Of a stretch of DNA of 64,000 nucleotides, positions 1 through 64,000 are shown one piece after another. The translations under genes and the position numbers were made by a program. The stretch's first letter is position 1. Every line of letters starts with the position of its first letter. Below the pieces are notes generated by a model. It saw only the letters and a list, made by a program, of their open reading frames with translations. It was not told where the DNA came from and did no database searches. The stretch is from Clostridia bacterium (GTDB lineage: Bacteria > Bacillota > Clostridia > Oscillospirales > Acutalibacteraceae). The stretch lies in contig JAFTWE010000043.1 in NCBI GenBank assembly GCA_017465465.1, positions 1 through 64,000 on the forward strand, in the 5' to 3' direction.

Positions 1-1
1 T

Positions 2-106
2 GATGAATTAAAGAAATACATTCATTACTACAACAATGAACGTATTTCCTTAAAACTAAAAGGAATGAGCCCGGTACAATACCGAACTCATTCTCTATCA
101 ATTTAA
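2..106 (+). CDS. IS3-family transposase (OrfB, integrase-core), C-terminal fragment
   Basis: The first 34 codons of the window read in frame as the end of an IS3/IS150-type OrfB: YIHYYNNERI, then KGMSPVQYR, then a stop at 104-106. This Y(I)xYYNxxRxxxxLxxxSPxxYR pattern is the classic C-terminus of the DDE integrase-core transposases of this family, which catalyse cut/copy transposition of the element. The 5' part lies outside the window, so it cannot be told whether the element is intact. The coding end is followed 11 bp later by a typical terminal inverted repeat. Confidence 0.88.
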   Translation, partial: DELKKYIHYYNNERISLKLKGMSPVQYRTHSLSI

Positions 107-116
107 TATTTTATTT

Positions 117-141
117 TGTCTAAACTTTGGGGGTCACTTCA
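117..141 (+). mobile_element. Right terminal inverted repeat of the IS3-family element
   Basis: TGTCTAAACTTTGGGGGTCA followed by CTTCA closes the element; its complement starts TGAAGTGACCCCC, matching the 5'-TG...CA-3' ends and the GTGACCCCCAAA core commonly seen in IS150-group elements. The outer end (about 141) lies only about 20 bp beyond the stop codon of the neighbouring alcohol dehydrogenase, so the insertion sits in that gene's 3' flank. The matching left end and the target duplication are outside the window. Confidence 0.7.
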
Positions 142-161
142 TTTCGGGTGCGGCTTTAGTT

Positions 162-1313
162 TTACCATAAATCAATATAAATTTTCATAACATCTTCTTT
201 GGTAGGAGTTCTCGGGTTTGTGGCCGTGCATGAATCAGCAAGAGCCGCTTCTGCCATTTCAGGTATGGCGGCAAAATATTCCTCCTGAGAGCATACATTC
301 ATTGATGACACATTAAGAGGCATATCCATTTCTTTAACCATAAACTCAACCCAGCTCACCAAAGCGCGGATTGTGGTGATTGTATTAAAATTCTGAAGCC
401 CCAACAGCCTTGCAAGAGTAACATACTTGCGGACATGATTGGGGTATTCTTTTTTACTGCGGGAGTGCTTGTTAATATCGCTGTTATACTGAATTATCAG
501 CGGCAAAAGCATGGCATTAGCCCTGCCGTGAGGAATATGAAACTTTGCTCCGAGCTGATGAGCCATACCGTGATTAAGACCGAGATTAGCGTGATTAAAA
601 GCAATACCGGCAAGGCAGGATGCACACATCATTTTGCTCCTTGCGTGAGTATCGTTATTATCAAGGTATGAGCGAAGCAAAAAAGAGCCGATAATTTCAA
701 CACTTTTCTCTGCCAGGGCAGCTGAAAATTCATCATTATTTTTGCTGACATAAGCCTCTATAGCGTGCGTCAACACATCCATACCCGTATCTGCCGTAAT
801 TGCAGGCGGAACGGTTTTAACAAGCTCAACATCAAGAATTGCTTCATCAGGTAAAATAGAATCAGCAACCAGCGGGAATTTCTGACCGCTTTCAGTGTCA
901 GAAATAACAGAAAATGCAGTAACCTCCGAGCCTGTTCCGCTCGTTGTAGGAATAGCCACAAGCCTTAAGTGAACACCCTTGTATTCGTCCATCTGGCTTA
1001 CAACCTCTCTCATTGCCTTTGCCTGGTCTATAGCTGAGCCGCCGCCAACAGCAATAATTGTGTCAGCCTTGCTTTTAACAAGAAAAGATACACCAAGAGT
1101 GATTTTTTCAATCGTCGGGTCAGGAATAACATCGCTGAACACTTCATAATCAATGCTTGCTCTGTCAAGGCGTGAGGTTATCTGATTGCCTAAGCCGCTT
1201 TTAACCACAAAGGGGTCCGCAACAATCAGTATCTTGCTTGAATCAAGCTGTTCAAGTCGGTCAAGAGAGCTTTCACCGAAATATATTTTTGTTTTGATGT
1301 CAAAGCTTTTCAT
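162..1313 (-). CDS. Iron-containing alcohol dehydrogenase
   Basis: 383-residue NAD(P)-dependent alcohol/aldehyde oxidoreductase of the Fe-ADH family. Visible motifs: the dinucleotide-binding GGGSAIDQAKA, the metal ligands D-x3-H in TGMDVLTHAIEAY, and the two further His ligands in GMAHQLG and IPHGRANA. Length is normal for the family. The start follows AAGGTG with good spacing. It lies 9 bp after the ybaK-like gene and is probably co-transcribed with it. The family covers butanol, 1,3-propanediol and lactaldehyde dehydrogenases; the specific substrate cannot be read from the sequence. In a fermenter the likely role is NADH disposal by aldehyde reduction. An IS end lies just past the stop. Confidence 0.9.
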   Translation of the reverse strand: MKSFDIKTKIYFGESSLDRLEQLDSSKILIVADPFVVKSGLGNQITSRLDRASIDYEVFSDVIPDPTIEKITLGVSFLVKSKADTIIAVGGGSAIDQAKAMREVVSQMDEYKGVHLRLVAIPTTSGTGSEVTAFSVISDTESGQKFPLVADSILPDEAILDVELVKTVPPAITADTGMDVLTHAIEAYVSKNNDEFSAALAEKSVEIIGSFLLRSYLDNNDTHARSKMMCASCLAGIAFNHANLGLNHGMAHQLGAKFHIPHGRANAMLLPLIIQYNSDINKHSRSKKEYPNHVRKYVTLARLLGLQNFNTITTIRALVSWVEFMVKEMDMPLNVSSMNVCSQEEYFAAIPEMAEAALADSCTATNPRTPTKEDVMKIYIDLW

Positions 1314-1322
1314 AAAAACACC

Positions 1323-1790
1323 TTATCTCATTTTGCAAACATCAATCCACTTGATGTAGCCCGAATACTTTTCAAGCTCTTCTATTGTAAGCTTAATGGC
1401 GCTGTTACTGCTTCCGCAAGCAGGATATACAAAATCAAATCTTTTAAGAGATTCATCAAGATAAACTTTGCAGCCGTCATTTACAGCAAAGGGACAAATT
1501 CCGCCGACAGCGTGACCTGTCATACTGAGAGCTTCGTCAGCAGTAAGCATTTTGGCTTTGGTTGAAAACTCTGCTTTATATTTAGCGTTGTCAATTTTAA
1601 CATCTCCTGCGGCGATAACCATAACACAGCCACCGTCAACATTCAATGTGATAGACTTAGCAATCCTTTCAGGAGCGCAACCAAGAGCCTTGGCCGCTAA
1701 TTCAACAGTTGCACTTGAAACATCAAACTCCAACACTCTGTCTTCCATACCGAACTGCTTAAAATATTCTTTAACCTTTTCAATAGCCAT
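1323..1790 (-). CDS. YbaK/EbsC-family aminoacyl-tRNA deacylase
   Basis: 155-residue single YbaK/EbsC domain protein. These trans-editing enzymes hydrolyse mischarged aminoacyl-tRNA (Cys-tRNAPro or Ala-tRNAPro in characterised members). Seen here: the lysine of IAKSITL, the GHAVGGICPFA loop and the terminal YPACGSSNSAIKL segment, all typical. I chose the ATG at 1790 (MAIEKVKEY) rather than an upstream ATG because AGGAG sits 7 bases before it. First gene of a two-gene unit with the alcohol dehydrogenase, behind a good sigma-A promoter at 1818-1846. The exact amino-acid specificity is not determinable. Confidence 0.87.
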   Translation of the reverse strand: MAIEKVKEYFKQFGMEDRVLEFDVSSATVELAAKALGCAPERIAKSITLNVDGGCVMVIAAGDVKIDNAKYKAEFSTKAKMLTADEALSMTGHAVGGICPFAVNDGCKVYLDESLKRFDFVYPACGSSNSAIKLTIEELEKYSGYIKWIDVCKMR

Positions 1791-1817
1791 AACAAATCTC
1801 CTAAATAAATTCAACTA

Positions 1818-1846
1818 ATTATATCACACAGAAATCTAATCTTCAA
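1818..1846 (-). promoter_or_regulatory. Sigma-A promoter of the ybaK-like/alcohol dehydrogenase pair
   Basis: On the minus strand TTGAAG (1846-1841), a 17-base spacer and TATAAT (1823-1818), 28 bases ahead of the chosen ATG. Confidence 0.65.
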
Positions 1847-1849
1847 CAT

Positions 1850-1884
1850 AAAAATGCGGATTGCATAATAAAATGCAATCCGCC
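1850..1884 (-). terminator. Terminator of the purine uptake operon
   Basis: Perfect 11-bp stem (GCGGATTGCAT, 1856-1866, with its complement 1873-1883), a 6-base loop, and ATTTTTA after it on the minus strand, directly behind the nupQ-like stop codon. Confidence 0.85.
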
Positions 1885-1888
1885 AGAA

Positions 1889-2878
1889 TTATCTTTCTTC
1901 TCTGAAATAAGAAAGTCCAAGGCCTGCAGGAGGCTGATGTTCTCTCTTCTTTCTCATACTTGTAATAACAAGAACGATGATTGTAACAACATACGGGAGC
2001 ATTTTGAAAAGCTCCTGAGTTTCTGTGCCCAATCCCTGAATATAGTTATTGGCATTACACAACGCACCGAAAAGGAATGAACCTACAATAGCAAATGAAG
2101 GCTTCCACAATGCGAAGATAACAAGTGCAATAGCCATCCAACCACGGTCACCAAAAGCGTTGTTTGACCATACACCGCTTGCGTAAGACATTACATACTG
2201 AAGACCGCCGAGTCCCGCAATTGCGCTACCGATACAAGTAGCAACATATCTGTATTTTACAACATTTATACCTGCGGCATCGGCTGTTGCCGGACTTTCA
2301 CCAACTGACCTGAGATTGAGACCGACTCTTGATTTATTAAGAATCAAAGAAGTAATCACAGCAATGATAATTGCAAGGTATGTAAGGAAATCGTGTGAAA
2401 GGAACAATTCACCAAACCAGCCCAAATCATCAGCAAGAGGAAGCTTTGAGGCAAAGAATGAGCTTGTTTTAGTCAATGCGATTGAAGGAAGCTCACTGCC
2501 TGTGATGTTGATAAGAGATGCACCAAGGAAGTTACCAAGACCTATACCAAGAGTAGTAAGAGCAAGACCGGTAACATTCTGATTAGCATGAAGAGTAACG
2601 GTTAAGAAGCTGTAAATAAGCCCCATAATTGTAGAACCGATTATGGCACAAATCAAAGGAATTATAACTGCAAGAAATCCGTTCATCACTGTAATGTCGT
2701 TTCCGCAGGCATTCTCATAAACAAATGAACCAACAACGCCGCTGATTGCACCAACATACATAATACCGGGAATACCGAGGTTAAGATGACCTGATTTTTC
2801 TGTGATAATTTCGCCTGTTGAGCCAAAAAGAAGCGGTACGCCAAGGAGAATCGCACGGCAAATAAATTGAATAATCAT
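1889..2878 (-). CDS. ABC transporter permease for nucleosides (NupQ/YufQ type)
   Basis: 329-residue polytopic membrane protein of the BPD_transp_2 permease family, one of the two unequal permeases of BMP-type nucleoside importers. Begins with FGSTGEIITEKSGHLNLGIPG, the conserved N-terminal cytoplasmic/TM1 signature of this subfamily, and carries the coupling segment around VGESPATADAAGINV. Its start overlaps the upstream permease stop by 4 bases (ATGA), implying translational coupling. Last gene of the operon; a strong terminator follows. Confidence 0.9.
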   Translation of the reverse strand: MIIQFICRAILLGVPLLFGSTGEIITEKSGHLNLGIPGIMYVGAISGVVGSFVYENACGNDITVMNGFLAVIIPLICAIIGSTIMGLIYSFLTVTLHANQNVTGLALTTLGIGLGNFLGASLINITGSELPSIALTKTSSFFASKLPLADDLGWFGELFLSHDFLTYLAIIIAVITSLILNKSRVGLNLRSVGESPATADAAGINVVKYRYVATCIGSAIAGLGGLQYVMSYASGVWSNNAFGDRGWMAIALVIFALWKPSFAIVGSFLFGALCNANNYIQGLGTETQELFKMLPYVVTIIVLVITSMRKKREHQPPAGLGLSYFREER

Positions 2879-3990
2879 GCGTTAACCTCCTTCTTTTTAC
2901 TGCGGAATTTAATTGAATAGTGAATAAAGAATTCACAACCAACGAGCATAAGTATAACGATGCCGACCATAATCTCTGAGAATGATGAATTAAGAAGTGA
3001 AGCGTCTGCAACCTTTGATACACCGATTCTCAAGAAAACAACAATAGCAGTCATAACAATCATAACAAAGGGATTGAACTGACCGAGCCAGGACATAAGA
3101 ATGGCAGTAAAGCCCTGACCGCCTACAAGGTTTGTATTGATGCTGTGGTCTTTACCTGCTACGAGGAGCATACCGGTAACGCCGCACAATGCACCTGAAA
3201 TAGCCATGGTACGAATGATAACCTTTTTAACATTGATACCAATGTATTTAGCTGTGTTCTGACTTTCACCAACAACAGAAATTTCATAACCTTGCTTACT
3301 GTATTTAAGGTAAACAAACATAAGTATTGTTATAACAGCAACAATTACTATATTAACGAAATAATCGTTTTTGCCAACTGCAGGGAAATTACCTGCTGAC
3401 ACAGGGTTGATAACATTTGAGCCGCCACCCTCAATATAAACATAATAAGCAATTATCTGAGTGGCAATATAGTTCATCATAAGAGTGAAAAGAGTTTCAT
3501 TTGTATTAAACAAAGCTCTGAAAACAGCAGGAATTATACCCCAGATTGCGCCTGCAAGAATACTGGTAACTGCAATAACAGCAATTAAAACGCCGTAAGG
3601 AAGCTTTTCACCAAATTCAATCATACAGAAGATTGATGCAAGGCCGCCCATAAGAGCCTGACCCTCAGCACCGCAGTTCCAGAATTTCATTTTGAAAGCA
3701 GGAGTCAAAGCCAAAGCAAGGCAAAGAAGAATTGCAATTTCCTGAAGGTACTTCCAGAACATTGTGGTGTAGCCTTCAAACAGCTTTCCGAAAACACCTG
3801 AATACATAATCTCGTATGTTTCAAAAAAGCCTTTTTGAGTAACAAGCATAGAAAGGACACCAACAATTATAAGTCCGATAAGAACAGTTGCACCGCGAAT
3901 GAGCCAGGCCTGCCAGGAAAGCATATCGTCACGCTTAACAACATGAATAAGCGGCTCACGCTGTTTTTTGGTAGCAGAAATATCAGCCAT
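2875..3990 (-). CDS. ABC transporter permease for nucleosides (NupP/YufP type)
   Basis: 371-residue membrane protein with about eight hydrophobic segments and the partner-permease signature FKMKFWNCGAEGQALMG, plus the coupling helix motif VGESQNTAKYIGINV. Together with the NupQ-like permease it forms the membrane channel of a BMP-dependent importer. It overlaps the ATPase gene by 8 bases upstream and the second permease by 4 bases downstream. AAAGGAG precedes the ATG. Known homologues carry purine nucleosides such as guanosine; that substrate is inferred from family and from the xpt gene leading the operon. Confidence 0.9.
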   Translation of the reverse strand: MADISATKKQREPLIHVVKRDDMLSWQAWLIRGATVLIGLIIVGVLSMLVTQKGFFETYEIMYSGVFGKLFEGYTTMFWKYLQEIAILLCLALALTPAFKMKFWNCGAEGQALMGGLASIFCMIEFGEKLPYGVLIAVIAVTSILAGAIWGIIPAVFRALFNTNETLFTLMMNYIATQIIAYYVYIEGGGSNVINPVSAGNFPAVGKNDYFVNIVIVAVITILMFVYLKYSKQGYEISVVGESQNTAKYIGINVKKVIIRTMAISGALCGVTGMLLVAGKDHSINTNLVGGQGFTAILMSWLGQFNPFVMIVMTAIVVFLRIGVSKVADASLLNSSFSEIMVGIVILMLVGCEFFIHYSIKFRSKKKEVNA

Positions 3991-5530
3991 TGTCTTTCTC
4001 CTTTCCGTTATACTTGGATTTGGTCATTAAAAGACCGATTTCTTCTTTAGTAGTGTTACGGCCGTCAACAATGCCGTTGATATGACCGCCGCCGATAACC
4101 ATAATTCTGTCGCAAAGCTCAACAAGAACATCAAGGTCCTCACCGACAAAGATAATGGAAACACCCTTTTTCTTTTGCTCATTAAGGAGCTTATAAATCA
4201 TATAAGAGGAGTTTATATCAAGACCTCTTACGGGATAAGCAACCATAAGAACGGTTGGAGAAGACGCAATTTCACGGCCAACGAGTACCTTCTGAACATT
4301 ACCGCCTGAAAGACGGCGAACAGGAGTACCTGCACCGGGGGTAACAACCTCAAGGTCGTGAATAATCTTCATTGCAAGGTCCTTGGGCTTCTTGCGCTTT
4401 AAGAAGAATGAGTGCCCCTTGGAATAGCTTCTGAGCATCATATTATCAACTATATCCATATTGCCTACAAGACCCATGCCGAGTCTGTCTTCCGGAACGA
4501 AGGAAAGGCGGACACCCATATTTCTTATTTGCATCGGGGTTTTATCGCGAAGATTTTCAACCTTGCCGGTTTTGGGGGTATTATAAAGAATTTCACCTGA
4601 AGACAAATGCTGAAGACCCGCAATAGATTCAAGAAGCTCACGCTGACCTGAGCCTGCAATACCGGCTATGCCGAGAATTTCACCGCTTTTGGCTGTGAAA
4701 GAAACATCATCAAGCACCTTAGCGCCGACTCTGTCATAGCAGGTAACATTTTTAACAACAAGTCTGTCCTGACAGTCGCCTGTTTCAAGGCGTTCAATAT
4801 TAAGGTCAACCTTTTTACCAACCATCATTTCAGTCAAATCACTCTCGTTTGTTTCAGAGGTATTGACTGTGCCGACATACTCGCCCTTTCTCAAAACAGC
4901 AACTCTGTCAGAAAGTGAAAGCACCTCGTGAAGCTTGTGGGTGATGATGATTATACACTTGCCGTCATCACGCATTCTGCGAAGAATTTCAAAAAGCTTA
5001 TCAGTTTCCTGCGGAGTTAAAACGGCTGTAGGCTCGTCAAGAATAAGAATATCTGCGCCTCTGTAAAGCACCTTGATAATTTCAACAGTCTGCTTTTCTG
5101 AAACAGACATTGTATAAATCTTCTTTTCAGGGTCAAGGTTAAAACCATACTGACTGCTGATTTTTTTGATTTCATCAACAGATTTTTTAAGGTTATATTT
5201 ACCGTCCTCAATTCCGAGAACAATATTTTCGGCAGCACTGAAAACATCAACCAATTTAAAATGCTGGTGAATCATACCGATTTTGTATGAGAAAGCATCC
5301 TTTGGTGAAGCAATAACAGCCTCTTTACCGTCAATAAAAATCTGACCCTCATCAGGAAAATAAATACCTGAAATCATATTCATAAGGGTGGTTTTACCAC
5401 TGCCGTTTTCACCTAAAACAGATAAAATCTCGCCGCGGTAAGCGGTAAGATTAACATTCTTATTGGCGATAACTTTAGCACCAAACCTTTTTGTTATATT
5501 TTTTAATTCAATAGCAGGTTGTTTAGCCAC
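3983..5530 (-). CDS. Nucleoside ABC transporter ATP-binding protein (NupO/YufO type)
   Basis: 515-residue tandem ABC ATPase energising the BMP importer. First half: Walker A GENGSGKTT, degenerate signature MSVSEKQTVEI and Walker B ILILDEPTAVL. Second half: degenerate Walker A GIAGSGQREL and signature LSGGNVQKV. Its second Walker B region reads VLMVAYPVRGLD, where homologues usually have Q-P-T-R-G-L-D; the Tyr/Val changes are unusual but the family already has a degenerate second site. The start follows GGAGG. Sits between the lipoprotein gene and the permeases, with a stable hairpin upstream. Confidence 0.92.
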   Translation of the reverse strand: MAKQPAIELKNITKRFGAKVIANKNVNLTAYRGEILSVLGENGSGKTTLMNMISGIYFPDEGQIFIDGKEAVIASPKDAFSYKIGMIHQHFKLVDVFSAAENIVLGIEDGKYNLKKSVDEIKKISSQYGFNLDPEKKIYTMSVSEKQTVEIIKVLYRGADILILDEPTAVLTPQETDKLFEILRRMRDDGKCIIIITHKLHEVLSLSDRVAVLRKGEYVGTVNTSETNESDLTEMMVGKKVDLNIERLETGDCQDRLVVKNVTCYDRVGAKVLDDVSFTAKSGEILGIAGIAGSGQRELLESIAGLQHLSSGEILYNTPKTGKVENLRDKTPMQIRNMGVRLSFVPEDRLGMGLVGNMDIVDNMMLRSYSKGHSFFLKRKKPKDLAMKIIHDLEVVTPGAGTPVRRLSGGNVQKVLVGREIASSPTVLMVAYPVRGLDINSSYMIYKLLNEQKKKGVSIIFVGEDLDVLVELCDRIMVIGGGHINGIVDGRNTTKEEIGLLMTKSKYNGKEKDNG

Positions 5531-5600
5531 ATTAAACCTCCGTTCATTTAATTCTCAAGAAATTGTTGTCATACTTACAGCAATTTCTTCAAAATTCAAT

Positions 5601-5624
5601 CTAAGGCGGGTTTCCCCGCCTTAG
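5601..5624 (-). terminator. Intercistronic hairpin between lipoprotein and ATPase genes
   Basis: CTAAGGCGGG-TTTC-CCCGCCTTAG, a perfect 10-bp stem. On the minus strand it is followed by ATTGAATTTT, only a weak U-tract, so it is likely a leaky terminator or an RNA-stabilising stem that gives the abundant binding protein more mRNA than the membrane parts, a common arrangement in ABC importers. Confidence 0.75.
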
Positions 5625-5647
5625 AAGTGAAAATAATCAGCCGTTAA

Positions 5648-6853
5648 TTAATACTTTTCGTCAAGAAGAGTAATTCCGTCAATTCTTACATCAAAGTAAG
5701 GAGCTGAACGATGCTTTGATTCATAGAATACGCCGTTATCGATAACTTCTGTATCTGCCTCAAAGTTTGCATCTGTATCAACATCAGCCTTGTAGCTTGC
5801 GAGCTTTTCGCCCTTTACTGTCCAGTTAGCTGTATCAAATACATTGATTGAGCCGTCAAGGAGCTTGCCCTTAACTTCTTCAAGCTTTGCAGCTGTGCCT
5901 TCAGCAGCAGCCTTTGTGTTGATGTCAGTAAGAACAACTGAGCCTGTTTCGATTGTACCTGTCCAGTCTGTGTCAATAGCCTTGCCGTCGATTACACACT
6001 GAATCATATACTTGAAATAAGGAGTCCAGTCGATTCTTGAAGAAACGATGAATGTGTTGGGGCAAGCAGAAATTGTTGAGCCGTTATATGAAACATTAGG
6101 AACACCTACTGTTTCACAAGCTGTGGGAGCACCCATTGAGTCAGCATGCTGGCTGATAAGAACGCAACCGCCTGCGATAAGTGACTGAGCAGCTTCTTTT
6201 TCGAGCTGTTCGTCATACCAAGAACCTGTGAATTTAACATCCATTGTTACTGAGGGGCAAACTGACTTTGCGCCAAGGTAGAATGATGTATAGCCTGAAA
6301 TAACTTCAGCAAATGTGAAAGCGCCTACATAGCCCATCTTTGCTTTGTCAGCAGTGATTTTGCCGTCAGCAATCATTTCATTGAGCTTGAGACCTGCAGC
6401 AACACCTGCAAGGTAACGGCCTTCATAGATTGAAGCAAATGCATTGTGGAAGTTAGAAAGACCTGCTGTGTGAGCCTGAGTACCTGTTGCGTGGCAGAAC
6501 TGAACATCAGGATATTTCTGAGCTGCTTCAATAAGGAATGATTCGTGACCAAAGCTGTCTGCAAAAATGATGTCACAGCCGTCAACCTCGATAAGCTCAA
6601 CTGCTGCATCATAGCAGTCTCTTGACTCAGGAATCTGAGTTTTCTGAGCATACTCAACATTCATTGCTTCACAAGCTGCTTTAGCAGCATCCATGAAGTT
6701 TTTGTCATAAGTTGACTGGTCATCGTGAAGGAAAATAAAGCCTACCTTCAAATCAACCTTTTTTTCTTCTTCGCCGCTGTTATTACCGCCGCAAGCAGCA
6801 AATGTGCAAACAACGAAAACTACAGCTAAAAGAATTGCTAAAAATTTTTTCAT
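5648..6853 (-). CDS. BMP-family nucleoside-binding lipoprotein
   Basis: 401-residue solute-binding lipoprotein of the BMP/Med/PnrA family. It has a Lys-start hydrophobic signal and lipobox TFAACGG, then a BMP fold with the typical phrases VGFIFLHDDQSTYDKNF, FAEVISGY and QHADSMGAP. It captures the purine nucleoside outside the membrane and delivers it to the permeases encoded downstream. I chose the ATG at 6853 (MKKFLAILL) because GGAGGA precedes it by 7 bases. It lies 45 bp after xpt and is co-transcribed with it. Confidence 0.92.
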   Translation of the reverse strand: MKKFLAILLAVVFVVCTFAACGGNNSGEEEKKVDLKVGFIFLHDDQSTYDKNFMDAAKAACEAMNVEYAQKTQIPESRDCYDAAVELIEVDGCDIIFADSFGHESFLIEAAQKYPDVQFCHATGTQAHTAGLSNFHNAFASIYEGRYLAGVAAGLKLNEMIADGKITADKAKMGYVGAFTFAEVISGYTSFYLGAKSVCPSVTMDVKFTGSWYDEQLEKEAAQSLIAGGCVLISQHADSMGAPTACETVGVPNVSYNGSTISACPNTFIVSSRIDWTPYFKYMIQCVIDGKAIDTDWTGTIETGSVVLTDINTKAAAEGTAAKLEEVKGKLLDGSINVFDTANWTVKGEKLASYKADVDTDANFEADTEVIDNGVFYESKHRSAPYFDVRIDGITLLDEKY

Positions 6854-6898
6854 TGGTAATTCCTCCAATTTTTATATTGCAATTTATTATTGCCGCAA

Positions 6899-7474
6899 TC
6901 AGTTACGGAAGATGATGTTACCGTTGTCATCCATAGACTCAACAATAGCCAGGGATTCAACTCTCACTCCGCTTTCTCTTAAAAGCTTTCCGCCGTCCTG
7001 GAAGCCTTTTTCAATAACAATTCCTGTTCCGACAAGCTCAGCACCCGCAGACTCAACAATATTGATAAGCCCTAACAATGCCTGACCCTTGGCAAGGAAA
7101 TCGTCAATAACCAAAACCTTGTCGTCTTTATTAAGGAACTCCTTAGACACAATTATATCATAGGTTGTTCCGTGAGTATAAGACTCAACCTTTGCAGTGT
7201 AAACATCAGACGCGATGTTCTTAGTTTTATTCTTTTTGGCAAAAAGCATCGGAACGCCAAAGCTCTGGGCCACAAAGCAGGCTATGCCAATTCCTGATGC
7301 CTCAATAGTGAGCACCTTTGTTACCCCGCAATCACCGTAACGGTTGCGAAACTCCTCACCTATCTGACGAAGAAGCTCAATATCCATCTGATGATTAAGG
7401 AAACTGTCAACCTTAAGCACATTTCCCGGGAAAACTTTGCCGTCTTTTAAAATTCTGTCTTTTAAAACTTTCAC
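6899..7474 (-). CDS. xpt: Xanthine phosphoribosyltransferase
   Basis: 191-residue purine salvage enzyme converting xanthine plus PRPP to XMP. The N-terminus KVLKDRILKDG and VLKVDSFLNHQMD is a close match to known Xpt; the PRPP loop is VLVIDDFLAKGQA. No ATG lies near the expected start; a GTG at 7474, preceded by AGGTGA, gives the standard family length, so I use it. First gene of the operon with the nucleoside importer, coupling uptake to salvage. The leader is only about 30 bases, too short for the guanine riboswitch that often controls xpt; an imperfect palindrome in the promoter spacer may take that role. Confidence 0.93.
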   Translation of the reverse strand: MKVLKDRILKDGKVFPGNVLKVDSFLNHQMDIELLRQIGEEFRNRYGDCGVTKVLTIEASGIGIACFVAQSFGVPMLFAKKNKTKNIASDVYTAKVESYTHGTTYDIIVSKEFLNKDDKVLVIDDFLAKGQALLGLINIVESAGAELVGTGIVIEKGFQDGGKLLRESGVRVESLAIVESMDDNGNIIFRN

Positions 7475-7507
7475 TGCATTCACCTGAAATCGGTATAATT
7501 TGACTTG

Positions 7508-7536
7508 ATTATACAATATGTTGTATTTTTTTTCAA
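7508..7536 (-). promoter_or_regulatory. Promoter of the xpt-nucleoside importer operon, with palindrome
   Basis: Minus strand TTGAAA (7536-7531), 17-base spacer, TATAAT (7513-7508). Within the spacer and -10 is ATACAA-N4-TTGTAT (7526-7511), a dyad of the size bound by dimeric repressors. No regulator gene is adjacent, so the operator reading is inference. Confidence 0.6.
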
Positions 7537-7562
7537 TAATAAAACCGAAAAAACTGAAGTTT

Positions 7563-9233
7563 TTAAACAATTAACAAAGAAGTAATTATGTTTTTGATAT
7601 ATTCAACAATAAATTTAACAAAATCCATTAAACTCAGCAAAAAATCAGACTCTTTTTCGTCAGTCTGGTCGACCAGTAAAATATACTCTTCCCACTGTGT
7701 GCTGTCAGTATCTACCGTTCCATCTTCATTCTGAGGAACAGATTGGAGCAACAAGCCTGCCTGCTGAAGAGTAGCTATATCATTAGTGTCAACAGAAGAG
7801 CTTCTGTTGACATCAGCCGCCTCAAAATAAAAGGATTCGGTATTTGAGGAAGTAAGGTGCCCCCAAAGCATCAACGAAGCGATAACGGAATCTTCGCCGT
7901 CATAAAATCCGTCGCCGTTGAGGTCGCCGTAAATTAAAGCCTTATAGCTGAAAACAGCTTGTCCGTTATAGACCAAATCAACCCTTGTGCCTGTTCCTAT
8001 AACAGAGTCAGAATAATCAAAAGAGAATCCGTCACTAAGGCTGATATAATCATTCAAATCCGTTAATCCGCAGGAAAGTCCTCTGAAAATATCATCACCC
8101 TGAACACTTGAAGAATTAACACATTCAAACGGAGTTACCGCATTACAAGTGAAAGCGGTGTTGAAGTCCGCCTTCCAATAGCTTGTTATACTTTCATCTG
8201 AATCTGCGGCCAAAATGTGAGTTTTATCGGGAAGAAAGAAATAAAAATTAGAGTCATTAGTATGATATGAGCTTAAATTATTTGCTTTACCGTTAGTGTA
8301 AATATCCTTAACAGACGAAACAGACGAAGTATTTACTTTTGCAAGATAAACCAATTCACCAAGGGAATTTGTAACAGTACCTGAAGCTACACCTGCTCCG
8401 GCACCCAAGGACGGCGCATTAGTTCCGCCTATAGCTTTAACAGAGCCGCCGTCTATAATAATTTCACCCATCGAGCCGTACCAACCGCCGCCGATACCTG
8501 CCGCATTAGTACCGCCGGTTGCGGTAACTGTTCCGCCGTTTATGATTATTTCACCGCCGTCGCCTGTGCAACCGCCGCCGATACCTGCGCCTGACGGACC
8601 GCCGACAGCAGTAACATTTCCGCCGTTAATCACAACTTTTCCGTTTGAGCCTGCACTTCCGCCGCCGATACCCGCGCTGTTACTTTTACTTTGTGCAACA
8701 ACCGTACCTGAATTTATAATAACAGTTCCGCTTGAGTTACCGTTGCCACCGCCGATACCTGCCTGACCGTTACTGCCTGCCATAACCTTTCCGTCGCCCA
8801 TTATTGTAAGTGTTGAGCCTACCGAAACCTCAATACCTGCCCTCGAAGCGCCGCTTACCAAAACATTGGTACCTTCAAGATTAAGGGTAATATCAGCGGA
8901 GTTTGTTAAATTTACTGCGCAAACAAACTGGCTTGACATAGACATTTTGAGATTGCTGATAACGGCATAATTTGTACCGCCGTTAAAGGTTAAGGTATTT
9001 GTAACGGTGTCGGTAGTTGATTGCGTAATATAATATCCGTCTTCATCGGGAGTAGTAATCACTTCACCGAAATAACCGTAGCCTGAAACCGTACCGTCAC
9101 CAATGACGATATTGCCTTTATCAAGATATAAATATGTAAGCTTTGCATTGTCCGCAACCGCTAAGGAAGGAACAACACACAAGCCAATAATTAATAAAGA
9201 TAAAATCACTGTAAGAATTTTTTTCAAAACCAT
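7563..9233 (-). CDS. Secreted Gly-rich beta-repeat protein with dockerin-like C-terminal region
   Basis: 556 residues. A signal peptide (KKILTVILSLLIIGLCVVPSLAVA) leads to a region of about five imperfect repeats of the form AGIGGG-GG-G-VIINGGTVTA (about residues 150-280), a right-handed beta-helix-like pattern found in carbohydrate-binding and autotransporter-like surface proteins. Further on, DLNGDGFYDGEDS and DVNRSSSVDTNDI are a pair of dockerin type-I-like calcium loops (the second degenerate: Arg-Ser in place of Asn-Asp). GGGGAG lies only one or two bases from the first ATG but six bases before an in-frame TTG two codons on, so initiation may be at 9227. Function in adhesion or polysaccharide binding is inference. 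Confidence 0.8.
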   Translation of the reverse strand: MVLKKILTVILSLLIIGLCVVPSLAVADNAKLTYLYLDKGNIVIGDGTVSGYGYFGEVITTPDEDGYYITQSTTDTVTNTLTFNGGTNYAVISNLKMSMSSQFVCAVNLTNSADITLNLEGTNVLVSGASRAGIEVSVGSTLTIMGDGKVMAGSNGQAGIGGGNGNSSGTVIINSGTVVAQSKSNSAGIGGGSAGSNGKVVINGGNVTAVGGPSGAGIGGGCTGDGGEIIINGGTVTATGGTNAAGIGGGWYGSMGEIIIDGGSVKAIGGTNAPSLGAGAGVASGTVTNSLGELVYLAKVNTSSVSSVKDIYTNGKANNLSSYHTNDSNFYFFLPDKTHILAADSDESITSYWKADFNTAFTCNAVTPFECVNSSSVQGDDIFRGLSCGLTDLNDYISLSDGFSFDYSDSVIGTGTRVDLVYNGQAVFSYKALIYGDLNGDGFYDGEDSVIASLMLWGHLTSSNTESFYFEAADVNRSSSVDTNDIATLQQAGLLLQSVPQNEDGTVDTDSTQWEEYILLVDQTDEKESDFLLSLMDFVKFIVEYIKNIITSLLIV

Positions 9234-9259
9234 TCTCCCCTATTGATTTTTCTTTTTGC

Positions 9260-9288
9260 ATTATACACCATATAAAAAAGTTTGTAAA
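9260..9288 (-). promoter_or_regulatory. Promoter of the dockerin-like secreted protein
   Basis: Minus strand TTTACA (9288-9283), 17-base spacer, TATAAT (9265-9260), 27 bases before the first ATG. Confidence 0.6.
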
Positions 9289-9311
9289 TAGTGAAAACTC
9301 AAATAAAATCA

Positions 9312-9340
9312 TTGACTGTTTTTAAACAAAGTGATAATAT
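9312..9340 (+). promoter_or_regulatory. Promoter of DAHP synthase
   Basis: TTGACT (9312-9317), 17-base spacer, TAATAT (9335-9340), about 30 bases upstream of the ATG. Only 24 bp from the divergent promoter of the secreted protein. Confidence 0.6.
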
Positions 9341-9372
9341 TACACCTATATTAGTTTTGGAGGCGTAAAACA

Positions 9373-10401
9373 ATGGGAATGGATTTTTTAAGAAAACTGC
9401 CCATACCAAAGGATATTAAAGAGCAGTTCCCAATGAGTGAAAACCTTGTTAAAATCAAGGAAGAAAGAGATGCGGAAATCCGCAAAATTTTTACCGGAGA
9501 AGATAAGAGACTTGCACTTATCATAGGACCTTGCTCCGCAGATATCGAAGACTCGGTTATTGATTATATTTCACGACTTGCCAAGGTTCAGGAAAAGGTA
9601 AAAGACAAGATTTTAATTATTCCGAGAATTTATACAAACAAGCCACGCACTACAGGTGACGGCTATAAGGGTATGGTTCATCAACCTGACCCCGAAAAAG
9701 CCTCTGATATGCTCGAAGGCATTATTGCAATCCGCCGACTTCATACAAGAGCTATTGCAGAAACAGGCTTTACCTGTGCTGACGAAATGCTCTACCCCGA
9801 TAATCACAGATATTTAAACGATTTACTCGGTTATGTTGCAGTTGGTGCCCGCTCTGTTGAAAATCAGGAACACAGACTTACCGCCAGCGGAATGACAACT
9901 CCTGTTGGTATGAAAAACCCAACCAGCGGTGACATTTCTGTTATGCTCAATTCAATCACAGCTGCTCAGCATTCTCACACATTCATTTACAGAGGCTGGG
10001 AGGTTGTCACAAGCGGTAATGACCTTGCACACGCTATCCTCAGAGGCTCTGTGGACAAGCACGGTAAAACTCACCCCAACTATCATTATGAAGACCTTAT
10101 CAATCTTCACGATACTTATGCCGCCTGCAATCTTCAGAATATGGGTGTTATCGTTGACACCAACCACTCAAACTCAGGCAAAAAGTATCTTGAGCAAATA
10201 AGAATAGCTAAGGAAGTTCTTCATTCCTGCCGCCATTCTGAAGATATCAACTCAATGGTGAGAGGCTTTATGATTGAAAGCTACATTGAAGACGGTGCTC
10301 AGAAAATTGGTGAAGGCATTTACGGAAAGTCAATCACAGACCCCTGCCTTGGTTGGGAAAAGACGGAACGCCTTATCTACGACATTGCAGACTTGACATA
10401 A
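9373..10401 (+). CDS. 3-deoxy-7-phosphoheptulonate (DAHP) synthase, class I alpha
   Basis: 342-residue first enzyme of the shikimate pathway, condensing phosphoenolpyruvate and erythrose 4-phosphate. Diagnostic segments: LIIGPCSADIED, PRIYTNKPRTTGDGYKG, ARSVENQEHRLTASG, and GVIVDTNHSNSGKK, all as in AroF/AroG/AroH. Metal ligands (Cys of GPCSA, His of DTNHSNS) are present. Length fits the family. TTGGAGG precedes the ATG. It stands alone, between a promoter and a terminator, not in an aro operon. Which aromatic amino acid feeds back on it cannot be told. Confidence 0.95.
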   Translation: MGMDFLRKLPIPKDIKEQFPMSENLVKIKEERDAEIRKIFTGEDKRLALIIGPCSADIEDSVIDYISRLAKVQEKVKDKILIIPRIYTNKPRTTGDGYKGMVHQPDPEKASDMLEGIIAIRRLHTRAIAETGFTCADEMLYPDNHRYLNDLLGYVAVGARSVENQEHRLTASGMTTPVGMKNPTSGDISVMLNSITAAQHSHTFIYRGWEVVTSGNDLAHAILRGSVDKHGKTHPNYHYEDLINLHDTYAACNLQNMGVIVDTNHSNSGKKYLEQIRIAKEVLHSCRHSEDINSMVRGFMIESYIEDGAQKIGEGIYGKSITDPCLGWEKTERLIYDIADLT

Positions 10402-10412
10402 TAACAAAAACT

Positions 10413-10446
10413 AATCCCTGTCAGTTAGTATGCTGACAGGGATTTT
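10413..10446 (+). terminator. Terminator of DAHP synthase
   Basis: AATCCCTGTCAG, an 8-base loop, CTGACAGGGATTTT. 12 bp after the stop codon. Confidence 0.85.
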
Positions 10447-10596
10447 CACATAAAAGGGGTTGTGACCAACACCTTACGATGTTGGCCACAGAGGGGGGAT
10501 ATAATATAAAGATGCTGTCAAAATTATCAGTAATGTTACCATTACTTCGTAGTTATGTTAACATAAAATACATTTATTGTCAACATTAAATTATAA
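10447..10596. other. Intergenic region without recognisable gene
   Basis: Between the DAHP synthase terminator and the 3' end of the cohesin-like gene. It holds a small hairpin CCAACA-N8-TGTTGG near 10469-10488 and a G-rich run followed by ATATAATATAAAG. A 25-codon reading frame (from ATG at about 10511) has no ribosome binding site at proper distance; I do not call it. Confidence 0.5.
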
Positions 10597-11370
10597 TCAG
10601 ATATACCAGAGGAAACCGAAAAGAACAATAATGATAATCCACTGAACTACTGAATAGCTAACATCAAAATCACAGCTTGCTTCACCGATTACAACGCCTG
10701 CAGGAGTTGTAACTGTGCAGGTAACAGTAGCGTTGCCTGTGCCTGCTGCATAAACTTTACCGTTTTCATCAACAGTAACTACATCTTCATCAGAGGATGT
10801 CCAGGTAACAATTGCATTAGAAGGTGCATTTGCAGTGTAAGTAAGTGTTTTAGAGTCCTTATAATTCATTGCAACTTCTGTATCGCTGAGTGTAACACTT
10901 GACGGATAAGCAACTGTTGGTGAAAGAACGATTGTTTCACCTTTTTCAAGAATTGAGCAGTTTGAGAAGTTAACTGTAATGTCTCCGCTCTTAAAGCTTG
11001 TTGAGCCTGATTTTGAAAATGTTGCTGTATAGAAAGAACCCTTAGTAGAATAAAGATTCATAAATGCACCTGAAACTTTACCGTTTGCAACATTTGCAAC
11101 AAACATACCGTTTGCAGCGCCAACTGAAGAGCTCTGAGTTATGCTCTTACAAGTATAACCTGACTTTGCAACAAAAGTGAAGTCAGCACAGTTAAACTTA
11201 CCTGAAACAAGGTTAAGTGAAACAGTAACCTGAGAGCTTGATTCGCTTACAACAACAAGCTCAAATGCCGGGTTTGCATAAGTTGCAGCACTTGAAGCGA
11301 TTGCGCCCATTGCGAACATCATAATTGCACATAATACTATTGAAATAAATTTTTTAACTGATTTTTTCAT
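10597..11370 (-). CDS. Secreted cohesin-like plus bacterial Ig-like (Big_2) protein with C-terminal membrane tail
   Basis: 257 residues. Signal peptide to about residue 29 (FAMGAIASSAA), then a beta-rich segment about 32-150 with cohesin-type phrasing (SGKFNCADFTFVAKSG; NLYSTKGSFYTATFS), then a Big_2 Ig-like domain about 153-235 (VTLSDTEVAMNYKDSKTL; DVVTVDENGKVYAAGTGNA). The chain ends in an aromatic hydrophobic segment, VVQWIIIIVLFGFLWYI, with no LPxTG or positive tail. Such a Ig-like-plus-hydrophobic end would hold the protein in the membrane. A link to the dockerin-like protein 1.3 kb away is tempting but unproven; the cohesin resemblance is by eye only. Confidence 0.72.
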   Translation of the reverse strand: MKKSVKKFISIVLCAIMMFAMGAIASSAATYANPAFELVVVSESSSQVTVSLNLVSGKFNCADFTFVAKSGYTCKSITQSSSVGAANGMFVANVANGKVSGAFMNLYSTKGSFYTATFSKSGSTSFKSGDITVNFSNCSILEKGETIVLSPTVAYPSSVTLSDTEVAMNYKDSKTLTYTANAPSNAIVTWTSSDEDVVTVDENGKVYAAGTGNATVTCTVTTPAGVVIGEASCDFDVSYSVVQWIIIIVLFGFLWYI

Positions 11371-11392
11371 TTTTATCTACTCCTTCCAAGAG

Positions 11393-11421
11393 ATAATAAT
11401 ACATTTGGTAAAAAAAGTCAA
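11393..11421 (-). promoter_or_regulatory. Promoter of the cohesin-like gene
   Basis: Minus strand TTGACT (11421-11416), 17-base spacer, TATTAT (11398-11393); its -35 overlaps the last codons of prmA. Confidence 0.55.
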
Positions 11422-12344
11422 CTTCTTTTTTTGGTTACAAAGCATAACCAGCCGTTACTTTCGTGACGCTCAACAACTTCAAATCCGTATTTTTCGAAAG
11501 CAGAAATAACATCCTGCTCTCTGACATCAATAATACCTGATGTTATAAATACGGCATCATCTTCCATAAAAGCACCAACATCTTTGCAGAACATAATAAT
11601 AACATCAGCAACGATATTAGCAACAACAACACTGTATTTTCCGCTTACTTTGTCTGTGAGATTGCCTTCATAAGCGGTATATTTTGTTGAGTCAAAGCCA
11701 TTAAGCTCGGCATTTTCCCAAGCTTTTTTTACCGCGAGAGGGTCAATATCCACACCTACTGCTTTTTGTGCGCCAAGCAAAAGGCCGCACACGCCTAAAA
11801 TACCGCTTCCGCAACCGACATCAAGAAGAGTGGTTTCTTCATTAACATATTTTTCAAGAGTTTCAAGGCAAAGCTTTGTGGTATCATGACCGCCGCTGCC
11901 AAAAGCAAGACCGGGTTCAATATCAAGCACTACCCTGTTACCCGGGTCAAAATCATCGTCCCATACGGGATGAATCATAATCTTTTCACCAACAGGTAAG
12001 GATTTGAAATAGTCCTTCCAATTATTCTCCCAATCCTGGTTACGGCAAACCGAAACATCAATTTCGTTTGTAATACCTTCTGCTGTATATCTTTCAGACA
12101 AGAAAGCAACAGCTTCGGTAGGATTTTCGTGTGGTGGAAGATACACGTGAACAAAAGCCTTGTTGCGGTCCTTTTGCAAAAGCTCCTCGTCAATAAGGTC
12201 AATTTTTGCAATTTCCCAAGCGGCCTGTTCAAGGTCACTGTAATCTTCTATGTAAATTCCGTAAGGGACAACCATCTGTGCAATGTCCCCTGCTTTGTCA
12301 ACATCGGCAGAACTAACGCCGATTTTAATTTCAGTCCAATCCAT
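11418..12344 (-). CDS. prmA: Ribosomal protein L11 methyltransferase
   Basis: 308-residue SAM-dependent enzyme that trimethylates ribosomal protein L11. N-terminal substrate-recognition domain with MDWTEIKIGVSSADVDKAGDI, then a Rossmann methyltransferase core with the PrmA motifs LDIEPGLAFGSGGHDTTKLCLE and LLDVGCGSGILGV, and the catalytic-pocket VVANIVADVI. AAGGAG precedes the ATG. It follows the DUF2804 gene by 9 bp and probably ends the yhaM-DUF2804-prmA unit. Confidence 0.95.
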   Translation of the reverse strand: MDWTEIKIGVSSADVDKAGDIAQMVVPYGIYIEDYSDLEQAAWEIAKIDLIDEELLQKDRNKAFVHVYLPPHENPTEAVAFLSERYTAEGITNEIDVSVCRNQDWENNWKDYFKSLPVGEKIMIHPVWDDDFDPGNRVVLDIEPGLAFGSGGHDTTKLCLETLEKYVNEETTLLDVGCGSGILGVCGLLLGAQKAVGVDIDPLAVKKAWENAELNGFDSTKYTAYEGNLTDKVSGKYSVVVANIVADVIIMFCKDVGAFMEDDAVFITSGIIDVREQDVISAFEKYGFEVVERHESNGWLCFVTKKRS

Positions 12345-12353
12345 AATAACTCC

Positions 12354-13382
12354 TTAATATTTATTGTGAACATCTTCGGCAAAGCACAGTAAATCTTTAA
12401 TTTCAAGCACCGTACCGTCATCAAGCACCGCTTTGCCGTTCATTTTACCAAAGACCTGATGCTGGTCTGTGATAATTACATTCATATCAATTTTGGCACA
12501 TCTGTCAATAATAGGCTCAAAATTCATTTCAAACCTGCCGTCGGAAGATGTGAAAGTCCACGGGTCAGTGTAGCCTGACTCTGGAATGTTAAAGGCTACA
12601 TCATCAAGCTTGTGACACTTGCCGTCATAGAAAAGCATATTTTCACTTGCCGCAGAAGTATCACCAAAACCGTAACCGATATTAAATCCGAAGGGTTTAC
12701 CGTTAACAATTCCGTTGCCTGAGCCCCAGTACCAGGTGTTGTCATAAGTCCAGACACCTCTGCCCCAGTCCAGAGTACCGAAGTCTGTTTCGGGATTAAA
12801 GACGTATTCTTTGCCGTCAAACTTAACCTTACCGGAAGCCGGCATACAGTTAATTTTTTGATTATAATAAAAAGCTGTCTTTTTTTCTTTCCAAGGGGTT
12901 GCAATAACCATTGTATCCATTTCGGGCTGTTTGAGGGTAATATCACATTCAAAGGGCCTACCGTATTTGAAGTCATCAAATCGGCAGATAATTCTGCGCT
13001 CACCGTCAAGCTTTAAGAATTTAATCTGCAGGCGCTTATCATTGAAGATAACATGACCCTTTTCAGAAGTTGACGGTAAATTTGTTTTTCCCATGGGGAA
13101 AGGCTTTAAAATAGTTTCAGTATGTTCACACGGAACAGAAAAATCAAGAAGTGAAACAGAATGAAGACCAACATAACCAACATCAGACACGGTAAAAGCA
13201 ACACCGAACTGATTTTCTTCAGAAATTACGAGATAATAGTCCCATTCTTTAATACGGAACTTCGGAGCTTTGATATCATTACGGTTATAAATCTGCAAAA
13301 GCTGCTTAGACCAACCGGGCTCGCGTAAACTGCCGTCATCCATTAAAAGGGGTTGAATGTTTGTTACTTCATGATTTCTCAT
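12354..13382 (-). CDS. DUF2804 domain protein
   Basis: 342-residue protein resembling the DUF2804 family, whose function is unknown. Recognisable are the N-terminal NIQPLLMDDGSLREPGWSK and the core FGTLDWGRGVWTYDNTWYWG with GFNIGYGFGDTSAASENM, a lipocalin/AttH-like beta fold pattern rich in Trp and Gly. No signal peptide. The ATG at 13382 has AGGAG at proper distance; the ATG two codons earlier lies against the Shine-Dalgarno. Lies tightly between yhaM and prmA. Confidence 0.8.
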   Translation of the reverse strand: MRNHEVTNIQPLLMDDGSLREPGWSKQLLQIYNRNDIKAPKFRIKEWDYYLVISEENQFGVAFTVSDVGYVGLHSVSLLDFSVPCEHTETILKPFPMGKTNLPSTSEKGHVIFNDKRLQIKFLKLDGERRIICRFDDFKYGRPFECDITLKQPEMDTMVIATPWKEKKTAFYYNQKINCMPASGKVKFDGKEYVFNPETDFGTLDWGRGVWTYDNTWYWGSGNGIVNGKPFGFNIGYGFGDTSAASENMLFYDGKCHKLDDVAFNIPESGYTDPWTFTSSDGRFEMNFEPIIDRCAKIDMNVIITDQHQVFGKMNGKAVLDDGTVLEIKDLLCFAEDVHNKY

Positions 13383-13394
13383 AGCCATTCTCCT

Positions 13395-14366
13395 TTATAA
13401 TAAATCTGCCTTGGGTTTAATTTCTTTTATTCCCGGGTTATAAAGCTTTCTGTTTTCAAGAGCCCACTGCCTCGGAGTAAAATCTCCCGGCTGAACTTCA
13501 CTGACAGCCTGAGTGACCTCATAAATTCTGGCATCAAGCAAGTCAAGCTGAGAAAGAATTTCTGCCTCTAAAAACATCGGTCTCACCGCCGCACCAAATT
13601 CAGGCTCACCGTGGTGAGAAATTACCATATGCTCAACAAGCATCAGAAGCTCGGGGTTGATATTAAGCTCTCTGCCTCTGATTTCAATATCCATAGCTCC
13701 TCTTACAAGGTGACCGACCAAAGAGCCCTCTACGCTGTAGCCTGAGACTATTCCTGTTTCAGAAAGCTCAAATTCACGGATTTTAGCCACATCGTGAAGA
13801 ATAACACCGCTGAAAAGAAGCTCACTGTCAACGCTTGGGTAAATTTTGCAAACGCTCTGAGCCAAACGCAACACAGAAAGAGTATGGTACATAAGACCGC
13901 CTCTTATTGCGTGGTGAAGTCTGAATGCCGCAGGGCAAACCGTAAGCTTTTCTTTATGTTCTGACAAAATCGAAGTAACAAGAAGCTTCAGCTCCTCGTT
14001 TTCAAAATTATCGGCAACCTCGTAAACTGCATCAAAAAGAGTTTCACCGCTGTATTCTGCCGACGGAACAAAATCTTCAACTCTTACATTATCCGCTTCA
14101 ACAGCAGGACGGATACGGTCAACTCTGAGCTGAGGCATATCGTTAAATATTGATTCAGAGCCTCTGACTTTAACGATTGAATTTGCCTTAATTCCGCTAT
14201 GAAGCTCTTCTTTATAATCCCAAAGCTTAGCGTTAATTTCACCGGAGCTGTCAGTAAGCATCATATCAAGATAAAGAAGACCCTTTGCAGTCTTTTTAAC
14301 TTCGATAGTCTTAACAAGGCAAAAGCCCTCAACAGTACCATTATTATTGACAGACTTAAAATTCAT
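13395..14366 (-). CDS. yhaM: 3'-5' exoribonuclease YhaM family (OB-fold plus HD domain)
   Basis: 323 residues. An N-terminal OB-fold of about 100 residues (FCLVKTIEVKKTAKGLLYLDMMLTD split by a turn, then GEINAKLWDY) binds nucleic acid; an HD phosphohydrolase domain follows with HHAIRGGLMYHTLSVLRLA and VILHDVAKIREFEL (the HD pair) and SHHGEPEFGA. This order and length are those of YhaM, a Gram-positive 3'-5' exoribonuclease acting in RNA and ssDNA decay. GGGAGG precedes the ATG. First gene of a run with DUF2804 and prmA. Confidence 0.88.
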   Translation of the reverse strand: MNFKSVNNNGTVEGFCLVKTIEVKKTAKGLLYLDMMLTDSSGEINAKLWDYKEELHSGIKANSIVKVRGSESIFNDMPQLRVDRIRPAVEADNVRVEDFVPSAEYSGETLFDAVYEVADNFENEELKLLVTSILSEHKEKLTVCPAAFRLHHAIRGGLMYHTLSVLRLAQSVCKIYPSVDSELLFSGVILHDVAKIREFELSETGIVSGYSVEGSLVGHLVRGAMDIEIRGRELNINPELLMLVEHMVISHHGEPEFGAAVRPMFLEAEILSQLDLLDARIYEVTQAVSEVQPGDFTPRQWALENRKLYNPGIKEIKPKADLL

Positions 14367-14434
14367 TTTCTGCCTCCCAAAAGTAATTTAACATTTTTAT
14401 TATAACAAATATATGTATCTTTTGCAATTATTAT

Positions 14435-15274
14435 TTAGTGCTGAAATGCAGTTTCTTCGCGCATTTTTCTGAATTTTGTCGGTGTTACACCAAATCTTCG
14501 GATGAAGACTTTTGAAAAGTAGTTCTGGTCCGAAAATCCGCATTCAACGGCAATATTTTTAATGCTTTCATTTGTTTTTAAAAGCATCTGTTCAGCTCTT
14601 TCAAGACGGCAGTTGTTAATATATTCCCCTATTGTGATGCCATACCTATCCCTGAATGTGTTCATAAGCGTTGTTCGGCTGCAGCCAAAAATTTCACACA
14701 TCAGCTCAACAGTCAGCTTTTTATCAAAGTTATTGCCTATGTACTTTCTGATACCCAAAGCCAGGTCCTTCGACTTCGGAGCCATACGGTTGGTCTGAGT
14801 CATATATTCAGCAATCAGTTGAAGAATATTAACATAGCTTTGAAGCTCATCCTGCTTAATTACAGGTATGTTTTTAACGGCAGAATTCAGTTGCTCCTTA
14901 CCGTCAAAATATTGGCGTGATTTTTCTACTATATTCTGCTCACTTGAAATCTTACTGTCTGTAATCTGACCCATAATTACATAGCCCGATAAAATGCCGT
15001 AGTTATAAATCGGAGCAACAATTTCAATAAGTCCGCAATGGCACTTATAAGAGTATGCCTCACCTGTTTTTCTCACCTTTTCAAAAGCCTTAAGGTCAGC
15101 GTCTACGCACCGTTTTCTGCTCTGGGGTGTCTGCTGAACTCTTTTACAAAAAACAGAAAGGCTTTCGGGGTAACTTGCAATTTCATTAAAATCAAGGTCG
15201 TGTAATGAAATTCTTGCTCCCGTAATTTTATGAAAATCTTTTAAAATTTCGATAGTATTAAGCTTGGTATCCAT
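14435..15274 (-). CDS. AraC-family regulator with PocR sensory domain
   Basis: 279 residues. The N-terminal half is a PocR domain (KITGARISLHDLDFNEI; CHCGLIEIVAPIYNYG; CKRVQ and CVDADL cysteines), a sensor found with sugar and diol metabolism. The C-terminal 100 residues are a double helix-turn-helix AraC/XylS domain ending IKNIAVECGFSDQNYFSKVF and GVTPTKFRK. Divergent from the ROK kinase-nagA pair with overlapping promoters, so control of these amino-sugar genes is likely. Start uncertain: ATG at 15274 or 15280, or GTG at 15283, share one weak Shine-Dalgarno. Confidence 0.87.
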   Translation of the reverse strand: MDTKLNTIEILKDFHKITGARISLHDLDFNEIASYPESLSVFCKRVQQTPQSRKRCVDADLKAFEKVRKTGEAYSYKCHCGLIEIVAPIYNYGILSGYVIMGQITDSKISSEQNIVEKSRQYFDGKEQLNSAVKNIPVIKQDELQSYVNILQLIAEYMTQTNRMAPKSKDLALGIRKYIGNNFDKKLTVELMCEIFGCSRTTLMNTFRDRYGITIGEYINNCRLERAEQMLLKTNESIKNIAVECGFSDQNYFSKVFIRRFGVTPTKFRKMREETAFQH

Positions 15275-15312
15275 AAACATCACTTCGTAAAATTTTTACT
15301 ATTTTACTAATA

Positions 15313-15340
15313 ATTATACATATTTCTATTGAAAAATCAA
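15313..15340 (-). promoter_or_regulatory. Promoter of the PocR-AraC regulator
   Basis: Minus strand TTGATT (15340-15335), 16-base spacer, TATAAT (15318-15313). It overlaps the -35 region of the divergent kinase promoter, so binding at one site could affect both. Confidence 0.55.
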
Positions 15341-15357
15341 TACCGTAATCGTATTAT
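15329..15357 (+). promoter_or_regulatory. Promoter of the ROK kinase-nagA operon
   Basis: TTGAAA (15329-15334), 17-base spacer, TATTAT (15352-15357), just ahead of AGAGGCGGTG and the ATG. The spacer has an imperfect repeat around ATACCGTAATCGTAT, a possible regulator site. Confidence 0.55.
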
Positions 15358-15378
15358 TATATTAGAGGCGGTGATTTT

Positions 15379-16326
15379 ATGAAATATACACTCGGAGTTG
15401 ACATCGGCGGCACAAATGTTGCCGTTGGAATAATCGATGAAAACTATGATGTTATAATTAAAGACTCATTTAAAACTAATGCGCCGAGAAGCGCACAGGA
15501 AATATGTGATGACATTATTTCAACATACCAAAGCCTTTCAGAGCGCGCCGGTATTCCCGTTGAAGAGATTACTGAAATAGGCATTGCTTGCCCGGGAATT
15601 ATTAAAGACGGCGTTGTTGTTTCTGCATCTAATCTTAAGTTCACCAACGTTCCTCTTAAGGCTATAGTTGAAGAAAAAACAGGTCTCAAATGTGAAGTAT
15701 GTAATGATGCGAATGCAGTTGCTCTTGCTGAATATATTGTTTTAAAGGATGAAAACATTCACTCCCTTGTTGCTGTTACTATCGGCACGGGAATCGGCGG
15801 CGGAATTGTAATTGACGGCAAAATTATTGACGGCTTTAACGGCGCAGGAGCAGAGCTTGGTCACATTACTGTTGAAAAAGACGGCAGAAGCTGTGCTTGC
15901 GGAAACAAGGGCTGCCTTGAAGCTTACTGCTCTGCAAGCGCACTTGTTAAAGACACAAAAAAAGCAATGATTGACCACCCCGACAGCAAGCTGTGGGAAA
16001 TCTGCAACGACATTAACGCAGTTGACGGAAAAACGGTTTTTAAAGCCGCTGAGTTAGGAGACAGCATCTCACAAGAAGTGCTCAAATCGTTTCTTAATTA
16101 TCTCAGTATTGGTGTTATTAACCTCATCACCCTCCTTCAACCCGAAATTTTATGTATCGGCGGCGGAATGTCTAAGGAAAAAGAAGCTCTTATCGAGCCT
16201 TTGAAAAAGCTTGTAAATGAAAATAGTCTTACAAAAAATCTTACTGATAAAACCACAATCAAAACTGCCGTTCTTTTCAATGATGCAGGTCTTGTCGGTG
16301 CGGCAGCATATTTAAAAAACAAGTGA
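15379..16326 (+). CDS. ROK-family sugar kinase, probably N-acetylglucosamine/N-acetylmannosamine kinase
   Basis: 315-residue ROK protein. N-terminal phosphate loop LGVDIGGTNVAVG; catalytic Asp in CNDANAVALAEY; ATP-site TIGTGIGGGIV; ROK zinc motif HxxxxxxGxxCxCGxxGCxE seen as GHITVEKDGRSCACGNKGCL. No DNA-binding domain, so an enzyme rather than a repressor. Family members phosphorylate glucose, GlcNAc, ManNAc and others; the nagA gene 10 bp downstream makes an N-acetylhexosamine the likely substrate. Confidence 0.88.
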   Translation: MKYTLGVDIGGTNVAVGIIDENYDVIIKDSFKTNAPRSAQEICDDIISTYQSLSERAGIPVEEITEIGIACPGIIKDGVVVSASNLKFTNVPLKAIVEEKTGLKCEVCNDANAVALAEYIVLKDENIHSLVAVTIGTGIGGGIVIDGKIIDGFNGAGAELGHITVEKDGRSCACGNKGCLEAYCSASALVKDTKKAMIDHPDSKLWEICNDINAVDGKTVFKAAELGDSISQEVLKSFLNYLSIGVINLITLLQPEILCIGGGMSKEKEALIEPLKKLVNENSLTKNLTDKTTIKTAVLFNDAGLVGAAAYLKNK

Positions 16327-16336
16327 CGGTGATTTT

Positions 16337-17392
16337 ATGATTATCAAAAACGCAAGACTTCAAAACGGCATCTTTGATATCGAAATCAAAGACGGCAAAA
16401 TTTCAGACATCGGAAACTTTGACAAAGAAGGTGATATCAACGCCGAAGGCAAGCGTGCTATTCCGGGACTTATCGACACCCACATCCACGGATATGCAGG
16501 TGTAGATACATCTGACGGCAATCTTTCCGTAATCAGCCGTGCCCTTGCACTTGACGGAACAACGTCGTTTTTCCCCACAACAATGACCGACAGCGTTGAA
16601 AATCTTATTAAAACTACCAATCAGCCGTTACCCGAAAGCGGTGCAAATGTAGTCGGCTATCATCTTGAAGGACCGTATATTTCCACTAAGAAAAAGGGCG
16701 CACAAAATGAAGCTTTTATCAAATCGCCCGATTTAGATGAATTTAAGAAATTTAACAATGTTTCGGTGATTTCACTTGCGCCTGAGCTTGACGGTGCAAT
16801 AGAATTTATCGAAAATTGCGCTTGCAGAGTTTCAATAGGTCATACAGACTGTGACTGTGAAACTGCAATTAAAGCAATAGAAGCCGGTGCAGACGGACTT
16901 ACCCATACTTTTAACGCTATGCCTCCCCTGCTTCACAGAGCACCGGGCCCTATAGGTGCGGCGGCAGAGAAAGAAATTTACACCGAACTCATCTGCGACG
17001 GCAGGCATGTATCCAAAGCGGCTGTGTTGGCTCTTTATAAAATGATGGGCAGTGACAAAGTTATTCTCATCAGCGACGCTATCCGCCCTGCAGGGCTTCC
17101 TAACGGAAGATACGATTCAGGCGGTCTTACTGTTATTATGAATGACGGTGCGCTAACCCTTGAAGACGGCACCTTAGCCGGCGGCTCTCAGCCCTTGCTT
17201 CAATGTGTAAAAACAGCGGTCAGCTTCGGTATTGATTTTTATGAAGCTGTTAAAATGGCAAGTGAAACACCTGCAAAGCGCTTTAATCTTAATAAAGGAA
17301 AAATCGAAAAAGGTTATGATGCCGATATTGTCATTATCAATGATAATTTTTCTGTGTCGGATGTTATAATCGGCGGAAAACTTTATAAATAA
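16337..17392 (+). CDS. nagA: N-acetylglucosamine-6-phosphate deacetylase
   Basis: 351-residue amidohydrolase that removes the acetyl group from GlcNAc-6-phosphate, giving glucosamine-6-phosphate. Motifs: metal-site PGLIDTHIHGYAGVDTSDG, HLEGPYIS, RVSIGHTDCD, LTHTFNAMPPLLHRAPG and the catalytic ISDAIRPAG. Slightly shorter than the E. coli enzyme (about 380) but complete. Downstream of a ROK kinase, so the two would convert a free N-acetyl sugar into a glycolytic precursor. No nagB lies in the window. Confidence 0.94.
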   Translation: MIIKNARLQNGIFDIEIKDGKISDIGNFDKEGDINAEGKRAIPGLIDTHIHGYAGVDTSDGNLSVISRALALDGTTSFFPTTMTDSVENLIKTTNQPLPESGANVVGYHLEGPYISTKKKGAQNEAFIKSPDLDEFKKFNNVSVISLAPELDGAIEFIENCACRVSIGHTDCDCETAIKAIEAGADGLTHTFNAMPPLLHRAPGPIGAAAEKEIYTELICDGRHVSKAAVLALYKMMGSDKVILISDAIRPAGLPNGRYDSGGLTVIMNDGALTLEDGTLAGGSQPLLQCVKTAVSFGIDFYEAVKMASETPAKRFNLNKGKIEKGYDADIVIINDNFSVSDVIIGGKLYK

Positions 17393-17398
17393 ACGATA

Positions 17399-17429
17399 CC
17401 CCAAACCACTGAGGTTTGGGGTGATTTTT
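17399..17429. terminator. Bidirectional terminator between nagA and citrate synthase
   Basis: CCCCAAACC-ACTGA-GGTTTGGGG followed by TGATTTTT on the plus strand. Lies between convergent genes and reaches into the last codon of citrate synthase. Confidence 0.85.
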
Positions 17430-18798
17430 ATCTGTCTTTTAAATTTTTGTACTCTCTTCTGCCTGATACAGATTTATATGCAGGGCGAATGATTTTGTTG
17501 CCGTTAATCAGCTCTTCAAGGCGGTGAGCTGACCAACCTGAAATTCTTGCAATGGCAAAAATCGGAGTATAAAGCTCCTGAGGAAGACCGAGCATCTGAT
17601 AAACAAATCCGCTGTAGAAGTCAACATTTGCGCTGACACCCTTATACATATTTCTGTGTTTTGCAATAATCTGAGGTGCAAGCTCTTCCACAGACTTATA
17701 AAGCTCAAACTCATCGCTTCTGCCCTTTTCCTGAGCAAGGCGTTCAACATAGCCTCTGAAAATTGTGGCTCTTGGGTCTGAAATAGAATAAATTGCGTGA
17801 CCGATACCATAAACAAGACCTGTTTTATCAAAAGCCTGTTTGCTTACTATTTTATCAAGGCAATCTGCAATCTGCTCTCTGTCACTCCAGTCAGACACAT
17901 TTTCTTTAATATTTTCAAACATACTGCAAACCTTTATGTTTGCTCCGCCGTGCTTAGGTCCTTTAAGCGAGCCTAAAGCCGCTGCTATTGCTGAGTAAGT
18001 GTCCGTTCCCGAAGATGTAACAACATGTGTTGTAAAAGACGAGTTGTTTCCGCCGCCGTGTTCAGCGTGAAGAACAAGAGCAATATCAAGAATTTCAGCC
18101 TCAAGGGGTGTGAACTGACCGTCAGGACGAAGCATATACAAAATATTCTCCGCAGTTGAATATTCCCTTTTAGGCATGTGGATAAAGAAAGAACTGCTTT
18201 CCTTGCGGTAATAATCATACGCACGGTAGCTGTAAACAGCAAGCTGAGGGAATAATGCAATCAGATGCAAACACTGACGAAGAACATTGTTAATGCTTGT
18301 ATCATCGGGATTATTATCATAAGAATAAAGAGCAAGAACGCTTCTTGCAAGTGAATTCATCATATCAGATGACGGAGACTTCATAATAAAGTCACGAACA
18401 AAGGAATTGGGTAATGAACGGTAATCAGAAAGAATATCTTTAAACTCTTCAAGCTCATCCTTTGTAGGCAATTTACCAAAAAGAAGAATATATGTTGTTT
18501 CTTCAAATCCAAAGCGTCTGTCCGCAATAAAATCGTTAATTAAATCGTGAACATTATAACCGCGATAATAAAGCTCACCGTCGCAGGGAACCTCTTCACC
18601 GTCCACAACCTTACGGGACAGCACCTCTGAAATCTCGGTAAGACCTGTTAAAACACCTTTTCCGTTGATATCGCGCAAGCCGCGGTTGACCTTGTGCTGA
18701 GAATAAAGGGCCGGGTCAATAACATTTTCTTCATATAACAAATCACCAAGCTTACTTAAAGCAGGTGTAATTTCAGAATAATCTCTCTTTTTATTCAT
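17428..18798 (-). CDS. Citrate synthase
   Basis: 456 residues, condensing acetyl-CoA and oxaloacetate. Active-site segments: LHAEHGGGNNSSFTTHVV (first catalytic His), GSLKGPKHGGANIKV (second His), and GIGHAIYSISDPRA. The N-terminus carries about 50 extra residues, typical of the Clostridia/Gram-positive form. Stands alone, without aconitase or isocitrate dehydrogenase genes in the window; in fermenters it serves glutamate synthesis through a partial cycle. A 2-methylcitrate activity cannot be excluded. GAAAGGA precedes the ATG. Confidence 0.92.
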   Translation of the reverse strand: MNKKRDYSEITPALSKLGDLLYEENVIDPALYSQHKVNRGLRDINGKGVLTGLTEISEVLSRKVVDGEEVPCDGELYYRGYNVHDLINDFIADRRFGFEETTYILLFGKLPTKDELEEFKDILSDYRSLPNSFVRDFIMKSPSSDMMNSLARSVLALYSYDNNPDDTSINNVLRQCLHLIALFPQLAVYSYRAYDYYRKESSSFFIHMPKREYSTAENILYMLRPDGQFTPLEAEILDIALVLHAEHGGGNNSSFTTHVVTSSGTDTYSAIAAALGSLKGPKHGGANIKVCSMFENIKENVSDWSDREQIADCLDKIVSKQAFDKTGLVYGIGHAIYSISDPRATIFRGYVERLAQEKGRSDEFELYKSVEELAPQIIAKHRNMYKGVSANVDFYSGFVYQMLGLPQELYTPIFAIARISGWSAHRLEELINGNKIIRPAYKSVSGRREYKNLKDR

Positions 18799-18910
18799 AG
18801 CTTTTTCCTTTCAAAAGGGTTATTTCCATTATGTAATTAACTTAACACAAAATGGGAAATTTATCAATAACTAACAACTTAATTTAACAAATTCTTTACA
18901 ATACACAGAC

Positions 18911-18938
18911 TTGACTTTTGATAAAAAGCGTGTATAAT
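18911..18938 (+). promoter_or_regulatory. Promoter of tRNA-Val
   Basis: TTGACT (18911-18916), 16-base spacer, perfect TATAAT (18933-18938), 12 bp before the mature tRNA. Confidence 0.7.
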
Positions 18939-18950
18939 AGCAACTTGTAT

Positions 18951-19027
18951 GAAGGCGTAGCTCAGTTGGTTAGAGTACCTGCTTGACATGCAGGGGGTCG
19001 GTGGTTCGAGCCCACTCGTCTTCACCA
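18951..19027 (+). tRNA. tRNA-Val (anticodon GAC)
   Basis: 77-base cloverleaf with encoded CCA. Acceptor GAAGGCG pairs with CGTCTTC; D arm GCTC...GAGT; anticodon stem CCTGC/GCAGG around TTGACAT gives anticodon GAC; T loop TTCGAGC. Own promoter and terminator, so a monocistronic tRNA unit. Confidence 0.95.
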
Positions 19028-19066
19028 AAAGGCTTGAAATCGCATTTACGATTTCAAGCCTTTTTT
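19028..19066. terminator. Terminator after tRNA-Val
   Basis: AAAGGCTTGAAATCG, 6-base loop, CGATTTCAAGCC then TTTTTT. 15-bp stem. It also lies directly behind the stop of the minus-strand methyltransferase and can serve both. Confidence 0.9.
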
Positions 19067-19067
19067 A

Positions 19068-19772
19068 TCATTTTCTTGCAACAAAAGTAACAACATTCGT
19101 TCTAAGGTCACTAATAATATTTTCTCTTGGAATATCATACTGTTGCCTTTGAACGGTAGATTTCAGCACCGTCCATCCGTCAAATATTTTATTGAGAATC
19201 GATTGCATCTCTTCAGTTGACAAATTAACCTCAAACTGTGCAGGTATTTCTACTCCTGAGGACTTATCAAACTCTTTAACTTGCGAGTTAATGACAAAAC
19301 ATACTATGCCGTCTTTTCTTGTTCCATTTCCTATTTCTGTCAATTTACTTATAAAAGAGTCTTTTGTATCAATGTGTTCAAGAGAAGAAACTCCTATAAT
19401 CAAATCATAGCTTTCTTTTTCAATTTTATAATCTTCAATGGGCTTAACAATTCCGTTAATGCAATGAAGTACTCCGTGTTCGGCGGCATATTTTGAAAGC
19501 TTTTCAATAGCAATTTCAAGTATATCAACACAATCAATACTGCAATCAATATTTTGGTATTCTTGTGCAATAGCGAGGCAGTTTCTGCCCACTCCACAGC
19601 CTAAATCCAAAACATCAAGCTTTTCATAATCATCAAACAAAGGGATTAAATCACGAACAGTTTTTATAGGCTTTTTCAACCAGCTTTCACTATTATAAAG
19701 TTCTTCGTTTGAATACATTTCAATGTGTGATTTTCTTTCACTTTCACGAATTTCTTCTAAACGCTTGTCCAT
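19068..19772 (-). CDS. Class I SAM-dependent methyltransferase
   Basis: 234 residues. SAM-binding motif I is LDVLDLGCGVGRNCLAIA, with the acidic motif II in DCVDILEIAI and motif IV YDLIIGVSSLEH. This is a Methyltransf_11/25-type small-molecule or protein methyltransferase; substrate unknown. It follows another methyltransferase gene with a gap of only 2 bp and so is co-translated with it. GGAG precedes the ATG. Confidence 0.82.
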   Translation of the reverse strand: MDKRLEEIRESERKSHIEMYSNEELYNSESWLKKPIKTVRDLIPLFDDYEKLDVLDLGCGVGRNCLAIAQEYQNIDCSIDCVDILEIAIEKLSKYAAEHGVLHCINGIVKPIEDYKIEKESYDLIIGVSSLEHIDTKDSFISKLTEIGNGTRKDGIVCFVINSQVKEFDKSSGVEIPAQFEVNLSTEEMQSILNKIFDGWTVLKSTVQRQQYDIPRENIISDLRTNVVTFVARK

Positions 19773-19774
19773 TT

Positions 19775-20923
19775 TTACTCCTTTTCTATAAGCAACTTAT
19801 AAAGCTTTGGCTCAACATTAAATTCCGATAAAGCGGTTTTGATTTCTGCAAGCGCTTTTTCTTTTGATTTTTTGTTTTCACTTTGTTTTTTCACTGCACG
19901 GATAAGAATATTTTTCGGTGTATGAGCAAAGTCAATAAATTCAAGTAGCTGGGTTTTGTATCCGCAATATTCCAACAAATTTCCCCGGATTGAATCAGTA
20001 AGAAGCGCAGAAAAACGCTCCTGAATTATTCCGTATCGGGTCAGAATTGAAAGACTTTCTGCAGAAATCTGGCTGTTCAGCTCGTGCTGACAGCAAGGAA
20101 CAGAGAAAATCATTTTCGCATTCCAGTTAATTGCGTTATACAAAGCGTAATCGGTTGCCGTGTCACAGGCATGAAGAGTGATAACCATATCCACTTCAAA
20201 AGGACACTTAAAGCCGTTGATATCGCCTAATTCAAAACGGAGATTTTTATATCCGTATTTTTCGGCGGCTTTATTGCATTTTTCAATAACATCCTTTTTA
20301 AGGTCAAGACCGATGATGGTTGCATCAATTTTCTTAACCTGTGTAAGATAATAATACACAATAAAGGTAAGATAAGACTTACCGCAGCCAAAATCAATTA
20401 TGTTCAGCTTTTTATAATCCTGCTGACGGATTGAATCATCAATAATTTCAATAAAGCGGTTAATCTGCTTGTATTTATCGTACATTGACTGCACGACCTT
20501 GCCCTCTTTTGTAAAAATACCCATATCCACAAGAGGCTCAATAATCTGCCCCTCAGCAAGCAAATATTTCTTCTGCCTGTTATGGGTGCTTTCACAGCAA
20601 GTTTTTTGTTCGTTTGTTACTTTTTCTTTATATGCAGTTTTGCAGTTTTGAGAAATTTTGATGTGAATTTCCTTGCCGTCAGCACGGGCAAAAATCTGTT
20701 TAAACCCGTTTGAAAGCTCAGCACAACGCTCTGCAACAGCATCAAACTGCACATTTTCGTGAAAGACCTGCTTTTCGGTAAACTTTGCAATCTGATAAAA
20801 CTTGGGCATACGGCTGACGGTGATTTTTTTATACTCACCGTCTTTATTGATAGGCTGACTGATAACAAGCTTTATAATATCATTCTCAAAAATTCTGTTG
20901 AAGCAATTTAAAATATCAGACAT
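19775..20923 (-). CDS. SAM-dependent methyltransferase (Methyltransf_32-like)
   Basis: 382 residues. An N-terminal region of about 120 residues (ADGKEIHIKISQNCKTAY) precedes a Rossmann core with motif I NIIDFGCGKSYLTFIVYYYL, motif II TIIGLDLKKDVI and a following VITLHACDTATDYALY and FSVPCCQHELN. This CDTATD/PCCQHEL layout is typical of the Methyltransf_32 family, whose characterised relatives modify glutathione-related or RNA targets; function here unknown. I chose ATG 20923 with GGAGGAA before it. Downstream gene starts 2 bp later. Confidence 0.82.
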   Translation of the reverse strand: MSDILNCFNRIFENDIIKLVISQPINKDGEYKKITVSRMPKFYQIAKFTEKQVFHENVQFDAVAERCAELSNGFKQIFARADGKEIHIKISQNCKTAYKEKVTNEQKTCCESTHNRQKKYLLAEGQIIEPLVDMGIFTKEGKVVQSMYDKYKQINRFIEIIDDSIRQQDYKKLNIIDFGCGKSYLTFIVYYYLTQVKKIDATIIGLDLKKDVIEKCNKAAEKYGYKNLRFELGDINGFKCPFEVDMVITLHACDTATDYALYNAINWNAKMIFSVPCCQHELNSQISAESLSILTRYGIIQERFSALLTDSIRGNLLEYCGYKTQLLEFIDFAHTPKNILIRAVKKQSENKKSKEKALAEIKTALSEFNVEPKLYKLLIEKE

Positions 20924-20980
20924 AACTTCCTCCGAAATCAAACTGTATAGAGTATATCAATCATCCGTGAAAAAGTCAAC

Positions 20981-21005
20981 CAAAACGGCTCGCCGAAGCG
21001 AGCCG
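20981..21005 (-). terminator. Terminator of the sigma-factor operon
   Basis: CGGCTCGC-CGAA-GCGAGCCG, then TTTTGG and TTTTT a few bases on in the minus-strand reading, 18 bp past the stop of the secreted protein gene. Confidence 0.8.
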
Positions 21006-21022
21006 CTAAGTTAATTTGACCG

Positions 21023-21676
21023 TTATCTCCAAGCGAAAGCATATCTGACCGAATCCACAGCTTGTGGTGAAGAAGAGAAATCTTCTTTAGGCTCATTATT
21101 ATCCTTATAGCCAATATATTCTACATTCTCGTTTTCACTAAGTTTTTTAATTTCATTATTACCGGCGACAATAATTATAACCGGAGAACATAAACTTTTA
21201 TAAATAACTTGTTTTTCAGATATTCCCGTCAAAATTAACATTTCATCATTATATTGCGAATAATATTCTTTTGTTAAATCTCTTTGCTTTTGTATTAAAA
21301 CATTCTGTTTTTCCAAGATTATATGTCTTCGTTCCTTGGTTTCTTTTAAAAATGTTATATACTCTTCGGTAAAGTTATTATTTATATAAACTTCCCCATG
21401 AAACTCACACAATTCTTTTTCTTCTTTTTCCAGAGTCTCTTGTGTAAATCCTACTATTTTTTCTGCTTTTTCGTTTATCTGGGTCATATCAATTGAATCT
21501 TTAAACCAAACATAAACAGTTGTTTTTTTATCGCTATCAAAATCTTTAAGTTCCGGTGAAATTTTTGACACATTATCAATTATACTCGAAGCCGAACCAC
21601 TAATCACACATATTCCCAAAATTGAACAAAATATGATTGATATTGACAAAATAGCTGAGAGTAATTTTTTAGACAT
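21023..21676 (-). CDS. Secreted protein resembling an isolated protease propeptide
   Basis: 217 residues. N-terminal signal (KKLLSAILSISIIFCSILGI ... SGSAS) then TTVYVWFKDSIDMTQINEKA, a long helical charged stretch (about 75-130: EEKELCEFHGEV; KERRHIILEKQNVLIQKQRD) and IIIVAGNNEIKKLSENENVE. The opening 'VWFKD' strand and the closing 'V..I.AGN.EI..L....V..I' strand resemble the two halves of an inhibitor-I9 type subtilase prodomain, but no catalytic domain follows; the protein stops at VRYAFAWR. It could be a stand-alone inhibitor or a truncated protease. Third gene of the sigma-factor operon. ATG 21676 chosen over a GTG six codons earlier. Confidence 0.6.
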   Translation of the reverse strand: MSKKLLSAILSISIIFCSILGICVISGSASSIIDNVSKISPELKDFDSDKKTTVYVWFKDSIDMTQINEKAEKIVGFTQETLEKEEKELCEFHGEVYINNNFTEEYITFLKETKERRHIILEKQNVLIQKQRDLTKEYYSQYNDEMLILTGISEKQVIYKSLCSPVIIIVAGNNEIKKLSENENVEYIGYKDNNEPKEDFSSSPQAVDSVRYAFAWR

Positions 21677-21717
21677 AATTTCACTACCTTTCACTTAAGT
21701 TGAGCATAATAATATAT

Positions 21718-22449
21718 TTACTTATTAAATCTAGTTATATAATCAACTTCACTGTGTCCTGAATCTATACCAACTTCATAACAAAAAGTATCCCCTTCAA
21801 GATGTATAATAAGATATTCTGAACCGGGAATTTCCGGCTTACTGTATCCGCCATCAACATAAGATTTATCAATATCTATCTTGCTTTTTTCCTCATCGCT
21901 CAGAGCAGACATTGCATAATTAAGGTGATACTTTCGCCATCGTTCTAACTCTTCTTTTTTCCAATCAGGTATTTCCACACCACCGCTTGGATTGGTTACC
22001 ACTATCTGCGGATACGGTTTTGTAGTGCCTGATATCGGTTCAGTTTTTTGTGTGTTATAAGAAGTCGATGGCACATTATTTTGACTCGGCTTTGTAACAT
22101 CCTCTTTGATTTTCACTGTGGTTACTTTGCTCTCACTCGGATTGGTTACATCTTCTTTCTTTTGCGTTGAAGTTTCAGTTACAATATCGGGTTCCGGGAC
22201 ATCAGCAACGGTTGAGCTGACGGTAAATTCTTCTTTTGAAATTTTTTGAGAAACACCTGATTCAACAGGCTTGTTGCCGTCTGCAGTTATAAATGATTTG
22301 TTGATTGCAAGGGAAGCCATAATGCAAATGCACAGGCAGGAAAATGAAGTAGCGGTGAAAACAATCTTCTTATTTCTTGCTCTGATTGCTTTTTCTGCAT
22401 TAGCTTTTTTAATCATTACTCTTTCAAAAGTATCTTCATAAGTTCGCAT
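21718..22449 (-). CDS. Single-pass membrane protein, probable anti-sigma partner
   Basis: 243 residues. About 35 basic cytoplasmic residues (RTYEDTFERVMIKKANAEK), one membrane span (VFTATSFSCLCICIMASLAI), then an extracellular Thr/Ser/Pro/Lys linker (TSTQKKEDVTNPSESKVTT) and a small C-terminal domain ending DYITRFNK. The ATG overlaps the sigma-factor stop by 14 bases (ATGCGAACTTATGA), so the two are translationally coupled. That layout is typical of ECF sigma/anti-sigma pairs, but no zinc-binding anti-sigma motif is seen, so the role is inferred from context. Confidence 0.7.
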   Translation of the reverse strand: MRTYEDTFERVMIKKANAEKAIRARNKKIVFTATSFSCLCICIMASLAINKSFITADGNKPVESGVSQKISKEEFTVSSTVADVPEPDIVTETSTQKKEDVTNPSESKVTTVKIKEDVTKPSQNNVPSTSYNTQKTEPISGTTKPYPQIVVTNPSGGVEIPDWKKEELERWRKYHLNYAMSALSDEEKSKIDIDKSYVDGGYSKPEIPGSEYLIIHLEGDTFCYEVGIDSGHSEVDYITRFNK

Positions 22450-22993
22450 AATCAAAACCATCCTTTTCTAATTGTGCTTTAAGGGATTTGCGTGCTTTGT
22501 AGACAAGATTTTCAGTGGTATGTACGCTTTTTCCCACGATTGCTGAAGCTTCCTTATTACTCATACCTTCAAAATATATAAGCCAGAGAATCTGCTGATA
22601 TTCGGGTGACAGCTTTCTCATAGAATGATGCAACTGTATCTTTTGGGATTCTTTTAAATAAAGCTCTTCCAATTCAACTTCATCATCGGTGAGCTCACAA
22701 ATACTGCCCAAATCAACAGTGCCGTGACGGTTTTGTTTTCTTAACCTGTCCTTTGCCAGATTGCCTGCAATGGTATATATCCAGGTTTTGAATGAGGCTT
22801 TACCGTTATATCGGGGCTTTTTTATAATGAGTTTTACAAAAACATCTTCGGCAATATCTTCAGCTTCTGCAATATTCTGAGTAAAAGAATTGATATACAA
22901 AATCAATCCGTCTCGGTATAATTCAATAATTTCAACAATCCCGGTATTATCGCCTGAAAGAAAACGGCGGTAGCTACTTGCACCGTTATCCAT
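22436..22993 (-). CDS. ECF-type RNA polymerase sigma factor
   Basis: 185 residues with sigma region 2 (ILYINSFTQNIAEAEDIAED; GKASFKTWIYTIAGNLAKD) and region 4 (MRKLSPEYQQILWLIYFEGM; AIVGKSVHTTENLVYKARK). No region 3, as in group 4 (ECF) factors, which direct transcription of small stress or surface regulons. First gene of a three-gene operon with a membrane partner and a secreted protein, suggesting response to an envelope signal. GGGGGG precedes the ATG at modest distance. Confidence 0.9.
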   Translation of the reverse strand: MDNGASSYRRFLSGDNTGIVEIIELYRDGLILYINSFTQNIAEAEDIAEDVFVKLIIKKPRYNGKASFKTWIYTIAGNLAKDRLRKQNRHGTVDLGSICELTDDEVELEELYLKESQKIQLHHSMRKLSPEYQQILWLIYFEGMSNKEASAIVGKSVHTTENLVYKARKSLKAQLEKDGFDYANL

Positions 22994-23080
22994 CGAATCC
23001 CCCCTCTGAAAGAATTATCCTTTCATCTATTATACGATATTAAAACAAAAACCTCACAGTTAATTTAATATAATATGAAA

Positions 23081-23112
23081 AAACGACAAATTTCAGTTGA
23101 AACTTGTCGTTT
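23081..23112 (-). terminator. Terminator of the four-helix-bundle gene
   Basis: AAACGACAA...TTGTCGTTT stem of about 15 bp with one mismatch, then TTTTTT on the minus strand. Confidence 0.8.
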
Positions 23113-23129
23113 ACGCAAAAATTAGGTAA

Positions 23130-23486
23130 CTATTTATTATTTTTCGCAGTTTTAAGAGTTGAAACCAAAATTCGCTTTATTTCAAGACAATCATCAAGCA
23201 AAGACATACCTTCTTTTTCTGATATATAATCAGACAGCATCAACAGCCTAAGCCAATATTCAGTTTCCGCAGTTTCTTTTAAAGATATCTGCAATTTAGC
23301 TATAAAATCCGCTTTACTTGAACCGTAAATTGCTTCGTTGGCATTGGCACCGATGCTTGTTCCAGAACGAATAATTTGTTTTGAAATTACTGTTTCTTTT
23401 TTCTCTTTAATAAGATGCTTATAAAGTTTTACAATTCGTGCGGAAAATCTCAAAGACTTATCGAGAATAATACTGTTTGCAGACAT
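23130..23486 (-). CDS. Four-helix-bundle protein (23S rRNA IVS / S23 family)
   Basis: 118 residues. The pattern SLRFSARIVKLYKHLIKEKK, ISKQIIRSGTSIGANANEAI and ADFIAKLQISLKETAETEYW is that of the TIGR02436/S23 family, first seen inside rRNA intervening sequences and also relatives of the Avd protein of diversity-generating retroelements. The cellular role is unknown. No reverse transcriptase is nearby. I chose ATG 23486 with AAGGAG upstream; a longer frame reaching 23552 would read through an AT-rich repeat. Next to a tRNA block and to a pair of inverted repeats (see 23503-23628). Confidence 0.85.
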   Translation of the reverse strand: MSANSIILDKSLRFSARIVKLYKHLIKEKKETVISKQIIRSGTSIGANANEAIYGSSKADFIAKLQISLKETAETEYWLRLLMLSDYISEKEGMSLLDDCLEIKRILVSTLKTAKNNK

Positions 23487-23502
23487 ATCTTTTCTCCTTT
23501 CG

Positions 23503-23628
23503 GATAATAAATAAGAGATAATAATGAATAGATAATAATACAAACAGCGCACGATTCTTTCACGTTCACTATTATCTATTATTTATTCAATATTATCTCT
23601 TATCTTAGCCTCGAACGAGGCGCTGTTT
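23503..23628. repeat. Imperfect inverted repeats between four-helix gene and tRNA-Gln
   Basis: Two nested pairs are visible: AAACAGCGC (23542-23550) with GCGCTGTTT (23620-23628), and AT-rich arms around ATAAATAAGAGATAATAATG and its near complement at about 23570-23605. The outer GCGCTGTTT ends on the first base of the encoded CCA complement of tRNA-Gln. Confidence 0.6.
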
Positions 23629-23702
23629 GGCTGGGATGGCTGGATTCGAACCAGCGGATGAGGGAGTCAAAGTCCCTTGCCTTACCCCTTGGCGACACCC
23701 CA
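23628..23702 (-). tRNA. tRNA-Gln (anticodon TTG)
   Basis: 75 bases with CCA. Acceptor TGGGGTG/CATCCCA, anticodon stem around CTTTGAC gives TTG, T loop TTCGAAT. Last of four tRNAs on the minus strand; separated from tRNA-His by a terminator-like hairpin. Confidence 0.95.
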
Positions 23703-23731
23703 ATATTAAATTTAATTTTACTGATAATTAT

Positions 23732-23761
23732 AAAAAAGGCGGCAGTCTTAAGACTTCCGCC
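23732..23761 (-). terminator. Hairpin with U-tract between tRNA-His and tRNA-Gln
   Basis: GGCGGaAGTCTTAAGACTgCCGCC followed by TTTTTT in the minus direction. It should stop transcripts from Gly-Arg-His, so tRNA-Gln may depend on readthrough or its own promoter. Confidence 0.75.
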
Positions 23762-23772
23762 GTTATATTTAA

Positions 23773-23850
23773 TGGGGTGGATAATCGGGCTCGAACCGAC
23801 GACCTCCAGAGCCACAATCTGGCGCTCTAGCCAACTGAGCTATATCCACC
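23773..23850 (-). tRNA. tRNA-His (anticodon GTG)
   Basis: Includes the extra G(-1) opposite discriminator C73 that marks tRNA-His, and encoded CCA. Anticodon stem CCAGA/TCTGG around TTGTGGC; T loop TTCGAGC. Confidence 0.95.
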
Positions 23851-23853
23851 ATA

Positions 23854-23930
23854 TGGCGCGCTTGAAGGGACTCGAACCCCTGGCCTACTGCTTAGAAGGC
23901 AGTTGCTCTATCCAGCTGAGCTACAAGCGC
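23854..23930 (-). tRNA. tRNA-Arg (anticodon TCT)
   Basis: 77 bases with CCA; acceptor GCGCTTG pairs with CAAGCGC; anticodon loop TTCTAAG, anticodon TCT. Only 3 bp from tRNA-His, so same transcript. Confidence 0.95.
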
Positions 23931-23941
23931 ACTTATTAAAA

Positions 23942-24015
23942 TGGAGCGGGTGATGGGAGTCGAACCCACACAACCAGCTTGGAAGGCTGGAATTCTACCG
24001 CTAAACTACACCCGC
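23942..24015 (-). tRNA. tRNA-Gly (anticodon TCC)
   Basis: 74 bases with CCA; acceptor GCGGGTG/CACCCGC; anticodon stem CCAGC/GCTGG around CTTCCAA gives TCC. First of the minus-strand tRNA block. Confidence 0.95.
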
Positions 24016-24079
24016 GTCTTGACGACTTCGTTATTCTATCACAACTAAGATTAAATGTCAACACAAATTTTAACTTTTA

Positions 24080-24112
24080 TTTAAAAATTTAGGCTGTGAG
24101 TTCCCCACAGCC
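24080..24112 (-). terminator. Terminator of the ruvC-to-clpE gene run
   Basis: GGCTGTG-N7-CACAGCC with TAAATTTTTAA following in the minus direction, directly after the clpE-like stop. I see no comparable terminator between here and ruvC. Confidence 0.75.
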
Positions 24113-24118
24113 TTAAAA

Positions 24119-26413
24119 TTATTTAACTGAAAGTTCGCCGTCAGCAACATCTACGCTAACGCTCTCAAGAGGTGCGTCAATGCTGTCAATAATCAAAGCG
24201 GCAATTTTATCTTCAACATTTCTGCGAATATAATTTCTCAAATCGCGCGCTCCGCGTTTACCTCCTACAGATTTTGAGGCAATGAGCTTAACAGCTTCAT
24301 CGGTATAGCTGAAGGCAATACCCTTATCAACAAGAGGCTCTTTGAGCTCGTCCAGCATAAGAACTGCAATTTTGCAGAAATCCTCTTCTTCAAGAGGTCT
24401 GAAAACAACAACCTCATCTACCCTGCCGATAAATTCAGGACGAAGGAATTCGCGAAGTGCTTTCATAGCCTTTTCGCTTGAAGCAGTTGCGGCAGTTTTG
24501 CCAAAGCCGAGAGCTGAATCCCCTCTTTCACTGCCTGCATTTGAGGTCATAACAATTACGGTATTATCAAAAGCAACTGTTCTGCCCTGAGCATCAGTGA
24601 TTTTGCCTTCATCAAGAATCTGAAGAAGAATATTCATAACATCAGGATGAGCTTTTTCAATTTCATCAAAAAGAATTACGCTGTAAGGCTTTCTGCGAAC
24701 CTTTTCGGTGAGCTGACCGGCTTCATCATAACCTACATAACCGGGTGGCGAGCCGATAATTCTTGAAACGCTGTGCTTTTCCATAAACTCGGACATATCA
24801 AGTCTGATAAGAGTTTCGGGAGTGTCAAAAAGCTCATTTGCAAGCTGCTTAACAAGCTCAGTTTTACCAACGCCTGTTGGACCTACAAAAATAAAAGATG
24901 CAGGTCGCTTGCGCGGGCTGATATTTACTCTGCCTCGTCTGATAGCGGCAGAAACCATATCCACAGCCTCATTCTGACCGATTACTTTAGACTTAAGCTT
25001 TTTATCGAGGTCAGCAAGGCGTCTTAAATCGCTTTCAACAATCTTCTGAGCAGGAATACCTGTCCAGAGCTGAATTACCCTTGCAAGGTCATCCTCGGTA
25101 ACAGCAACGTCTTTAATAAGCTCCTGAAGCTCGTCACACTTAGACTGAGCAACAATAATGTCGCCTTTTACCTTTGCAATAGCTTCATAGTCGATAATCT
25201 CTGTTTCTTCCATAAGCTCCTGCTGTTTTACCTTAAGAGCGGCAATTTCTTTTTCAAGAAGCTCGTGGTCGCTGATATTCTTATTGCGAAGATTTGCACA
25301 AGTGCAGGCTTCGTCAAGAAGGTCTATTGCTTTATCGGGTAAGAATCTATCGTTAATAAAGCGTTCAGAAAGAGAAACAGCTTTATAAATAAGATTGTCG
25401 CTGATTTTTACTCTGTGGTAATTTTCATAATAGTCTTTAATGCCTTTGAGCATCTGGCAGGTGTCTTCAATAGAAGGCTCTTCTACCTTAACAGACTGCA
25501 TTCTTCTTTCAAGAGCGGCATCTTTTTCAATATATTTACGGTACTCATTAAAGGTGGTAGCACCGATAATCTGCACTTCTCCTCTTGAAAGGGCAGGCTT
25601 TAAGATGTTAGCGGCATTCATTGAGCCCTCAGCATCTCCGCCTGTGCCGACAAGATTATGAACTTCATCAATGAAAAGAATAATATTGCCGTCTGTCTTA
25701 ACTTCTTCAACAAGGCCCTTTACTCTGCCTTCAAACTGACCGCGGAACTGAGTACCCGCAACAAGTGATGTAAGGTCAAGCAAATGAATTTCTTTGCTTG
25801 CAAGCTTTGCAGGAACATCGCCGTTAGCAATTTTAATAGCAAGACCTTCGGCAATAGCGGTTTTACCTACACCGGGCTCACCGATAAGACAAGGGTTATT
25901 TTTACTGCGGCGGCAAAGAATCTGAATTGTTCTGTAAATTTCATTATCTCTGCCTATAATTCTGTCAAGCTTGCCTTCCTTGGCACGCTGAGTAAGGTTA
26001 GTGCAATAAAGCGGAAGGAACTTTCTCTTTTTGTTGTTCTTTTCTCCTTTATCCTTAGATTTTTTATCCTTTTTGTCACCTTTTTTTTCGTCAGAATCAT
26101 CAGCTGAGCCGTCTTCATCATCCTTAGGCTTGCCCATCATACTCTGCATAAACGGGAATGTGGGAACTCCGCCTGGCTCAAAGCCTTCACCGTTATCACC
26201 CATACCCATCATTGCGCCGAACTGTTCGCTCATTGCATCAACATCATCTTCGGTGATACCCATATTTTCCATCATTTGCTTAATAGGACCTGTGGATTCC
26301 ATTGCACATTTAAGGCAAAGACCCTCTGAATCTGACTTTTTATCCCCGTCCATCTTAGTCATAAAAATCACCGCAGGACGGATTTTGCATTTACTGCATA
26401 AGACCTGTTTCAT
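24119..26413 (-). CDS. clpE: ClpE-type AAA+ unfoldase with N-terminal zinc finger
   Basis: 764 residues. Instead of the ClpN repeats it starts with a zinc finger CSKC (6-9)...CLKC (33-36), the hallmark of ClpE. An odd linker (about 95-130) is almost entirely Asp, Glu and Lys. Then AAA module 1 (Walker A GEPGVGKT about 178-185; Walker [15 protein letters not shown]), a coiled-coil/UVR-like middle, and AAA module 2 ([42 protein letters not shown]), ending in a D2-small domain. It unfolds proteins for ClpP in heat/protein stress. No ClpP or CtsR site is in the neighbourhood; it trails pgsA by 13 bp at the end of a long housekeeping run. Confidence 0.87.
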
Positions 26414-26426
26414 ATTTTCTCCTAAA

Positions 26427-27050
26427 TTATTTTCTTTCTTTCATTTTATCGGCAACCTGCTTGAAGGTTGACGGAAGATAGCTTAAAAATGCAAGCACTG
26501 TTATGAACGCCGAAACAACCACAAGCACAAGAAGAAGTTTTTCGGGAATTGCCCAGAGATGAGAAAGTACGCCAACCTCGGGACCAAACATAACTATAAA
26601 AATCATAACCAGATAAAACACCATTGTTGCTGTTTTGCCCACAATTTCTGCGGCGACGGGACGAAGCCCCACAAGAAGCATAAGTCCGCCGAAAACAACC
26701 ATAACCAATTCTTTGATTACAAAAATAAGGAATACCCAGCTGAAGGTGTTAATAAGCTCAACGGTGCTGTTGCGGAACTCAAGATAAAACACGATTGAAA
26801 GTGTAATCTGAGTGAGCTTATCTGCAACGGGGTCAAGCAATTTACCTAAATCTGACACCTGATTAAGCTTGCGGGCAAGCTTACCGTCAAAAAAGTCAGT
26901 ACTTCCTGATACAACCAACACGATGAGAGCGATAATCTCATGGTCATTGTAAAAAAGAACGGCAAAAACAGGGATAAGAGCTATTCTTATGTAAGACAGC
27001 CAGTTGGGAATCGTGTTCCAATCTTTTAAAATGGTTTTAATCTGATTCAT
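26427..27050 (-). CDS. pgsA: CDP-diacylglycerol-glycerol-3-phosphate 3-phosphatidyltransferase
   Basis: 207-residue membrane enzyme making phosphatidylglycerol phosphate. The full CDP-alcohol phosphotransferase motif is present: DFFDGKLARKLNQVSDLGKL then LDPVADK (D-x2-DG-x2-AR-x8-G-x3-D-x3-D). About five membrane spans. The start follows AAGGAG. Between cvpA-like and clpE genes. Confidence 0.93.
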   Translation of the reverse strand: MNQIKTILKDWNTIPNWLSYIRIALIPVFAVLFYNDHEIIALIVLVVSGSTDFFDGKLARKLNQVSDLGKLLDPVADKLTQITLSIVFYLEFRNSTVELINTFSWVFLIFVIKELVMVVFGGLMLLVGLRPVAAEIVGKTATMVFYLVMIFIVMFGPEVGVLSHLWAIPEKLLLVLVVVSAFITVLAFLSYLPSTFKQVADKMKERK

Positions 27051-27061
27051 AGTAACTCTCC

Positions 27062-27580
27062 TTAAATCAAACTTTTAATTTCAGGAAAAACGACATCAAT
27101 AATCTGCGAGTCGATTTCCATAACTTTTGAATTACTTATTGCATTAACCAAAGGCTCATAGCCGGTCATTGCAACAAAGTTTATAACCAAACAAATTGCA
27201 GTAACAAGCAAAAATCCGCAAAGGGCACCGATTAAAAGCCCAAGCGCCTTATTGGCAGTTTTAATAAGGGGAAGCTTAAAGAATCGGTCTATAAGGCTTA
27301 TTATCAATTTAATGAGAATTGATGCGCCCACAAAAAGAGCAATCAAAGAAATAAGCCTGATTTTTTGCTCTGACAAAACATCATCCTCAAATAATGAGGT
27401 ATTTTCAATTAAAAACCTTGCAACATCTCCGTAGTAAACTTTGGTTACTACAGCTGCCGCAAAAAATGAAAAGAACTCAAGAATTGAACGGGCAAAGCCT
27501 TTGCGATAATAATAACCCACACATAGGATAAATATCAAGCATAAAACTATGTCTATTATGTAAATTTTTAAAAAATCCAT
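27062..27580 (-). CDS. CvpA-family membrane protein
   Basis: 172 residues with four hydrophobic segments: IYIIDIVLCLIFILCVGYYY, then FFAAAVVTKVYYG, LISLIALFVGASILIKLIIS and ALGLLIGALCGFLLVTAICL. The order, RKGFARSILEF after TM1 and KTANKALGLLIGALCGF before TM4 match the CvpA (colicin V production) family, a poorly understood group linked to envelope homeostasis. AAGGAG precedes the ATG. Confidence 0.85.
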   Translation of the reverse strand: MDFLKIYIIDIVLCLIFILCVGYYYRKGFARSILEFFSFFAAAVVTKVYYGDVARFLIENTSLFEDDVLSEQKIRLISLIALFVGASILIKLIISLIDRFFKLPLIKTANKALGLLIGALCGFLLVTAICLVINFVAMTGYEPLVNAISNSKVMEIDSQIIDVVFPEIKSLI

Positions 27581-27590
27581 CCGTTACTCC

Positions 27591-28751
27591 TTAAAAAGGC
27601 ATACAAATTATTTCAACAGGGGTAATCATATAAACCTTTTTGTTTGAAACAACTATATCATTAGCGGAAACATCTGCACTCATTTCAGCCTTGATTTCAC
27701 CTTTTTTGTTATAAATAGTAATCTTACTGTCAGTTAAAACCGCCATATAACGCTCATTAACCGAAACAGCTTTGGCAGAAGAGCCTAAATCAACAGAATA
27801 AATCTTTTCGTCACGGTCATACACATCAACCACAACATTTGAATCACTACCGTATTTCAGCATAGAAATTGCTGTGTAGCGCGAATCAATATGGCTTATA
27901 TCGTGAAGAGTGTTTGATTCAAAGCTGTGCTCGGTTGCTTTGGTGGAATTGTCTGTAATATAAGCGCGCTGTTTATCGGTTATAACCTCAATGTCGTGAG
28001 ATTTTACATATCTTACGCTGATTACAACATTCTGATTAAAGTCAAAGCAAGAAACATATTCTTCTGAATCAAACTTGAACACATAAACCTTGGAATCGGT
28101 TTCTGCATTCTCAGATTTAACAGTACCTACAACTGCATATTTACCGTCAGAGGAAAGGTCAATGCAGGTAACAAGCTCGCTTGCAAAATTCCAGGTAAAA
28201 ATCTCCTCCTGAGATTTGTTAAAGGCGGTAAAAACCGTCTGATTATTACCCGTAATACAAGATACGGCAAAGTTACCCTTTTCACCTATTGCGGCACAGG
28301 TAATTTTATTTTTAAGTTCAGATGTAGAAACAACCTTTGAAGTGTTCTGAATTCTGAGCTTACCTGAATCAGTGTCATATACAACAGCCTTACCGTCTTT
28401 AAAATCGATTACCGGTGAGCCGTATTCTATTGTTTCGGTAGAAAGCTCCTTGGCAGATGAGCTGAGAAGAAGTGTTCGGTCATCAGCAAAGGTAAAAAGC
28501 TTATCAGAATAAACAAAAGCCTTTTTAATTCCTGTGCCCTCAACCGAATAAGGATAGCCATCGCCTGCACCTAAATTTGAAATTGAAATTTTAATATTTT
28601 CAACAACACTTGTAAGGGTTATTCCGCCTAACATTCTTGCGGCGAAGAAAATAAGTGTTATTGCAATAAACACAATTAAAGCAATTTTCAAAGCCAGAGC
28701 AACTCCGGGCTTTAATTTTTGAGATTTTTTCTTTTTTTGATTATTTGCCAC
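27591..28751 (-). CDS. DUF5711 family membrane-anchored beta-propeller-like protein
   Basis: 386 residues. A Lys-rich N-terminus (NNQKKKKSQKLKPG) and one membrane span (ALALKIALIVFIAITLIFFA), then an extracytoplasmic domain of repeated WD/PQQ-like strands (SSDGKYAVVGTVKSEN; NERYMAVLTDSKITIYNKKG). This matches what I know of DUF5711, common in Clostridia and of unknown function. It starts with GTG after AGGGGTG. Lies between truA and cvpA. Confidence 0.75.
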   Translation of the reverse strand: MANNQKKKKSQKLKPGVALALKIALIVFIAITLIFFAARMLGGITLTSVVENIKISISNLGAGDGYPYSVEGTGIKKAFVYSDKLFTFADDRTLLLSSSAKELSTETIEYGSPVIDFKDGKAVVYDTDSGKLRIQNTSKVVSTSELKNKITCAAIGEKGNFAVSCITGNNQTVFTAFNKSQEEIFTWNFASELVTCIDLSSDGKYAVVGTVKSENAETDSKVYVFKFDSEEYVSCFDFNQNVVISVRYVKSHDIEVITDKQRAYITDNSTKATEHSFESNTLHDISHIDSRYTAISMLKYGSDSNVVVDVYDRDEKIYSVDLGSSAKAVSVNERYMAVLTDSKITIYNKKGEIKAEMSADVSANDIVVSNKKVYMITPVEIICMPF

Positions 28752-28762
28752 TATATCACCCC

Positions 28763-29497
28763 TTAATAAAAGACTTTATTAAGATACAGACCGTGAGCGG
28801 GAGCAGTTCTCCCCGCTTGATTACGGTCAAGAGAATTTATAATTTTACCTATTGAGTCGGCAGAAATTCTACCCTCCGCAACCTCAAGAAGCGTGCCGAC
28901 CATAATACGCACCATATTATATAAAAAGCCGTCAGCTTTAACGGTAAAACAAACTTCTTCGTCATTTTGAGTAACCGCCGCATATTCAACTGTTCTGACA
29001 AAATCTTCAACAGTTGTTTTAGAAGCGCAAAAGGCTGAAAAATCGTGTTTACCGACAAACGCCTGAGCCGCTTTATTGAGAAGCTCGGCATCAAGAGGCT
29101 TTTTATAATGAAGATATCTGTCCTGTAAAAAGGGATTGCGCTGGGGACTGTTCCATATTTTATATATATATTCCTTACCCTTGCAATCATACCTTGCGTG
29201 AAATTCCATAGGAACTTTAACACATTCTTTAACAGCAATATCATCAGGAAGAACAGCATTCATTGCACCAACAAATCTGAATGGGTCAATGGGGCTTTCA
29301 GTTCTCATATTGAAGCAGAAATTATTGGCGTGAACACCTGAATCAGTACGGCTGCAACCAACTATATTTTCTCTTTTTCCGAGAATTTTTTCAATAGCAT
29401 CCTGCACAGCCTGCTGAACGGTAATTCCGTTTGGCTGAACCTGCCAACCGTGATAATCAGTGCCGTCATAAGCTATTGTAACAAGTAAATTTCTCAA
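28763..29497 (-). CDS. truA: tRNA pseudouridine synthase A
   Basis: 244 residues; forms pseudouridine at positions 38-40 of tRNA anticodon arms. Catalytic Asp in GCSRTDSGVHA; further family phrases YDGTDYHGWQVQPNGITVQ, FHARYDCKGKEYIYKIW, FLYNMVRIMVGTLLEV and GRTAPAHGLYL. Starts with TTG, which abuts the ecfT stop (TAATTG) with AAAGGTGA upstream, so translation is coupled to ecfT. The ecfA-ecfT-truA order is widespread in Firmicutes. Confidence 0.95.
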   Translation of the reverse strand: MRNLLVTIAYDGTDYHGWQVQPNGITVQQAVQDAIEKILGKRENIVGCSRTDSGVHANNFCFNMRTESPIDPFRFVGAMNAVLPDDIAVKECVKVPMEFHARYDCKGKEYIYKIWNSPQRNPFLQDRYLHYKKPLDAELLNKAAQAFVGKHDFSAFCASKTTVEDFVRTVEYAAVTQNDEEVCFTVKADGFLYNMVRIMVGTLLEVAEGRISADSIGKIINSLDRNQAGRTAPAHGLYLNKVFY

Positions 29498-30313
29498 TTA
29501 AATCACCTTTGTGAAGTAATGATTTAACAAAACAAGACCTGCAATGAGCAAAGCGGTAACTGCCAATGCACCGAAATCTGTTGCTTTAAGCTTCATTTGC
29601 TTCATTCTTGTTCTGCCGTCACCGCCAACATAACAGCGGCAATCCATTGCATCTGCAAGCTCGTAAGCACGCCTGATAGATGAAACAAAAAGCGGAACGA
29701 TTATAGGAATCAAAGCCTTGACCTTTTCAATAAGTCCGCCTGAATCCAAATCTGCGCCCCTTGCCTTTTGAGCATTTGAGATTCTGTCAATTTCTTCAAT
29801 AAGAGTCGGAATAAATCTCAAAGCAAGGGTCATCATCATAGCAAGAGAATGAACGGGAATTTTAAACACCTTAAGGGGTGACAAAAGCCGTTCAATAGCA
29901 TCTGTCAGCATTGTGGGAGTGGTGGTATAAGTAAGAAGTGAGCTTATAATCACAAGGCAGATAATTCTCACAGCCATAAATACGGCGGTGAAAATACCTT
30001 TAGTGGTGATATGAATAAAGCTCCATTCAAAAAGCGTTGTTCCGCCTCTTACATAAAAAAGATTAAGAACACCAGTAAACACAACTATAATTGCTATAGG
30101 TTTAACACTTTTAAGCACCATTTTGAAAGGTACACCGGAAACAGCTACAAGCAAAGCGGTTATTGCAACCATAAGCAGAAGAGAAGGAATACTTTTGCAA
30201 ACAAAAATTGCAATTATCAGCGCAAAGGTCAGCAGAATTTTCATTCTGGCGTCCATTTTATGCAGAAATGAATTACCGATAAAATACTGACCGATTGTAA
30301 TATCTTTAATCAT
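29498..30313 (-). CDS. ecfT: ECF transporter T component
   Basis: 271-residue membrane scaffold of an energy-coupling factor transporter, linking ATPases to vitamin-binding S subunits. Five to six membrane spans; the coupling motifs are ARG in ISNAQKARGADLDSG and the second, altered copy AMDCRCYVGG. Overlaps ecfA2 by 8 bases. GGAGGGG precedes the ATG. No S component gene is in the window, so this is a group II module shared by several S subunits. Confidence 0.95.
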   Translation of the reverse strand: MIKDITIGQYFIGNSFLHKMDARMKILLTFALIIAIFVCKSIPSLLLMVAITALLVAVSGVPFKMVLKSVKPIAIIVVFTGVLNLFYVRGGTTLFEWSFIHITTKGIFTAVFMAVRIICLVIISSLLTYTTTPTMLTDAIERLLSPLKVFKIPVHSLAMMMTLALRFIPTLIEEIDRISNAQKARGADLDSGGLIEKVKALIPIIVPLFVSSIRRAYELADAMDCRCYVGGDGRTRMKQMKLKATDFGALAVTALLIAGLVLLNHYFTKVI

Positions 30314-31175
30314 TGTGTCCCCTCCTTTTTAAAATTTCAGAAAGGACTGTTAAACCCTGCTCGACTGTATAAACATCTTCGTTTATTTCAATTCCCTTTT
30401 CTTTCAGAAGAGAGAACACTCTTGTTATCTGAGGAACATTAAGTCCGATTTCGGAAAGACGGTCACAATTTGAATATACTGTTTTAACATCACCGTACAT
30501 TTCGACCTTGCCTTTGTTCATAACAATTACCTTATCGGCAACCTTGGCAATATCTTCCATAGAGTGTGAAACAAGAATAACTGTGCATCCCGTCTGCTTC
30601 TGATAATTTTTAACAAGAGAAAGAATAACATCTCTTCCCTTAGGGTCAAGACCTGCTGTAGGCTCATCTAAAATAAGCACCTCAGGCTCCATAGCCATAA
30701 CACCTGCGATTGCGGCACGGCGCTTCTCGCCTCCTGAAAGGTCAAAGGGAGATTTGTCCATATGCTCCTTTTTAAGACCGACATACATTGCCGCCTTAAC
30801 AACTCTTGCTGTTATTTCTTTTTCAGACAGCTTCATATTGCGGGGTCCAAAGGCAATATCCTTTGCAACAGTTTCTTCAAAAAGCTGATATTCGGGATAT
30901 TGGAAGCAAAGACCAACCTTAAAACGGGCCTCTCTCGTTGCTTTTTTATCAGAATGAATATCCTTGCCGTTTAAATAAACTGAGCCGCTTGTAGGCTTAA
31001 TAAGGCCGTTAAGATGCTGAACAAGGGTGCTTTTACCTGAGCCTGTATGACCGATAAGACCGATGAAATCGCCTTTTTCAATATCCAAGCTCACATTGTC
31101 AAGAGCTGTTGAGCAGGAAGGAGTTCCTATATTGTATTGATAAGTTAAGTTTTTAACTGAAATTACTGTGCTCAT
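30306..31175 (-). CDS. ecfA2: ECF transporter ATPase, EcfA2 type
   Basis: 289 residues. Walker A GHTGSGKST, Q-loop FQYPEYQLFEETVAKDIAFG (the pattern that marks EcfA2), signature LSGGEKRRAAIAG, Walker B VLILDEPTAGLDP, switch His in VSHSMED. The ATG at 31175 shares its A with the ecfA1 stop (TGATG) and has GGAGGTGA upstream; pairs with EcfA1 to power the ECF module. Confidence 0.95.
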   Translation of the reverse strand: MSTVISVKNLTYQYNIGTPSCSTALDNVSLDIEKGDFIGLIGHTGSGKSTLVQHLNGLIKPTSGSVYLNGKDIHSDKKATREARFKVGLCFQYPEYQLFEETVAKDIAFGPRNMKLSEKEITARVVKAAMYVGLKKEHMDKSPFDLSGGEKRRAAIAGVMAMEPEVLILDEPTAGLDPKGRDVILSLVKNYQKQTGCTVILVSHSMEDIAKVADKVIVMNKGKVEMYGDVKTVYSNCDRLSEIGLNVPQITRVFSLLKEKGIEINEDVYTVEQGLTVLSEILKRRGHND

Positions 31176-32041
31176 CACTTCACCTCCAAAAAAGAGAAGA
31201 GAGCATCAGCACATTCTTCTTCATTTAATACATTGTAATTTACCGAAAAGCCTGCTTTGTTGAGCCTGTATGCAAGCTCGGTTGCCTGGGGAACATCAAG
31301 GCCCAAAGACTTGATAAGCTCAACATTGGAAAACACATCCCGAGGTTCACCGTCAAGGCAGATTTTGCCGTCATTCATAACAACAACTCTGTCAGCCTTA
31401 ACAGCCTCATCCATATAATGAGTAATTAAAACAACAGTAATACCAAGCTCGTCGCAAAGCATTTTTATGGTATCCATAACCTCTTTGCGTCCTCGCGGGT
31501 CAAGCATAGCAGTCGGCTCATCCATAACGATACAGTCAGTCTGCATAGCGATTATACCTGCAATGGCTACACGCTGTTTCTGACCGCCTGAAAGCTTGTG
31601 AGGCTCACGGTCTTTAAATTCATACATACCCACAGCTTTAAGGGCATTGTCAACACGCTTGCGGATTTCTTCGGGAGGAACGCCTAAATTTTCGGGTCCG
31701 AAAGCAACATCATCCTCAACGATAGTAGCTACAAGCTGATTATCGGGGTTTTGAAAAACCATACCCACCTTGCGGCGGATATCAATAATTCTGCTTTCAT
31801 CATCGGTAGGGATACCGTCAACCTCAACACTGCCTGACTGAGGAACAAGGAGCGCATTCATCATTTTGGCGGCGGTTGATTTGCCGCTGCCGTTGTGACC
31901 GAGAATTGCAATAAACTGACCCTTAGGTATTTCAAGAGAAAAATCAGTTAAAACAGGAGTTGTAACATTCTCCTCCTCTTCGTCAACCGAAGTATAAGCA
32001 AAAGTAACATTATTAAATTTTATGAGTATGTCCTTATTCAT
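31175..32041 (-). CDS. ecfA1: ECF transporter ATPase, EcfA1 type
   Basis: 288 residues. Walker [14 protein letters not shown]-loop [20 protein letters not shown] (EcfA1 pattern), signature [13 protein letters not shown], Walker [14 protein letters not shown], switch THYMDEA. I chose ATG 32041 (MNKDILIKF), preceded by AAAGGC, over a longer frame overlapping the methyltransferase gene. Confidence 0.95.
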
Positions 32042-32064
32042 AATAATGCCTTTCAAATAGAAGC

Positions 32065-32931
32065 TTAATCTTTTAACCACATAGCTGATGCTCCGCAAGG
32101 AAGCACCATACCTGTTTTGGTAACAGGGAGTCCGATTTCATCACAGGTGAGCTTTCCTCCGTAACGCTTTGATACAAGTGAGCCTAAAATATACTCCATA
32201 ACAGACGGAGAAAGCCCTGTTGTATATGAATTTATAAGCACCATAAGAGGGTCATCTGAAAGCACCTGAGAGCAAATTTCAGCAAAGGAATAAATTTCAT
32301 CCTCAAGCTTCCAGACCTCACCGCCCGGACCTCTTCCGTATGAGGGCGGGTCCATAATGATAATATCGTATTTATTACCTCGTCTGATTTCTCTGTTGAC
32401 AAACTTGATACAATCGTCAACAATCCACCTTACCGGTGCGCCGTCAACACCTGAGGCAACGGCATTTTCTTTAGCCCAGGCAACCATACCCTTTGAAGCG
32501 TCAACATGAACAACGCTTGCTCCCGCCTTAAGGGCGGCAACTGTTGCACCGCCTGTGTAAGCAAAGAGGTTGAGCACCTTAACAGGTCTGCCTGCATTTT
32601 TGATGAGGTTCATCATAAAATCCCAGTTGACAGCCTGCTCAGGAAAAAGGCCTGTATGCTTAAAGCCCATTGGCTTAACATTGAAGGCTAAATCCTTATA
32701 GTTAATTCTCCACGCATCGGGAATTTTTTTATACTGCTCCCACTTACCGCCGCCTGTCTGTGAGCGGTGGTAACGAGCGTGAGCATTTTTCCACAAAGGG
32801 TGGTTTTTGGGTGTTTTCCATATAACCTGAGGGTCAGGTCTTATAAGAACAATGTTGCCCCAGCGTTCAAGTCTTTCACCGTCAGAGCAATCAATAAGCT
32901 CATAATCTGACCAATCTACAGTATTTCTCAT
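32065..32931 (-). CDS. Class I SAM methyltransferase, RlmI/RlmK-like rRNA m5C family
   Basis: 288 residues. SAM motif I is [20 protein letters not shown], followed by [17 protein letters not shown] and the catalytic-type [12 protein letters not shown]. These match the Methyltrans_SAM family (rRNA cytosine/guanine methyltransferases), but it lacks the N-terminal PUA domain of RlmI and has instead a short [20 protein letters not shown] head. Target base unknown. Sits between glmM and ecfA1 on the long minus-strand run. Confidence 0.85.
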
Positions 32932-32947
32932 ATATTTGCCGTCCTAA

Positions 32948-34297
32948 TTAAATAAGTCTTTCTTTAACAACCTGTGCTATTTCATCAGCGAGAACAGTAA
33001 TCTGCTTTTCGTCCTTGCCTTCAAGCATAACTCTCACAAGAGGCTCTGTGCCTGATACACGAACAAGAACTCTGCCTGAATCACCAAGCTCTCTTTCTGC
33101 GCTTTCAATAGCCTTTTTGATTTCTTCATCGTTTTCGTAGCGTTTTTTGCCCATCTGAGAAACCTTAACATTAACGAGAACCTGAGGATAAACCTCCATT
33201 TCGTCTGCAAGCTCAGAGAGCTTTTTGCCTGTTCTCTTCATAACTGAGAGAAGCTGAATTGCTGTGAGCTGACCGTCACCTGTTGTTGCATAATCATAAA
33301 AGATTACGTGACCTGACTGCTCACCGCCGATTTTATAGTTGTTGGCTTTCATATTTTCAAGAACATATCTGTCGCCAACCTTAGTTTTTTCACATTTGAT
33401 GCCGTGCTCTTCGCAGAACTTAAAGAAGCCCATATTGCTCATAACGGTAACAACTGCGGTATTATCCTTAAGCACTCCGCGTTTTTTCATATCTGATGCA
33501 CAGATAGCAATAATCTTGTCACCGTCAACAATTCTTCCTTTTTCATCAACAGCCAACATTCTGTCAGCATCGCCGTCAAAAGCGAAGCCTACATCACAGC
33601 CGTTTTCAACAACAAGCTGCTGAAGACCCTCCATGTGGGTTGAGCCGCACTTACGGTTGATGTTTACACCGTTTGGAATTGATGAGCGAACATACATATC
33701 GGCACCCAAATCGGTAAACAGCTCGTGAGCGGTAACACTCGAAGCACCGTTTGCACAGTCAAGAGCTACCTTATACTCTTCAAATGTGCAGTCAACCGTA
33801 CTTTCAAGGTAACGGACATAATCGAAAATAGGCATTTCGGAGGTTCTTGTTCTTCCAACATCTGCACCAACCTTAACAGGAGGAACGCTCGCACCGTCGA
33901 GAATAATAGCCTCAATTTTTTCTTCAAGCTCGTCAGGGAGCTTAAAGCCGTCTTTCTGGAAAATTTTAATTCCGTTATATTCACAAGGGTTATGAGATGC
34001 AGTAATCATAACAGCCGCATCATATTTATATTTTTTAACAAGATAAGCAACTGCAGGAGTGGGAAGCACACCCAAGTGCATAACATCCGCACCAACTGAG
34101 CAAAGACCTGCCGTAAGGGCTGAGCAAAGCATATTTGATGAAATTCTGGTATCCATGCCAATCATAACCTTGGGTCGCTTTTTATTGCCGTCAATTAAAA
34201 CCATTGCGGCGGCTCTGCCAATCTGCAAAGCAAGCTCACAGGTAAGCTCTGTGTTTGCAACACCTCTTGCACCGTCTGTTCCGAATAATCTGCCCAT
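32948..34297 (-). CDS. glmM: Phosphoglucosamine mutase
   Basis: 449 residues; converts glucosamine-6-P to glucosamine-1-P for UDP-GlcNAc and peptidoglycan. N-terminus GRLFGTDGARGVAN, catalytic phosphoserine loop AAVMITASHNPCEYNGIKIF, metal loop FAFDGDADRMLAVDE, sugar loop GGEQSGHVIF, and phosphate-binding RVSGTEPLVRVM. I chose ATG 34297 with GGAGG upstream. Fits functionally with murE and dacF elsewhere in the window. Confidence 0.96.
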   Translation of the reverse strand: MGRLFGTDGARGVANTELTCELALQIGRAAAMVLIDGNKKRPKVMIGMDTRISSNMLCSALTAGLCSVGADVMHLGVLPTPAVAYLVKKYKYDAAVMITASHNPCEYNGIKIFQKDGFKLPDELEEKIEAIILDGASVPPVKVGADVGRTRTSEMPIFDYVRYLESTVDCTFEEYKVALDCANGASSVTAHELFTDLGADMYVRSSIPNGVNINRKCGSTHMEGLQQLVVENGCDVGFAFDGDADRMLAVDEKGRIVDGDKIIAICASDMKKRGVLKDNTAVVTVMSNMGFFKFCEEHGIKCEKTKVGDRYVLENMKANNYKIGGEQSGHVIFYDYATTGDGQLTAIQLLSVMKRTGKKLSELADEMEVYPQVLVNVKVSQMGKKRYENDEEIKKAIESAERELGDSGRVLVRVSGTEPLVRVMLEGKDEKQITVLADEIAQVVKERLI

Positions 34298-34321
34298 AAT
34301 TACCTCCAAATTAAGTTAAAA

Positions 34322-35350
34322 TTAAAATAACTGTTGCTGACCGGGCATCTCAAAGCCTAAGTGGCGATAGCCCGCGGGGGTTACACATCTTCCTCTCGGT
34401 GTTCTTGAAAGAAAACCGATTTGCATAAGGTAGGGTTCATAAACGTCTTCTATTGTAACGGCTTCTTCACCGATTGCAGCCGCAATGGTTTCAAGACCGA
34501 CAGGTCCGCCGTTATAATTTTTAATCATACAGGTCAATAACATTCTGTCGATTGAGTCAAGACCAAGCTCGTCAATCTCCATTTTTTCAAGAGCCATATT
34601 AGCTGTAGCATCGGTAATAACACCGTTGCCGAGCACCTGAGCAAAGTCTCTTGCTCGCTTTAAAAGTCTGTTGGCGATTCTGGGTGTTCCTCTTGAACGG
34701 GAGGCTATCTGCATAGCACCGTAATCGTCCATCTGCACATCGAGAATGCCTGCACTTCTTTTAACAATTCTTGACAATTCTTCATCAGAATATAATTCAA
34801 GTCTAAGAACAACACCGAATCGGTCACGAAGAGGTGCGCTAAGCTGACCTGCTCTTGTGGTTGCGCCCACAAGTGTGAAGTGGGGAAGGTCAATTCTGAT
34901 GCTCCTTGCCGAAGGGCCCTGACCGATAATAATATCAAGGGCGTTATCCTCCATTGCAGGGTAAAGAATTTCTTCAACAATTCTGTTCATTCTGTGAATT
35001 TCGTCAATAAAAAGAACATCACCCTCATTGAGGTTTGTAAGCAAGGCGGCTAAGTCCTTGGGCTTTTCAATAGCGGGGCCTGATGTTAACCTGAAATTAA
35101 CTCCCATTTCATTAGCAATGATGCCTGCAAGGGTTGTTTTACCCAAGCCGGGAGGTCCGTAAAGCAAAACATGGTCTAAGGATTCACCGCGGTTTTTAGC
35201 GGCTTCAATAAAAATAGAAAGGTTTTCTTTTGCCTTTTCCTGACCGATGTAGTCACTTAAAGAATGAGGACGGAGCTGATATTCAATTTCACTGTCATTG
35301 CCCGAAGAATACTCGGGGGCAACGATTCTGCTTTCATAATCCGGTTCCAT
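34322..35350 (-). CDS. ruvB: Holliday junction branch migration helicase RuvB
   Basis: 342 residues. AAA+ motor: Walker [21 protein letters not shown], Walker [11 protein letters not shown], sensor LVGATTRAG, arginine finger PLRDRFG; C-terminal winged helix ending [20 protein letters not shown]. Drives branch migration with RuvA. AAGGAG precedes the ATG. Standard ruvC-ruvA-ruvB order. Confidence 0.97.
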
Positions 35351-35371
35351 TATATTGCTCCTTTCTCACAA

Positions 35372-35968
35372 TTATATCAAAGACTTAAGAGCAAGTCTTA
35401 TAAGCTCTTCCGTAGGTAACGAAGGGTCTAACTTGCCGATTGCAGAAGCGGCCTCAGTTCGGCTGTAGCCAAGCATAATAAGAGCTTCAACAGCTTCGGC
35501 TCTGTTACCGCCTGCAGGAGAATCAGGTGAATCTGAAACGACATTGACTCCTCCCTGGGCAAGACCTGCTGAAAATTTATCTTTAAGCTCAAGGACTACT
35601 CTTTGAGCAAGCTTTGGTCCCACTCCCTGAGCCTTGGTGATTGATTTTACATCACCTGAAGCTATGCACAGCGCAAGCTTATCGGGTGAAAGCTGTGAAA
35701 GAATTGCAAGACCTGCCTTAGGTCCGACACCTGAAACAGAAATCAACTGCTTAAAGCAGGAGAGTTCCTGCTGAGTGTAAAAGCCGAACAAATCCATTGC
35801 ATCTTCTCTAACATTAAGGTAGGTGAAAAGAGTGGCTTCCTCCCCTGTTTTGCCTATTTTTGAAATAGTGTTAAGGGTGGTCATACAACGAAAAGCAATT
35901 CCGCCGCACTGAAGCGCAACAGAAGAATCTTCAATAGCAATGACCTTACCTGTAAGGGAGTAAAACAT
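35372..35968 (-). CDS. ruvA: Holliday junction DNA helicase subunit RuvA
   Basis: 198 residues. OB domain MFYSLTGKVIAIEDSSVAL, two helix-hairpin-helix motifs (LISVSGVGPKAGLAILSQL; ITKAQGVGPKLAQRVVLELK) and C-terminal domain III (ALIMLGYSRTEAASAIGKL) that contacts RuvB. Complete. Confidence 0.97.
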   Translation of the reverse strand: MFYSLTGKVIAIEDSSVALQCGGIAFRCMTTLNTISKIGKTGEEATLFTYLNVREDAMDLFGFYTQQELSCFKQLISVSGVGPKAGLAILSQLSPDKLALCIASGDVKSITKAQGVGPKLAQRVVLELKDKFSAGLAQGGVNVVSDSPDSPAGGNRAEAVEALIMLGYSRTEAASAIGKLDPSLPTEELIRLALKSLI

Positions 35969-35980
35969 CTTATCAGTCCT

Positions 35981-36481
35981 TTATTTATATTTTGCCAATT
36001 TACCCATCAAAGAACCGCTTGAATGGCCGTGGCAAATGGCAAGAGCGAGAGCATCGGCGGTATCATCGGGCTTTGGCACTTTAGTAAGCTTTAAAATAAG
36101 CTTTGTCATTTCCTGAACCTGCTTTTTTTCGGCTCTGCCGTAACCTACTACACTTTGCTTAACCTGTAAGGGGGTGTATTCAAAGGCTTCAAGTGAATTT
36201 TTTTGAGCTGAGAGCATTATAACTCCCCTTGCCTGAGCAACATCAATAACCGTTTTGGCGTTTGTGTTATAAAACAGCTTTTCAATGGACATTGCATCGG
36301 GCTTTGTTCTGCCGATGATAACATTCATTTCGTCATAAATCAGCTCAAGGCGGCGGTTAAAATCCATTCCTGCAGGGGTGGTGATTGCTCCGTATTCAAC
36401 AACGGAAAAATGATTGTTTTGGTAATCTAACACACCGTAACCCACAATAGCATAACCCGGGTCAATACCGAGAATTCTCAT
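35981..36481 (-). CDS. ruvC: Crossover junction endodeoxyribonuclease RuvC
   Basis: 166 residues. Resolves Holliday junctions. Catalytic acidic residues: Asp7 in ILGIDPGYAIVGYG, Glu in SIEKLFYN, and the C-terminal pair in PDDTADALALAICHG. First gene of the long run ending at clpE, behind a sigma-A promoter. Confidence 0.97.
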   Translation of the reverse strand: MRILGIDPGYAIVGYGVLDYQNNHFSVVEYGAITTPAGMDFNRRLELIYDEMNVIIGRTKPDAMSIEKLFYNTNAKTVIDVAQARGVIMLSAQKNSLEAFEYTPLQVKQSVVGYGRAEKKQVQEMTKLILKLTKVPKPDDTADALALAICHGHSSGSLMGKLAKYK

Positions 36482-36510
36482 ACTACACCACCATAAATTA
36501 AATTCATATC

Positions 36511-36539
36511 ATTATAACATATTGAATTACAAATATCAA
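36511..36539 (-). promoter_or_regulatory. Promoter of the ruvCAB-led run
   Basis: Minus strand TTGATA (36539-36534), 17-base spacer, perfect TATAAT (36516-36511), 29 bases before ruvC. Confidence 0.7.
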
Positions 36540-36540
36540 G

Positions 36541-36567
36541 AAAAAAAGCACCCAATATGGATGCTTT
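36541..36567 (-). terminator. Terminator of the accessory island
   Basis: AAAGCATCC...GGGTGCTTT with TTTTTTT after it in the minus direction; lies between the last island gene and the ruvC promoter and insulates them. Confidence 0.85.
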
Positions 36568-36593
36568 AATTACTTTTTATGTTGCTATTAATT

Positions 36594-36905
36594 TTATCGA
36601 TTATTTTTCTTTCTGTCTCGCTCTGCTCTCACCGCTTCATGAAACATTTTTACCTCTGCATAATTATTGCAACCGTATTTTTCATACTTGCAAACTCTAT
36701 CTGCCTGTTCTCTTCCTACACTTTTAACATTTTCATGGTGAAGAAGAATCGCCATTGCCGTTCCTGATAAAATTTTATCTAATTCGTCAACAGACAAATC
36801 CTTGAGCTTTTCTATATTGGTTTTAACATCATTTTTAGGTTTTGATAAATAATTAACTACAACCATAATCAAAACGATTGCTATTAAAATAAATACGATA
36901 ACCAT
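36594..36905 (-). CDS. Small membrane-anchored protein of the accessory island
   Basis: 103 residues, not recognised. One N-terminal membrane span (IVFILIAIVLIMVVVNYL), then a soluble part with a short helical LKDLSVDELDKILSGTAM and Cys-containing CKYEKYGCNNYAEVKMFHEA and a charged end RAERDRKKNNR. A good GAAGAGG ribosome site. Sixth and last gene of the JAMM-led operon, 41 bp after the next membrane protein. Could be an effector anchor or simply uncharacterised; no function assigned. Confidence 0.75.
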   Translation of the reverse strand: MVIVFILIAIVLIMVVVNYLSKPKNDVKTNIEKLKDLSVDELDKILSGTAMAILLHHENVKSVGREQADRVCKYEKYGCNNYAEVKMFHEAVRAERDRKKNNR

Positions 36906-36946
36906 TTTTACCTCTTCCGTTGAATCAAAAACACATAAACTGGTTT

Positions 36947-37315
36947 TTAGTTTTTATTTTTTGTTGCTTTTTTTATGTAGAAAATAATTATTTTGATTAC
37001 GCACCAAGCAAAATATACATATCCAACTGCAAGTGCAATAAAGAACATAAAAATAATCCAAAACAGCTTGAAAATGAAATTGCCTATATTGTTTCCAAAA
37101 GAAGAAAGTGAGCTTATAAATTCACGGCCCCACAAAAAGCCAAAAATAACAATACCCAATCCGCCAATAACGGAAAAGAATTCGTTCACTCCGCTTAATG
37201 GCAAGCAAATTGCTCCCACAACAAGAAAAGCTATTGTTCTTTTAAATGTGTTAAAGAAATCATTTTTAAATCCGACACTGAAATCAAACAATACATATTT
37301 AATTTTTTCAATCAT
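36947..37315 (-). CDS. Small polytopic membrane protein of the accessory island
   Basis: 122 residues, not recognised. Three hydrophobic segments: AFLVVGAICLPLSGV...FFSVIGGLGIVIFGFLW and LFWIIFMFFIALAVGYVYFA continuing WCVIKIIIFYI, ending in basic KKATKNKN. I chose ATG 37315 since AAGGAG sits just ahead of an earlier ATG but at proper distance to this one. Fifth gene of the operon. Confidence 0.72.
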   Translation of the reverse strand: MIEKIKYVLFDFSVGFKNDFFNTFKRTIAFLVVGAICLPLSGVNEFFSVIGGLGIVIFGFLWGREFISSLSSFGNNIGNFIFKLFWIIFMFFIALAVGYVYFAWCVIKIIIFYIKKATKNKN

Positions 37316-37336
37316 TACCATTCTCCTTTTATGTTA

Positions 37337-37582
37337 CTAATACATATTCACAGAAATTATCGACCAGCCCTCAAAGCCATCACGATAAAATCCTTTAGAA
37401 TCGTATCCTCCTTCGCCAACAGAACGAAAATATCCCATATAATCATAACCACCTTCGCCTGCTGACCTAAAGTAGCCCTTGGCATCATAGCCACCCTCAC
37501 CGGGTGAACGAAAATAACCCAGGGCATCATAACCGCTTTCACCTCGGGTACGGTAAATACCCTTTCCGTCATAATATCCCAT
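37337..37582 (-). CDS. Protein of tandem 14-residue GYFRS repeats
   Basis: 81 residues, of which 70 (residues 4-73) are five head-to-tail copies of a 14-residue unit, consensus YDxKGYFRSxGEGG; the outer copies diverge (YDGKGIYRTRGESG; YDSKGFYRDGFEGW). Ends WSIISVNMY. No Cys, no membrane span. Similar low-complexity 'YDSKGxYR' proteins occur in Clostridia, function unknown. There is no clear Shine-Dalgarno; the ATG follows the Sel1-protein stop by 7 bp, so translation is likely coupled. Fourth gene of the operon. Confidence 0.75.
   Translation of the reverse strand: MGYYDGKGIYRTRGESGYDALGYFRSPGEGGYDAKGYFRSAGEGGYDYMGYFRSVGEGGYDSKGFYRDGFEGWSIISVNMY
37364..37573 (-). repeat. Five tandem 42-bp coding repeats
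   Basis: In-frame direct repeats encoding the 14-residue units; the three central copies are most alike at DNA level (all contain GGTGAGGG/GGCGAAGG-type and TATGATGCC/TATGAT cores), so copy number could vary by slippage. Confidence 0.7.
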
Positions 37583-37589
37583 ATTTCAT

Positions 37590-38075
37590 TTACAAGATTT
37601 TAACATCTTTAATCATCGTTATTTTTATGCCATCTTTTTTTGTTGAAGTAACTTTAAAATCTTCATTTATCGCTCTTTTTGCTTCTTTCATAAATTCCGG
37701 ATTATTTGTTGTACAATCAGTTGCATCTAAATACCACATATATGAATTATAATCATCAACATGCTGATACGACCAGTGTCCTTTATAGTATAGCGCACCT
37801 GCATAAGAACAGTTGAAATTTTTCATTTTTCTACCCTTGTCGAAATAGCCAATCGCTCTTTGGGGGTCATAACCTACAGAGCTATCCTGCAAAAACATTA
37901 AGCCCAAAGTATAATACTGCTCATAGTTACCATCTGCAGCTCTTCTTTCGAGATTTTGAATTTCCATTTCTTTCGATTTAGGTAGATTGCTGTTTTTCTC
38001 TTTACCTTTTTTAACTCTCTTATCCTCTCTGAATGTAGATAATAAAATCAAAATGCTATCTCCGATAAGTCCCAT
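37590..38075 (-). CDS. Sel1/TPR-like repeat protein
   Basis: 161 residues. A basic, helical head (REDKRVKKGKEKN), then Sel1-like helices with the AAxGNxxAxxxLGxxYxxG spacing: RRAADGNYEQYYTLGLMFLQ, PQRAIGYFDKGRKMKNFNC and AGALYYKGHWSYQ. Sel1 repeats mediate protein contacts. The end (KVTSTKKDGIKITMIKDVKI) is beta-like. ATG preceded by AGGAGG. Third gene of the island operon, after an intercistronic hairpin. Confidence 0.7.
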   Translation of the reverse strand: MGLIGDSILILLSTFREDKRVKKGKEKNSNLPKSKEMEIQNLERRAADGNYEQYYTLGLMFLQDSSVGYDPQRAIGYFDKGRKMKNFNCSYAGALYYKGHWSYQHVDDYNSYMWYLDATDCTTNNPEFMKEAKRAINEDFKVTSTKKDGIKITMIKDVKIL

Positions 38076-38104
38076 ATTTTCTTCCTCCTGTAATCAATCA
38101 ACAA

Positions 38105-38133
38105 TACAGCATTCAACCTAATTGAATGCTGTA
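38105..38133 (-). terminator. Intercistronic hairpin inside the island operon
   Basis: TACAGCATTCAA, loop of 5, TTGAATGCTGTA: a perfect 12-bp stem between the Cys-rich and Sel1 genes, with only TTGTTGATT after it. Likely a partial terminator or mRNA-processing stem giving more of the JAMM and Cys-rich products. Confidence 0.65.
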
Positions 38134-38162
38134 CTTTGAGTCTTTTATAATTACTTATTATA

Positions 38163-38345
38163 TTAACCTTTCCAATGGAAACAGCCGTTTCTGTCCTCAG
38201 GCTTATTGTATCCGCCGTAGCCGCCTTCGCACTTAACTCTGCCGTAGCTGTCTCTGTCGCGGAAATTGGCATAGATACAAGTTGAGCAGTTACCGCCGCA
38301 GAATGTACCTTCGGGCAATTTGATTGTTCTTGAATTTTCTTTCAT
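38163..38345 (-). CDS. Small Cys-rich (probably zinc-binding) protein
   Basis: 60 residues, not recognised as a named family. Cysteines are spaced C-x3-C-x2-C, then C and C: TFCGGNCSTCIYA, VKCEGGYGG and NGCFHWKG. This fits a small metal-binding knuckle. ATG 38345 is preferred to a GTG three codons earlier because AAAGGA is too close to the latter. 21 bp after the JAMM gene, so both are made together. Confidence 0.75.
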   Translation of the reverse strand: MKENSRTIKLPEGTFCGGNCSTCIYANFRDRDSYGRVKCEGGYGGYNKPEDRNGCFHWKG

Positions 38346-38366
38346 TTGATACACATCCTTTAAAAA

Positions 38367-38789
38367 TTATAATAATTGAATTGCGTCATGAAAAATTTGA
38401 ATTTCATCCGCAACAATTAACGCATAATAACTTATTATTTTTTCCTTTGGAATAACTATAGGAAAATACAACTTATCAGTATAACCGCTGATACTTTTCA
38501 TAATTTCATTTATGTATTCAATATCAGCGCTTGATAATGCTTCACAATTATGTGGGTGAGAGTGATAAATCCCCATAAAATCAATATTTTTATTTAGCCA
38601 CTCGTTTATAGTTCTATTAAAAAACACTGTATCAGGCTTATACTTGTATGACGTTTTTATGTCACTCCCCTTGTCACTAACAAATATAGTAACTACTCCG
38701 TTGTGGCCGCCGAGAAGACCTCCGCTTTCGGGTGGCGGGTATAATGTAGAAAATACAATTTCTTCGTATAACTCTTTAGAAATCATCAT
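38367..38789 (-). CDS. JAMM/MPN metallopeptidase (Prok-JAB type)
   Basis: 140 residues with an intact JAMM zinc-protease signature: Glu21 in PPPESGGLLGG, then H76-S-H78-P...S86-x2-D89 in GIYHSHPHNCEALSSAD, the exact H-x-H-x7-S-x2-D spacing. JAMM proteins cleave isopeptide or peptide bonds after ubiquitin-like or other substrates; bacterial ones occur in sulfur-transfer, phage tail and defence settings. Here no E1, E2 or ubiquitin-like gene is adjacent. First gene of a six-gene operon divergent from an XRE regulator, under a near-consensus promoter overlapped by a palindrome. Confidence 0.88.
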   Translation of the reverse strand: MMISKELYEEIVFSTLYPPPESGGLLGGHNGVVTIFVSDKGSDIKTSYKYKPDTVFFNRTINEWLNKNIDFMGIYHSHPHNCEALSSADIEYINEIMKSISGYTDKLYFPIVIPKEKIISYYALIVADEIQIFHDAIQLL

Positions 38790-38821
38790 AAAATATCACT
38801 TATAAGCACGAAAACAACATT

Positions 38822-38842
38822 TGATGTATTCATAATACATCA
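38822..38842. promoter_or_regulatory. Palindromic operator between JAMM operon and XRE regulator
   Basis: TGATGTAT-N5-ATACATCA is a perfect 8+8 dyad; it extends with near-symmetry outwards to AAAACAAC (left) and GTTGTTTT (right), spanning about 43 bp. It overlaps the -10 of the JAMM promoter and lies near the regulator's own promoter, as expected for an XRE-type repressor controlling both. Confidence 0.7.
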
Positions 38843-38860
38843 TTCGTTGTTTTTTGTCAA
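38832..38860 (-). promoter_or_regulatory. Promoter of the JAMM operon
   Basis: Minus strand perfect TTGACA (38860-38855), 17-base spacer, TATTAT (38837-38832); 43 bases before the ATG. Confidence 0.75.
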
Positions 38861-38881
38861 GGTTAAATGTCAGATTATGTA
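38854..38881 (+). promoter_or_regulatory. Possible promoter of the XRE regulator
   Basis: TTGTCA (38854-38859), 16-base spacer, TATGTA (38876-38881); its -35 overlaps the -35 of the divergent promoter. Weak -10. Confidence 0.4.
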
Positions 38882-38905
38882 ATAATAAATTTGAGGTGAT
38901 TTATT

Positions 38906-39121
38906 ATGCATTATTATCCCCGACTTCGAGACCTTAGAGAAGATATGGATTTGACACAAGATGAACTTGTGAAAAGGCTCGGAATGCACAAAACTACTTA
39001 TACCAACTATGAGCAAGGCAAAAGAGAGCCTCCTTTTGATTTAATTATTAAGCTTGCAAAATTTTATAATGTTTCAATTGATTATATTGCAGGATTAACA
39101 GACATTCCAAACAAAAAATAA
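38906..39121 (+). CDS. XRE-family helix-turn-helix regulator
   Basis: 71 residues, a complete single HTH domain: LRDLREDMDLTQDELVKRLG then MHKTTYTNYEQGKREPPFDL and a closing VSIDYIAGLTD. GAGGTGAT precedes the ATG. Divergent from the JAMM operon with a palindrome in the shared promoter region, so the likely role is auto-repression plus repression of the six-gene arm. No sensor domain is fused, so the inducing signal is not evident. Confidence 0.92.
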   Translation: MHYYPRLRDLREDMDLTQDELVKRLGMHKTTYTNYEQGKREPPFDLIIKLAKFYNVSIDYIAGLTDIPNKK

Positions 39122-39153
39122 AAGCAGAACTGAAAATTTCAGTTCTGCTTTTT
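39121..39153. terminator. Bidirectional terminator between XRE regulator and der
   Basis: AAAGCAGAACTGAAA and its 15-base complement followed by TT; convergent genes end on either side. The right border of the island. Confidence 0.85.
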
Positions 39154-39157
39154 ACAT

Positions 39158-40486
39158 TCATTTTCTGTCTTTATCTCTTTCTCTTATAACCATTTTTGTG
39201 GGTGTACCCTCAAGGCCAAAAACCTCTCTTATCTGATTATCGAGATAGCGCTGATAGCTGTAATGGAACAAATCCTTACGGTTTACAAAGCAAACAAATG
39301 TTGGCGGTCTTGTAGATGCCTGGGTCATATAGTAAATCTTAAGTCTTTTACCCTTATCTGTGGGCGGCTGAACTCTTGCCGTTGCATCTGCCAAAACATC
39401 GTTTAATTTACCTGTTGAAATTCGCATTGCGTTCTGAGCATCAACAAATTTAATAAGCTCAAAAAGACGGTCAAGTCGCTGACCTGTTTTAGCTGAAATG
39501 AAAATAATGGGAGCGTAAGACATAAATGAAAAATCATTCATCAGCTTACGGCGGTAAGAGTCCATTGTTTTACCGTCTTTTTCAACAGCATCCCACTTAT
39601 TAACAGCAATAATGCAAGCCTTACCCAAATCGTGAGCAATACCTGCAACCTTTGAATCCTGCTCGGTAAAGCCCTCCTGAGCATCAATCATAATAACGCA
39701 TACGGTAGCTCTTTCAACAGCCATTCTTGCTCTGATAACGCTGTATTTTTCAATGGCATCGTCAACCTTGCTTTTGCGGCGCATACCTGCGGTGTCAATA
39801 AAGGTGAATTTGCCGAATTTATTGTCAATCAATGTGTCGGTAGCGTCACGGGTTGTGCCTGCAATATCAGAAACAATAGCTCTTTCTTCACCTGAAATAG
39901 CGTTGATTAAAGAAGATTTGCCTACATTTGGCTTACCGATAACGGCAACCTTAACGCGTTCATCATCCTCTTCATTTTCTTCCTCCTTGGGGAAATGGGC
40001 AACAACAGCATCGAGCAAGTCACCTGTTCCGTGACCGTGAACGGCTGAAACCTGAATGGGGTCACCAAGGCCAAGGTTGTAAAATTCATAATATTCAAGA
40101 GGAGGCTCACCCACCTTATCACACTTGTTAACACAAAGTACGATGGGCTTTCCGCTTTTCTGGAGCATTGCGGCAACCTCTTCATCAGTGGCTACAACGC
40201 CTGAATGAAGCTCTGTTACAAGAATAATAACATCAGCGCTGTCTATTGCAAGCTCTGCCTGACGGCGCATCTGAGAAAGAATAATATCGTCTGAATGGGG
40301 TTCAATACCGCCTGTATCAACAAGCAGGAAAGTGTTATTAAGCCATTCACAGTCGCCGTATATTCTGTCTCTGGTAACACCGGGAGTGTCATCTACAATA
40401 GAAAGTCTTTTACCGATGAGCTTGTTAAAAAGTGTGGATTTACCAACATTCGGTCTGCCTACAACGGCAACTATCGGTTTTGACAT
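39158..40486 (-). CDS. der: Ribosome assembly GTPase Der (EngA)
   Basis: 442 residues with two GTPase domains: G1 boxes GRPNVGKSTLF and GKPNVGKSSLI, G3 DTGGI and DTAGMRRKSK, G4 NKCD and NKWD, then a KH-like domain ending FGLEGTPTKMVIRERDK. Essential for 50S assembly. Follows the DUF512 gene by 4 bp; the two form a unit ended by the terminator at 39121. Confidence 0.97.
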   Translation of the reverse strand: MSKPIVAVVGRPNVGKSTLFNKLIGKRLSIVDDTPGVTRDRIYGDCEWLNNTFLLVDTGGIEPHSDDIILSQMRRQAELAIDSADVIILVTELHSGVVATDEEVAAMLQKSGKPIVLCVNKCDKVGEPPLEYYEFYNLGLGDPIQVSAVHGHGTGDLLDAVVAHFPKEEENEEDDERVKVAVIGKPNVGKSSLINAISGEERAIVSDIAGTTRDATDTLIDNKFGKFTFIDTAGMRRKSKVDDAIEKYSVIRARMAVERATVCVIMIDAQEGFTEQDSKVAGIAHDLGKACIIAVNKWDAVEKDGKTMDSYRRKLMNDFSFMSYAPIIFISAKTGQRLDRLFELIKFVDAQNAMRISTGKLNDVLADATARVQPPTDKGKRLKIYYMTQASTRPPTFVCFVNRKDLFHYSYQRYLDNQIREVFGLEGTPTKMVIRERDKDRK

Positions 40487-40490
40487 AAAA

Positions 40491-41798
40491 TCATTCCTTT
40501 CCTGTAATTTTATTTAACAATTCATATCCGTCATTTTTAACGGGAGTTATTTTAATATTAAGCCTTTGTGAAAGCTCATTAAGGGTTACATCATCAAGGA
40601 ACATATCACCCTCGTGACGAAGTGAAACGGCAGGAATCAGAAGCTCGTCACCCAAATCAACATCCTTAAGAGCGTTATAGTAATCCTCACCGCAGATAAG
40701 ACCGGCAACATTTATTTTGTCACCGAAAAGCCTGTTTTCAACCTCAATAACCTGAGCATCAAGATTTTGGCAAACTTCTTTTGCCCTGCTGCAAAGCTCG
40801 CTGATAAGAGGGAATGCTGCAACCCCTGTTGCAAGGGTCACTCTTCTGTTTTTGGCATCAAAGCTAAAGCCGTCAGCTGCTTCATAAAATTCATCTCTGA
40901 GCATTGTCCAAAGACCTACACCGTCTTCAAGCTGGTCAAAATCGCCGTAGCGTGAAGCATCGGGCATCTGAAGACCTGCCTTGATGTAAAATTCATCAGA
41001 AGCATAAGCAATATTCGTTTTATTATAGCACAAAAATTCGTCGTTGTAAATGTTAATTCTCGATATAACATCCAATGCCTGCTCTTTTGTGTAATCGTGA
41101 AGCTCTGTTAGACCGTCACGGTGGCAGGAAATGCCCACAGGCACACAGGCAATGCTTTTAAGTGACGGATAAAGCTTGCCTAAATCGTTAAGGGTTTTGG
41201 TCAGCTCATCACCGTCGTTGTAGCCGGGGCAAAGAACAAGCTGGGTATGAAGCTCAATGCCTGCATCTGCCAACTGTTTGATATAATCAAGCACCTTGCC
41301 TGCACGCTTATTGCCCATCATCTGAACACGAAGCTCGGGGTTGGTGGTGTGAACAGAAATATTTATGGGGCTTATGTGCATTGCAATAATGCGGTCAATA
41401 TCTTCCTGTTTCAGGTTTGTAAGTGTGATGTAATTACCGAAAAAGAACGAAAGGCGTGAATCATCATCTTTAAAATAAAGGCTTTCACGAAGTCCTTTGG
41501 GAAGCTGGTCAATAAAGCAAAAAATGCAGTTATTGGCGCAACGGCGCTGTTTATCCATAAGATAAGTCGCAAAGGAAAGTCCGATTTCCCCGCCCTGCTT
41601 ATTGCGAATTTTAACACTGCGGCTTTTGCCCGACTTTGTTTCAATTAAAAGCTCCAGCTTTTCATCAGTGATGTAAAATCGGTAATCAAGCACATCGTTT
41701 ATATTATGAGAATTTATTTTAATCAGCTTGTCCCCTGCTTTTATGCCGTGCCACCAGGCCTTGGAACGGGGCGCAACTGAGTCTATAACAACAGACAT
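40491..41798 (-). CDS. DUF512 protein with PDZ-like head and radical-SAM-type Cys cluster
   Basis: 435 residues. N-terminal PDZ-like segment (APRSKAWWHGIKAGDKLIKI), then RRCANNCIFCFIDQLPKGLR, a C-x3-C-x2-C motif as in radical-SAM enzymes, YITLTNL, a central (beta/alpha) region and a C-terminal DUF512 (GVGLWTMLRDEF; VTLATGVAAFPLI; LICGEDYYNAL). This matches the TIGR03279-type family, function unknown, usually next to der as here. AGGAA precedes the ATG. Confidence 0.88.
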   Translation of the reverse strand: MSVVIDSVAPRSKAWWHGIKAGDKLIKINSHNINDVLDYRFYITDEKLELLIETKSGKSRSVKIRNKQGGEIGLSFATYLMDKQRRCANNCIFCFIDQLPKGLRESLYFKDDDSRLSFFFGNYITLTNLKQEDIDRIIAMHISPINISVHTTNPELRVQMMGNKRAGKVLDYIKQLADAGIELHTQLVLCPGYNDGDELTKTLNDLGKLYPSLKSIACVPVGISCHRDGLTELHDYTKEQALDVISRINIYNDEFLCYNKTNIAYASDEFYIKAGLQMPDASRYGDFDQLEDGVGLWTMLRDEFYEAADGFSFDAKNRRVTLATGVAAFPLISELCSRAKEVCQNLDAQVIEVENRLFGDKINVAGLICGEDYYNALKDVDLGDELLIPAVSLRHEGDMFLDDVTLNELSQRLNIKITPVKNDGYELLNKITGKE

Positions 41799-41824
41799 AG
41801 ATATTCCTACTCTCTAAAAAGTCA

Positions 41825-41861
41825 AAAAGGTAGAGAAGACTCGAGTACTTCTCTACCTTTT
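41825..41861 (-). terminator. Terminator of yceD-rpmF
   Basis: AAAAGGTAGAGAAG...CTTCTCTACCTTTT, a 14-bp stem, followed by TTTTTGAC in the minus direction. Confidence 0.85.
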
Positions 41862-41875
41862 GTTGTTCAAAAGAC

Positions 41876-42058
41876 TTATGCCTCTTTGCTTACTACCAAT
41901 CTTCCGTTGTAGTAGCCGCATTCAGTGCATACTCTGTGAGCTCTCTTGAGACTGCCGCACTGTGAGCACTTTACAAGTGCAGGTGCTTCCATCTTCCAAA
42001 CGCTTGAGCGTCTCTTATCTCTTCTTGCCTTTGAAACTCTTCTCTTTGGTACTGCCAT
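41876..42058 (-). CDS. rpmF: 50S ribosomal protein L32
   Basis: 60 residues: basic head AVPKRRVSKARRDKRRS and zinc ribbon CSQC...CTEC (a C+ paralogue keeping all four cysteines). AAGGAGG precedes the ATG. Forms the conserved yceD-rpmF pair under a perfect promoter. Confidence 0.96.
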   Translation of the reverse strand: MAVPKRRVSKARRDKRRSSVWKMEAPALVKCSQCGSLKRAHRVCTECGYYNGRLVVSKEA

Positions 42059-42092
42059 TTTGAGCGCCTCCTTAATAAAAGTTAAAATAATG

Positions 42093-42599
42093 TTAACTGT
42101 CTTCTTCGTCCGTAAAAAGTGAAAGAGCAGCCCAACGGGGGTCTATTTCTTTCTTACAGTCACACGGACCGTCGTTGAGGTTTTTGCCGCATCGCGAGCA
42201 GATTCCGGCACAATCATCCCTGCATATAATTTTGGTTGGCAGGTAAAGGATAATGTCCTCTGTAATCAGAGGTTCTACATCGTAACGGAAGGTATCTGTT
42301 ACAATGAGTTCGTCGTTTGTTTCATCGTTGACCTCGGTAACCAGAGTGTGGTTAACCGGAACGCTGAACGAACGAGTCAGCGCCTGGGCGCATCTGTCGC
42401 AAGTCAAGCTTAAGGTGAAATCAGCTTTAGCTGTGAGCGTAACGATGCCCGTTGAATTCTTAACCTGACCGCTTACACGAACAGGCTCGCTGAAAGGAAA
42501 ACCGCCGTTATAGGGGTAATCACTTAAATCAAGGGGAAATTCAAAATCCTGGACAGCGCCTTCGTTATTATAGATAGGCTCAAGCTCAATATAGAACAT
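42093..42599 (-). CDS. DUF177/YceD family protein
   Basis: 168 residues. Central LTCDRCAQALTRSFSVPVNHT and C-terminal Cys-rich CRDDCAGICSRCGKNLNDGPC match the DUF177 (YceD) family, linked to 23S rRNA/large-subunit biogenesis and nearly always found before rpmF, as here. GAGGTGA precedes the ATG. Confidence 0.9.
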   Translation of the reverse strand: MFYIELEPIYNNEGAVQDFEFPLDLSDYPYNGGFPFSEPVRVSGQVKNSTGIVTLTAKADFTLSLTCDRCAQALTRSFSVPVNHTLVTEVNDETNDELIVTDTFRYDVEPLITEDIILYLPTKIICRDDCAGICSRCGKNLNDGPCDCKKEIDPRWAALSLFTDEEDS

Positions 42600-42634
42600 A
42601 ATTCACACTTCACCTCAAATGTCATGCACCGAAC

Positions 42635-42663
42635 ATTATATAGTGTTTGGCGCGATTTGTCAA
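42635..42663 (-). promoter_or_regulatory. Perfect consensus promoter of yceD-rpmF
   Basis: Minus strand TTGACA (42663-42658), 17-base spacer, TATAAT (42640-42635). Exact consensus at both hexamers, fitting a highly expressed ribosomal protein. Confidence 0.85.
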
Positions 42664-42729
42664 CACAATTTTTAAAAATTTTTGTCAAATTTTAAATATT
42701 TTCAGCTCTGCAGATTGTCAAAGATAACG

Positions 42730-42768
42730 GACTCATTCCCTTTTAAGAAATGAGCCCGTCAGTTATTG
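42730..42768 (-). terminator. Hairpin after the P-loop gene
   Basis: TAACTGACGGGCTCATTtc...gaATGAGTCCGTTA in the minus direction, imperfect long stem, followed by TCTTTG. Likely terminator. Confidence 0.6.
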
Positions 42769-42774
42769 CTTTAA

Positions 42775-43200
42775 TTAGTTAAGCTTTGTGCAGAAATCAA
42801 ATACTTCAGCAGGAAGCTCTTCAGCGTCAGCAGAGATTGTGAATACGAAATTCTTCTCTGTAACGTGATTCTTACCCAAATCGTCAACCTTCTTAAGGAA
42901 AGCTGAAAGCTCGTTATAATCACGAGAGCCGATTCTGAGTGTTGCATCAACAAGGATGTCGGTGATGTCGTGGTCGCCTGCGCAAACACCGCAAAGAAAA
43001 CCGTAGAAAGCATCGTATCCGCTGACACCGTAATGGTCTGTATCCATAAGACGTGCACGATAGTTCACATCATAAGTAAGCTTTGGCTGCTTCTCAATGC
43101 AAACAACGTTGCCATTGGAAGTTTCAACTGCTTCGTTAACCTTTTCGATAAGCAATTTGGTTTTTCCTGAGCCTTTATGGCCTAAGATGAGAGTAATCAT
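42775..43200 (-). CDS. Small P-loop ATPase/GTPase-like protein
   Basis: 141 residues. Walker A ILGHKGSGKTKLLIEKVNEA at the N-terminus; a Walker-B-like hydrophobic-Asp stretch ITDILVDATL; ends FVFTISADAEELPAEVFDF. Resembles small conserved Clostridia proteins often labelled 'twitching motility protein PilT' by weak similarity, which its size does not support. Function unknown. AAGGAGG precedes the ATG; located between pgi and yceD. Confidence 0.75.
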   Translation of the reverse strand: MITLILGHKGSGKTKLLIEKVNEAVETSNGNVVCIEKQPKLTYDVNYRARLMDTDHYGVSGYDAFYGFLCGVCAGDHDITDILVDATLRIGSRDYNELSAFLKKVDDLGKNHVTEKNFVFTISADAEELPAEVFDFCTKLN

Positions 43201-43257
43201 ATATTAGTCCTCCTTAGTATATATTAAATCCGTGACTTTCACGAAATTTAAACTGAA

Positions 43258-44598
43258 TTAACCGTTTAATCTTTTTTCAAGGTCTGCTTTTTTGTCTTCA
43301 TATCCGGGTTTACCGAGAAGAGCGAACATATTCTTTTTGTAGCTTTCTACACCGGGCTGGTCAAAGGGGTTAACCCCGAGAACATAGCCGCTGACTGCAC
43401 AAGCCTTTTCAAAGAAATAGATAAGCTCGCCAAGGTCGTTTTCATTCATATCGTCAGCTTCAATAAGGATGTTGGGAACATCACCGTCGGTATGAGCAAG
43501 TACAGTGCCTTCAAATGCCTTTGTGTTAACAAATGAAAGAGGCTGACCTGCAAGGAAATTAAGACCGTCAACATTATCTTTATCTTCTTCAATAATAACC
43601 TCTGCATCGGAGTTTTTGAAGAAAACAACTGTTTCAAAGAGTGAACGCTCACCCTCCTGAACATACTGACCGAGAGAATGAAGGTCGGTTGAGAAAACTG
43701 CAGATGAAGGGAAAATACCCTTGCCGTCTTTGCCTTCACTTTCACCGTAAAGCTGTTTGAACCATTCATTCATCATTGTGTATGAAGGCTCGTAGCTGAC
43801 CATCATTTCAATCTTTCTGCCTGCACGGTAAAGAATGTTGCGGATTGCGGCATATTTAAGGCAATCGTTAGCAAAAACATCTTTATCTGCGTAACGCTCC
43901 ATTGCGTTCTGAGCGCCTTTCATAAGAGCGTCAATATCAATGCCTGCAACAGCTATGGGAAGAAGACCTACTGCTGTTAAGACAGAGAAGCGGCCGCCTA
44001 CATTATCGGGAACAACGAAGGTCTGCCAGCCTTCTGAATCGGCAAACTTCTTAAGTGTGCCCTTTTCTTTATCGGTAGTGGCAAAAATTCTTTCTTTAGC
44101 GCCTTCTTTGCCGTATTTCTTTTCAAGCTTGTCGCGAAGAATACGGAAAGCAACTGCAGGCTCGGTGGTTGTGCCTGATTTGGAAATAACATTAACAGAA
44201 AAATCTCTGTCACCAATCATCTTTTCAAGCTCTGCCAATGACCGGGAGCTGATTGTGTTGCCTGCAAAATAAATATCAGGTGTATCTTTGGGTAAAAGGT
44301 TGTAGTTCTGAGATTTAACAAACTCAATGGCTGCTCTTGCTCCGAGATATGAGCCGCCGATACCGATTACTACAAGAACCTGTGAATTGTTTTGAATTTT
44401 CTGAGCTGCTTTTTTGATTGCTTCAAATTCAGCTTTGTCATAATCTTTGGGTAAAGTGAGCCAACCTAAAAAGTCGCTGCCCTTACCTGAGCCCGAAAGA
44501 AGTGACTCATGAGCCGCTTTAACTTCGGGAATAATTGATTCCATTGCGCCCTGAGGAAGAAAGGAATCAACATACTTTGTGTTGAGCCTAATTGGCAT
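43258..44598 (-). CDS. pgi: Glucose-6-phosphate isomerase
   Basis: 446 residues; interconverts glucose-6-P and fructose-6-[57 protein letters not shown] and the catalytic-region [11 protein letters not shown] and QPGVESYK are all present. Short Gram-positive form (about 450). GGAGG precedes the ATG; own promoter at 44640-44668. Confidence 0.96.
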
Positions 44599-44639
44599 GG
44601 GTTTGTGCCTCCAGTGAAAAATTGATACTATTTTTGTTT

Positions 44640-44668
44640 ATTATACCCTAACAAACTGGGATTTGCAA
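44640..44668 (-). promoter_or_regulatory. Promoter of pgi
   Basis: Minus strand TTGCAA (44668-44663), 17-base spacer, perfect TATAAT (44645-44640). Confidence 0.65.
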
Positions 44669-44698
44669 GCAAAAATTAGATAATTCTTGGTAAATTTA

Positions 44699-45850
44699 TC
44701 AATTTTTTGAGAACACAGCCAGCATACGGCGGTAAACCTCCGAAAAAGTGAGCCTTTCAACATAATGAGGAGCAGTCAGCGAGTATGAGCCGACAGTTTC
44801 ACCGTCAAGAGTAACCTTGACCTCACCCAGCACCTGATTGGACTCAACGGGAGCTTCAACGCTTGTGGCAAGGTGAATATCCTGAATAACATCCCCTTTC
44901 CTGCCCTTTGGAACAAGCACGCTTACGGCGGCAGGAATCTGAGGAGTGAGAGTTTTTTCACAGCCCATTGTAACAGTTACATCGGTAATGAGCTTGGGGT
45001 CGATTTCAGGGGTTACGGTTTCCCAGTTTGCAAAGCCGTAATTAAGCATTGCTTTTGCCCCCTCAAAGCGGTCTGAGCTGTTGTCACTGCCAAGCACCAC
45101 GGCAATGAGTGATGTTCCGTCCCTTGTAGCGGTGGCGCACACACAGCAGCCTGCCTTGGAGGTTGTGCCGGTTTTGAGCCCGGTACAGCCTGAATAAAAC
45201 CTGACAAGCTTATTGGTATTTACAAGCTCGGTTTCACCGTTTCTGAGTGAATCCATCCAGATTGTTGTATATTTCTGCACAAAATCGTGGGTCATAAGCT
45301 CACGGGCCATAAGAGCGATATCATAGGCGGTGGTGAGATGATTTTCTGCGGTGTCGTCAAGACCTGTGCAGTTTTCAAAGTTAGTATTTTTCATACCAAG
45401 CTCGCGGGCACGCTCATTCATCATAACAATAAATGCTTCTTCGCTTCCTGCAACATATTCGGCAAGTGCGGCGCAGGCATCATTTGCAGAATAGACCGCC
45501 ATGGCCTTATAAAGCTCATCTACGGTCATAGTCTCCCCCTCTTTGAGCCAGATTTGGGAGCCGCCTTTTTTAACGGCATCTGCACTTGCGGTAACGGTAT
45601 CTGAAAATGAGATTTTACCGCCCTCAAGAGCTTCCGCAACAAGTAGCATAGTCATAATTTTGGTAACAGATGCAGGATAGAGCTTTTGGTTTTCGTTCAT
45701 AGCCATAAGCACCTTGCCGCTGGTTGAGTCCATAAGAATTGCCGCCTTAGCCTTGACCTCAACAGGCATTTTGTTTTCACCAAAGGCAGAAAAAGATGCA
45801 AAAGAAATAACAAAGCAAACACACAAAACAACACTTATAACGCGTTTCAT
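44699..45850 (-). CDS. dacF: D-alanyl-D-alanine carboxypeptidase (DacF/PBP5 type)
   Basis: 383 residues. Signal peptide (KRVISVVLCVCFVISFASFS), then the serine peptidase triad motifs: SxxK in YPASVTKIMTMLL, SxN in VYSANDACA, KTG in GLKTGTTSKAG, and a C-terminal beta domain ending in an amphipathic VERLTFSEVYRRMLAVF membrane-anchoring helix. It trims pentapeptide stems in peptidoglycan, at the membrane outer face. I chose ATG 45850 after GGAGG; upstream in-frame codons read an intergenic repeat. Its ribosome site lies in a predicted hairpin (45858-45884). Confidence 0.94.
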   Translation of the reverse strand: MKRVISVVLCVCFVISFASFSAFGENKMPVEVKAKAAILMDSTSGKVLMAMNENQKLYPASVTKIMTMLLVAEALEGGKISFSDTVTASADAVKKGGSQIWLKEGETMTVDELYKAMAVYSANDACAALAEYVAGSEEAFIVMMNERARELGMKNTNFENCTGLDDTAENHLTTAYDIALMARELMTHDFVQKYTTIWMDSLRNGETELVNTNKLVRFYSGCTGLKTGTTSKAGCCVCATATRDGTSLIAVVLGSDNSSDRFEGAKAMLNYGFANWETVTPEIDPKLITDVTVTMGCEKTLTPQIPAAVSVLVPKGRKGDVIQDIHLATSVEAPVESNQVLGEVKVTLDGETVGSYSLTAPHYVERLTFSEVYRRMLAVFSKN

Positions 45851-45857
45851 AAAAACA

Positions 45858-45884
45858 CCTCCGTTAAGATTTATATTAACGGAG
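45858..45884 (-). promoter_or_regulatory. Hairpin sequestering the dacF ribosome binding site
   Basis: In mRNA sense: CTCCGTTAA, loop of 8, TTAACGGAG then GTGTTTTT-ATG. The 9-bp stem is perfect and its 3' arm contains the GGAG of the Shine-Dalgarno, so closing it would block initiation. Confidence 0.6.
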
Positions 45885-45905
45885 TGTAGGTAAAATGACT
45901 TAATT

Positions 45906-45921
45906 TTTTCGGCTCCCTTGT
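45906..45921 (+). repeat. Left 16-bp inverted repeat of a putative cassette
   Basis: TTTTCGGCTCCCTTGT, exact reverse complement of 47610-47625. The pair encloses the repeat region and the orphan membrane-protein gene. Confidence 0.75.
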
Positions 45922-46196
45922 GCAAAGGGAGCTGGATTTTTGCGAAGCAAAAAGACTGAGGGATTGTCACCCTGCCAACAAGAAAAACCACCTTTGATAT
46001 TCCATTTTTTCGGGAGAGCACAGAGTCCCTCCCTTACGAGCTCGCTTGCAGGAAATGCGCTTGCCGACATTCCTTGGACTCTATGTTGCGGTGCGACGAA
46101 AATCGCCGCACCCTACTCTCGGTTGAGGGGGGCTGTTATGTATCTCTCCCTCCGTCTTTTGCTACGCAAAATCCACCTCCCTCGTCAGAGGGAGGC
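45911..46196. repeat. Composite intergenic repeat (two inverted copies of a 55-bp module)
   Basis: Module A (about 45911-45965) reads GGCTCCCTTGTGCAAAGGGA then GCTGGATTTTTGCGAAGC then AAAAAGACTGAGGGATT; module B (about 46145-46196) read in reverse gives CCTCCCTCTGACGAGGGAGG, TGGATTTTGCGTAGC, AAAAGACGGAGGG. Same layout, stems diverged. Between them is GGTGCG-N...-CGCACC (about 46091-46111). No gene; about 350 bp of this gap is explained by the element. Similar GGCTCCCTTGT...GACTGAGGGA repeats are, to my knowledge, scattered in Clostridia. Confidence 0.65.
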
Positions 46197-46201
46197 AAAG
46201 A

Positions 46202-46227
46202 AAAGCCGATGCAATGCACCGGCTTTG
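46202..46227 (-). terminator. Hairpin downstream of orphan membrane-protein gene
   Basis: AAAGCCG...CGGCTTT stem with TTTTCTTTG following in the minus direction, 45 bp beyond the stop. Confidence 0.6.
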
Positions 46228-46271
46228 ATAAAACAACAACCCTTTGATAGAAATTCAAGCTCTTCTATTAA

Positions 46272-47411
46272 CTAAAAACAATTTGGACAAGGATAATACC
46301 CTTGATGTTCAGCACCCTCTTTATTGAACGCATAAAAATAATTTCTATCCCAAATGTTACAGTCATACTTGTGATAATAAATTGAAGCATCATCACAAAA
46401 AACAATATAAGAAGAATAAAACACATTTTCATCTTTAATTCTATCATAATCTTTTTTCAGTATATCATACTGATACGAAATACCATAGTAATCATCTTTA
46501 TATTCTTCAAATTCCTTATCACTCGCTATAATATCATTTTTTAAGTTTTCAATCTCAGTAGTTTTTTTTACATATGCGATACCAAGAAAAACAATAGATA
46601 TTGTTAAAGTGACCGACATTATGCTAGTAGCAAACAACACAATTCTTTTCTTATCTACCAAAGATGGCATAGCAATGAACTCGTGCAATTTGATATGAGT
46701 TGTTTCCTTCTCCTTTGGACTTTTAGGAAGTTTAGACCACAATTCCCTTTTAATTTTCTTTCTGTAACTATTATAGTCAAATAAGTTTAAATTATATGGA
46801 GTTACATAGCTACACTGTTCTTTACTTTCTTTTAAAAACATACAGCTGGCAAACTCGTCTATACTTAAAGATTCTCCTTCATAAATTCTCTTTTTCGTTG
46901 GATTTTTATCTGTTATTAATTTGGGCCAAATATTTTTAAAAACATATTCTCGAAAAGCCTCATAATCATCACCGCATTTTAATGCATTTTGATTAAAATA
47001 CTCATTGGTGACAGCATCTTCATTTGACATAATTTCTGTAAGCTCTTCTAAATTATACGATTTACCTTCAAAAACTCTATTAAAATCATCTTTCAAAAAA
47101 TAGACAGTTATAGATGTAGCAATTATCACAAAAAAGTTAAAAATCAAGCTTGCTACAAAAGCCTCTGTTTGCAAACTTTGTATGAGTAAAAGTGATATGA
47201 AATAAGAAAGTAGATACGAAATCACAGTAAAAAAATAAATTCTTTTCTTTTCAGGCTTGAGTTTAATGTGAATCATCAAAACAATCCATATTATATCTGG
47301 ATAAAAAGAATATCCTTGATAATAACTTGGAAGGAACATAAAAACAATCATTACAACAAACATCGGCAAATATGTGATTGCTAAAAATTTTTTGAAGTTC
47401 ATCCTATTCAT
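46272..47411 (-). CDS. Orphan membrane protein with C-terminal Cys/His metal-binding tail
   Basis: 379 residues, not recognised. Four N-terminal membrane spans (LPMFVVMIVFMFLPS; IIWIVLMIHI; FFTVISYLLSYFISLLLI; LIFNFFVIIATSITVYFL), a cytoplasmic region of about 130 residues (EGKSYNLEELTEIM and the similar EGESLSIDEFASCMF, an internal duplication), a fifth span (FATSIMSVTLTISIVFLGIA), a coiled-coil (TEIENLKNDIIASDKEFEEY) and an end YYHKYDCNIWD...GYYPCPNCF, an Ada-type H-x3-C...C-x2-C zinc site. AT-rich relative to neighbours. Start may be 47411 or 47402. Lies inside 16-bp inverted repeats. Confidence 0.75.
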   Translation of the reverse strand: MNRMNFKKFLAITYLPMFVVMIVFMFLPSYYQGYSFYPDIIWIVLMIHIKLKPEKKRIYFFTVISYLLSYFISLLLIQSLQTEAFVASLIFNFFVIIATSITVYFLKDDFNRVFEGKSYNLEELTEIMSNEDAVTNEYFNQNALKCGDDYEAFREYVFKNIWPKLITDKNPTKKRIYEGESLSIDEFASCMFLKESKEQCSYVTPYNLNLFDYNSYRKKIKRELWSKLPKSPKEKETTHIKLHEFIAMPSLVDKKRIVLFATSIMSVTLTISIVFLGIAYVKKTTEIENLKNDIIASDKEFEEYKDDYYGISYQYDILKKDYDRIKDENVFYSSYIVFCDDASIYYHKYDCNIWDRNYFYAFNKEGAEHQGYYPCPNCF

Positions 47412-47609
47412 ATCTCCATTCTCTCCAATCCAAATCCTTTTTCAAAGGCAATAATTTCAATATCTACGTTTTCAAAAGCAGATACACCTTATATTCAGAT
47501 TATACCACCCAAATTCTCTTTGTCAACAAGCGCATTGGGGTCTACATTGTCAGCTAACCTACATTGGTTTCGACTGATGCCCGCTGCGCCCCTACGAGGT
47601 TTACTCAAT
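47412..47609. other. Intergenic region, repeat debris
   Basis: No gene seen. The stretch TGATGCCCGCTGCGCCCCTACGAG-like region (about 47575-47600) is GC-rich and unlike its AT-rich surroundings, and looks like the eroded inner part of the same repeat family as 45911-46196. Confidence 0.45.
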
Positions 47610-47625
47610 ACAAGGGAGCCGAAAA
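47610..47625 (-). repeat. Right 16-bp inverted repeat of a putative cassette
   Basis: ACAAGGGAGCCGAAAA, exact complement of 45906-45921. Confidence 0.75.
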
Positions 47626-47631
47626 TAGTTA

Positions 47632-47661
47632 TTGATTTTATATACTAATTTATGGTATAAT
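47632..47661 (+). promoter_or_regulatory. Promoter of the mutarotase-HAD-mfd operon
   Basis: TTGATT (47632-47637), 18-base spacer, perfect TATAAT (47656-47661), right after the inverted repeat. Confidence 0.6.
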
Positions 47662-47689
47662 TTTATGAACATTTTTTAGGAGTGGTTTT

Positions 47690-48547
47690 ATGAAATTTGA
47701 AGCTAAAAACGGCAAATTATCAATCAGCGTCAAGAAGTACGGTGCAGAGCTTTCTTCTGTTAAATCTCTTGACACAGGTTTTGAATATCTCTGGCAGGGC
47801 AACCCCGATATCTGGTACGGTCAGTCACCTGTCCTTTTTCCCATTGTAGGCACTCTTTACCAGAACAAATATTATGTTGACGGCAAGGAATATGAAATGT
47901 TCCGCCACGGCATTGCAAGAAAAAGAGATTTTGAATTAAAAGAGCAGGGTGAAGACTACATAGTTCTTACTCAGAAATATAACGAAGAAACCTTGAAGGT
48001 TTACCCTTACAGATATGTATTTGATATTGAGTTCAGACTCGACGGCAAAAAGCTCACAGTTACCCACACAATCAAAAACGAGGGCGACGGCGATATGTTT
48101 TTTTCAATCGGCGCTCATCCCGGCTTTAACTGCCAGCTTGATGATGTGCTTGAATTTGACACGGTTGAGGATGAAGTTATCAACGAAATGATTGACGAGG
48201 ATGCTGTTATTATCAGAAAGCACTTCCCCTCTCCTATTGACGGAAAAATCTTCACAATTACCAAAAACATTTTTGACGCTGACGCTCATGTGCTTTCAAA
48301 TCTCAAATCCAAAATCTGCACTCTTAAAGGCAAAAATCTCCCCGGTGATGTTGAATTTACCTTTGGTGACTGCTCTTTCCTCGGCCTTTGGGCTAAGCCC
48401 GGCGCACCTTATGTTTGCATTGAGCCTTGGTACGGTGTAAACGATTTTGGCGAAAAGACCGATGATTTTTCACAAAAGAGAGCCATTGAGAAAATTTCAG
48501 CCGATGAAGAATTCAGCTTTAGCTGGAGCGCTGAAATCAAGGAGTAA
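47690..48547 (+). CDS. Aldose 1-epimerase family protein (LacX-like mutarotase)
   Basis: 285 residues. Galactose-mutarotase fold; phrases YGAELSSVKSLDTGFEYLWQ, FPIVGTLYQNKYYVDGKEYE, MFRHGIARKRDF, FSIGAHPGFNCQL and IEPWYGVNDF mark the LacX-like subgroup. The catalytic His of FRHGIAR and GAHPGF are present. It interconverts anomers of an undetermined hexose. AGGAG precedes the ATG; first of a four-gene operon. Confidence 0.88.
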   Translation: MKFEAKNGKLSISVKKYGAELSSVKSLDTGFEYLWQGNPDIWYGQSPVLFPIVGTLYQNKYYVDGKEYEMFRHGIARKRDFELKEQGEDYIVLTQKYNEETLKVYPYRYVFDIEFRLDGKKLTVTHTIKNEGDGDMFFSIGAHPGFNCQLDDVLEFDTVEDEVINEMIDEDAVIIRKHFPSPIDGKIFTITKNIFDADAHVLSNLKSKICTLKGKNLPGDVEFTFGDCSFLGLWAKPGAPYVCIEPWYGVNDFGEKTDDFSQKRAIEKISADEEFSFSWSAEIKE

Positions 48548-48549
48548 TT

Positions 48550-49164
48550 ATGGCAATTAAAAATGTTGTTTTTGACCTGGGCGGTGTATTGATTGATTTT
48601 AACGAAGAAAGAATGCTTCGTGACAACATACCCGCCGAGCTTCACTCTGCCGTTTCGGCGTCAACCTTTCACAGCGAAGAGTGGAAAATGATGGATTCAG
48701 GCGCACTCGAGGTTGACCAAGCGGTTGACAGAATGCTCACTTCCCTCCCTGAAGAAATTCACGGCAGTGTGCGCAGTATGATTGTGGACAGAGAGGTGCA
48801 GATGCCGCCTATTGACGGTATGACCGAAATTATAGATACGCTTTATAAAAACGGTTATACACTTTATGTTCTTTCTAACTGTGCAAAATGGCTGCACGAA
48901 TTTTTGAAAGAAAAAGTTCCGTCAGGAGAAAAGTTTTCAGGGCTTATTGTTTCTGCGGATTACGGCATAATCAAGCCTGATGAGAGAATATATAATATTT
49001 TATTCAGTACATATTCATTAAAAGCGGTGGAATGCTTTTTTATTGACGATTCCCCCGCAAATATTGAAACAGCACGCAAGCTCGGAATGGCCGCTCATTG
49101 CTTTAAAGACAGGGATTTCAACCGTCTCAGAGAAGATATGGCCAATTCGGGAATTACCTTATAG
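48550..49164 (+). CDS. HAD-family hydrolase (phosphatase)
   Basis: 204 residues, HAD subfamily IA. Motif I VVFDLGGVLIDFN (nucleophile Asp, though the second Asp of DxD is Gly: D-L-G, which is normal in this YihX-like subgroup), motif II VLSNCAKW, motif III KPDERIYN, motif IV FIDDSPANIETA. Resembles YihX-type sugar-phosphate phosphatases. Starts 2 bp after the mutarotase stop; the two may act on the same sugar. Confidence 0.87.
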   Translation: MAIKNVVFDLGGVLIDFNEERMLRDNIPAELHSAVSASTFHSEEWKMMDSGALEVDQAVDRMLTSLPEEIHGSVRSMIVDREVQMPPIDGMTEIIDTLYKNGYTLYVLSNCAKWLHEFLKEKVPSGEKFSGLIVSADYGIIKPDERIYNILFSTYSLKAVECFFIDDSPANIETARKLGMAAHCFKDRDFNRLREDMANSGITL

Positions 49165-49173
49165 GAGATTTTA

Positions 49174-52100
49174 ATGTCCTTTTTTTCTAAAGCCTTAAAA
49201 GGCACAAGCGAATATCAATCCCTTTTAAAGGGAATCACATCAAACAGACTGCCCTTGGGTGTGTTGGGTCTTACTCAGATTCACAAGGCTCATCTTGTAA
49301 GCTCAATGTGTGAGCAATTTGCACCAAGGGTAGCAATAGTAATAACCTCGGACGAGTCGCAGGCAAACCGCCTGTGCAAGGATTTAAACGCATTCGGTTG
49401 CAATGCGCTTTTATATCCCGCCGGGGATATTTCTCTGCGCTCAACTCAGATTAAATCCCGTGAATACGAGCATAAAAGGCTGTCGGTTTTGGGCAACCTT
49501 TTAGACGGGAATGCTGATGCCGTAGTTCTCAGCGTTGAGGCGGCGCTTCAGCTCACCATTCCGCCCGAGGAGCTTTATTCAAGGCGGATTCACCTTGCGG
49601 TTGGCGAAGATATAACCATCGAGGAGCTTTCACAAAAGCTTCGCCGCTCGGGATATTCTTTTTGTGAGAATGTTGAGGGAAGCGGTCAGTTTTCTGTCAG
49701 AGGCGGAATTGTGGACTTGTTTTCACCTGACAGCGAATTGCCTTTCAGAATTGATTTCTGGGGCGACACGGTAGATTCAATTTCACTTTTTGAAACTGAT
49801 AGTCAGAGAAGAGTTAATCAGATTGACGAAATCACCATTACACCTGCCAACGAAATTTGCTGTGACACCGACGAGCTTATTGAAAAAATAGAAGCATTTT
49901 TGCAGACGGTTAAAGGCAAGGGCAGTGTTAAGGTTAAGGAATCATTACAAAAAGACATTGAGCAATTAAAAGCCGGCATTACCCTGCCCTCACTTGACAG
50001 ATATCTGCCGCTGGTTTATGAGGATTGTTCAACGGTATTTGACTATATTGAAAGACCCCTGTTTTTCGTAAGCGAAAGCTTTTCGGTTAAAGACAGGGCT
50101 AATGCTGCGTTACAGCTTTTTAACGAGGAATACAAGGCATACCTTGAAGAAGGCACAGTATGCAAGGGGCTTGACAGGTATATTATCACTTGGAATGAAA
50201 TGCTCACATTTTATGAGGATTTGGGAGTAATTTATCTTGATAACCTTGCGAGAGGCAGCTTTGACACACCCACAAAAGAGCTGATTACCTTCAACGCAAG
50301 GCAGATTTCACCCTGGAACGGAACATTTTCTGTTTTAAAGGACGACCTTCAGCCCATATACAACCGAAAGGGTCAGACCATTGTTATTATGTCGGGCACT
50401 CAGAAGGTTGCCTCCAACCTCAGCGACGATTTGATTGCCGAGGGATATGACAGCCTTTATTTTGAAAAGGTGCCTGAGGTTGTGCCTGAGGGCAAGATAA
50501 TTGTTCTCCCCGGCGGATTTTCTTCAGGATTTGAATATCCGAATGCAAAGTTTACGGTATTTACCTACGGAAGCCGTGAAGCATTACCCGTTGCAAAAAG
50601 CAAAAAGAAGGTCAACAAGGCGGCAGTTTTCAACAGCCTTGAAGAGCTTCACAAGGGCGATTACATTGTTCATGTTAATCACGGTATAGGTATTTTTGAC
50701 GGCATAACTCAGCTTGAGGCTGACGGTAATGTTAAAGACTATATTAAAATAAAATATGACAAGGGTGATGTGCTTTATGTGCCTGTAACTCAGCTTGACC
50801 AGGTATCGAAATACATCGGCCCCAACAGCGATTCTCATACACTTAAGCTCAACCGATTAGGCGGCAAGGAATGGAACAAGACCCGTTCAAGAGTAAGAGC
50901 CTCTGTTAAGGATATGGCAAAGGAGCTTATTGAGCTTTATTCAAAGAGAATCAATATGCCGGGTTATGCATTTTCACCCGACATAGATATGCAAAACGAC
51001 TTTGAGAGAAGATTTGAATACGACGAAACCGACGACCAGCTTCGTTGCATTGATGAGATTAAAACAGATATGGAAAAATCTCACCCGATGGACAGACTTC
51101 TTTGCGGCGATGTTGGCTTTGGCAAAACTGAGGTTGCGCTCAGAGCCGCATTCAAGTGCGCCGCAGACGGCAAGCAATGCGCAATTCTTGTGCCTACAAC
51201 CATTCTTGCTCTTCAGCATTATCAGACTATCCGCAAGCGATTTGAGGGCTTTCCCATTGAGGCGCAGATGCTCTCACGATTTGTCAGCGCAAAGGACCAG
51301 GAGCAGATTAAGGCTGACCTTAAAAAGGGATATATTGATATTCTTGTGGGCACTCACAGGCTCATTTCAAAGGACATTCAGTTCAGGGATTTAGGGCTTA
51401 TAATTATCGACGAGGAGCAACGCTTCGGTGTTGCTCAGAAAGAAAAGCTTAAAGCCGCATATCCTAATGTGGATGTGCTCACACTTTCGGCTACACCTAT
51501 CCCCCGTACACTTAATATGGCGATGTCTGGCATCAGGGATATGTCTATTCTTGAAGAAGCTCCGCAGGACAGACACCCTGTTCAGACTTATGTTATTGAG
51601 CATAATATGGAGGTTCTTGTTCAGGCAATGGCCAATGAGCTTCGCAGAGGCGGTCAGGTTTATTATCTTCACAACCGCACCGAAACAATAACAAAGGTTG
51701 CGGCAAAAATTAAAGAAATGATGCCTGATGCAAATGTTGCTTACGCTCACGGACAGATGACGGAAGAAAAGCTAAGCTCGATTTGGAAAAATCTCTTGGA
51801 GGGTGAAACAGATATTCTTGTTTGCACCACAATTATTGAAACAGGTGTAGATGTGCCCAATGTTAACACCCTCATAGTTGAAAATGCTGACAGAATGGGG
51901 CTTTCACAGCTTCATCAGTTAAGAGGACGAGTCGGCAGAAGTGCAAGACGAGCCAGCGCATATTTTACATTTACAAGAGGAAAAGAGCTTTCTGAAATTG
52001 CGGCAAAAAGGCTCACGGCAATCAGGGAATACACCGAATTCGGCTCAGGCTTTAAAATTGCCATGCGCGACCTTGAAATCAGAGGCGCAGGTAATATTCT

Positions 52101-52647
52101 CGGCACTCAACAGCACGGTCACATGGAAACTGTGGGTTATGACTTATATATGAAAATGCTCAATCAGGCAGTTGGTGAAGAAAAGGGCGAATTACAGCCC
52201 GCTCCGGAGAAAGAGTGTCTTATCGACCTTCCAATTGATGCATATATTCCCCCTGACTACATCAAGAGTGTTCCCAACAAAATTGCTATGTACCGAAGAA
52301 TCGCCGACATCAGAACAAGAGATGATGCCGACGATGTTATGGATGAGCTTATTGACCGTTTCGGCGAGCCGCCTATGAGCGTTCAGGGGCTTATCACCGT
52401 TGCGCTTATGAGAAACACGGCACTTGCTCAGGGTATTTATGAAATAGGCAAATCAGGCAACAAAATTAACCTTTATATCGACAGCCTTGATATGAACAAA
52501 ATCACCGCCCTTGCTTCTAAAATGCGCGGCAGGATAACTGTTGCGGCGGCTGGAAAGCCTCATATTGCAATTAAACTGAACCCGGGCGAAGAACAGCTTG
52601 TCATCCTCAAAAAAGCATTGGAAATTATGGAAAAGAGTACGAATTAA
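49174..52647 (+). CDS. mfd: Transcription-repair coupling factor Mfd
   Basis: 1157 residues. UvrB-homology N-terminus (GSGQFSVRGGIVDLFSPDSE), CarD-like RNA polymerase-interaction domain (GDYIVHVNHGIGIFDGI about 495), RecG-like translocase with Walker A CGDVGFGKTEVALRA, DEEQ box IIIDEEQRFGV, TLSATPIPRTLNMAM, motif VI HQLRGRVGRSARRA, and the C-terminal TRCF domain (LIDLPIDAYIPPDYIKSVPN). Displaces stalled polymerase and recruits UvrA. Complete. AGGAG precedes the ATG. Confidence 0.97.
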   Translation: MSFFSKALKGTSEYQSLLKGITSNRLPLGVLGLTQIHKAHLVSSMCEQFAPRVAIVITSDESQANRLCKDLNAFGCNALLYPAGDISLRSTQIKSREYEHKRLSVLGNLLDGNADAVVLSVEAALQLTIPPEELYSRRIHLAVGEDITIEELSQKLRRSGYSFCENVEGSGQFSVRGGIVDLFSPDSELPFRIDFWGDTVDSISLFETDSQRRVNQIDEITITPANEICCDTDELIEKIEAFLQTVKGKGSVKVKESLQKDIEQLKAGITLPSLDRYLPLVYEDCSTVFDYIERPLFFVSESFSVKDRANAALQLFNEEYKAYLEEGTVCKGLDRYIITWNEMLTFYEDLGVIYLDNLARGSFDTPTKELITFNARQISPWNGTFSVLKDDLQPIYNRKGQTIVIMSGTQKVASNLSDDLIAEGYDSLYFEKVPEVVPEGKIIVLPGGFSSGFEYPNAKFTVFTYGSREALPVAKSKKKVNKAAVFNSLEELHKGDYIVHVNHGIGIFDGITQLEADGNVKDYIKIKYDKGDVLYVPVTQLDQVSKYIGPNSDSHTLKLNRLGGKEWNKTRSRVRASVKDMAKELIELYSKRINMPGYAFSPDIDMQNDFERRFEYDETDDQLRCIDEIKTDMEKSHPMDRLLCGDVGFGKTEVALRAAFKCAADGKQCAILVPTTILALQHYQTIRKRFEGFPIEAQMLSRFVSAKDQEQIKADLKKGYIDILVGTHRLISKDIQFRDLGLIIIDEEQRFGVAQKEKLKAAYPNVDVLTLSATPIPRTLNMAMSGIRDMSILEEAPQDRHPVQTYVIEHNMEVLVQAMANELRRGGQVYYLHNRTETITKVAAKIKEMMPDANVAYAHGQMTEEKLSSIWKNLLEGETDILVCTTIIETGVDVPNVNTLIVENADRMGLSQLHQLRGRVGRSARRASAYFTFTRGKELSEIAAKRLTAIREYTEFGSGFKIAMRDLEIRGAGNILGTQQHGHMETVGYDLYMKMLNQAVGEEKGELQPAPEKECLIDLPIDAYIPPDYIKSVPNKIAMYRRIADIRTRDDADDVMDELIDRFGEPPMSVQGLITVALMRNTALAQGIYEIGKSGNKINLYIDSLDMNKITALASKMRGRITVAAAGKPHIAIKLNPGEEQLVILKKALEIMEKSTN

Positions 52648-52665
52648 AGTTAAGGAGTGTTTAAT

Positions 52666-53739
52666 ATGACCCCTGCACTTAAGCAAAGAAATTCTGCAAT
52701 GGAACTTTTGCGGATTCTTGCAATGTTTTTGATTATATTTTCCCACTACATTTCCCACGGAACAGGAGAAAATTTAGACGGTTCATTCAACAGCATAATT
52801 ACTTTATTGTTTCAGACAGGAAACATCGGAACAGACATTTTTATTTTACTTTCAGGTTATTTCCTGATTAACTCAAAATTCAGCTTCAAAAAAGTTTTTA
52901 CACTTATTTTTCAAGTTGTTTTCTACAGTATATGTTTTTATGCCGTTTGCCTTTTAACATCGGCTCACAGCTTTTCGTTTAGCGATACTATAACGGCATT
53001 CTTACCCACAAGCTTTTCTCTATATTGGTTTTTTACCACATATATTGTAATGTATCTTCTCTCACCTTTTGTGAATAAATTTTTGAACTCTGTTTCAAAA
53101 GAAACGCATCTTAAGGTTTTATTGGCTACAACATTTCTGTGGGTCATTCTGCCAACATTTACCACAAGAAGCTTTGCAGGCAGTGAGCTGACGCTGTTTT
53201 TAACTTTATATATAATCGGTGCTTATATAAGGAAATATCCGAATAACCTCCTTACCAAAAACAGAAACGATATAATTCTTATTGTTTTATGCACTTGCTT
53301 TATCGCTGTTTTTGCCTTAGGTGTTTTAAAAATTATGCCTTCTTTTGCAGAATATGCCACATATTTTTACAGCAGACAATCTTTATTTGTTGTTTTACTC
53401 TCAGCAGGCTTGCTGTCATTCTTTTCAAAAATCAAACCGTTCTGTTCAAAAGCACTCAACACGGTTTCAGGAACAATTTTTGGAATTTATCTTATTCACG
53501 ATAACCGATTTTTCAGAGGTTTTATGTGGAACGAAATATTTGAAACCGATAAATTCGGCACAGGCAATTTTATATTAGTACACATGCTCTGTTGCGCTGT
53601 TACCGTGTTTGTTGCGTGCTTTGTAATTGAATTTATAAGAAATAAGATAATTGAAAAGCCAGTATTGATTTTATATGATAAGGTTTATGATAAGTTAAGC
53701 CCAAAGATTTCATCTGTATTGAAAAAGATTTCTGAATAG
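52666..53739 (+). CDS. Acyltransferase 3 family membrane protein
   Basis: 357 residues, about ten membrane spans. N-terminal ELLRILAMFLIIFSHYISHG carries the conserved R and H of OafA/WecH-type acyltransferases that modify cell-wall or surface glycans. C-terminal GIYLIHDNRFFRGFMWNEIF closes the family pattern. ATG 52666 has AAGGAG; an upstream GTG overlaps the Shine-Dalgarno. Last of the operon, 18 bp after mfd. Substrate unknown. Confidence 0.87.
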   Translation: MTPALKQRNSAMELLRILAMFLIIFSHYISHGTGENLDGSFNSIITLLFQTGNIGTDIFILLSGYFLINSKFSFKKVFTLIFQVVFYSICFYAVCLLTSAHSFSFSDTITAFLPTSFSLYWFFTTYIVMYLLSPFVNKFLNSVSKETHLKVLLATTFLWVILPTFTTRSFAGSELTLFLTLYIIGAYIRKYPNNLLTKNRNDIILIVLCTCFIAVFALGVLKIMPSFAEYATYFYSRQSLFVVLLSAGLLSFFSKIKPFCSKALNTVSGTIFGIYLIHDNRFFRGFMWNEIFETDKFGTGNFILVHMLCCAVTVFVACFVIEFIRNKIIEKPVLILYDKVYDKLSPKISSVLKKISE

Positions 53740-53742
53740 CAA

Positions 53743-53784
53743 AACAGCCGTCGGCAGATTAACTGCTGACGGCTGAATTTTTAT
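53743..53784. terminator. Bidirectional terminator after the acyltransferase gene
   Basis: CAGCCGTCGGCAG-N5-CTGCTGACGGCTG (one internal mismatch) then AATTTTTATT; convergent genes on either side. Confidence 0.85.
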
Positions 53785-53788
53785 TATA

Positions 53789-54937
53789 TTAAAGAAGAGA
53801 TTTGTAAAGAGCTGTGATTTCTTCAACACTTGTATCTCTTGGGTTACCCGGACGGCAAGCGTCATCAAAAGCAGACTGAGCAAGGAAAGGAATATCCTCT
53901 TCCTTAACGATATCCTTAAGGTCTGCAGGAATGCCAACATCCTCTGAAAGCTTTTTAACTGCGTCAATAGCAGCTTTTCTTGCTTCATCAAGGGTCATAG
54001 CGTCAACACCGTCAACACCCATAGCCTTTGCGATATCTCTGTACTTCTCGCCTGTTTCGGGAGCATTATATTCCATAACAGTGGGAAGAATAATTGCATT
54101 TGCAACACCGTGAGGTGTGTCATAAAGAGCACCGAGAGGATGAGCCATTGAGTGAACAATACCAAGACCTACATTTGAGAAGCCCATACCTGCAACATAC
54201 TGACCGAGAGCCATACCCTCTCTGCCGTCTGCAGTGTTTTCAACAGCTCCGCGAAGGCTCTTTGCAATAATTTCGATAGCCTTGATGTGGAACATATCCG
54301 AAAGCTCCCAAGCACCCTTTGTGATGTAGCCTTCAATAGCGTGGGTAAGAGCGTCCATACCTGTTGCGGCTGTGAGACCCTTGGGCATTGAAGCCATCAT
54401 TTCGGGGTCAACAACTGCTACTACAGGGATATCGTGAACATCAACACAAACCATTTTGCGGTTGTTTTTAGCGTCGGTGATAACATAGTTGATTGTAACC
54501 TCAGCGGCTGTACCTGCTGTGGTGGGAACTGCGATAATGGGAACGCACTTATTCTTTGTGGGTGCAACACCCTCAAGGCTTACAACATCAGCGAATTCGG
54601 GGTTAGTGATGATGATACCGATAGCTTTGGCTGTGTCCATTGAAGAACCGCCGCCGATAGCTACGATACAGTCAGCACCGCTTGCCTTGAATGCCTCAAC
54701 ACCTGACTGAACATTTTCAACAGTGGGGTTAGCCTTAATCTGTGAATAGATTTCATAAGGGATGCCGGCATTGTCAAGAATATCGGTAACCTTTTTAGTT
54801 ACATTAAATTTAATAAGGTCGGGGTCGGAGCAAACAAAAGCCTTTTTAAAGCCTCTTGCCTGAATTTCATCAGCAACTGCTGAAATTGCTCCTGCGCCGT
54901 GATATGATGTTTCATTAAGAACAAATCTGTTTGCCAT
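53789..54937 (-). CDS. fucO: Lactaldehyde reductase, FucO type (iron-containing alcohol dehydrogenase)
   Basis: 382 residues, strikingly like E. coli FucO along its length: IPTTAGTAAEVTINYVITD-type segment, CVDVHDIP, ATGMDALTHAIEGYITKGAW, LGQYVAGMGFSNVGLG, VHSMAHPLGALYDTPHGVAN, and GNPRDTS near the end. Metal ligands D-x3-H and the two His are all there. Reduces lactaldehyde to 1,2-propanediol in fucose/rhamnose fermentation. It stands alone; no fuc/rha genes are in view. GAAGGA precedes the ATG; a 17-bp palindrome fills its promoter spacer. Confidence 0.92.
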   Translation of the reverse strand: MANRFVLNETSYHGAGAISAVADEIQARGFKKAFVCSDPDLIKFNVTKKVTDILDNAGIPYEIYSQIKANPTVENVQSGVEAFKASGADCIVAIGGGSSMDTAKAIGIIITNPEFADVVSLEGVAPTKNKCVPIIAVPTTAGTAAEVTINYVITDAKNNRKMVCVDVHDIPVVAVVDPEMMASMPKGLTAATGMDALTHAIEGYITKGAWELSDMFHIKAIEIIAKSLRGAVENTADGREGMALGQYVAGMGFSNVGLGIVHSMAHPLGALYDTPHGVANAIILPTVMEYNAPETGEKYRDIAKAMGVDGVDAMTLDEARKAAIDAVKKLSEDVGIPADLKDIVKEEDIPFLAQSAFDDACRPGNPRDTSVEEITALYKSLL

Positions 54938-54959
54938 TGGGAATTCCTTCTTTCTTAAT

Positions 54960-54987
54960 ATATTAAAAGTGAAACACTTTTGAACAA
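54960..54987 (-). promoter_or_regulatory. Promoter of the fucO-like gene with palindromic spacer
   Basis: Minus strand TTGTTC (54987-54982), spacer, TAATAT (54965-54960). The spacer is the perfect palindrome AAAAGTG-TTT-CACTTTT (54965-54981), a likely repressor or redox-regulator site. Confidence 0.55.
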
Positions 54988-55039
54988 AATTATTTTACTA
55001 TGTTTTAAGAAACATTTCAATAGGTTTGTTAAAAAATTA

Positions 55040-55927
55040 TCAAAAACTTCCGCCTCGTCCTCCGTGTGACCTGCCTGAGGAACCGACACGGACTCCGCCG
55101 CCTGAACCGCCTGAGCGGCCGTTTGAATTATTTTGCTGGCGAGGTGTTCTTGTAACATGGCGATAGAGAAATCTTTCGTCAGATTGAGTAAGGTTCATAC
55201 TGCCGGGAACAACATAGTCTGCCGCCCCTGACTTTGCTCTGACGGACTTCAATTTACCCTTCATACTCATAACAATAATCAAGGCAATAACAAAGCCGAT
55301 AACAAGGGCTATGATAATATTTTTGAAAATATTAAAGCTCTGCGGCTGACTGTAGCCGTTATCATAATAACCGTCATCATAAGGGTAATATTCATCTGCA
55401 TAGAAATAATCCTGCTCGGTATCGTAGCCGTAGTTCTGGGCAAAATTCTCACCGTTTGCATCAAGCTCGAGAATCTCATCGCAGGTGCTGATAAATTCAG
55501 AAAAACAGGTTGCATAATCGCCCTGTGAAAGATACGGTATGATTTCCTGCTCAATATAATCAAGCTCACCGTCAGCAATCAGCTCAATTCCCTTGCCGCT
55601 TGTGGATATAAACCAGTTTCGCTCCCCCATATCCACAAGGAAGAGGACACCACTGTTTTCATCATCAACACCGTAGCCGTTATAATCATAAAAATCGTCG
55701 GCGTAATCCTGAGCTGACATTCCCTCGGTTGAATTAACCGTAACCACCACAACCTCAAAGCTGTAGTCATCGCGAATAACATCTGTGGTTGTTTCAAGCA
55801 GATATTCCTGCTGAGAGGTAAGAAGGTCGGCATTATCAACAATATTGGGGCTTTCAGCGCTTGCAGTAAAAGAAAGCAGGCTCAGGCAAATAATCAGGGA
55901 GAGTATCAACGAAACGCTTTTTTTCAT
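55040..55927 (-). CDS. TPM-domain secreted/membrane protein (YdjH/YgcG type)
   Basis: 295 residues. Signal peptide (KKSVSLILSLIICLSLLSFT), TPM domain about 28-150 (NIVDNADLLTSQQEYLLETT; YGVDDENSGVLFLVDMGERN), an acidic Tyr/Asp-rich spacer (DYFYADEYYPYDDGYYDNGY), one membrane span (IIIALVIGFVIALIIVM), and a Gly/Ser/Arg-rich tail ending GGRGGSF. That tail is typical of YgcG-like proteins. Follows the zinc-ribbon and SPFH genes, the same trio as B. subtilis ydjGHI, linked there to envelope stress. Confidence 0.87.
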   Translation of the reverse strand: MKKSVSLILSLIICLSLLSFTASAESPNIVDNADLLTSQQEYLLETTTDVIRDDYSFEVVVVTVNSTEGMSAQDYADDFYDYNGYGVDDENSGVLFLVDMGERNWFISTSGKGIELIADGELDYIEQEIIPYLSQGDYATCFSEFISTCDEILELDANGENFAQNYGYDTEQDYFYADEYYPYDDGYYDNGYSQPQSFNIFKNIIIALVIGFVIALIIVMSMKGKLKSVRAKSGAADYVVPGSMNLTQSDERFLYRHVTRTPRQQNNSNGRSGGSGGGVRVGSSGRSHGGRGGSF

Positions 55928-55943
55928 AATTCAACCTCCCCTT

Positions 55944-57032
55944 TTATAAGTAGAAAAATGCTGCAAGCAAGCCGAAAACTGCCGCACTTATTCCAAATCC
56001 GAGACCTAAAAGCCATTTGGTAAACTTATTTTTATCCATAGGCAAATCGCCTACAAACTTACCTGTCTGACCGTTCATTGCAAAGGTAAACTTCTGATTT
56101 TCCCAAGTTGTGTTGAGAATCCACACAGGGTACAAAGCATACTTTGCGTTGCCGTTTTGTAGATTTAATCTGCTATGCTCTGCAGTAACGGAATTAAAGC
56201 CCGTCACGGTTGAAGCAAAAGCATCTTCAGTGCTTTTCTTAATTCGGTTGTTTGCATTTTCAATGCTCTCTTCGGCTGTAACATCATATTTATCTGCAAA
56301 AAAGCCTGAAAGATAAGCAGTCTGAAAATCTACCGCTTCGCTGAAATCAAAGGGCTCGATAGACTGCATTAAATCGTCTGCCATTTTACTGGAGCCGTCA
56401 ACAGGAACCCTGTTAAAGCCGATGTTACCTGCTCTGTGAACGGAGTAAAACCTCGTTTCGTGATAATTAAATTTGGAGTCACTCCACATTCTTGTTTTGG
56501 TAGCCTTGTAGCGGATATCTGCATTAACATCTGCATCAAAAAGCCAGAAAGGTACATACACACCTTTGATTTCATCAATGTGATTCCGGTCTTTAAACAC
56601 ATCAGGCAAAAGGCGTTTACCCTGAAGATGCTTTAAAAGACCGTCCTTAGCAGCCTTTTTGTCAAGCTTAAAGGGAATAACATAATCTGGCTTAAGCGCG
56701 CCTGAAAGCTTACCCGTCATAATAACAGGATTACCGCAGAACGGGCAGGCTGTGGCGGCTGTGGTATCATCACCAACAATTTCACCACCGCAGGAATTAC
56801 ACACATAAACCGAAATATTATCGGCTTCACCCTCCTGCCATTCACCGCCGGGCTTTGTTTCCCAATTCATATTATCAGCCTCTTGCGGGGCGTTGAGAAC
56901 ATCGTCGTATTCCTTAAGCGCCTCAACATCAAAGGTAGTGTCGCAATAAGGGCATTTCATCTCCTGGAGCGAAGTATCAAATTCAATTTTACCTCCGCAA
57001 CAGGGGCATTTATAATCAAGTAAGTTACTCAT
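55944..57032 (-). CDS. TFIIB-type zinc-ribbon membrane protein (YdjG type)
   Basis: 362 residues. N-terminal zinc ribbon (YKCPCCGGKIEFD; MKCPYCDTTFD), a second one (YVCNSCGGEIVG; TACPFCGNPVIM), then a beta-rich domain with GVYVPFWLFDADVNADI and FYSVHRAGNIGFNRVPVDGS, and a C-terminal membrane segment WLLGLGFGISAAVFGLLAAF. Two zinc ribbons plus tail anchor match YdjG-like proteins. AAAGGTGA precedes the ATG. Between the SPFH and TPM genes. Confidence 0.85.
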   Translation of the reverse strand: MSNLLDYKCPCCGGKIEFDTSLQEMKCPYCDTTFDVEALKEYDDVLNAPQEADNMNWETKPGGEWQEGEADNISVYVCNSCGGEIVGDDTTAATACPFCGNPVIMTGKLSGALKPDYVIPFKLDKKAAKDGLLKHLQGKRLLPDVFKDRNHIDEIKGVYVPFWLFDADVNADIRYKATKTRMWSDSKFNYHETRFYSVHRAGNIGFNRVPVDGSSKMADDLMQSIEPFDFSEAVDFQTAYLSGFFADKYDVTAEESIENANNRIKKSTEDAFASTVTGFNSVTAEHSRLNLQNGNAKYALYPVWILNTTWENQKFTFAMNGQTGKFVGDLPMDKNKFTKWLLGLGFGISAAVFGLLAAFFYL

Positions 57033-57053
57033 TAAATCACCTTTTAATAAAGA

Positions 57054-58361
57054 TTATTTAACATCATTTGAGTCAAACGGGTCACCGCATTCAGGGCAGA
57101 ACTTGGGCGGATTGTTGGGGTCTTCGGGCTTCCAGCCGCATTTATCACACTGATAAAGAGGTGCGCCCTCAGGCTTTTTAGCGCCGCAGTTTGAGCAGAA
57201 CTTGCCTTTATTTACCGCACCGCAAGAGCAGGTCCAGCCATCTGCCTCGGGCTTCTTAGCTCCGCATTCTGTGCAGAAGTTGCCGTTAACGGTTGCCCCG
57301 CAAGCGCATTTCCAACCGTTGGCAGGTGCAGGCTGCTTTTGCATCTGCTCAACGCCTGTATTATACATCTGCTGAGCGTTGAAACCGCCGTTAGCACCCA
57401 TTGCCATATTAAAGCCCATAAAGCCGTTCATAGCTCCGCCTTCGTTTGCGGCGGCGGCTTCCATAGCGTTTGCCTGAGCGTCGGTCATTCTGCCTGCCAT
57501 CATAAATGGATTTGAGCCCATTGTTGCGGCATCTTCCATCTGATTGATTTTCTTCATATCCTCTTCTGTGAGAGTGATAGGATTGATAGCGATTGACTCA
57601 ACAGAGATACCTCTGCGGTCGGTCCACTCCGCCTTAAGAGCTGTATTCATAGCGGCTTTAAGCTCGGTGGTATGAGCCGGAATCTGAGCAGGTCTGAGTT
57701 CAAGCTCGGTAAGGGCTGCAAATGCAGGCTGAAGAGCTGAGATGAACTCGGTTTTAAGCTGAGAGTCAATTTCTGCTCTTGTGTATTCATAATCTACATT
57801 GCCGGCAACCTGAGTGTAGAAAAGAAGAGGGTCTGTAATTTTGTATGAATAAACACCGTTGCATCTTACCTGAACGGTACGGCTCATACCGATTCTCTTA
57901 TTTACAACCTCAAACATCAAGGGGTTGGCTGTACCGAATTTATTATCAAGAATTTCTTTAGTGTTGAAATAATAAACTCTCTGGTCTTTGCCTGTATCTC
58001 CGCCGTAGGTAAAGCGTTTGCCCACGGTTTTGAAGGTTTCTTTGATTGTATCGCCTAATTTGCCTGTAAAAATACTTGGCTCTGTTGAAGAGTCATAAGT
58101 AAATTCGCCGGGCTCTGCGCAAACCTCAACAACCTTGCCCTGCTCAACGATAATCATACACTGACCGTCTGCAACGGCAATGCCTGAGCCGTTTGAAATA
58201 ATATTATCATTGCCTTTGGTGTTTGATGAACGGCCGCTTACACGCTTTTGACCTTTTACCATCAAAACATCATTTTCAAGTGAATCGCAATAAAAGAATT
58301 CCTTCCACTGGTCGGCAAGTGTTCCGCCCAATGCACCGATTCCTGCTTTAATAAGTCCCAT
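57054..58361 (-). CDS. SPFH-domain protein with C-terminal zinc ribbons (YdjI type)
   Basis: 435 residues. Head MGLIKAGIGALGGTLADQWK is the YdjI/'virion core' signature; SPFH domain to about residue 250 (VQVRCNGVYSYKITDPLLFY; AEWTDRRGISVESIAINPIT); Gly/Ala/Met-rich linker; then three zinc ribbons (WKCACGATVNGNFCTECGAK; WTCSCGAVNKGKFCSNCGAK; YQCDKCGWK...FCPECGD). SPFH proteins organise membrane domains. First gene of the trio; AAAGGAG precedes the ATG. Confidence 0.87.
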   Translation of the reverse strand: MGLIKAGIGALGGTLADQWKEFFYCDSLENDVLMVKGQKRVSGRSSNTKGNDNIISNGSGIAVADGQCMIIVEQGKVVEVCAEPGEFTYDSSTEPSIFTGKLGDTIKETFKTVGKRFTYGGDTGKDQRVYYFNTKEILDNKFGTANPLMFEVVNKRIGMSRTVQVRCNGVYSYKITDPLLFYTQVAGNVDYEYTRAEIDSQLKTEFISALQPAFAALTELELRPAQIPAHTTELKAAMNTALKAEWTDRRGISVESIAINPITLTEEDMKKINQMEDAATMGSNPFMMAGRMTDAQANAMEAAAANEGGAMNGFMGFNMAMGANGGFNAQQMYNTGVEQMQKQPAPANGWKCACGATVNGNFCTECGAKKPEADGWTCSCGAVNKGKFCSNCGAKKPEGAPLYQCDKCGWKPEDPNNPPKFCPECGDPFDSNDVK

Positions 58362-58440
58362 ATATAAAACTCCTTTCAGTTTTATCAGTTAAATTTTATC
58401 ATAGACAAATGAGATTATCAATATTTTTCATTAAAAATTA

Positions 58441-58469
58441 ACAAAAAGAGCTGTACCGAAGTACAGCTC
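58441..58469 (-). terminator. Terminator of the cyclophilin gene
   Basis: GAGCTGTAC, loop CGAA, GTACAGCTC and then TTTTTGTT in the minus direction, right after the stop codon. Confidence 0.88.
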
Positions 58470-58474
58470 ATAAA

Positions 58475-59074
58475 TTAAAACTCTGTAATTTCAATTTTTT
58501 CAATAATCACATCATCAAAAGGCTTGTCAAGCATATCAACTCTTGTGGTTGCAATTGTGTTAACAACATCCATTCCCTCATAAACCTGACCGAAAACGCT
58601 GTGCTTAAAGTCAAGCCATGGAGTTCCGCCAACTGCTTCATAATCGGCAACAGTCTGCTCAGGGAAGCCACCCTGCTCGCCTATCTGCTTCATCTGAGAA
58701 AGAAGTCGGCTGTCAACACTTGAAGCCTGAACAATGAAGAACTGACTGCCGTTAGTGTTGGGGCCTGCATTTGCCATTGAAAGAGCGCCGTTGAGGTTGT
58801 GAAGATTAATATCAAACTCATCAGCAAAGGGACTGCCCCAAATGCTCTCACCGCCGCGGCCTGTGCCTGTGGGGTCACCGCCCTGAATCATAAAATCATT
58901 GATAACGCGGTGGAAAATGATGCCCTCATAGTAGCCGTTTTTGGCGTGAGTGGTGAAGTTTTCAACAGTTTTGGGAGCCTCGTTAGGAAAAAGCTTGATT
59001 TTAATAACGCCTCTGTTGGTTGTCATAATTGCAACCATATCGCCCTTTGAGGGCATTGAAAGCTGTGAAGCCAT
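58475..59074 (-). CDS. Cyclophilin-type peptidyl-prolyl isomerase
   Basis: 199 residues. Active-site phrases [39 protein letters not shown] and [19 protein letters not shown] carry the catalytic Arg, Phe, Gln and His residues of the family. No signal peptide, so cytoplasmic protein folding. GGAGGTAA precedes the ATG. Monocistronic. Confidence 0.94.
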
Positions 59075-59222
59075 AATAAATTACCTCCGGATGTTTAAAA
59101 TTAACATTGAAATTATACCACTATAACAAGGTAATATCAAGAGTAAAATACAATTCGTAATGCGTAATTCGGAATTACCTTAGTGATTATTCGTTCAAGA
59201 TATAAAACCAACTTCTGCACGC

Positions 59223-59450
59223 TTAAAGCTTCTTACGAATAAAGTATGAGATTATCATTACCGCTAAACAGCCTAATCCAATTAAGTAAAACTGATTATA
59301 AGTTAAACTAAAATTAAATGCTTCCATAAGATTATCAACAAATATCGGACCTATTAGTTCTTCCAAAACACCTATCACACCGAAAATTGCCACACCAATA
59401 AAAGATAATATGTTTATTAACAAAAGAAAACCCTTAGCAAAATCTTTCAT
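59223..59450 (-). CDS. Small two-span membrane protein
   Basis: 75 residues, not recognised. Two hydrophobic segments (FLLLINILSFIGVAIFGVIG; FYLIGLGCLAVMIISYFI) and a basic end RKKL. GGGGGT precedes the ATG at an acceptable distance. Stands alone next to the hairpin array; could be a small hypothetical or an effector-like peptide. Confidence 0.6.
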   Translation of the reverse strand: MKDFAKGFLLLINILSFIGVAIFGVIGVLEELIGPIFVDNLMEAFNFSLTYNQFYLIGLGCLAVMIISYFIRKKL

Positions 59451-59566
59451 TTGAAGGTGTACCCCCTGTCTATGTCTTTATACACTCATTATAAACACCG
59501 CATTTACAGTTGTCAATATTTTACAATGCTTTCAGAACAACTCGCAGGTTGTTACTACTAACTATT

Positions 59567-59709
59567 AAACCCAATGGGTTTAGTGATATTCTATTCGCCA
59601 ATAACTTGCGAAGCAAATAACACTTGGCTGAAAGCCAAATATCACTGCGAAGCAATATCACTCGCCATATGGCGAATAAAACTGCCGAGTGTCCTTACGA
59701 ACACTCGGC
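59567..59709 (+). repeat. Ordered hairpin array, copy 1
   Basis: A run of short palindromes separated by nearly constant 9-mers. In order: AAACCC-AAT-GGGTTT; AGTGATATT; junction CTATTCGCCAATAAC; TTGC-GAA-GCAA; AATAACACT; TTGGCT-GAA-AGCCAA; ATATCACT; TGC-GAA-GCA; ATATCACT; CGCCATATGGCG; AATAAAACT; then GCCGAGTGT-N8-ACACTCGGC with loop CCTTACGA. Noncoding, immediately downstream of the BspA-like gene. Confidence 0.85.
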
Positions 59710-59726
59710 TAAGCACCCTGCGTTTG

Positions 59727-62360
59727 TTATTTTTCTGCTACGATTGTGAGGGTATTGTCGATATCCTCCCAGCCGTCTGCTGTTTTAATGCGGAAAGTTA
59801 CTGTATTTTCACCAACATTATACATCTTTGCTCTGACATTGAAGACTGTAGATTCTTCGCCCACTTCGGGGTTATTAAAGGTTGCAGTTACTTTGCCGTT
59901 AACTACGGTCTGCACCTTTACAACATCCAGGCCTGTTTCAACTCTGATTGAGCAGAACTCATAAAGCTTATGAGATTCACATTCTTCGTGAGAGATTGAA
60001 TATATATCCTTACGGTCTCTTGAAAGCTCAAAATCAAATGTAAGGCTGGATTCAAGCGGTTCCCACTCTGAGCCGTATTTTGCGTGAATGTAATATGTGT
60101 TTTCCTGTATGGTTGAATGAACAGTCCATACTTCGTAAGCAATTTCGCGAGACAAATCACCAACAACATTGCCGTCAGCGTCATAGCTTACAATATCAGC
60201 CATAGCTCTTGTATAAGTTGCAGTGAAAAATGTGTTTTCTTTTACAACAAACTGAATTTTATCAGCTCTGCCGTCAACCTTAAATGTAAAGTCAGTGCCA
60301 ACATAAGCAGTTTTCGGATAGTCAACAGAAAGCACCTTAGAGGCTGCTTTTGCCTTGTAATCAAATGTATTTGATTCTTTGACTGTTCCGTTTGCAAATG
60401 TAGCTACACAATAATATATGCCGTCCTCAGTTGCAGTAAGCTCGGCTGCTGACTGACCTTCCACAAAAGATACTTCAGATTCAGATTTATAAACTCTGAT
60501 ATTTACGGGCTCATCGGCTACTGCATAGACTACATAAACACCTGACTCAGGTACTGTAACTTCAGCTTTACCGTCAGCATCAGGCGCAGCACTATACGAA
60601 GCACTGTCATAAAGCCAATCACTTACACCTACTTCAAAAGCAGTGCCGTCAACCTCAAAAAAGAGTTTATCATGCGCGTTGAGTGTTACAAAGAAATAAC
60701 AATAATTATAGTATTCCGGGCAACCGCTCCAACCTGATTCAGGGTCGTAAGCACCGTATATGCCTGACTCGGTGCTGTCGTAAGTATAAGGGTCAGCATT
60801 TTCATCGGTAAATTCAACAGGAGCTGTGTCTGAATAACCGATTTTGCACCATTCGTAGGTTGCACCCTCGCTGTTAGAGAGCTCAACATAAGGCTCATCG
60901 GTTGTTGGCTGATGAGTAATGCAGTCAGTCATTGCAAGAGTGGCACTGAATGTAGCATCATTGTCATAACTGCTGAAAAAGAAGTAGTATGTTTCACCTG
61001 CAACTGCCTCAAAGGTGCCGTCAAAGAGCAAGCTTGAGTCAGTATCATCAAGGTATGCTATCTGAGTGAGATTTGAATCATAAACAGTTACTACGGAATC
61101 ATCAGCATTGCTCAATGCTGCAGAATATAAGCGATATTCACCGGAAATGGTGGGAACAAATTGATAGTAAATTCCGATATGAGCTTCTTCAAGGTAATAT
61201 GTAATTGTGTCTCCTACCTTCATTTCAGGGTACGGAACCTCACAACCGCACAAATCACAAATGCCGTCTAAATCATTGTGGATATGAGAACAAATTTCAC
61301 CACAAGTCCCGCAAACACCGTTAACCATATCGTGACCTGTGGCAGGAATAACTACACCTGAAACAAATTCTTCACATTCTTCACAGAAATAACCGCCGCT
61401 TTCACTGCCGTCTTTCAAACAAGTGGGCTCACTGCCCTCGGATTTAAAATCATCCTCAGAAATATAATGCACGGTTGCATTTGTTAAAAGATCATTATCA
61501 GCTGAGCTGATATCTGTGGCTTCGAACTGTTCCTGAGTGCCGAGGTAATGAACATGAGTAAGCTTAGTGTTATAAAAAGCATAATTACCGACCGACTTAA
61601 CATTTGAGCCAAAGACTACGTTTTCAAGCCCTGAGTTCATAAAGCAGCCTGAACCGATTGAAGTTACAGATTCAGGAATCAGGATTCTCTTGAGTTCATC
61701 ACAGGCAAAAAAGCAGTTTGAAGGAAGCTCGGTTATTCCGTTTCCGAAAGAAAAATATTCAATGCACGCGCCATAGAAAACACCTTCATTTAAAAGTTTA
61801 ACTGTATCAGGAACGATAAGATTTTTAATAACCGTGTTACCTTTAAACGCCTCCTCACATATTTCGGTAACTGAAGCAGGGATTGTAAATGTATCGCCCG
61901 CTTTTGCAGAGGGATAGTAGATGAGCTTTGTTTTGTCAATATTATAGAGAATTCCTAATTCCGAAGTAAAATACTCATTATCAGGGGAAACAGTTATTAC
62001 CTCAAGGCTCTCACAAACAAAAACATCACTATCTTCGATTGACTCAACAGTTGAAGGAATTGAGATTGTTTTGATGCTGTTGAGTTGATAGAAAGCAGTG
62101 TCAATAATATCGGTTACACCTTCAGCAATAACAACGGAGTAAACTTCGTCATTATAATCGAACCAGGGCAAGTCATACCAATATTCGCCGGCTCCCATAG
62201 AGCCTGAACCGCTGATGGTGAGAACACCGTCAGAGTCGATAGACCAGCTTACGGTATCGGTAAGCTGACCGGAATGAACAACATCAGCCGCAAAAACGAA
62301 CGGCGTTGATGACAAAATCATCACAACCGCCAGAGCAACGGCTAATAATCTTTTTTTCAT
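59727..62360 (-). CDS. BspA-like leucine-rich-repeat surface protein
   Basis: 877 residues. Signal peptide (KKRLLAVALAVVMILSSTPF...FAA), a short beta segment (VSWSIDSDGVLTISGSGSMG), then LRR_5 repeats to about residue 295 (YSVVIAEGVTDIIDTAFYQL; IKTISIPSTVESIEDSDVF; RILIPESVTSIGSGCFMNSG). A Cys-rich linker follows (YFCEECEEFV; GVCGTCGEICSH; ICDLCGCEVP) and further beta-sandwich domains (YYQFVPTISGEYRLYSA; FNNPEVGEESTVFNVRAKM). No LPxTG or membrane tail. ATG 62360 chosen with AAAGGAGG. An extracellular adhesin-like role is inferred. Flanked on both sides by hairpin arrays in opposite orientation. Confidence 0.87.
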   Translation of the reverse strand: MKKRLLAVALAVVMILSSTPFVFAADVVHSGQLTDTVSWSIDSDGVLTISGSGSMGAGEYWYDLPWFDYNDEVYSVVIAEGVTDIIDTAFYQLNSIKTISIPSTVESIEDSDVFVCESLEVITVSPDNEYFTSELGILYNIDKTKLIYYPSAKAGDTFTIPASVTEICEEAFKGNTVIKNLIVPDTVKLLNEGVFYGACIEYFSFGNGITELPSNCFFACDELKRILIPESVTSIGSGCFMNSGLENVVFGSNVKSVGNYAFYNTKLTHVHYLGTQEQFEATDISSADNDLLTNATVHYISEDDFKSEGSEPTCLKDGSESGGYFCEECEEFVSGVVIPATGHDMVNGVCGTCGEICSHIHNDLDGICDLCGCEVPYPEMKVGDTITYYLEEAHIGIYYQFVPTISGEYRLYSAALSNADDSVVTVYDSNLTQIAYLDDTDSSLLFDGTFEAVAGETYYFFFSSYDNDATFSATLAMTDCITHQPTTDEPYVELSNSEGATYEWCKIGYSDTAPVEFTDENADPYTYDSTESGIYGAYDPESGWSGCPEYYNYCYFFVTLNAHDKLFFEVDGTAFEVGVSDWLYDSASYSAAPDADGKAEVTVPESGVYVVYAVADEPVNIRVYKSESEVSFVEGQSAAELTATEDGIYYCVATFANGTVKESNTFDYKAKAASKVLSVDYPKTAYVGTDFTFKVDGRADKIQFVVKENTFFTATYTRAMADIVSYDADGNVVGDLSREIAYEVWTVHSTIQENTYYIHAKYGSEWEPLESSLTFDFELSRDRKDIYSISHEECESHKLYEFCSIRVETGLDVVKVQTVVNGKVTATFNNPEVGEESTVFNVRAKMYNVGENTVTFRIKTADGWEDIDNTLTIVAEK

Positions 62361-62426
62361 TATAAAACCTCCTTTAAAACATCTGCAAATTTCACAGATA
62401 TTCCTTGACAAAATTCTATCAAACAC

Positions 62427-62521
62427 AAACCGACAAAGTCAATAGGTTTATTGATTTTTCTTGTAAAAATTCAATACTGATTTTTATATATTTTAACGAA
62501 CAACAAAATAGGCAGGATATA
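62427..62521. other. AT-rich upstream region of the BspA-like gene
   Basis: Between the gene and the second hairpin array. I see no gene; the minus-strand promoter of the surface protein should lie here (TTGTCAAGG near 62405-62410 and AT-rich blocks), but no convincing hexamer pair stands out. Confidence 0.4.
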
Positions 62522-62699
62522 GGCGTTGTACCCGTAAGGATACAACGCCAGTTTTATTCGCCATACGGCGAGTTGTATTGCTTCGCAGTTTTATTGTGCT
62601 TTGCACAGTGTTATTTGCTTCGCAAGTTTTGTGGCGAACAAAATAACACTATTGTCACAAGACAATAATATCACTCTGCCGTAAGGCAGAATATCACTT
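62522..62699 (-). repeat. Ordered hairpin array, copy 2 (inverted relative to copy 1)
   Basis: Read in reverse: CTGCC-TTAC-GGCAG; AGTGATATT; ATTGTC-TTGT-GACAAT; AGTGTTATT; junction TTGTTCGCCACAAAAC; TTGC-GAA-GCAA; ATAACACT; GTGC-AAA-GCAC; AATAAAACT; GC-GAA-GC; AATACAACT; CGCCGTATGGCG; AATAAAACT; GGCGTTGTA-N10-TACAACGCC. Same element order as copy 1 with different stems. Confidence 0.85.
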
Positions 62700-62758
62700 A
62701 ACTGTCCGAAGAATAAATGCGCACTTACTCACCACTATAGGTGTAAGTGTAAAAAACG
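62700..62758. other. Hairpin-bearing spacer
   Basis: Contains CACTTAC-tCACC...GGTG-TAAGTG (about 62722-62749), an imperfect stem, before the stronger terminator. Confidence 0.4.
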
Positions 62759-62796
62759 AGAGGTAACACAGTTTTATCTGTATTACCTCTTTTTTG
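62759..62796. terminator. Strong bidirectional terminator
   Basis: AGAGGTAA-c-ACAG, loop, CTGT-a-TTACCTCT with TTTTTT on the plus side and GTTTTTTAC on the minus side. It can end murE transcripts, but lies 165 bp past murE. Confidence 0.8.
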
Positions 62797-62961
62797 GTCT
62801 CGTATCATAACAAGTAGGGAAAATGAATATCATAATTTTTTCACTTTAGGATAACCCGAAAACCTCAACCATACTCATAACTAACTGCAGCCTGGGCTAC
62901 AATTAGGTGTGCAATAATAAAATCTTAAAACTATCCTTAAAAGCACGACTCATACCCTGCC
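62797..62961. other. Noncoding region between murE and its terminator
   Basis: About 165 bp without a plausible gene. In the minus direction TTAAGGATAG near the murE stop can pair with TTATCCTAAA some 85 bases later, and GCCCAGGCTGC lies between. It could be a 3'-UTR structure or a small RNA ending at the strong terminator; not recognised as a known RNA family. Confidence 0.4.
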
Positions 62962-64000
62962 CTATTTTTTCAGGTAGTTTCTCACGATTTTGCGTTCATC
63001 GTAGGGATGCTTATTTTCACCGATAATCTGATACGTTTCGTGCCCTTTGCCGCAAAGAACGATTGTGTCATTTTCCTTTGCATTTTTCAAAGCAAATTCT
63101 ATTGCATAGGTTCTGTCAGGTATAACGGCACAAGGCGTAGAGATATTTTTAATTCCCGGAAGTATGTCCTCGATAATTTCATTGGGATTTTCGGTTCTGG
63201 GATTATCGGTGGTAATAATCACATAATCAGCATTTTCTGCCGCCGCCTTTGCCATCAGGGGGCGTTTTGATTTATCGCGGTTTCCTCCGCAACCAAAGAG
63301 CGCAACTACCCTGCCCTTTGAAACAGCTTTAACTGTGGAAAGAATGTTTTCCATAGCATCGGGAGTATGTGCATAGTCGATTATTACAGTATAGGGTGTA
63401 TCGGTTTCAAGCACCTCTGCCCTGCCCGGAACTCCGCTCATCTTGCTCAAGGCTTTTGCACAATCTTCCAACGAAATTCCCATTGCATTGCAACAAGCCA
63501 CGGCACCAATGGAGTTATACACCGTAAATTCACCCGGAATCGGAATTTTAAAGCTTACATTGCCAAGAGTATATTCACAGCCGTCTTTTTCAAGCTTTAC
63601 ATCGTGAGCATAGAAATCTGCATTTTCTGTTTTGGCAGAAAAGAACTGCGCTCTGCCCTTAACAAACCCAAAAATAAGCTGACCGTTTTTATCATCTGCA
63701 TTTATAAGCGACAATTTACTCTGAGCAAACAGCTTACCCTTTGAAGTACAGTAGTTTTCCATAGTTTTATGATAATCAAGGTGGTCGGTGGTTAGATTGG
63801 TAAAAACAGCGCAGTCAAATTCAATTCCGTGGCAACGCTCCTGAGCCAGAGCCTGAGAAGAAACCTCCATAACACAGTATTCACACCCCTGAGATTGCAT
63901 TGAATAAAACATTCGGTGAAGCTGTTGAGGCTCGGGAGTAGTGAGAACGGAGTCAGAAATTTTTTCTTTGCCGCTTGAATAAGCAACTGTTCCGATAAGC
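62962..64000 (-). CDS. murE: UDP-N-acetylmuramoyl-tripeptide synthetase MurE, 5'-truncated
   Basis: The last 346 or so residues are in the window; the frame is open to the edge, so the gene starts beyond 64000. It adds the third residue to UDP-MurNAc-L-Ala-D-Glu. Visible: VLTTPEPQQLHRMFY, VMEVSSQALAQERC, FTNLTTDHLDYHKTMENYC, VIIDYAHTPDAMEN, LFGCGGNRDKSKRP and DNPRTENP. The DNPR motif is the known marker for meso-diaminopimelate (rather than lysine) use, so this cell wall is probably DAP-type. Stop at 62962. Confidence 0.95.
   Translation of the reverse strand, partial: LIGTVAYSSGKEKISDSVLTTPEPQQLHRMFYSMQSQGCEYCVMEVSSQALAQERCHGIEFDCAVFTNLTTDHLDYHKTMENYCTSKGKLFAQSKLSLINADDKNGQLIFGFVKGRAQFFSAKTENADFYAHDVKLEKDGCEYTLGNVSFKIPIPGEFTVYNSIGAVACCNAMGISLEDCAKALSKMSGVPGRAEVLETDTPYTVIIDYAHTPDAMENILSTVKAVSKGRVVALFGCGGNRDKSKRPLMAKAAAENADYVIITTDNPRTENPNEIIEDILPGIKNISTPCAVIPDRTYAIEFALKNAKENDTIVLCGKGHETYQIIGENKHPYDERKIVRNYLKK

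Follow-up and report, generated by a model that had tools for sequence, protein, structure and literature searches.

The window analysed here comprises 64,000 nucleotides of a Clostridia genome (G000; 2.47 Mb in 54 contigs, 97.7% complete) and has an overall GC content of 40.5%. The site under study lies between a dacF-like D-Ala-D-Ala carboxypeptidase gene on the left (44699..45850, minus strand; Peptidase_S11, 3.5e-75) and an aldose 1-epimerase (mutarotase) gene on the right (47690..48547, plus strand; PF01263, 4.5e-22). The mutarotase gene is preceded by a promoter-like site, TTGATT-18-TATAAT (47632..47661, plus strand), that is also present in G008, the nearest relative (a sister species, with a genome 86% complete and 5% contaminated), in which dacF is 91% and the mutarotase 90-93% identical. 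Between these neighbours, the ORF list gives an orphan gene of 379 aa on the minus strand (46272..47411), whose GC content of 28.1% is the lowest among the window's 43 ATG-started ORFs of at least 200 aa. The protein has no match above cut-off among the Pfam and NCBIfam models, in keeping with the preliminary description of a single AT-rich gene of unknown family; the composition of the gene is unlike that of its neighbours. The gene carries its own promoter-like site, a perfect TTGACA-16-TATAAT with TG (12/12 in the consensus scan; 47499..47526, minus strand), in a region that holds 8 promoter-like sites against 7.7 expected in shuffles. Downstream, a terminator-like hairpin with an 11-pair stem (46202..46226, minus strand; z -4.25) is followed by TTTTCTTT; the consensus scan does not list this hairpin.

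The orphan protein is laid out as N-terminal hydrophobic spans, a duplicated middle, one further span, a coiled-coil-like stretch and an HxxxC...CxxC tail, with the hydrophobic spans at approximately residues 6-30, 58-107 and 256-282. Its internal duplication, already remarked on in the preliminary description, has a score of 66, where 1000 shuffles give no more than 47, and a single-sequence structure prediction reaches a pLDDT of 42. The searches made found no full-length relative of the protein; the gene was not found in 39 other genomes, of which 17 belong to the same genus, and a scan of GTDB contigs that relies on short exact peptide patterns returned no relative. Matches at E ≤0.01 occur in 15 of 394 genomes of the order, the window's own included. 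The match covers the tail in 8 of the 14 other genomes, at 26-38% identity, and the remaining ones are weak and fall outside it. In distant proteins the tail is joined to differing N-terminal parts. The orphan product is probably anchored in a membrane, with a tail that would bind zinc. Bearers of the tail (L102-L107, L109 and L111) include a zinc-ribbon protein and L105, which is nuclease-like by reading of its sequence. The orphan gene matches no DUF559 model, and PADLOC, PDB sequences, phages and plasmids gave no usable match for the site. Two further candidates were taken as chance: a sub-threshold Rfam match inside the orphan ORF, and a weak match of residues 75-235 to L108, at a place that has an HTH regulator domain.

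We interrogated the two 16-bp repeats that bracket this gene. The sequence TTTTCGGCTCCCTTGT occupies 45906-45921 on the plus strand and its exact inverted copy lies at 47610-47625, ending 6 bp short of the -35 element of the mutarotase promoter-like site; the perfect pair and its abutment on the next operon's promoter are thus as first described. Allowing up to 3 mismatches, the 16-mer occurs 4 times in the window, against a shuffled-window mean of 0.52. Genome-wide there are 4 exact copies, two of which are the studied pair, and 8 copies with at most 1 mismatch, while a reversed-pattern control gives 0 matches. An exact inverted pair within 1.7 kb would be expected approximately 0.004 times by a hand estimate that assumes uniform placement, and since the repeats are not uniformly placed this figure is only a rough guide. 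As to the proposed check for the same 16-mer pairs around other genes, the genome has no second inverted pair at most 5 kb apart with at most 1 mismatch.

The 16-mers are the outer ends of two copies from a dispersed, hairpin-ended repeat family with copies throughout the genome, which agrees with the earlier derivation of both ends from a widespread intergenic repeat. On the left, an arm at 45905..45967 (plus strand) consists of a hairpin, a second hairpin and a tail, GAGGGATTGT; stretches with 97% identity to it recur at other genomic places, its predicted fold consists of two hairpins (z -3.11), and the consensus scan also lists it as terminator-like on the plus strand. An inverted partner arm of another subtype (46142..46204, minus strand; fold z -3.65; 97% match to C43:1641-1703) closes this left unit, and its outer end overlaps the T-run behind the orphan gene's terminator-like hairpin. 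By the arm pattern, 45913 on the plus strand faces 46174-46194 on the minus strand, with a hairpin-to-hairpin distance of 282 bp. The interior of the unit (45968..46141) has partial matches to contigs C50, C43, C11, C47 and others, and the left block as a whole (45895-46225) has 44 matches in the genome, a count that includes itself and some places matched by both arms. Because the left unit is complete, the left 16-mer is already partnered at 46142-46204 before the orphan gene is reached. On the right, the repeat is a 16-bp arm stub (47610..47625, minus strand, recognised by the 16-mer match) that lacks the inner half of its hairpin and shows no significant fold (z -0.14). Upstream of the orphan gene, a GC-richer remainder (47527..47609) resembles degraded repeat material; GC content over 47527-47625 is 51.5%, and 47410-47690 has its self-match alone in the genome. 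A regular-expression scan of the window gave no other hairpins of the same type. The bracket is therefore lopsided, with a complete unit of approximately 300 bp at the left and a 16-bp stub at the right.

In the genus, the arm pattern finds 186 arms in 14 of 18 genomes, 22 of them in the window's genome. Arm pairs were counted by eye among 150 of the 186 arms, from 12 of the 14 arm-bearing genomes (none from G005 and G016, 7 of 9 from G004). These listed arms form 13 facing pairs no more than 6 kb apart: 8 of 112-143 bp, the left unit of the window with its 282 bp, and 4 of 441-470 bp, every one of which holds a DUF559 match. None of the 13 pairs encloses a further gene of such a size. Mixed and nested units occur at other places.

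To follow the family between genomes, we took ten repeat sites of G000 by their flanks and placed seven in G008. At L033/L114, a stretch of approximately 200 bp with a unit is present in G000 and absent at the same junction in G008; no target duplication is evident, and the indel carries extra flanking bases. At L048/L118, a DUF559 unit in G008 stands opposite a lone hairpin in G000, which could reflect either a unit that collapsed into a solo hairpin or an insertion within the loop of a hairpin. At L045/L119, 103 bp of a unit correspond to a different 1.05-kb insert; L008/L115 is unchanged, with its lone hairpin conserved; and at L023/L113, L029/L117 and L030/L116 the alignment is lost at or near the repeat. 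In addition, L060 and L150 have an arm by the same downstream gene with differing upstream content in two genomes. The family thus looks mobile; the compared sites were picked for holding repeats and so do not prove that the repeats cause turnover. As a separate observation, the lone hairpin of L048 (G000:C28:49515), set against L118 (G008:C13), resembles two joined outer half-arms.

We next consider the gene that recurs between such arms. DUF559 matches number 37 and occur in 14 of the 18 genus genomes. Using a pattern-free inverted-repeat test, which replaced the first arm pattern because that pattern missed diverged arms, we examined 58 DUF559 loci among L053-L082 and L120-L148. Seven of the 37 genus matches and L077 (a partial domain in a long ORF) had been excluded before the count, and the set from other genera is the first 30 loci minus L060, which was already counted. 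Inverted arms within 300 bp, at a score of at least 13, flank 18 of 29 loci in the genus and 22 of 29 in 24 other genera of the order; controls gave 0/27 (genus, flanks 500-800 bp farther out) and 0/22, respectively. Pooled, a DUF559 gene lies between inverted hairpin arms at 40 of 58 loci against 0 of 49 controls, with a threshold that was chosen after the scores were known, the top control being 11 in both sets, and with loci that are partly non-independent (L130/L131 and L062/L073 have identical arms). A rerun with slightly different gene ends gave 38/58, with 0/58 for shuffled flanks and 0/9 for mutarotase loci. Arm sequences vary by genome, but by eye the hairpin, often a second hairpin, and a short tail are kept. 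These results suggest that the arm-flanked loci are DUF559-linked miniature elements. A DUF559 locus of the window's genome (G000:C42:31543-31987; L036, L073) has a copy with an internal stop.

PMC9403480 assigns DUF559 to the EDxHD homing family, and PMC12907096 counts it among Vsr-like endonucleases; the latter source ties such a protein to a DNA damage response in Caulobacter cells without a methyltransferase. A DUF559 gene just upstream of a mam gene in Faecalibacterium prausnitzii A2-165 is described in PMC8836110. We found no report of DUF559 genes between hairpin repeats in the accessible parts of the open-licence literature. Since DUF559 genes often lie between the same kind of arms, DUF559 endonucleases are most likely the movers of the repeat family, a role that we infer. 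Against this stands the fact that arms and DUF559 genes are not always in the same genomes: each occurs in 14 of 18, and the two sets differ. G001 (15 arms, 95% complete) and G005 (1 arm) have arms without a DUF559 match, and G006 (1) and G007 (3) have DUF559 matches without an arm of the pattern used; in these two genomes the arms may differ in sequence from the pattern. The internal stop of the G000:C42 copy also speaks against DUF559 as the mover.

We then compared the site itself with G008. There, a spacer of 257 bp without the orphan gene separates dacF from the mutarotase gene on a single contig, which is the arrangement that the preliminary description had proposed to look for. The G008 spacer contains a different 144-bp insert; an alignment of repeat modules common to this insert and the window's right remainder was set aside as not significant (123 of 2000 shuffles reach its score). 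Directly ahead of the shared promoter-like site, G008 has GAGCCTAAAA at the same right-hand base as the window's GAGCCGAAAA. As this stub-like end stands at the same base in a genome without the gene, the repeat end at that base is probably older than the orphan gene, although the shared stub measures approximately 10 bases and could be of convergent origin. One relative was found with the junction kept, so gain or loss is judged only by the gene's absence from the 39 other genomes.

The window and G008 are collinear over 35.3-57.2 kb (approximately 22 kb, spread over two G008 contigs), and this block contains three gene-content differences: 36567-39150, the studied site and 52634-53742. Their inverted-repeat scores are 10, 16 and 8, respectively, and the scores of 10 and 8 are inside the control range of the DUF559-locus test. 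The existence of two nearby differences without repeats indicates that such gene turnover also occurs here without the repeats. The first of them is a 2.6-kb stretch of four AT-rich ORFs (103-161 aa) that is absent from G008 and has no flanking repeats of this type; the other is an AT-rich 357-aa ORF, membrane-protein-like by eye and also absent from G008, directly after mfd. The ORFs at both places have 30-33% GC.

Taken together, we favour, at a probability of roughly 60%, a reading in which an AT-rich accessory gene was gained in a repeat-colonised dacF-mutarotase spacer and the repeats were probably not its carrier. Small hairpin-ended units, most likely mobilised by Vsr-like, EDxHD-type DUF559 endonucleases, would have colonised the spacer, the right stub probably being present before the orphan gene came. 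The window's lineage would then have gained the gene, equipped with a promoter-like and a terminator-like site of its own, in an event resembling the nearby gene gains or losses without repeats. Both this order of events and the independence of the gain from the repeats are what we infer from the comparison. The points against this reading include, besides the incompleteness of G008, the one relative found with the junction, two findings: the homology between the window and G008 stops at a repeat end both on the left (45900) and on the right (47616), as a cassette would also give, and the outer ends are of one subtype over 16/16 bases while the arm at 46204 is of another.

The main rival is a gene nested in one older unit. 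In this reading, a single resident unit would have reached from 45906 to 47625, and a second arm and the gene would have arrived later, so that the bracket is real and the gene is its guest, not its cargo. The two ends are indeed alike in subtype and in their T-rich outer flank, the stub-like end at the same base in G008 suggests that the right end predates the gene, and mixed or nested units are known at other places. However, the left arm is already partnered at 46204 and the right arm has no inner half. Two further arms carry the exact 16-mer and the flank outside it as well, so the end-to-end match is weak evidence for a single unit. We regard the nested arrangement as fairly unlikely.

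Less probable still is the cassette of the preliminary description, in which the gene would be cargo between terminal inverted repeats, with a DUF559 protein or another enzyme moving it in trans. Part of that proposal stands: the gene is absent from G008, and the ends come from a dispersed family. The exact inverted ends coincide with both breakpoints, and DUF559 genes do occur between such arms. What is not supported is the role of the ends as the gene's carrier, as the left end is already paired at 46204, the right end has been truncated to a stub, and G008 has a stub-like end without the gene. Among the arms listed, moreover, only 4 of 13 close pairs are gene-sized and all four hold DUF559; no target duplication, for which the preliminary description had proposed to look, flanks the outer ends 45906/47625 by eye; and the two similar gene-content differences have no repeats. 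The self-contained left unit, the right stub, the G008 stub and the repeat-free differences nearby therefore do not support a cassette as the main account, and we consider it improbable. Entry of the 1.7 kb into the loop of a solo hairpin, with the 16-mers as its halves, is the least probable of all and very improbable. In its favour, the two halves put together would give a perfect 32-bp palindrome, a lone hairpin stands opposite a DUF559 unit at L048/L118, and another is conserved at L008/L115. Against it, a canonical arm extends from the left half, and the perfect form is rare: 2 of 18 genomes, G000 not among them, have it at a single place each, and one of these places (L150) runs on as an ordinary arm. 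The pattern used for this count would not detect the lone hairpins at L048 and L008.

As a gene, the orphan seems to be one among several AT-rich genes here that are specific to the lineage, and the DUF559-hairpin family is the part that matters more. Such a family would be frequent in the searched order and would give arm-flanked DUF559 genes a testable function. One speculative possibility, to which we attach little credence, is that DUF559 cuts at hairpin arms in spacers and that break repair between dispersed arms copies the intervening DNA, sometimes with passenger genes. Throughout this bacterial order, accessory genes would then be exchanged at the arms, with the copied content mostly a nuclease gene or nothing and occasionally a passenger like the orphan.

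Compared with known systems, the orphan gene lacks the two complete matching ends of a transposon or cassette with terminal inverted repeats, and the same ends were not found around other copies or other cargo, in the genome or among the arms listed. The hairpin family itself consists of short multicopy elements with inverted ends (112-282 bp between hairpins) and in this resembles MITEs, by the size and end definition in PMC3733652. It differs from MITEs in that its ends are hairpins, often double, and in that the gene found linked to it is no classical transposase gene; it may also differ in target duplication, none being evident at one indel pair or, by eye, at the outer ends here. It also resembles REP/REPIN sequences with their RAYT genes, described in the same source as short multicopy extragenic hairpins in inverted pairs with an enzyme gene that is often hairpin-flanked. 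RAYT is a tyrosine transposase, whereas the gene found with these hairpins, DUF559, encodes a Vsr-like nuclease; and in contrast to EDxHD or Vsr-like homing endonucleases, the tested loci have the DUF559 gene between hairpin arms. A REP- or MITE-like family linked to a Vsr-like nuclease instead of a transposase would represent a novel variation among miniature mobile elements.

Follow-up and report, generated by a model that had tools for sequence, protein, structure and literature searches.

The two ordered hairpin arrays that flank a surface-protein gene in the window (the whole 64,000-nucleotide stretch of a Clostridia bacterium genome, contig JAFTWE010000043.1, that was analyzed) are best explained as S23-less copies of the cis-acting part of a family of small mobile elements built around the S23 (23S_rRNA_IVP, PF05635) four-helix-bundle protein, a reading to which we assign a probability of about 0.6. 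The inner part of the arrays is the Rfam family Gut-1 (RF01706), listed as a stand-alone gut RNA, and our analysis showed that it is not stand-alone but belongs to the 5' part of a mobile unit of about 0.6 kb. This suggests that Gut-1, and many unexplained 7-nt repeats in bacteria, may be footprints of this one element family.

The initial annotation reported two inverted, identically ordered hairpin arrays around a gene it named a BspA-like adhesin, with stems that differ on both arms together, and this observation was confirmed. In both copies the order is a long hairpin (h1), a 7-nt spacer, a TCGCC..GGCGA hairpin (A-A'), three small hairpins each separated by exactly 7 nt, a second GGCGAA copy (A''), and inverted spacers with further hairpins. 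Two corrections apply: the copy near 59.6 kb is best read on the minus strand, where it starts 15 nt after the adhesin stop codon, and its inverted half is degenerate, with one clear hairpin against two in the other copy. Loci and genomes compared in this study are numbered L and G, respectively, and R1 is the covariance model described below. The features of the window are as follows.

59546 to 59712, minus strand: array copy 1 (W1), without S23; R1 hit of 136.9 bits, E 1.3e-26, and Gut-1 hit of 53.3 bits at 59612-59684.
59684 to 59709, minus strand: W1 h1, GCCGAGTGTTCGTAAGGACACTCGGC, the same sequence as in the G000:C42 copy and in L046 of a related species.
59662 to 59675, minus strand: W1 hairpin A-A' (TCGCC ATAT GGCGA), helix 2 of the covariation analysis.
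59624 to 59654, minus strand: W1 small hairpins h3 (59646-59654) and h4 (59624-59638), with 7-nt spacers GTGATAT.
59606 to 59616, minus strand: W1 small hairpin h5, TTGCTTCGCAA, preceded by spacer GTGTTAT.
59593 to 59599, minus strand: W1 A'' (GGCGAAT), alternative partner of the 5' arm of hairpin A.
59567 to 59589, minus strand: W1 inverted half, with spacer ATATCAC and hairpin AAACCCATTGGGTTT.
62520 to 62698, plus strand: array copy 2 (W2), without S23, between murE and the adhesin gene; R1 hit of 156 bits, E 1.5e-30.
62522 to 62549, plus strand: W2 h1, GGCGTTGTACCCGTAAGGATACAACGCC, identical to h1 of the S23-linked element L085 in a genome of another family.
62551 to 62632, plus strand: W2 left half, with heptads GTTTTAT, GTTGTAT, GTTTTAT, GTGTTAT and GTTTTGT alternating with hairpins at 62558-62571, 62579-62587, 62595-62607 and 62615-62625.
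62633 to 62639, plus strand: W2 A'' (GGCGAAC).
62643 to 62697, plus strand: W2 right half, with inverted heptads ATAACAC, ATATCAC and ATATCAC and hairpins at 62650-62667 and 62675-62690.
59727 to 62426, minus strand: surface protein (the BspA-like adhesin of the initial annotation, not annotated further here).
23130 to 23486, minus strand: S23 four-helix-bundle gene elsewhere in the window, downstream of tRNA-Gln (23631-23702); PF05635 E 6.4e-25, TIGR02436, and PDB 2rld, with five chains, E 1.7e-31.
23487 to 23630, minus strand: leader of that S23 gene, with outer stem AAACAGCGC/GCGCTGTTT, 7-nt repeats (AAGATAA GAGATAA ...) and their inverted copies, without hairpins; GATAAT occurs twice on the left and three times inverted on the right, and a 14-nt tandem period was detected at 23503-23539.

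Further copies in the genome, and covariation once more copies were aligned, were two of the points on which the initial annotation had said it could fail, and both were found. The covariance model R1, built only from 13 arrays outside the window, six of them beside S23 genes, detected both window copies over its full length. On the same 13 sequences (alignment A2) 85.7% of cells in the named hairpins were paired and 54 cells had a change on both sides, compared to 22.3 +/- 3.6 in shuffles (0 of 500 shuffles reached this value), and sliding the partners destroyed the signal. The three spacers between the small hairpins were exactly 7 columns each. The 5' arm of hairpin A can also pair with A'' about 100 nt downstream; this outer stem, read at a slide of -1 column, formed in all 13 sequences with one pair changed on both sides, so each array has two competing folds. 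Similar A/A'/A'' triplets were visible in most of the other array classes that we inspected. A strict A-A'-A'' word test recovered only 14 of 48 loci (0.2 in shuffles).

The interpretation offered in the initial annotation was partly supported. Its inference of selection on the folded form was supported by the covariation and by the outer stem, but a role in inverting the segment 59710-62521 was not supported. The genome holds at least 13 Gut-1-type hits, so the arrays are not special to the adhesin, and the other arrays found sit singly after genes or tRNAs and are not paired around a gene. In the sister species G008, cyclophilin and murE are present at the same place with different DNA between them, and the whole block of adhesin, W1 and W2 (59.5-62.96 kb) is absent, which makes it an indel rather than an inverted segment. 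Both orientations had been sought as the mark of an invertible segment; with one genome per species and no reads, and with the block missing from the sister species, the comparison decides neither way for the population. The block's absence is one of the presence/absence differences seen between species.

Arrays of this type were widespread. Thirty-seven of 60 related genomes had Gut-1-type hits, with up to 48-51 recorded in one draft genome (a limited number of candidates was taken per genome), many at contig ends. A pattern scan of named genomes yielded at least 118 contigs, nearly all from Clostridia or Oscillospiraceae MAGs and mostly from ruminant guts. Spacer words differed by lineage (GTGAAAT, GTKATAT, ATGATAT, TAATGAAG, GAAATC ...), but in full units the right half carried the reverse complement of the left.

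The arrays showed a strong preference for site and orientation. Of 126 arrays on the 118 contigs, 49 followed a same-strand tRNA, of at least 15 isotypes, and none had a tRNA on the opposite strand or downstream. In 40 of these the distance from the tRNA 3' end to the inner pattern was 64-88 nt, and the usual junction was CCA|GAAAA. Two arrays (L024 and L026) lie after sequence that we read as the 3' end of tmRNA. The terminator-like h1 was the same next to different RNAs (L024, L026 and L035), so it travels with the element. The GTKATAT class, to which the window copies belong, mostly starts 15-24 nt after a stop codon.

Next to many arrays is an open reading frame for S23 (PF05635, TIGR02436), a protein known from 23S rRNA intervening sequences. 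In 20 genomes, 14 of 67 S23 genes started 134-174 nt downstream of a Gut-1 hit on the same strand (counted by hand), compared to about 0.05 expected from hit density. Several counts in this study were made by eye from tables. On the pattern-fetched contigs, 11 of 12 S23 domain hits, some of which are pieces of one gene, started 165-388 nt downstream of an array, although about 90% of these arrays had no S23 nearby. Thirty-nine of 48 S23 genes had an inverted-spacer array upstream, compared to seven downstream and 3.3 in shuffles, and 22 had a same-strand tRNA upstream (none opposite). Some of the 48 had been fetched through arrays, but among the 27 fetched through S23 the counts were still 19 and 10. 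Units next to different tRNAs were homologous from the tRNA end to the S23 stop codon and not beyond, which defines the ends of the unit, and L076, L083 and L085 showed the same for the class of the window copies. A promoter (TTGAAA-17-TATAAT in L111, L124, L143 and L164) starts where the array ends. The S23 3' end often holds AAGGAG and overlaps the ATG of a variable next gene (ATGA in 9 of 37 full-length genes by script, and more by eye).

Presence/absence at one site and sharp ends in different contexts, the properties expected of a mobile element, were both observed. At tRNA-Ser(GCT), species G003 (L239) has the tRNA, a native terminator and dCMP deaminase, whereas G009 (L240) has the tRNA, h1, array, S23, an acetyltransferase and then the same deaminase (gene names assigned by eye). 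L103 and L164 each have two near-identical array-only units in different contexts, with identity starting at (CCA)GAAAA and ending at ATTTCACT; one copy has one extra spacer-plus-hairpin module. No clear target-site duplication was seen at the L103 and L164 ends, and duplications and transposase-type terminal inverted repeats were not examined systematically; assignment to DNA transposons or MITEs is left undecided. No enzyme for movement was found, and none was searched for in depth. Array-only derivatives are about 0.24 kb.

The spacers are heptads, and other S23 genes showed the same without hairpins. In addition to the S23 gene at 23130-23486, a third S23 gene in this genome (L269) follows tRNA-Cys and has TTACTTT TTACTTT TTACTTC TTACCTC ... 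and the inverted set. Across the phylum, lag 7 was the best lag in 17 of 28 regions upstream of S23 and exceeded all 100 shuffles in 16 of 28 (controls, 1 of 27 and 2 of 28), with 11 of 28 also just downstream; among S23 genes on plasmids, mostly cyanobacterial, lag 7 exceeded all shuffles in 12 of 15. Two distant S23 loci (L294 and L296) have 11-nt repeats instead. Three of the phylum loci (L290, L295 and L302) and Azospirillum L323 lie inside 23S rRNA and two (L297 and L299) inside what we read as RNase P RNA (rRNA and rnpB recognized by eye); there, heptads precede and inverted heptads follow the open reading frame. In genome G115, ten matches to an AACTAGT heptad pattern all flank one S23 gene.

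The architecture of the unit (h1, four to five heptad spacers alternating with hairpins, a second copy of A', inverted heptads with hairpins, promoter and S23 gene), its single orientation directly after tRNA CCA ends or just after stop codons, its ends, its presence/absence and the heptads flanking S23 genes in distant bacteria, including classical intervening sequences, all rest on direct observation. How the element works is inferred. We propose that the S23 homopentamer binds the single-stranded heptads, about one per protomer, of the folded element, as RNA or as single-stranded DNA, and helps its copying or insertion through a nucleic-acid intermediate with an enzyme acting in trans. The competing stems could be the switch between an S23-open and a closed form, and landing after RNA genes and stop codons would make insertion harmless. 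S23-heptad binding has not been shown in any work that we found, and the match between a pentamer and four to five heptads is a numerical hint. In hairpin-type units the array lies upstream of the S23 promoter and behind a terminator and thus may not be transcribed with S23, and W2 is not behind the 3' end of a same-strand gene. In this view, the two copies beside the adhesin arrived with, or beside, an adhesin insertion and are not its switch.

The closest known system is the 23S rRNA intervening sequence with an S23 open reading frame, as in Coxiella burnetii (PMC4990558). It encodes S23, a homopentamer, has inverted ends and GACAGAT heptamers before the open reading frame, lies in an RNA gene, and is presumed to be selfish and horizontally moved, although that study suggests that S23 is not made in vivo in Coxiella. 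The units described here lie after tRNA CCA ends or stop codons, their heptads alternate with hairpins, both halves precede S23, a promoter is present, and most copies lack S23. The window copies share the heptads with inverted partners but fall outside the strict definition of an intervening sequence, being located outside 23S rRNA and having no S23 beside them, whereas homologous copies have one; excision by RNase III was not assayed. Avd of diversity-generating retroelements is a homologous four-helix bundle (PMC10053308 discusses PF05635 and Avd) that works with a reverse transcriptase in its own system, and no such gene was noticed beside these units, where it was not searched for systematically. 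REP/BIME and bcr-type multi-hairpin repeats are dispersed, palindromic, extragenic and often located after genes; they have no heptad spacing, no S23 and other termini, and they were not compared by sequence here.

Heptanucleotide repeat families include TAACTGA in Beggiatoaceae, Cyanobacteria and Bacteroidetes (PMC4679880, which proposes S1, Csp or Csr as binders) and GGGNATC in Xanthomonas and Nostoc (PMC4692102, which studies G-quadruplexes). Both are direct 7-nt repeats in intergenic regions, often of few units; in PMC4692102 four units are preferred, often within 50 bp of stop codons. No hairpins alternate with these repeats, and neither text mentions S23. A more far-reaching and tentative reading, which we consider somewhat less likely than not, is that S23 is a ring protein that reads 7-nt repeats, and that TAACTGA, GGGNATC, Gut-1 arrays and intervening-sequence repeats are the binding sites and footprints of one ancient family of S23-dependent mobile elements that insert into or behind RNA genes and stop codons. 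S23 intervening sequences, Gut-1 and heptanucleotide repeats are each known, and we found no paper that joins them in a search that did not cover most subscription journals, so priority is not proven. The proposed link recasts an Rfam noncoding RNA as half of a mobile element, gives the S23 family, long without a known function, a concrete candidate ligand that the 7-nt spacing and known pentamer make simple to test, and offers one testable cause for repeats that several papers describe without explanation. It also adds a class of small elements that enter at tRNA CCA ends and stop codons and can bring a promoter and a coupled gene.

Among alternative explanations, an independently expressed small RNA, as Gut-1 is filed in Rfam, is unlikely. 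W1 exceeds the Gut-1 gathering score (53.3 compared to 50 bits), the structure covaries, and PMC2864571 classes Gut-1 as a probable noncoding RNA, described from the human gut without gene association. However, W2 scored only 35.3 bits (62549-62619, plus strand), below the cut-off, and the 77 positions of the Gut-1 model equal the A hairpin and the next two hairpins with GUGAAAU spacers, which is only the left half of a longer unit in which the inverted half, promoter and S23 are co-conserved. The arrays lie behind terminators and before the next promoter, both strands carry the same motif, and the association with tRNA and S23 in ruminant-gut MAGs departs from the Rfam description; expression itself was not examined.

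A transcription terminator or 3'-UTR stabilizer of the upstream gene (the adhesin for W1) is equally unlikely. The h1 hairpin is terminator-like, with a T-run in tRNA-type copies, and the stop-codon spacing of the window's class fits such a role, but W1 h1 has no T-run, and this reading does not explain the inverted half, the heptad spacing, S23, presence/absence between species or the position of W2. Slightly less likely are integron-like cassette sites, in which the folded array is an attC-like recombination site and S23 plus the next gene is the cassette. Folded sites, fixed orientation and variable downstream genes whose ATG overlaps the S23 stop are consistent with this, but no runs of consecutive gene-array units were seen and the homologous unit ends at the S23 stop rather than at the end of the cargo; GTTRRRY boxes and an IntI integrase were not looked for. 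Inversion (phase variation) of the adhesin segment is very unlikely, because, although the two copies are inverted, flank the gene and match at best 83% over 121 nt, other arrays in the genome are single, the sister species lacks the block, the arms are short and diverged, and no recombinase was seen beside them.

PADLOC gave no hit for S23, and thus no known defence role. Same-direction arrays 4-5 kb apart in L051-L053 hold ordinary genes between them, which led us to reject a larger composite element. The TTGCGAAGCAA match at position 45940 of the window is another repeat and not an array.

At the tRNA-Ser (GCT) sites of three of the loci examined (L244, L246, and L248), a 194-nt insert located after the native terminator ends in a second copy of the tRNA 3' end (CCTTGTCCTCCGCCA), and in L244 the S23 element sits behind this second CCA. 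In nine loci (L012, L031, L050, L086, L094, L111, L124, L176, and L207), the S23 stop codon overlaps the ATG of a different gene each time, including those for a lipoprotein, an acetyltransferase, a P-loop kinase and unknowns, as if S23 were a leader for variable cargo.

Half arrays, which contain left spacers only, were detected in six loci (L106, L125, L126, L142, L147, and L152) and most of these end in GTTAAGG. The half array of L152 begins in the stop codon of the gene before it, and that of L126 lies right behind a GroEL-like C-terminus. Four near-identical copies of a half element within a longer repeat were present in species G013 (loci L058-L061), three of them at contig ends.

The S23 element of loci L297 and L299 appears to lie inside the RNase P RNA gene, with heptads on both sides. 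S23 genes with repeats were also found between cas6 and cas4 or between cmr genes on cyanobacterial plasmids (L310, L317, and L314), and S23 had previously been noted near cas genes (PMC3936711). In contrast to the 7-nt repeats, the S23 genes of L294 and L296 were flanked by 11-nt repeats (TTAAACGATAG).

Two other repeats were detected in the window:
45934-45975, another dispersed-looking palindromic repeat (GGGAGCTGGATTTTTGCGAAGCAAAAAGACTGAGGGATTG) near a gene start
37422-37543, a 42-nt tandem repeat present in 2.9 copies
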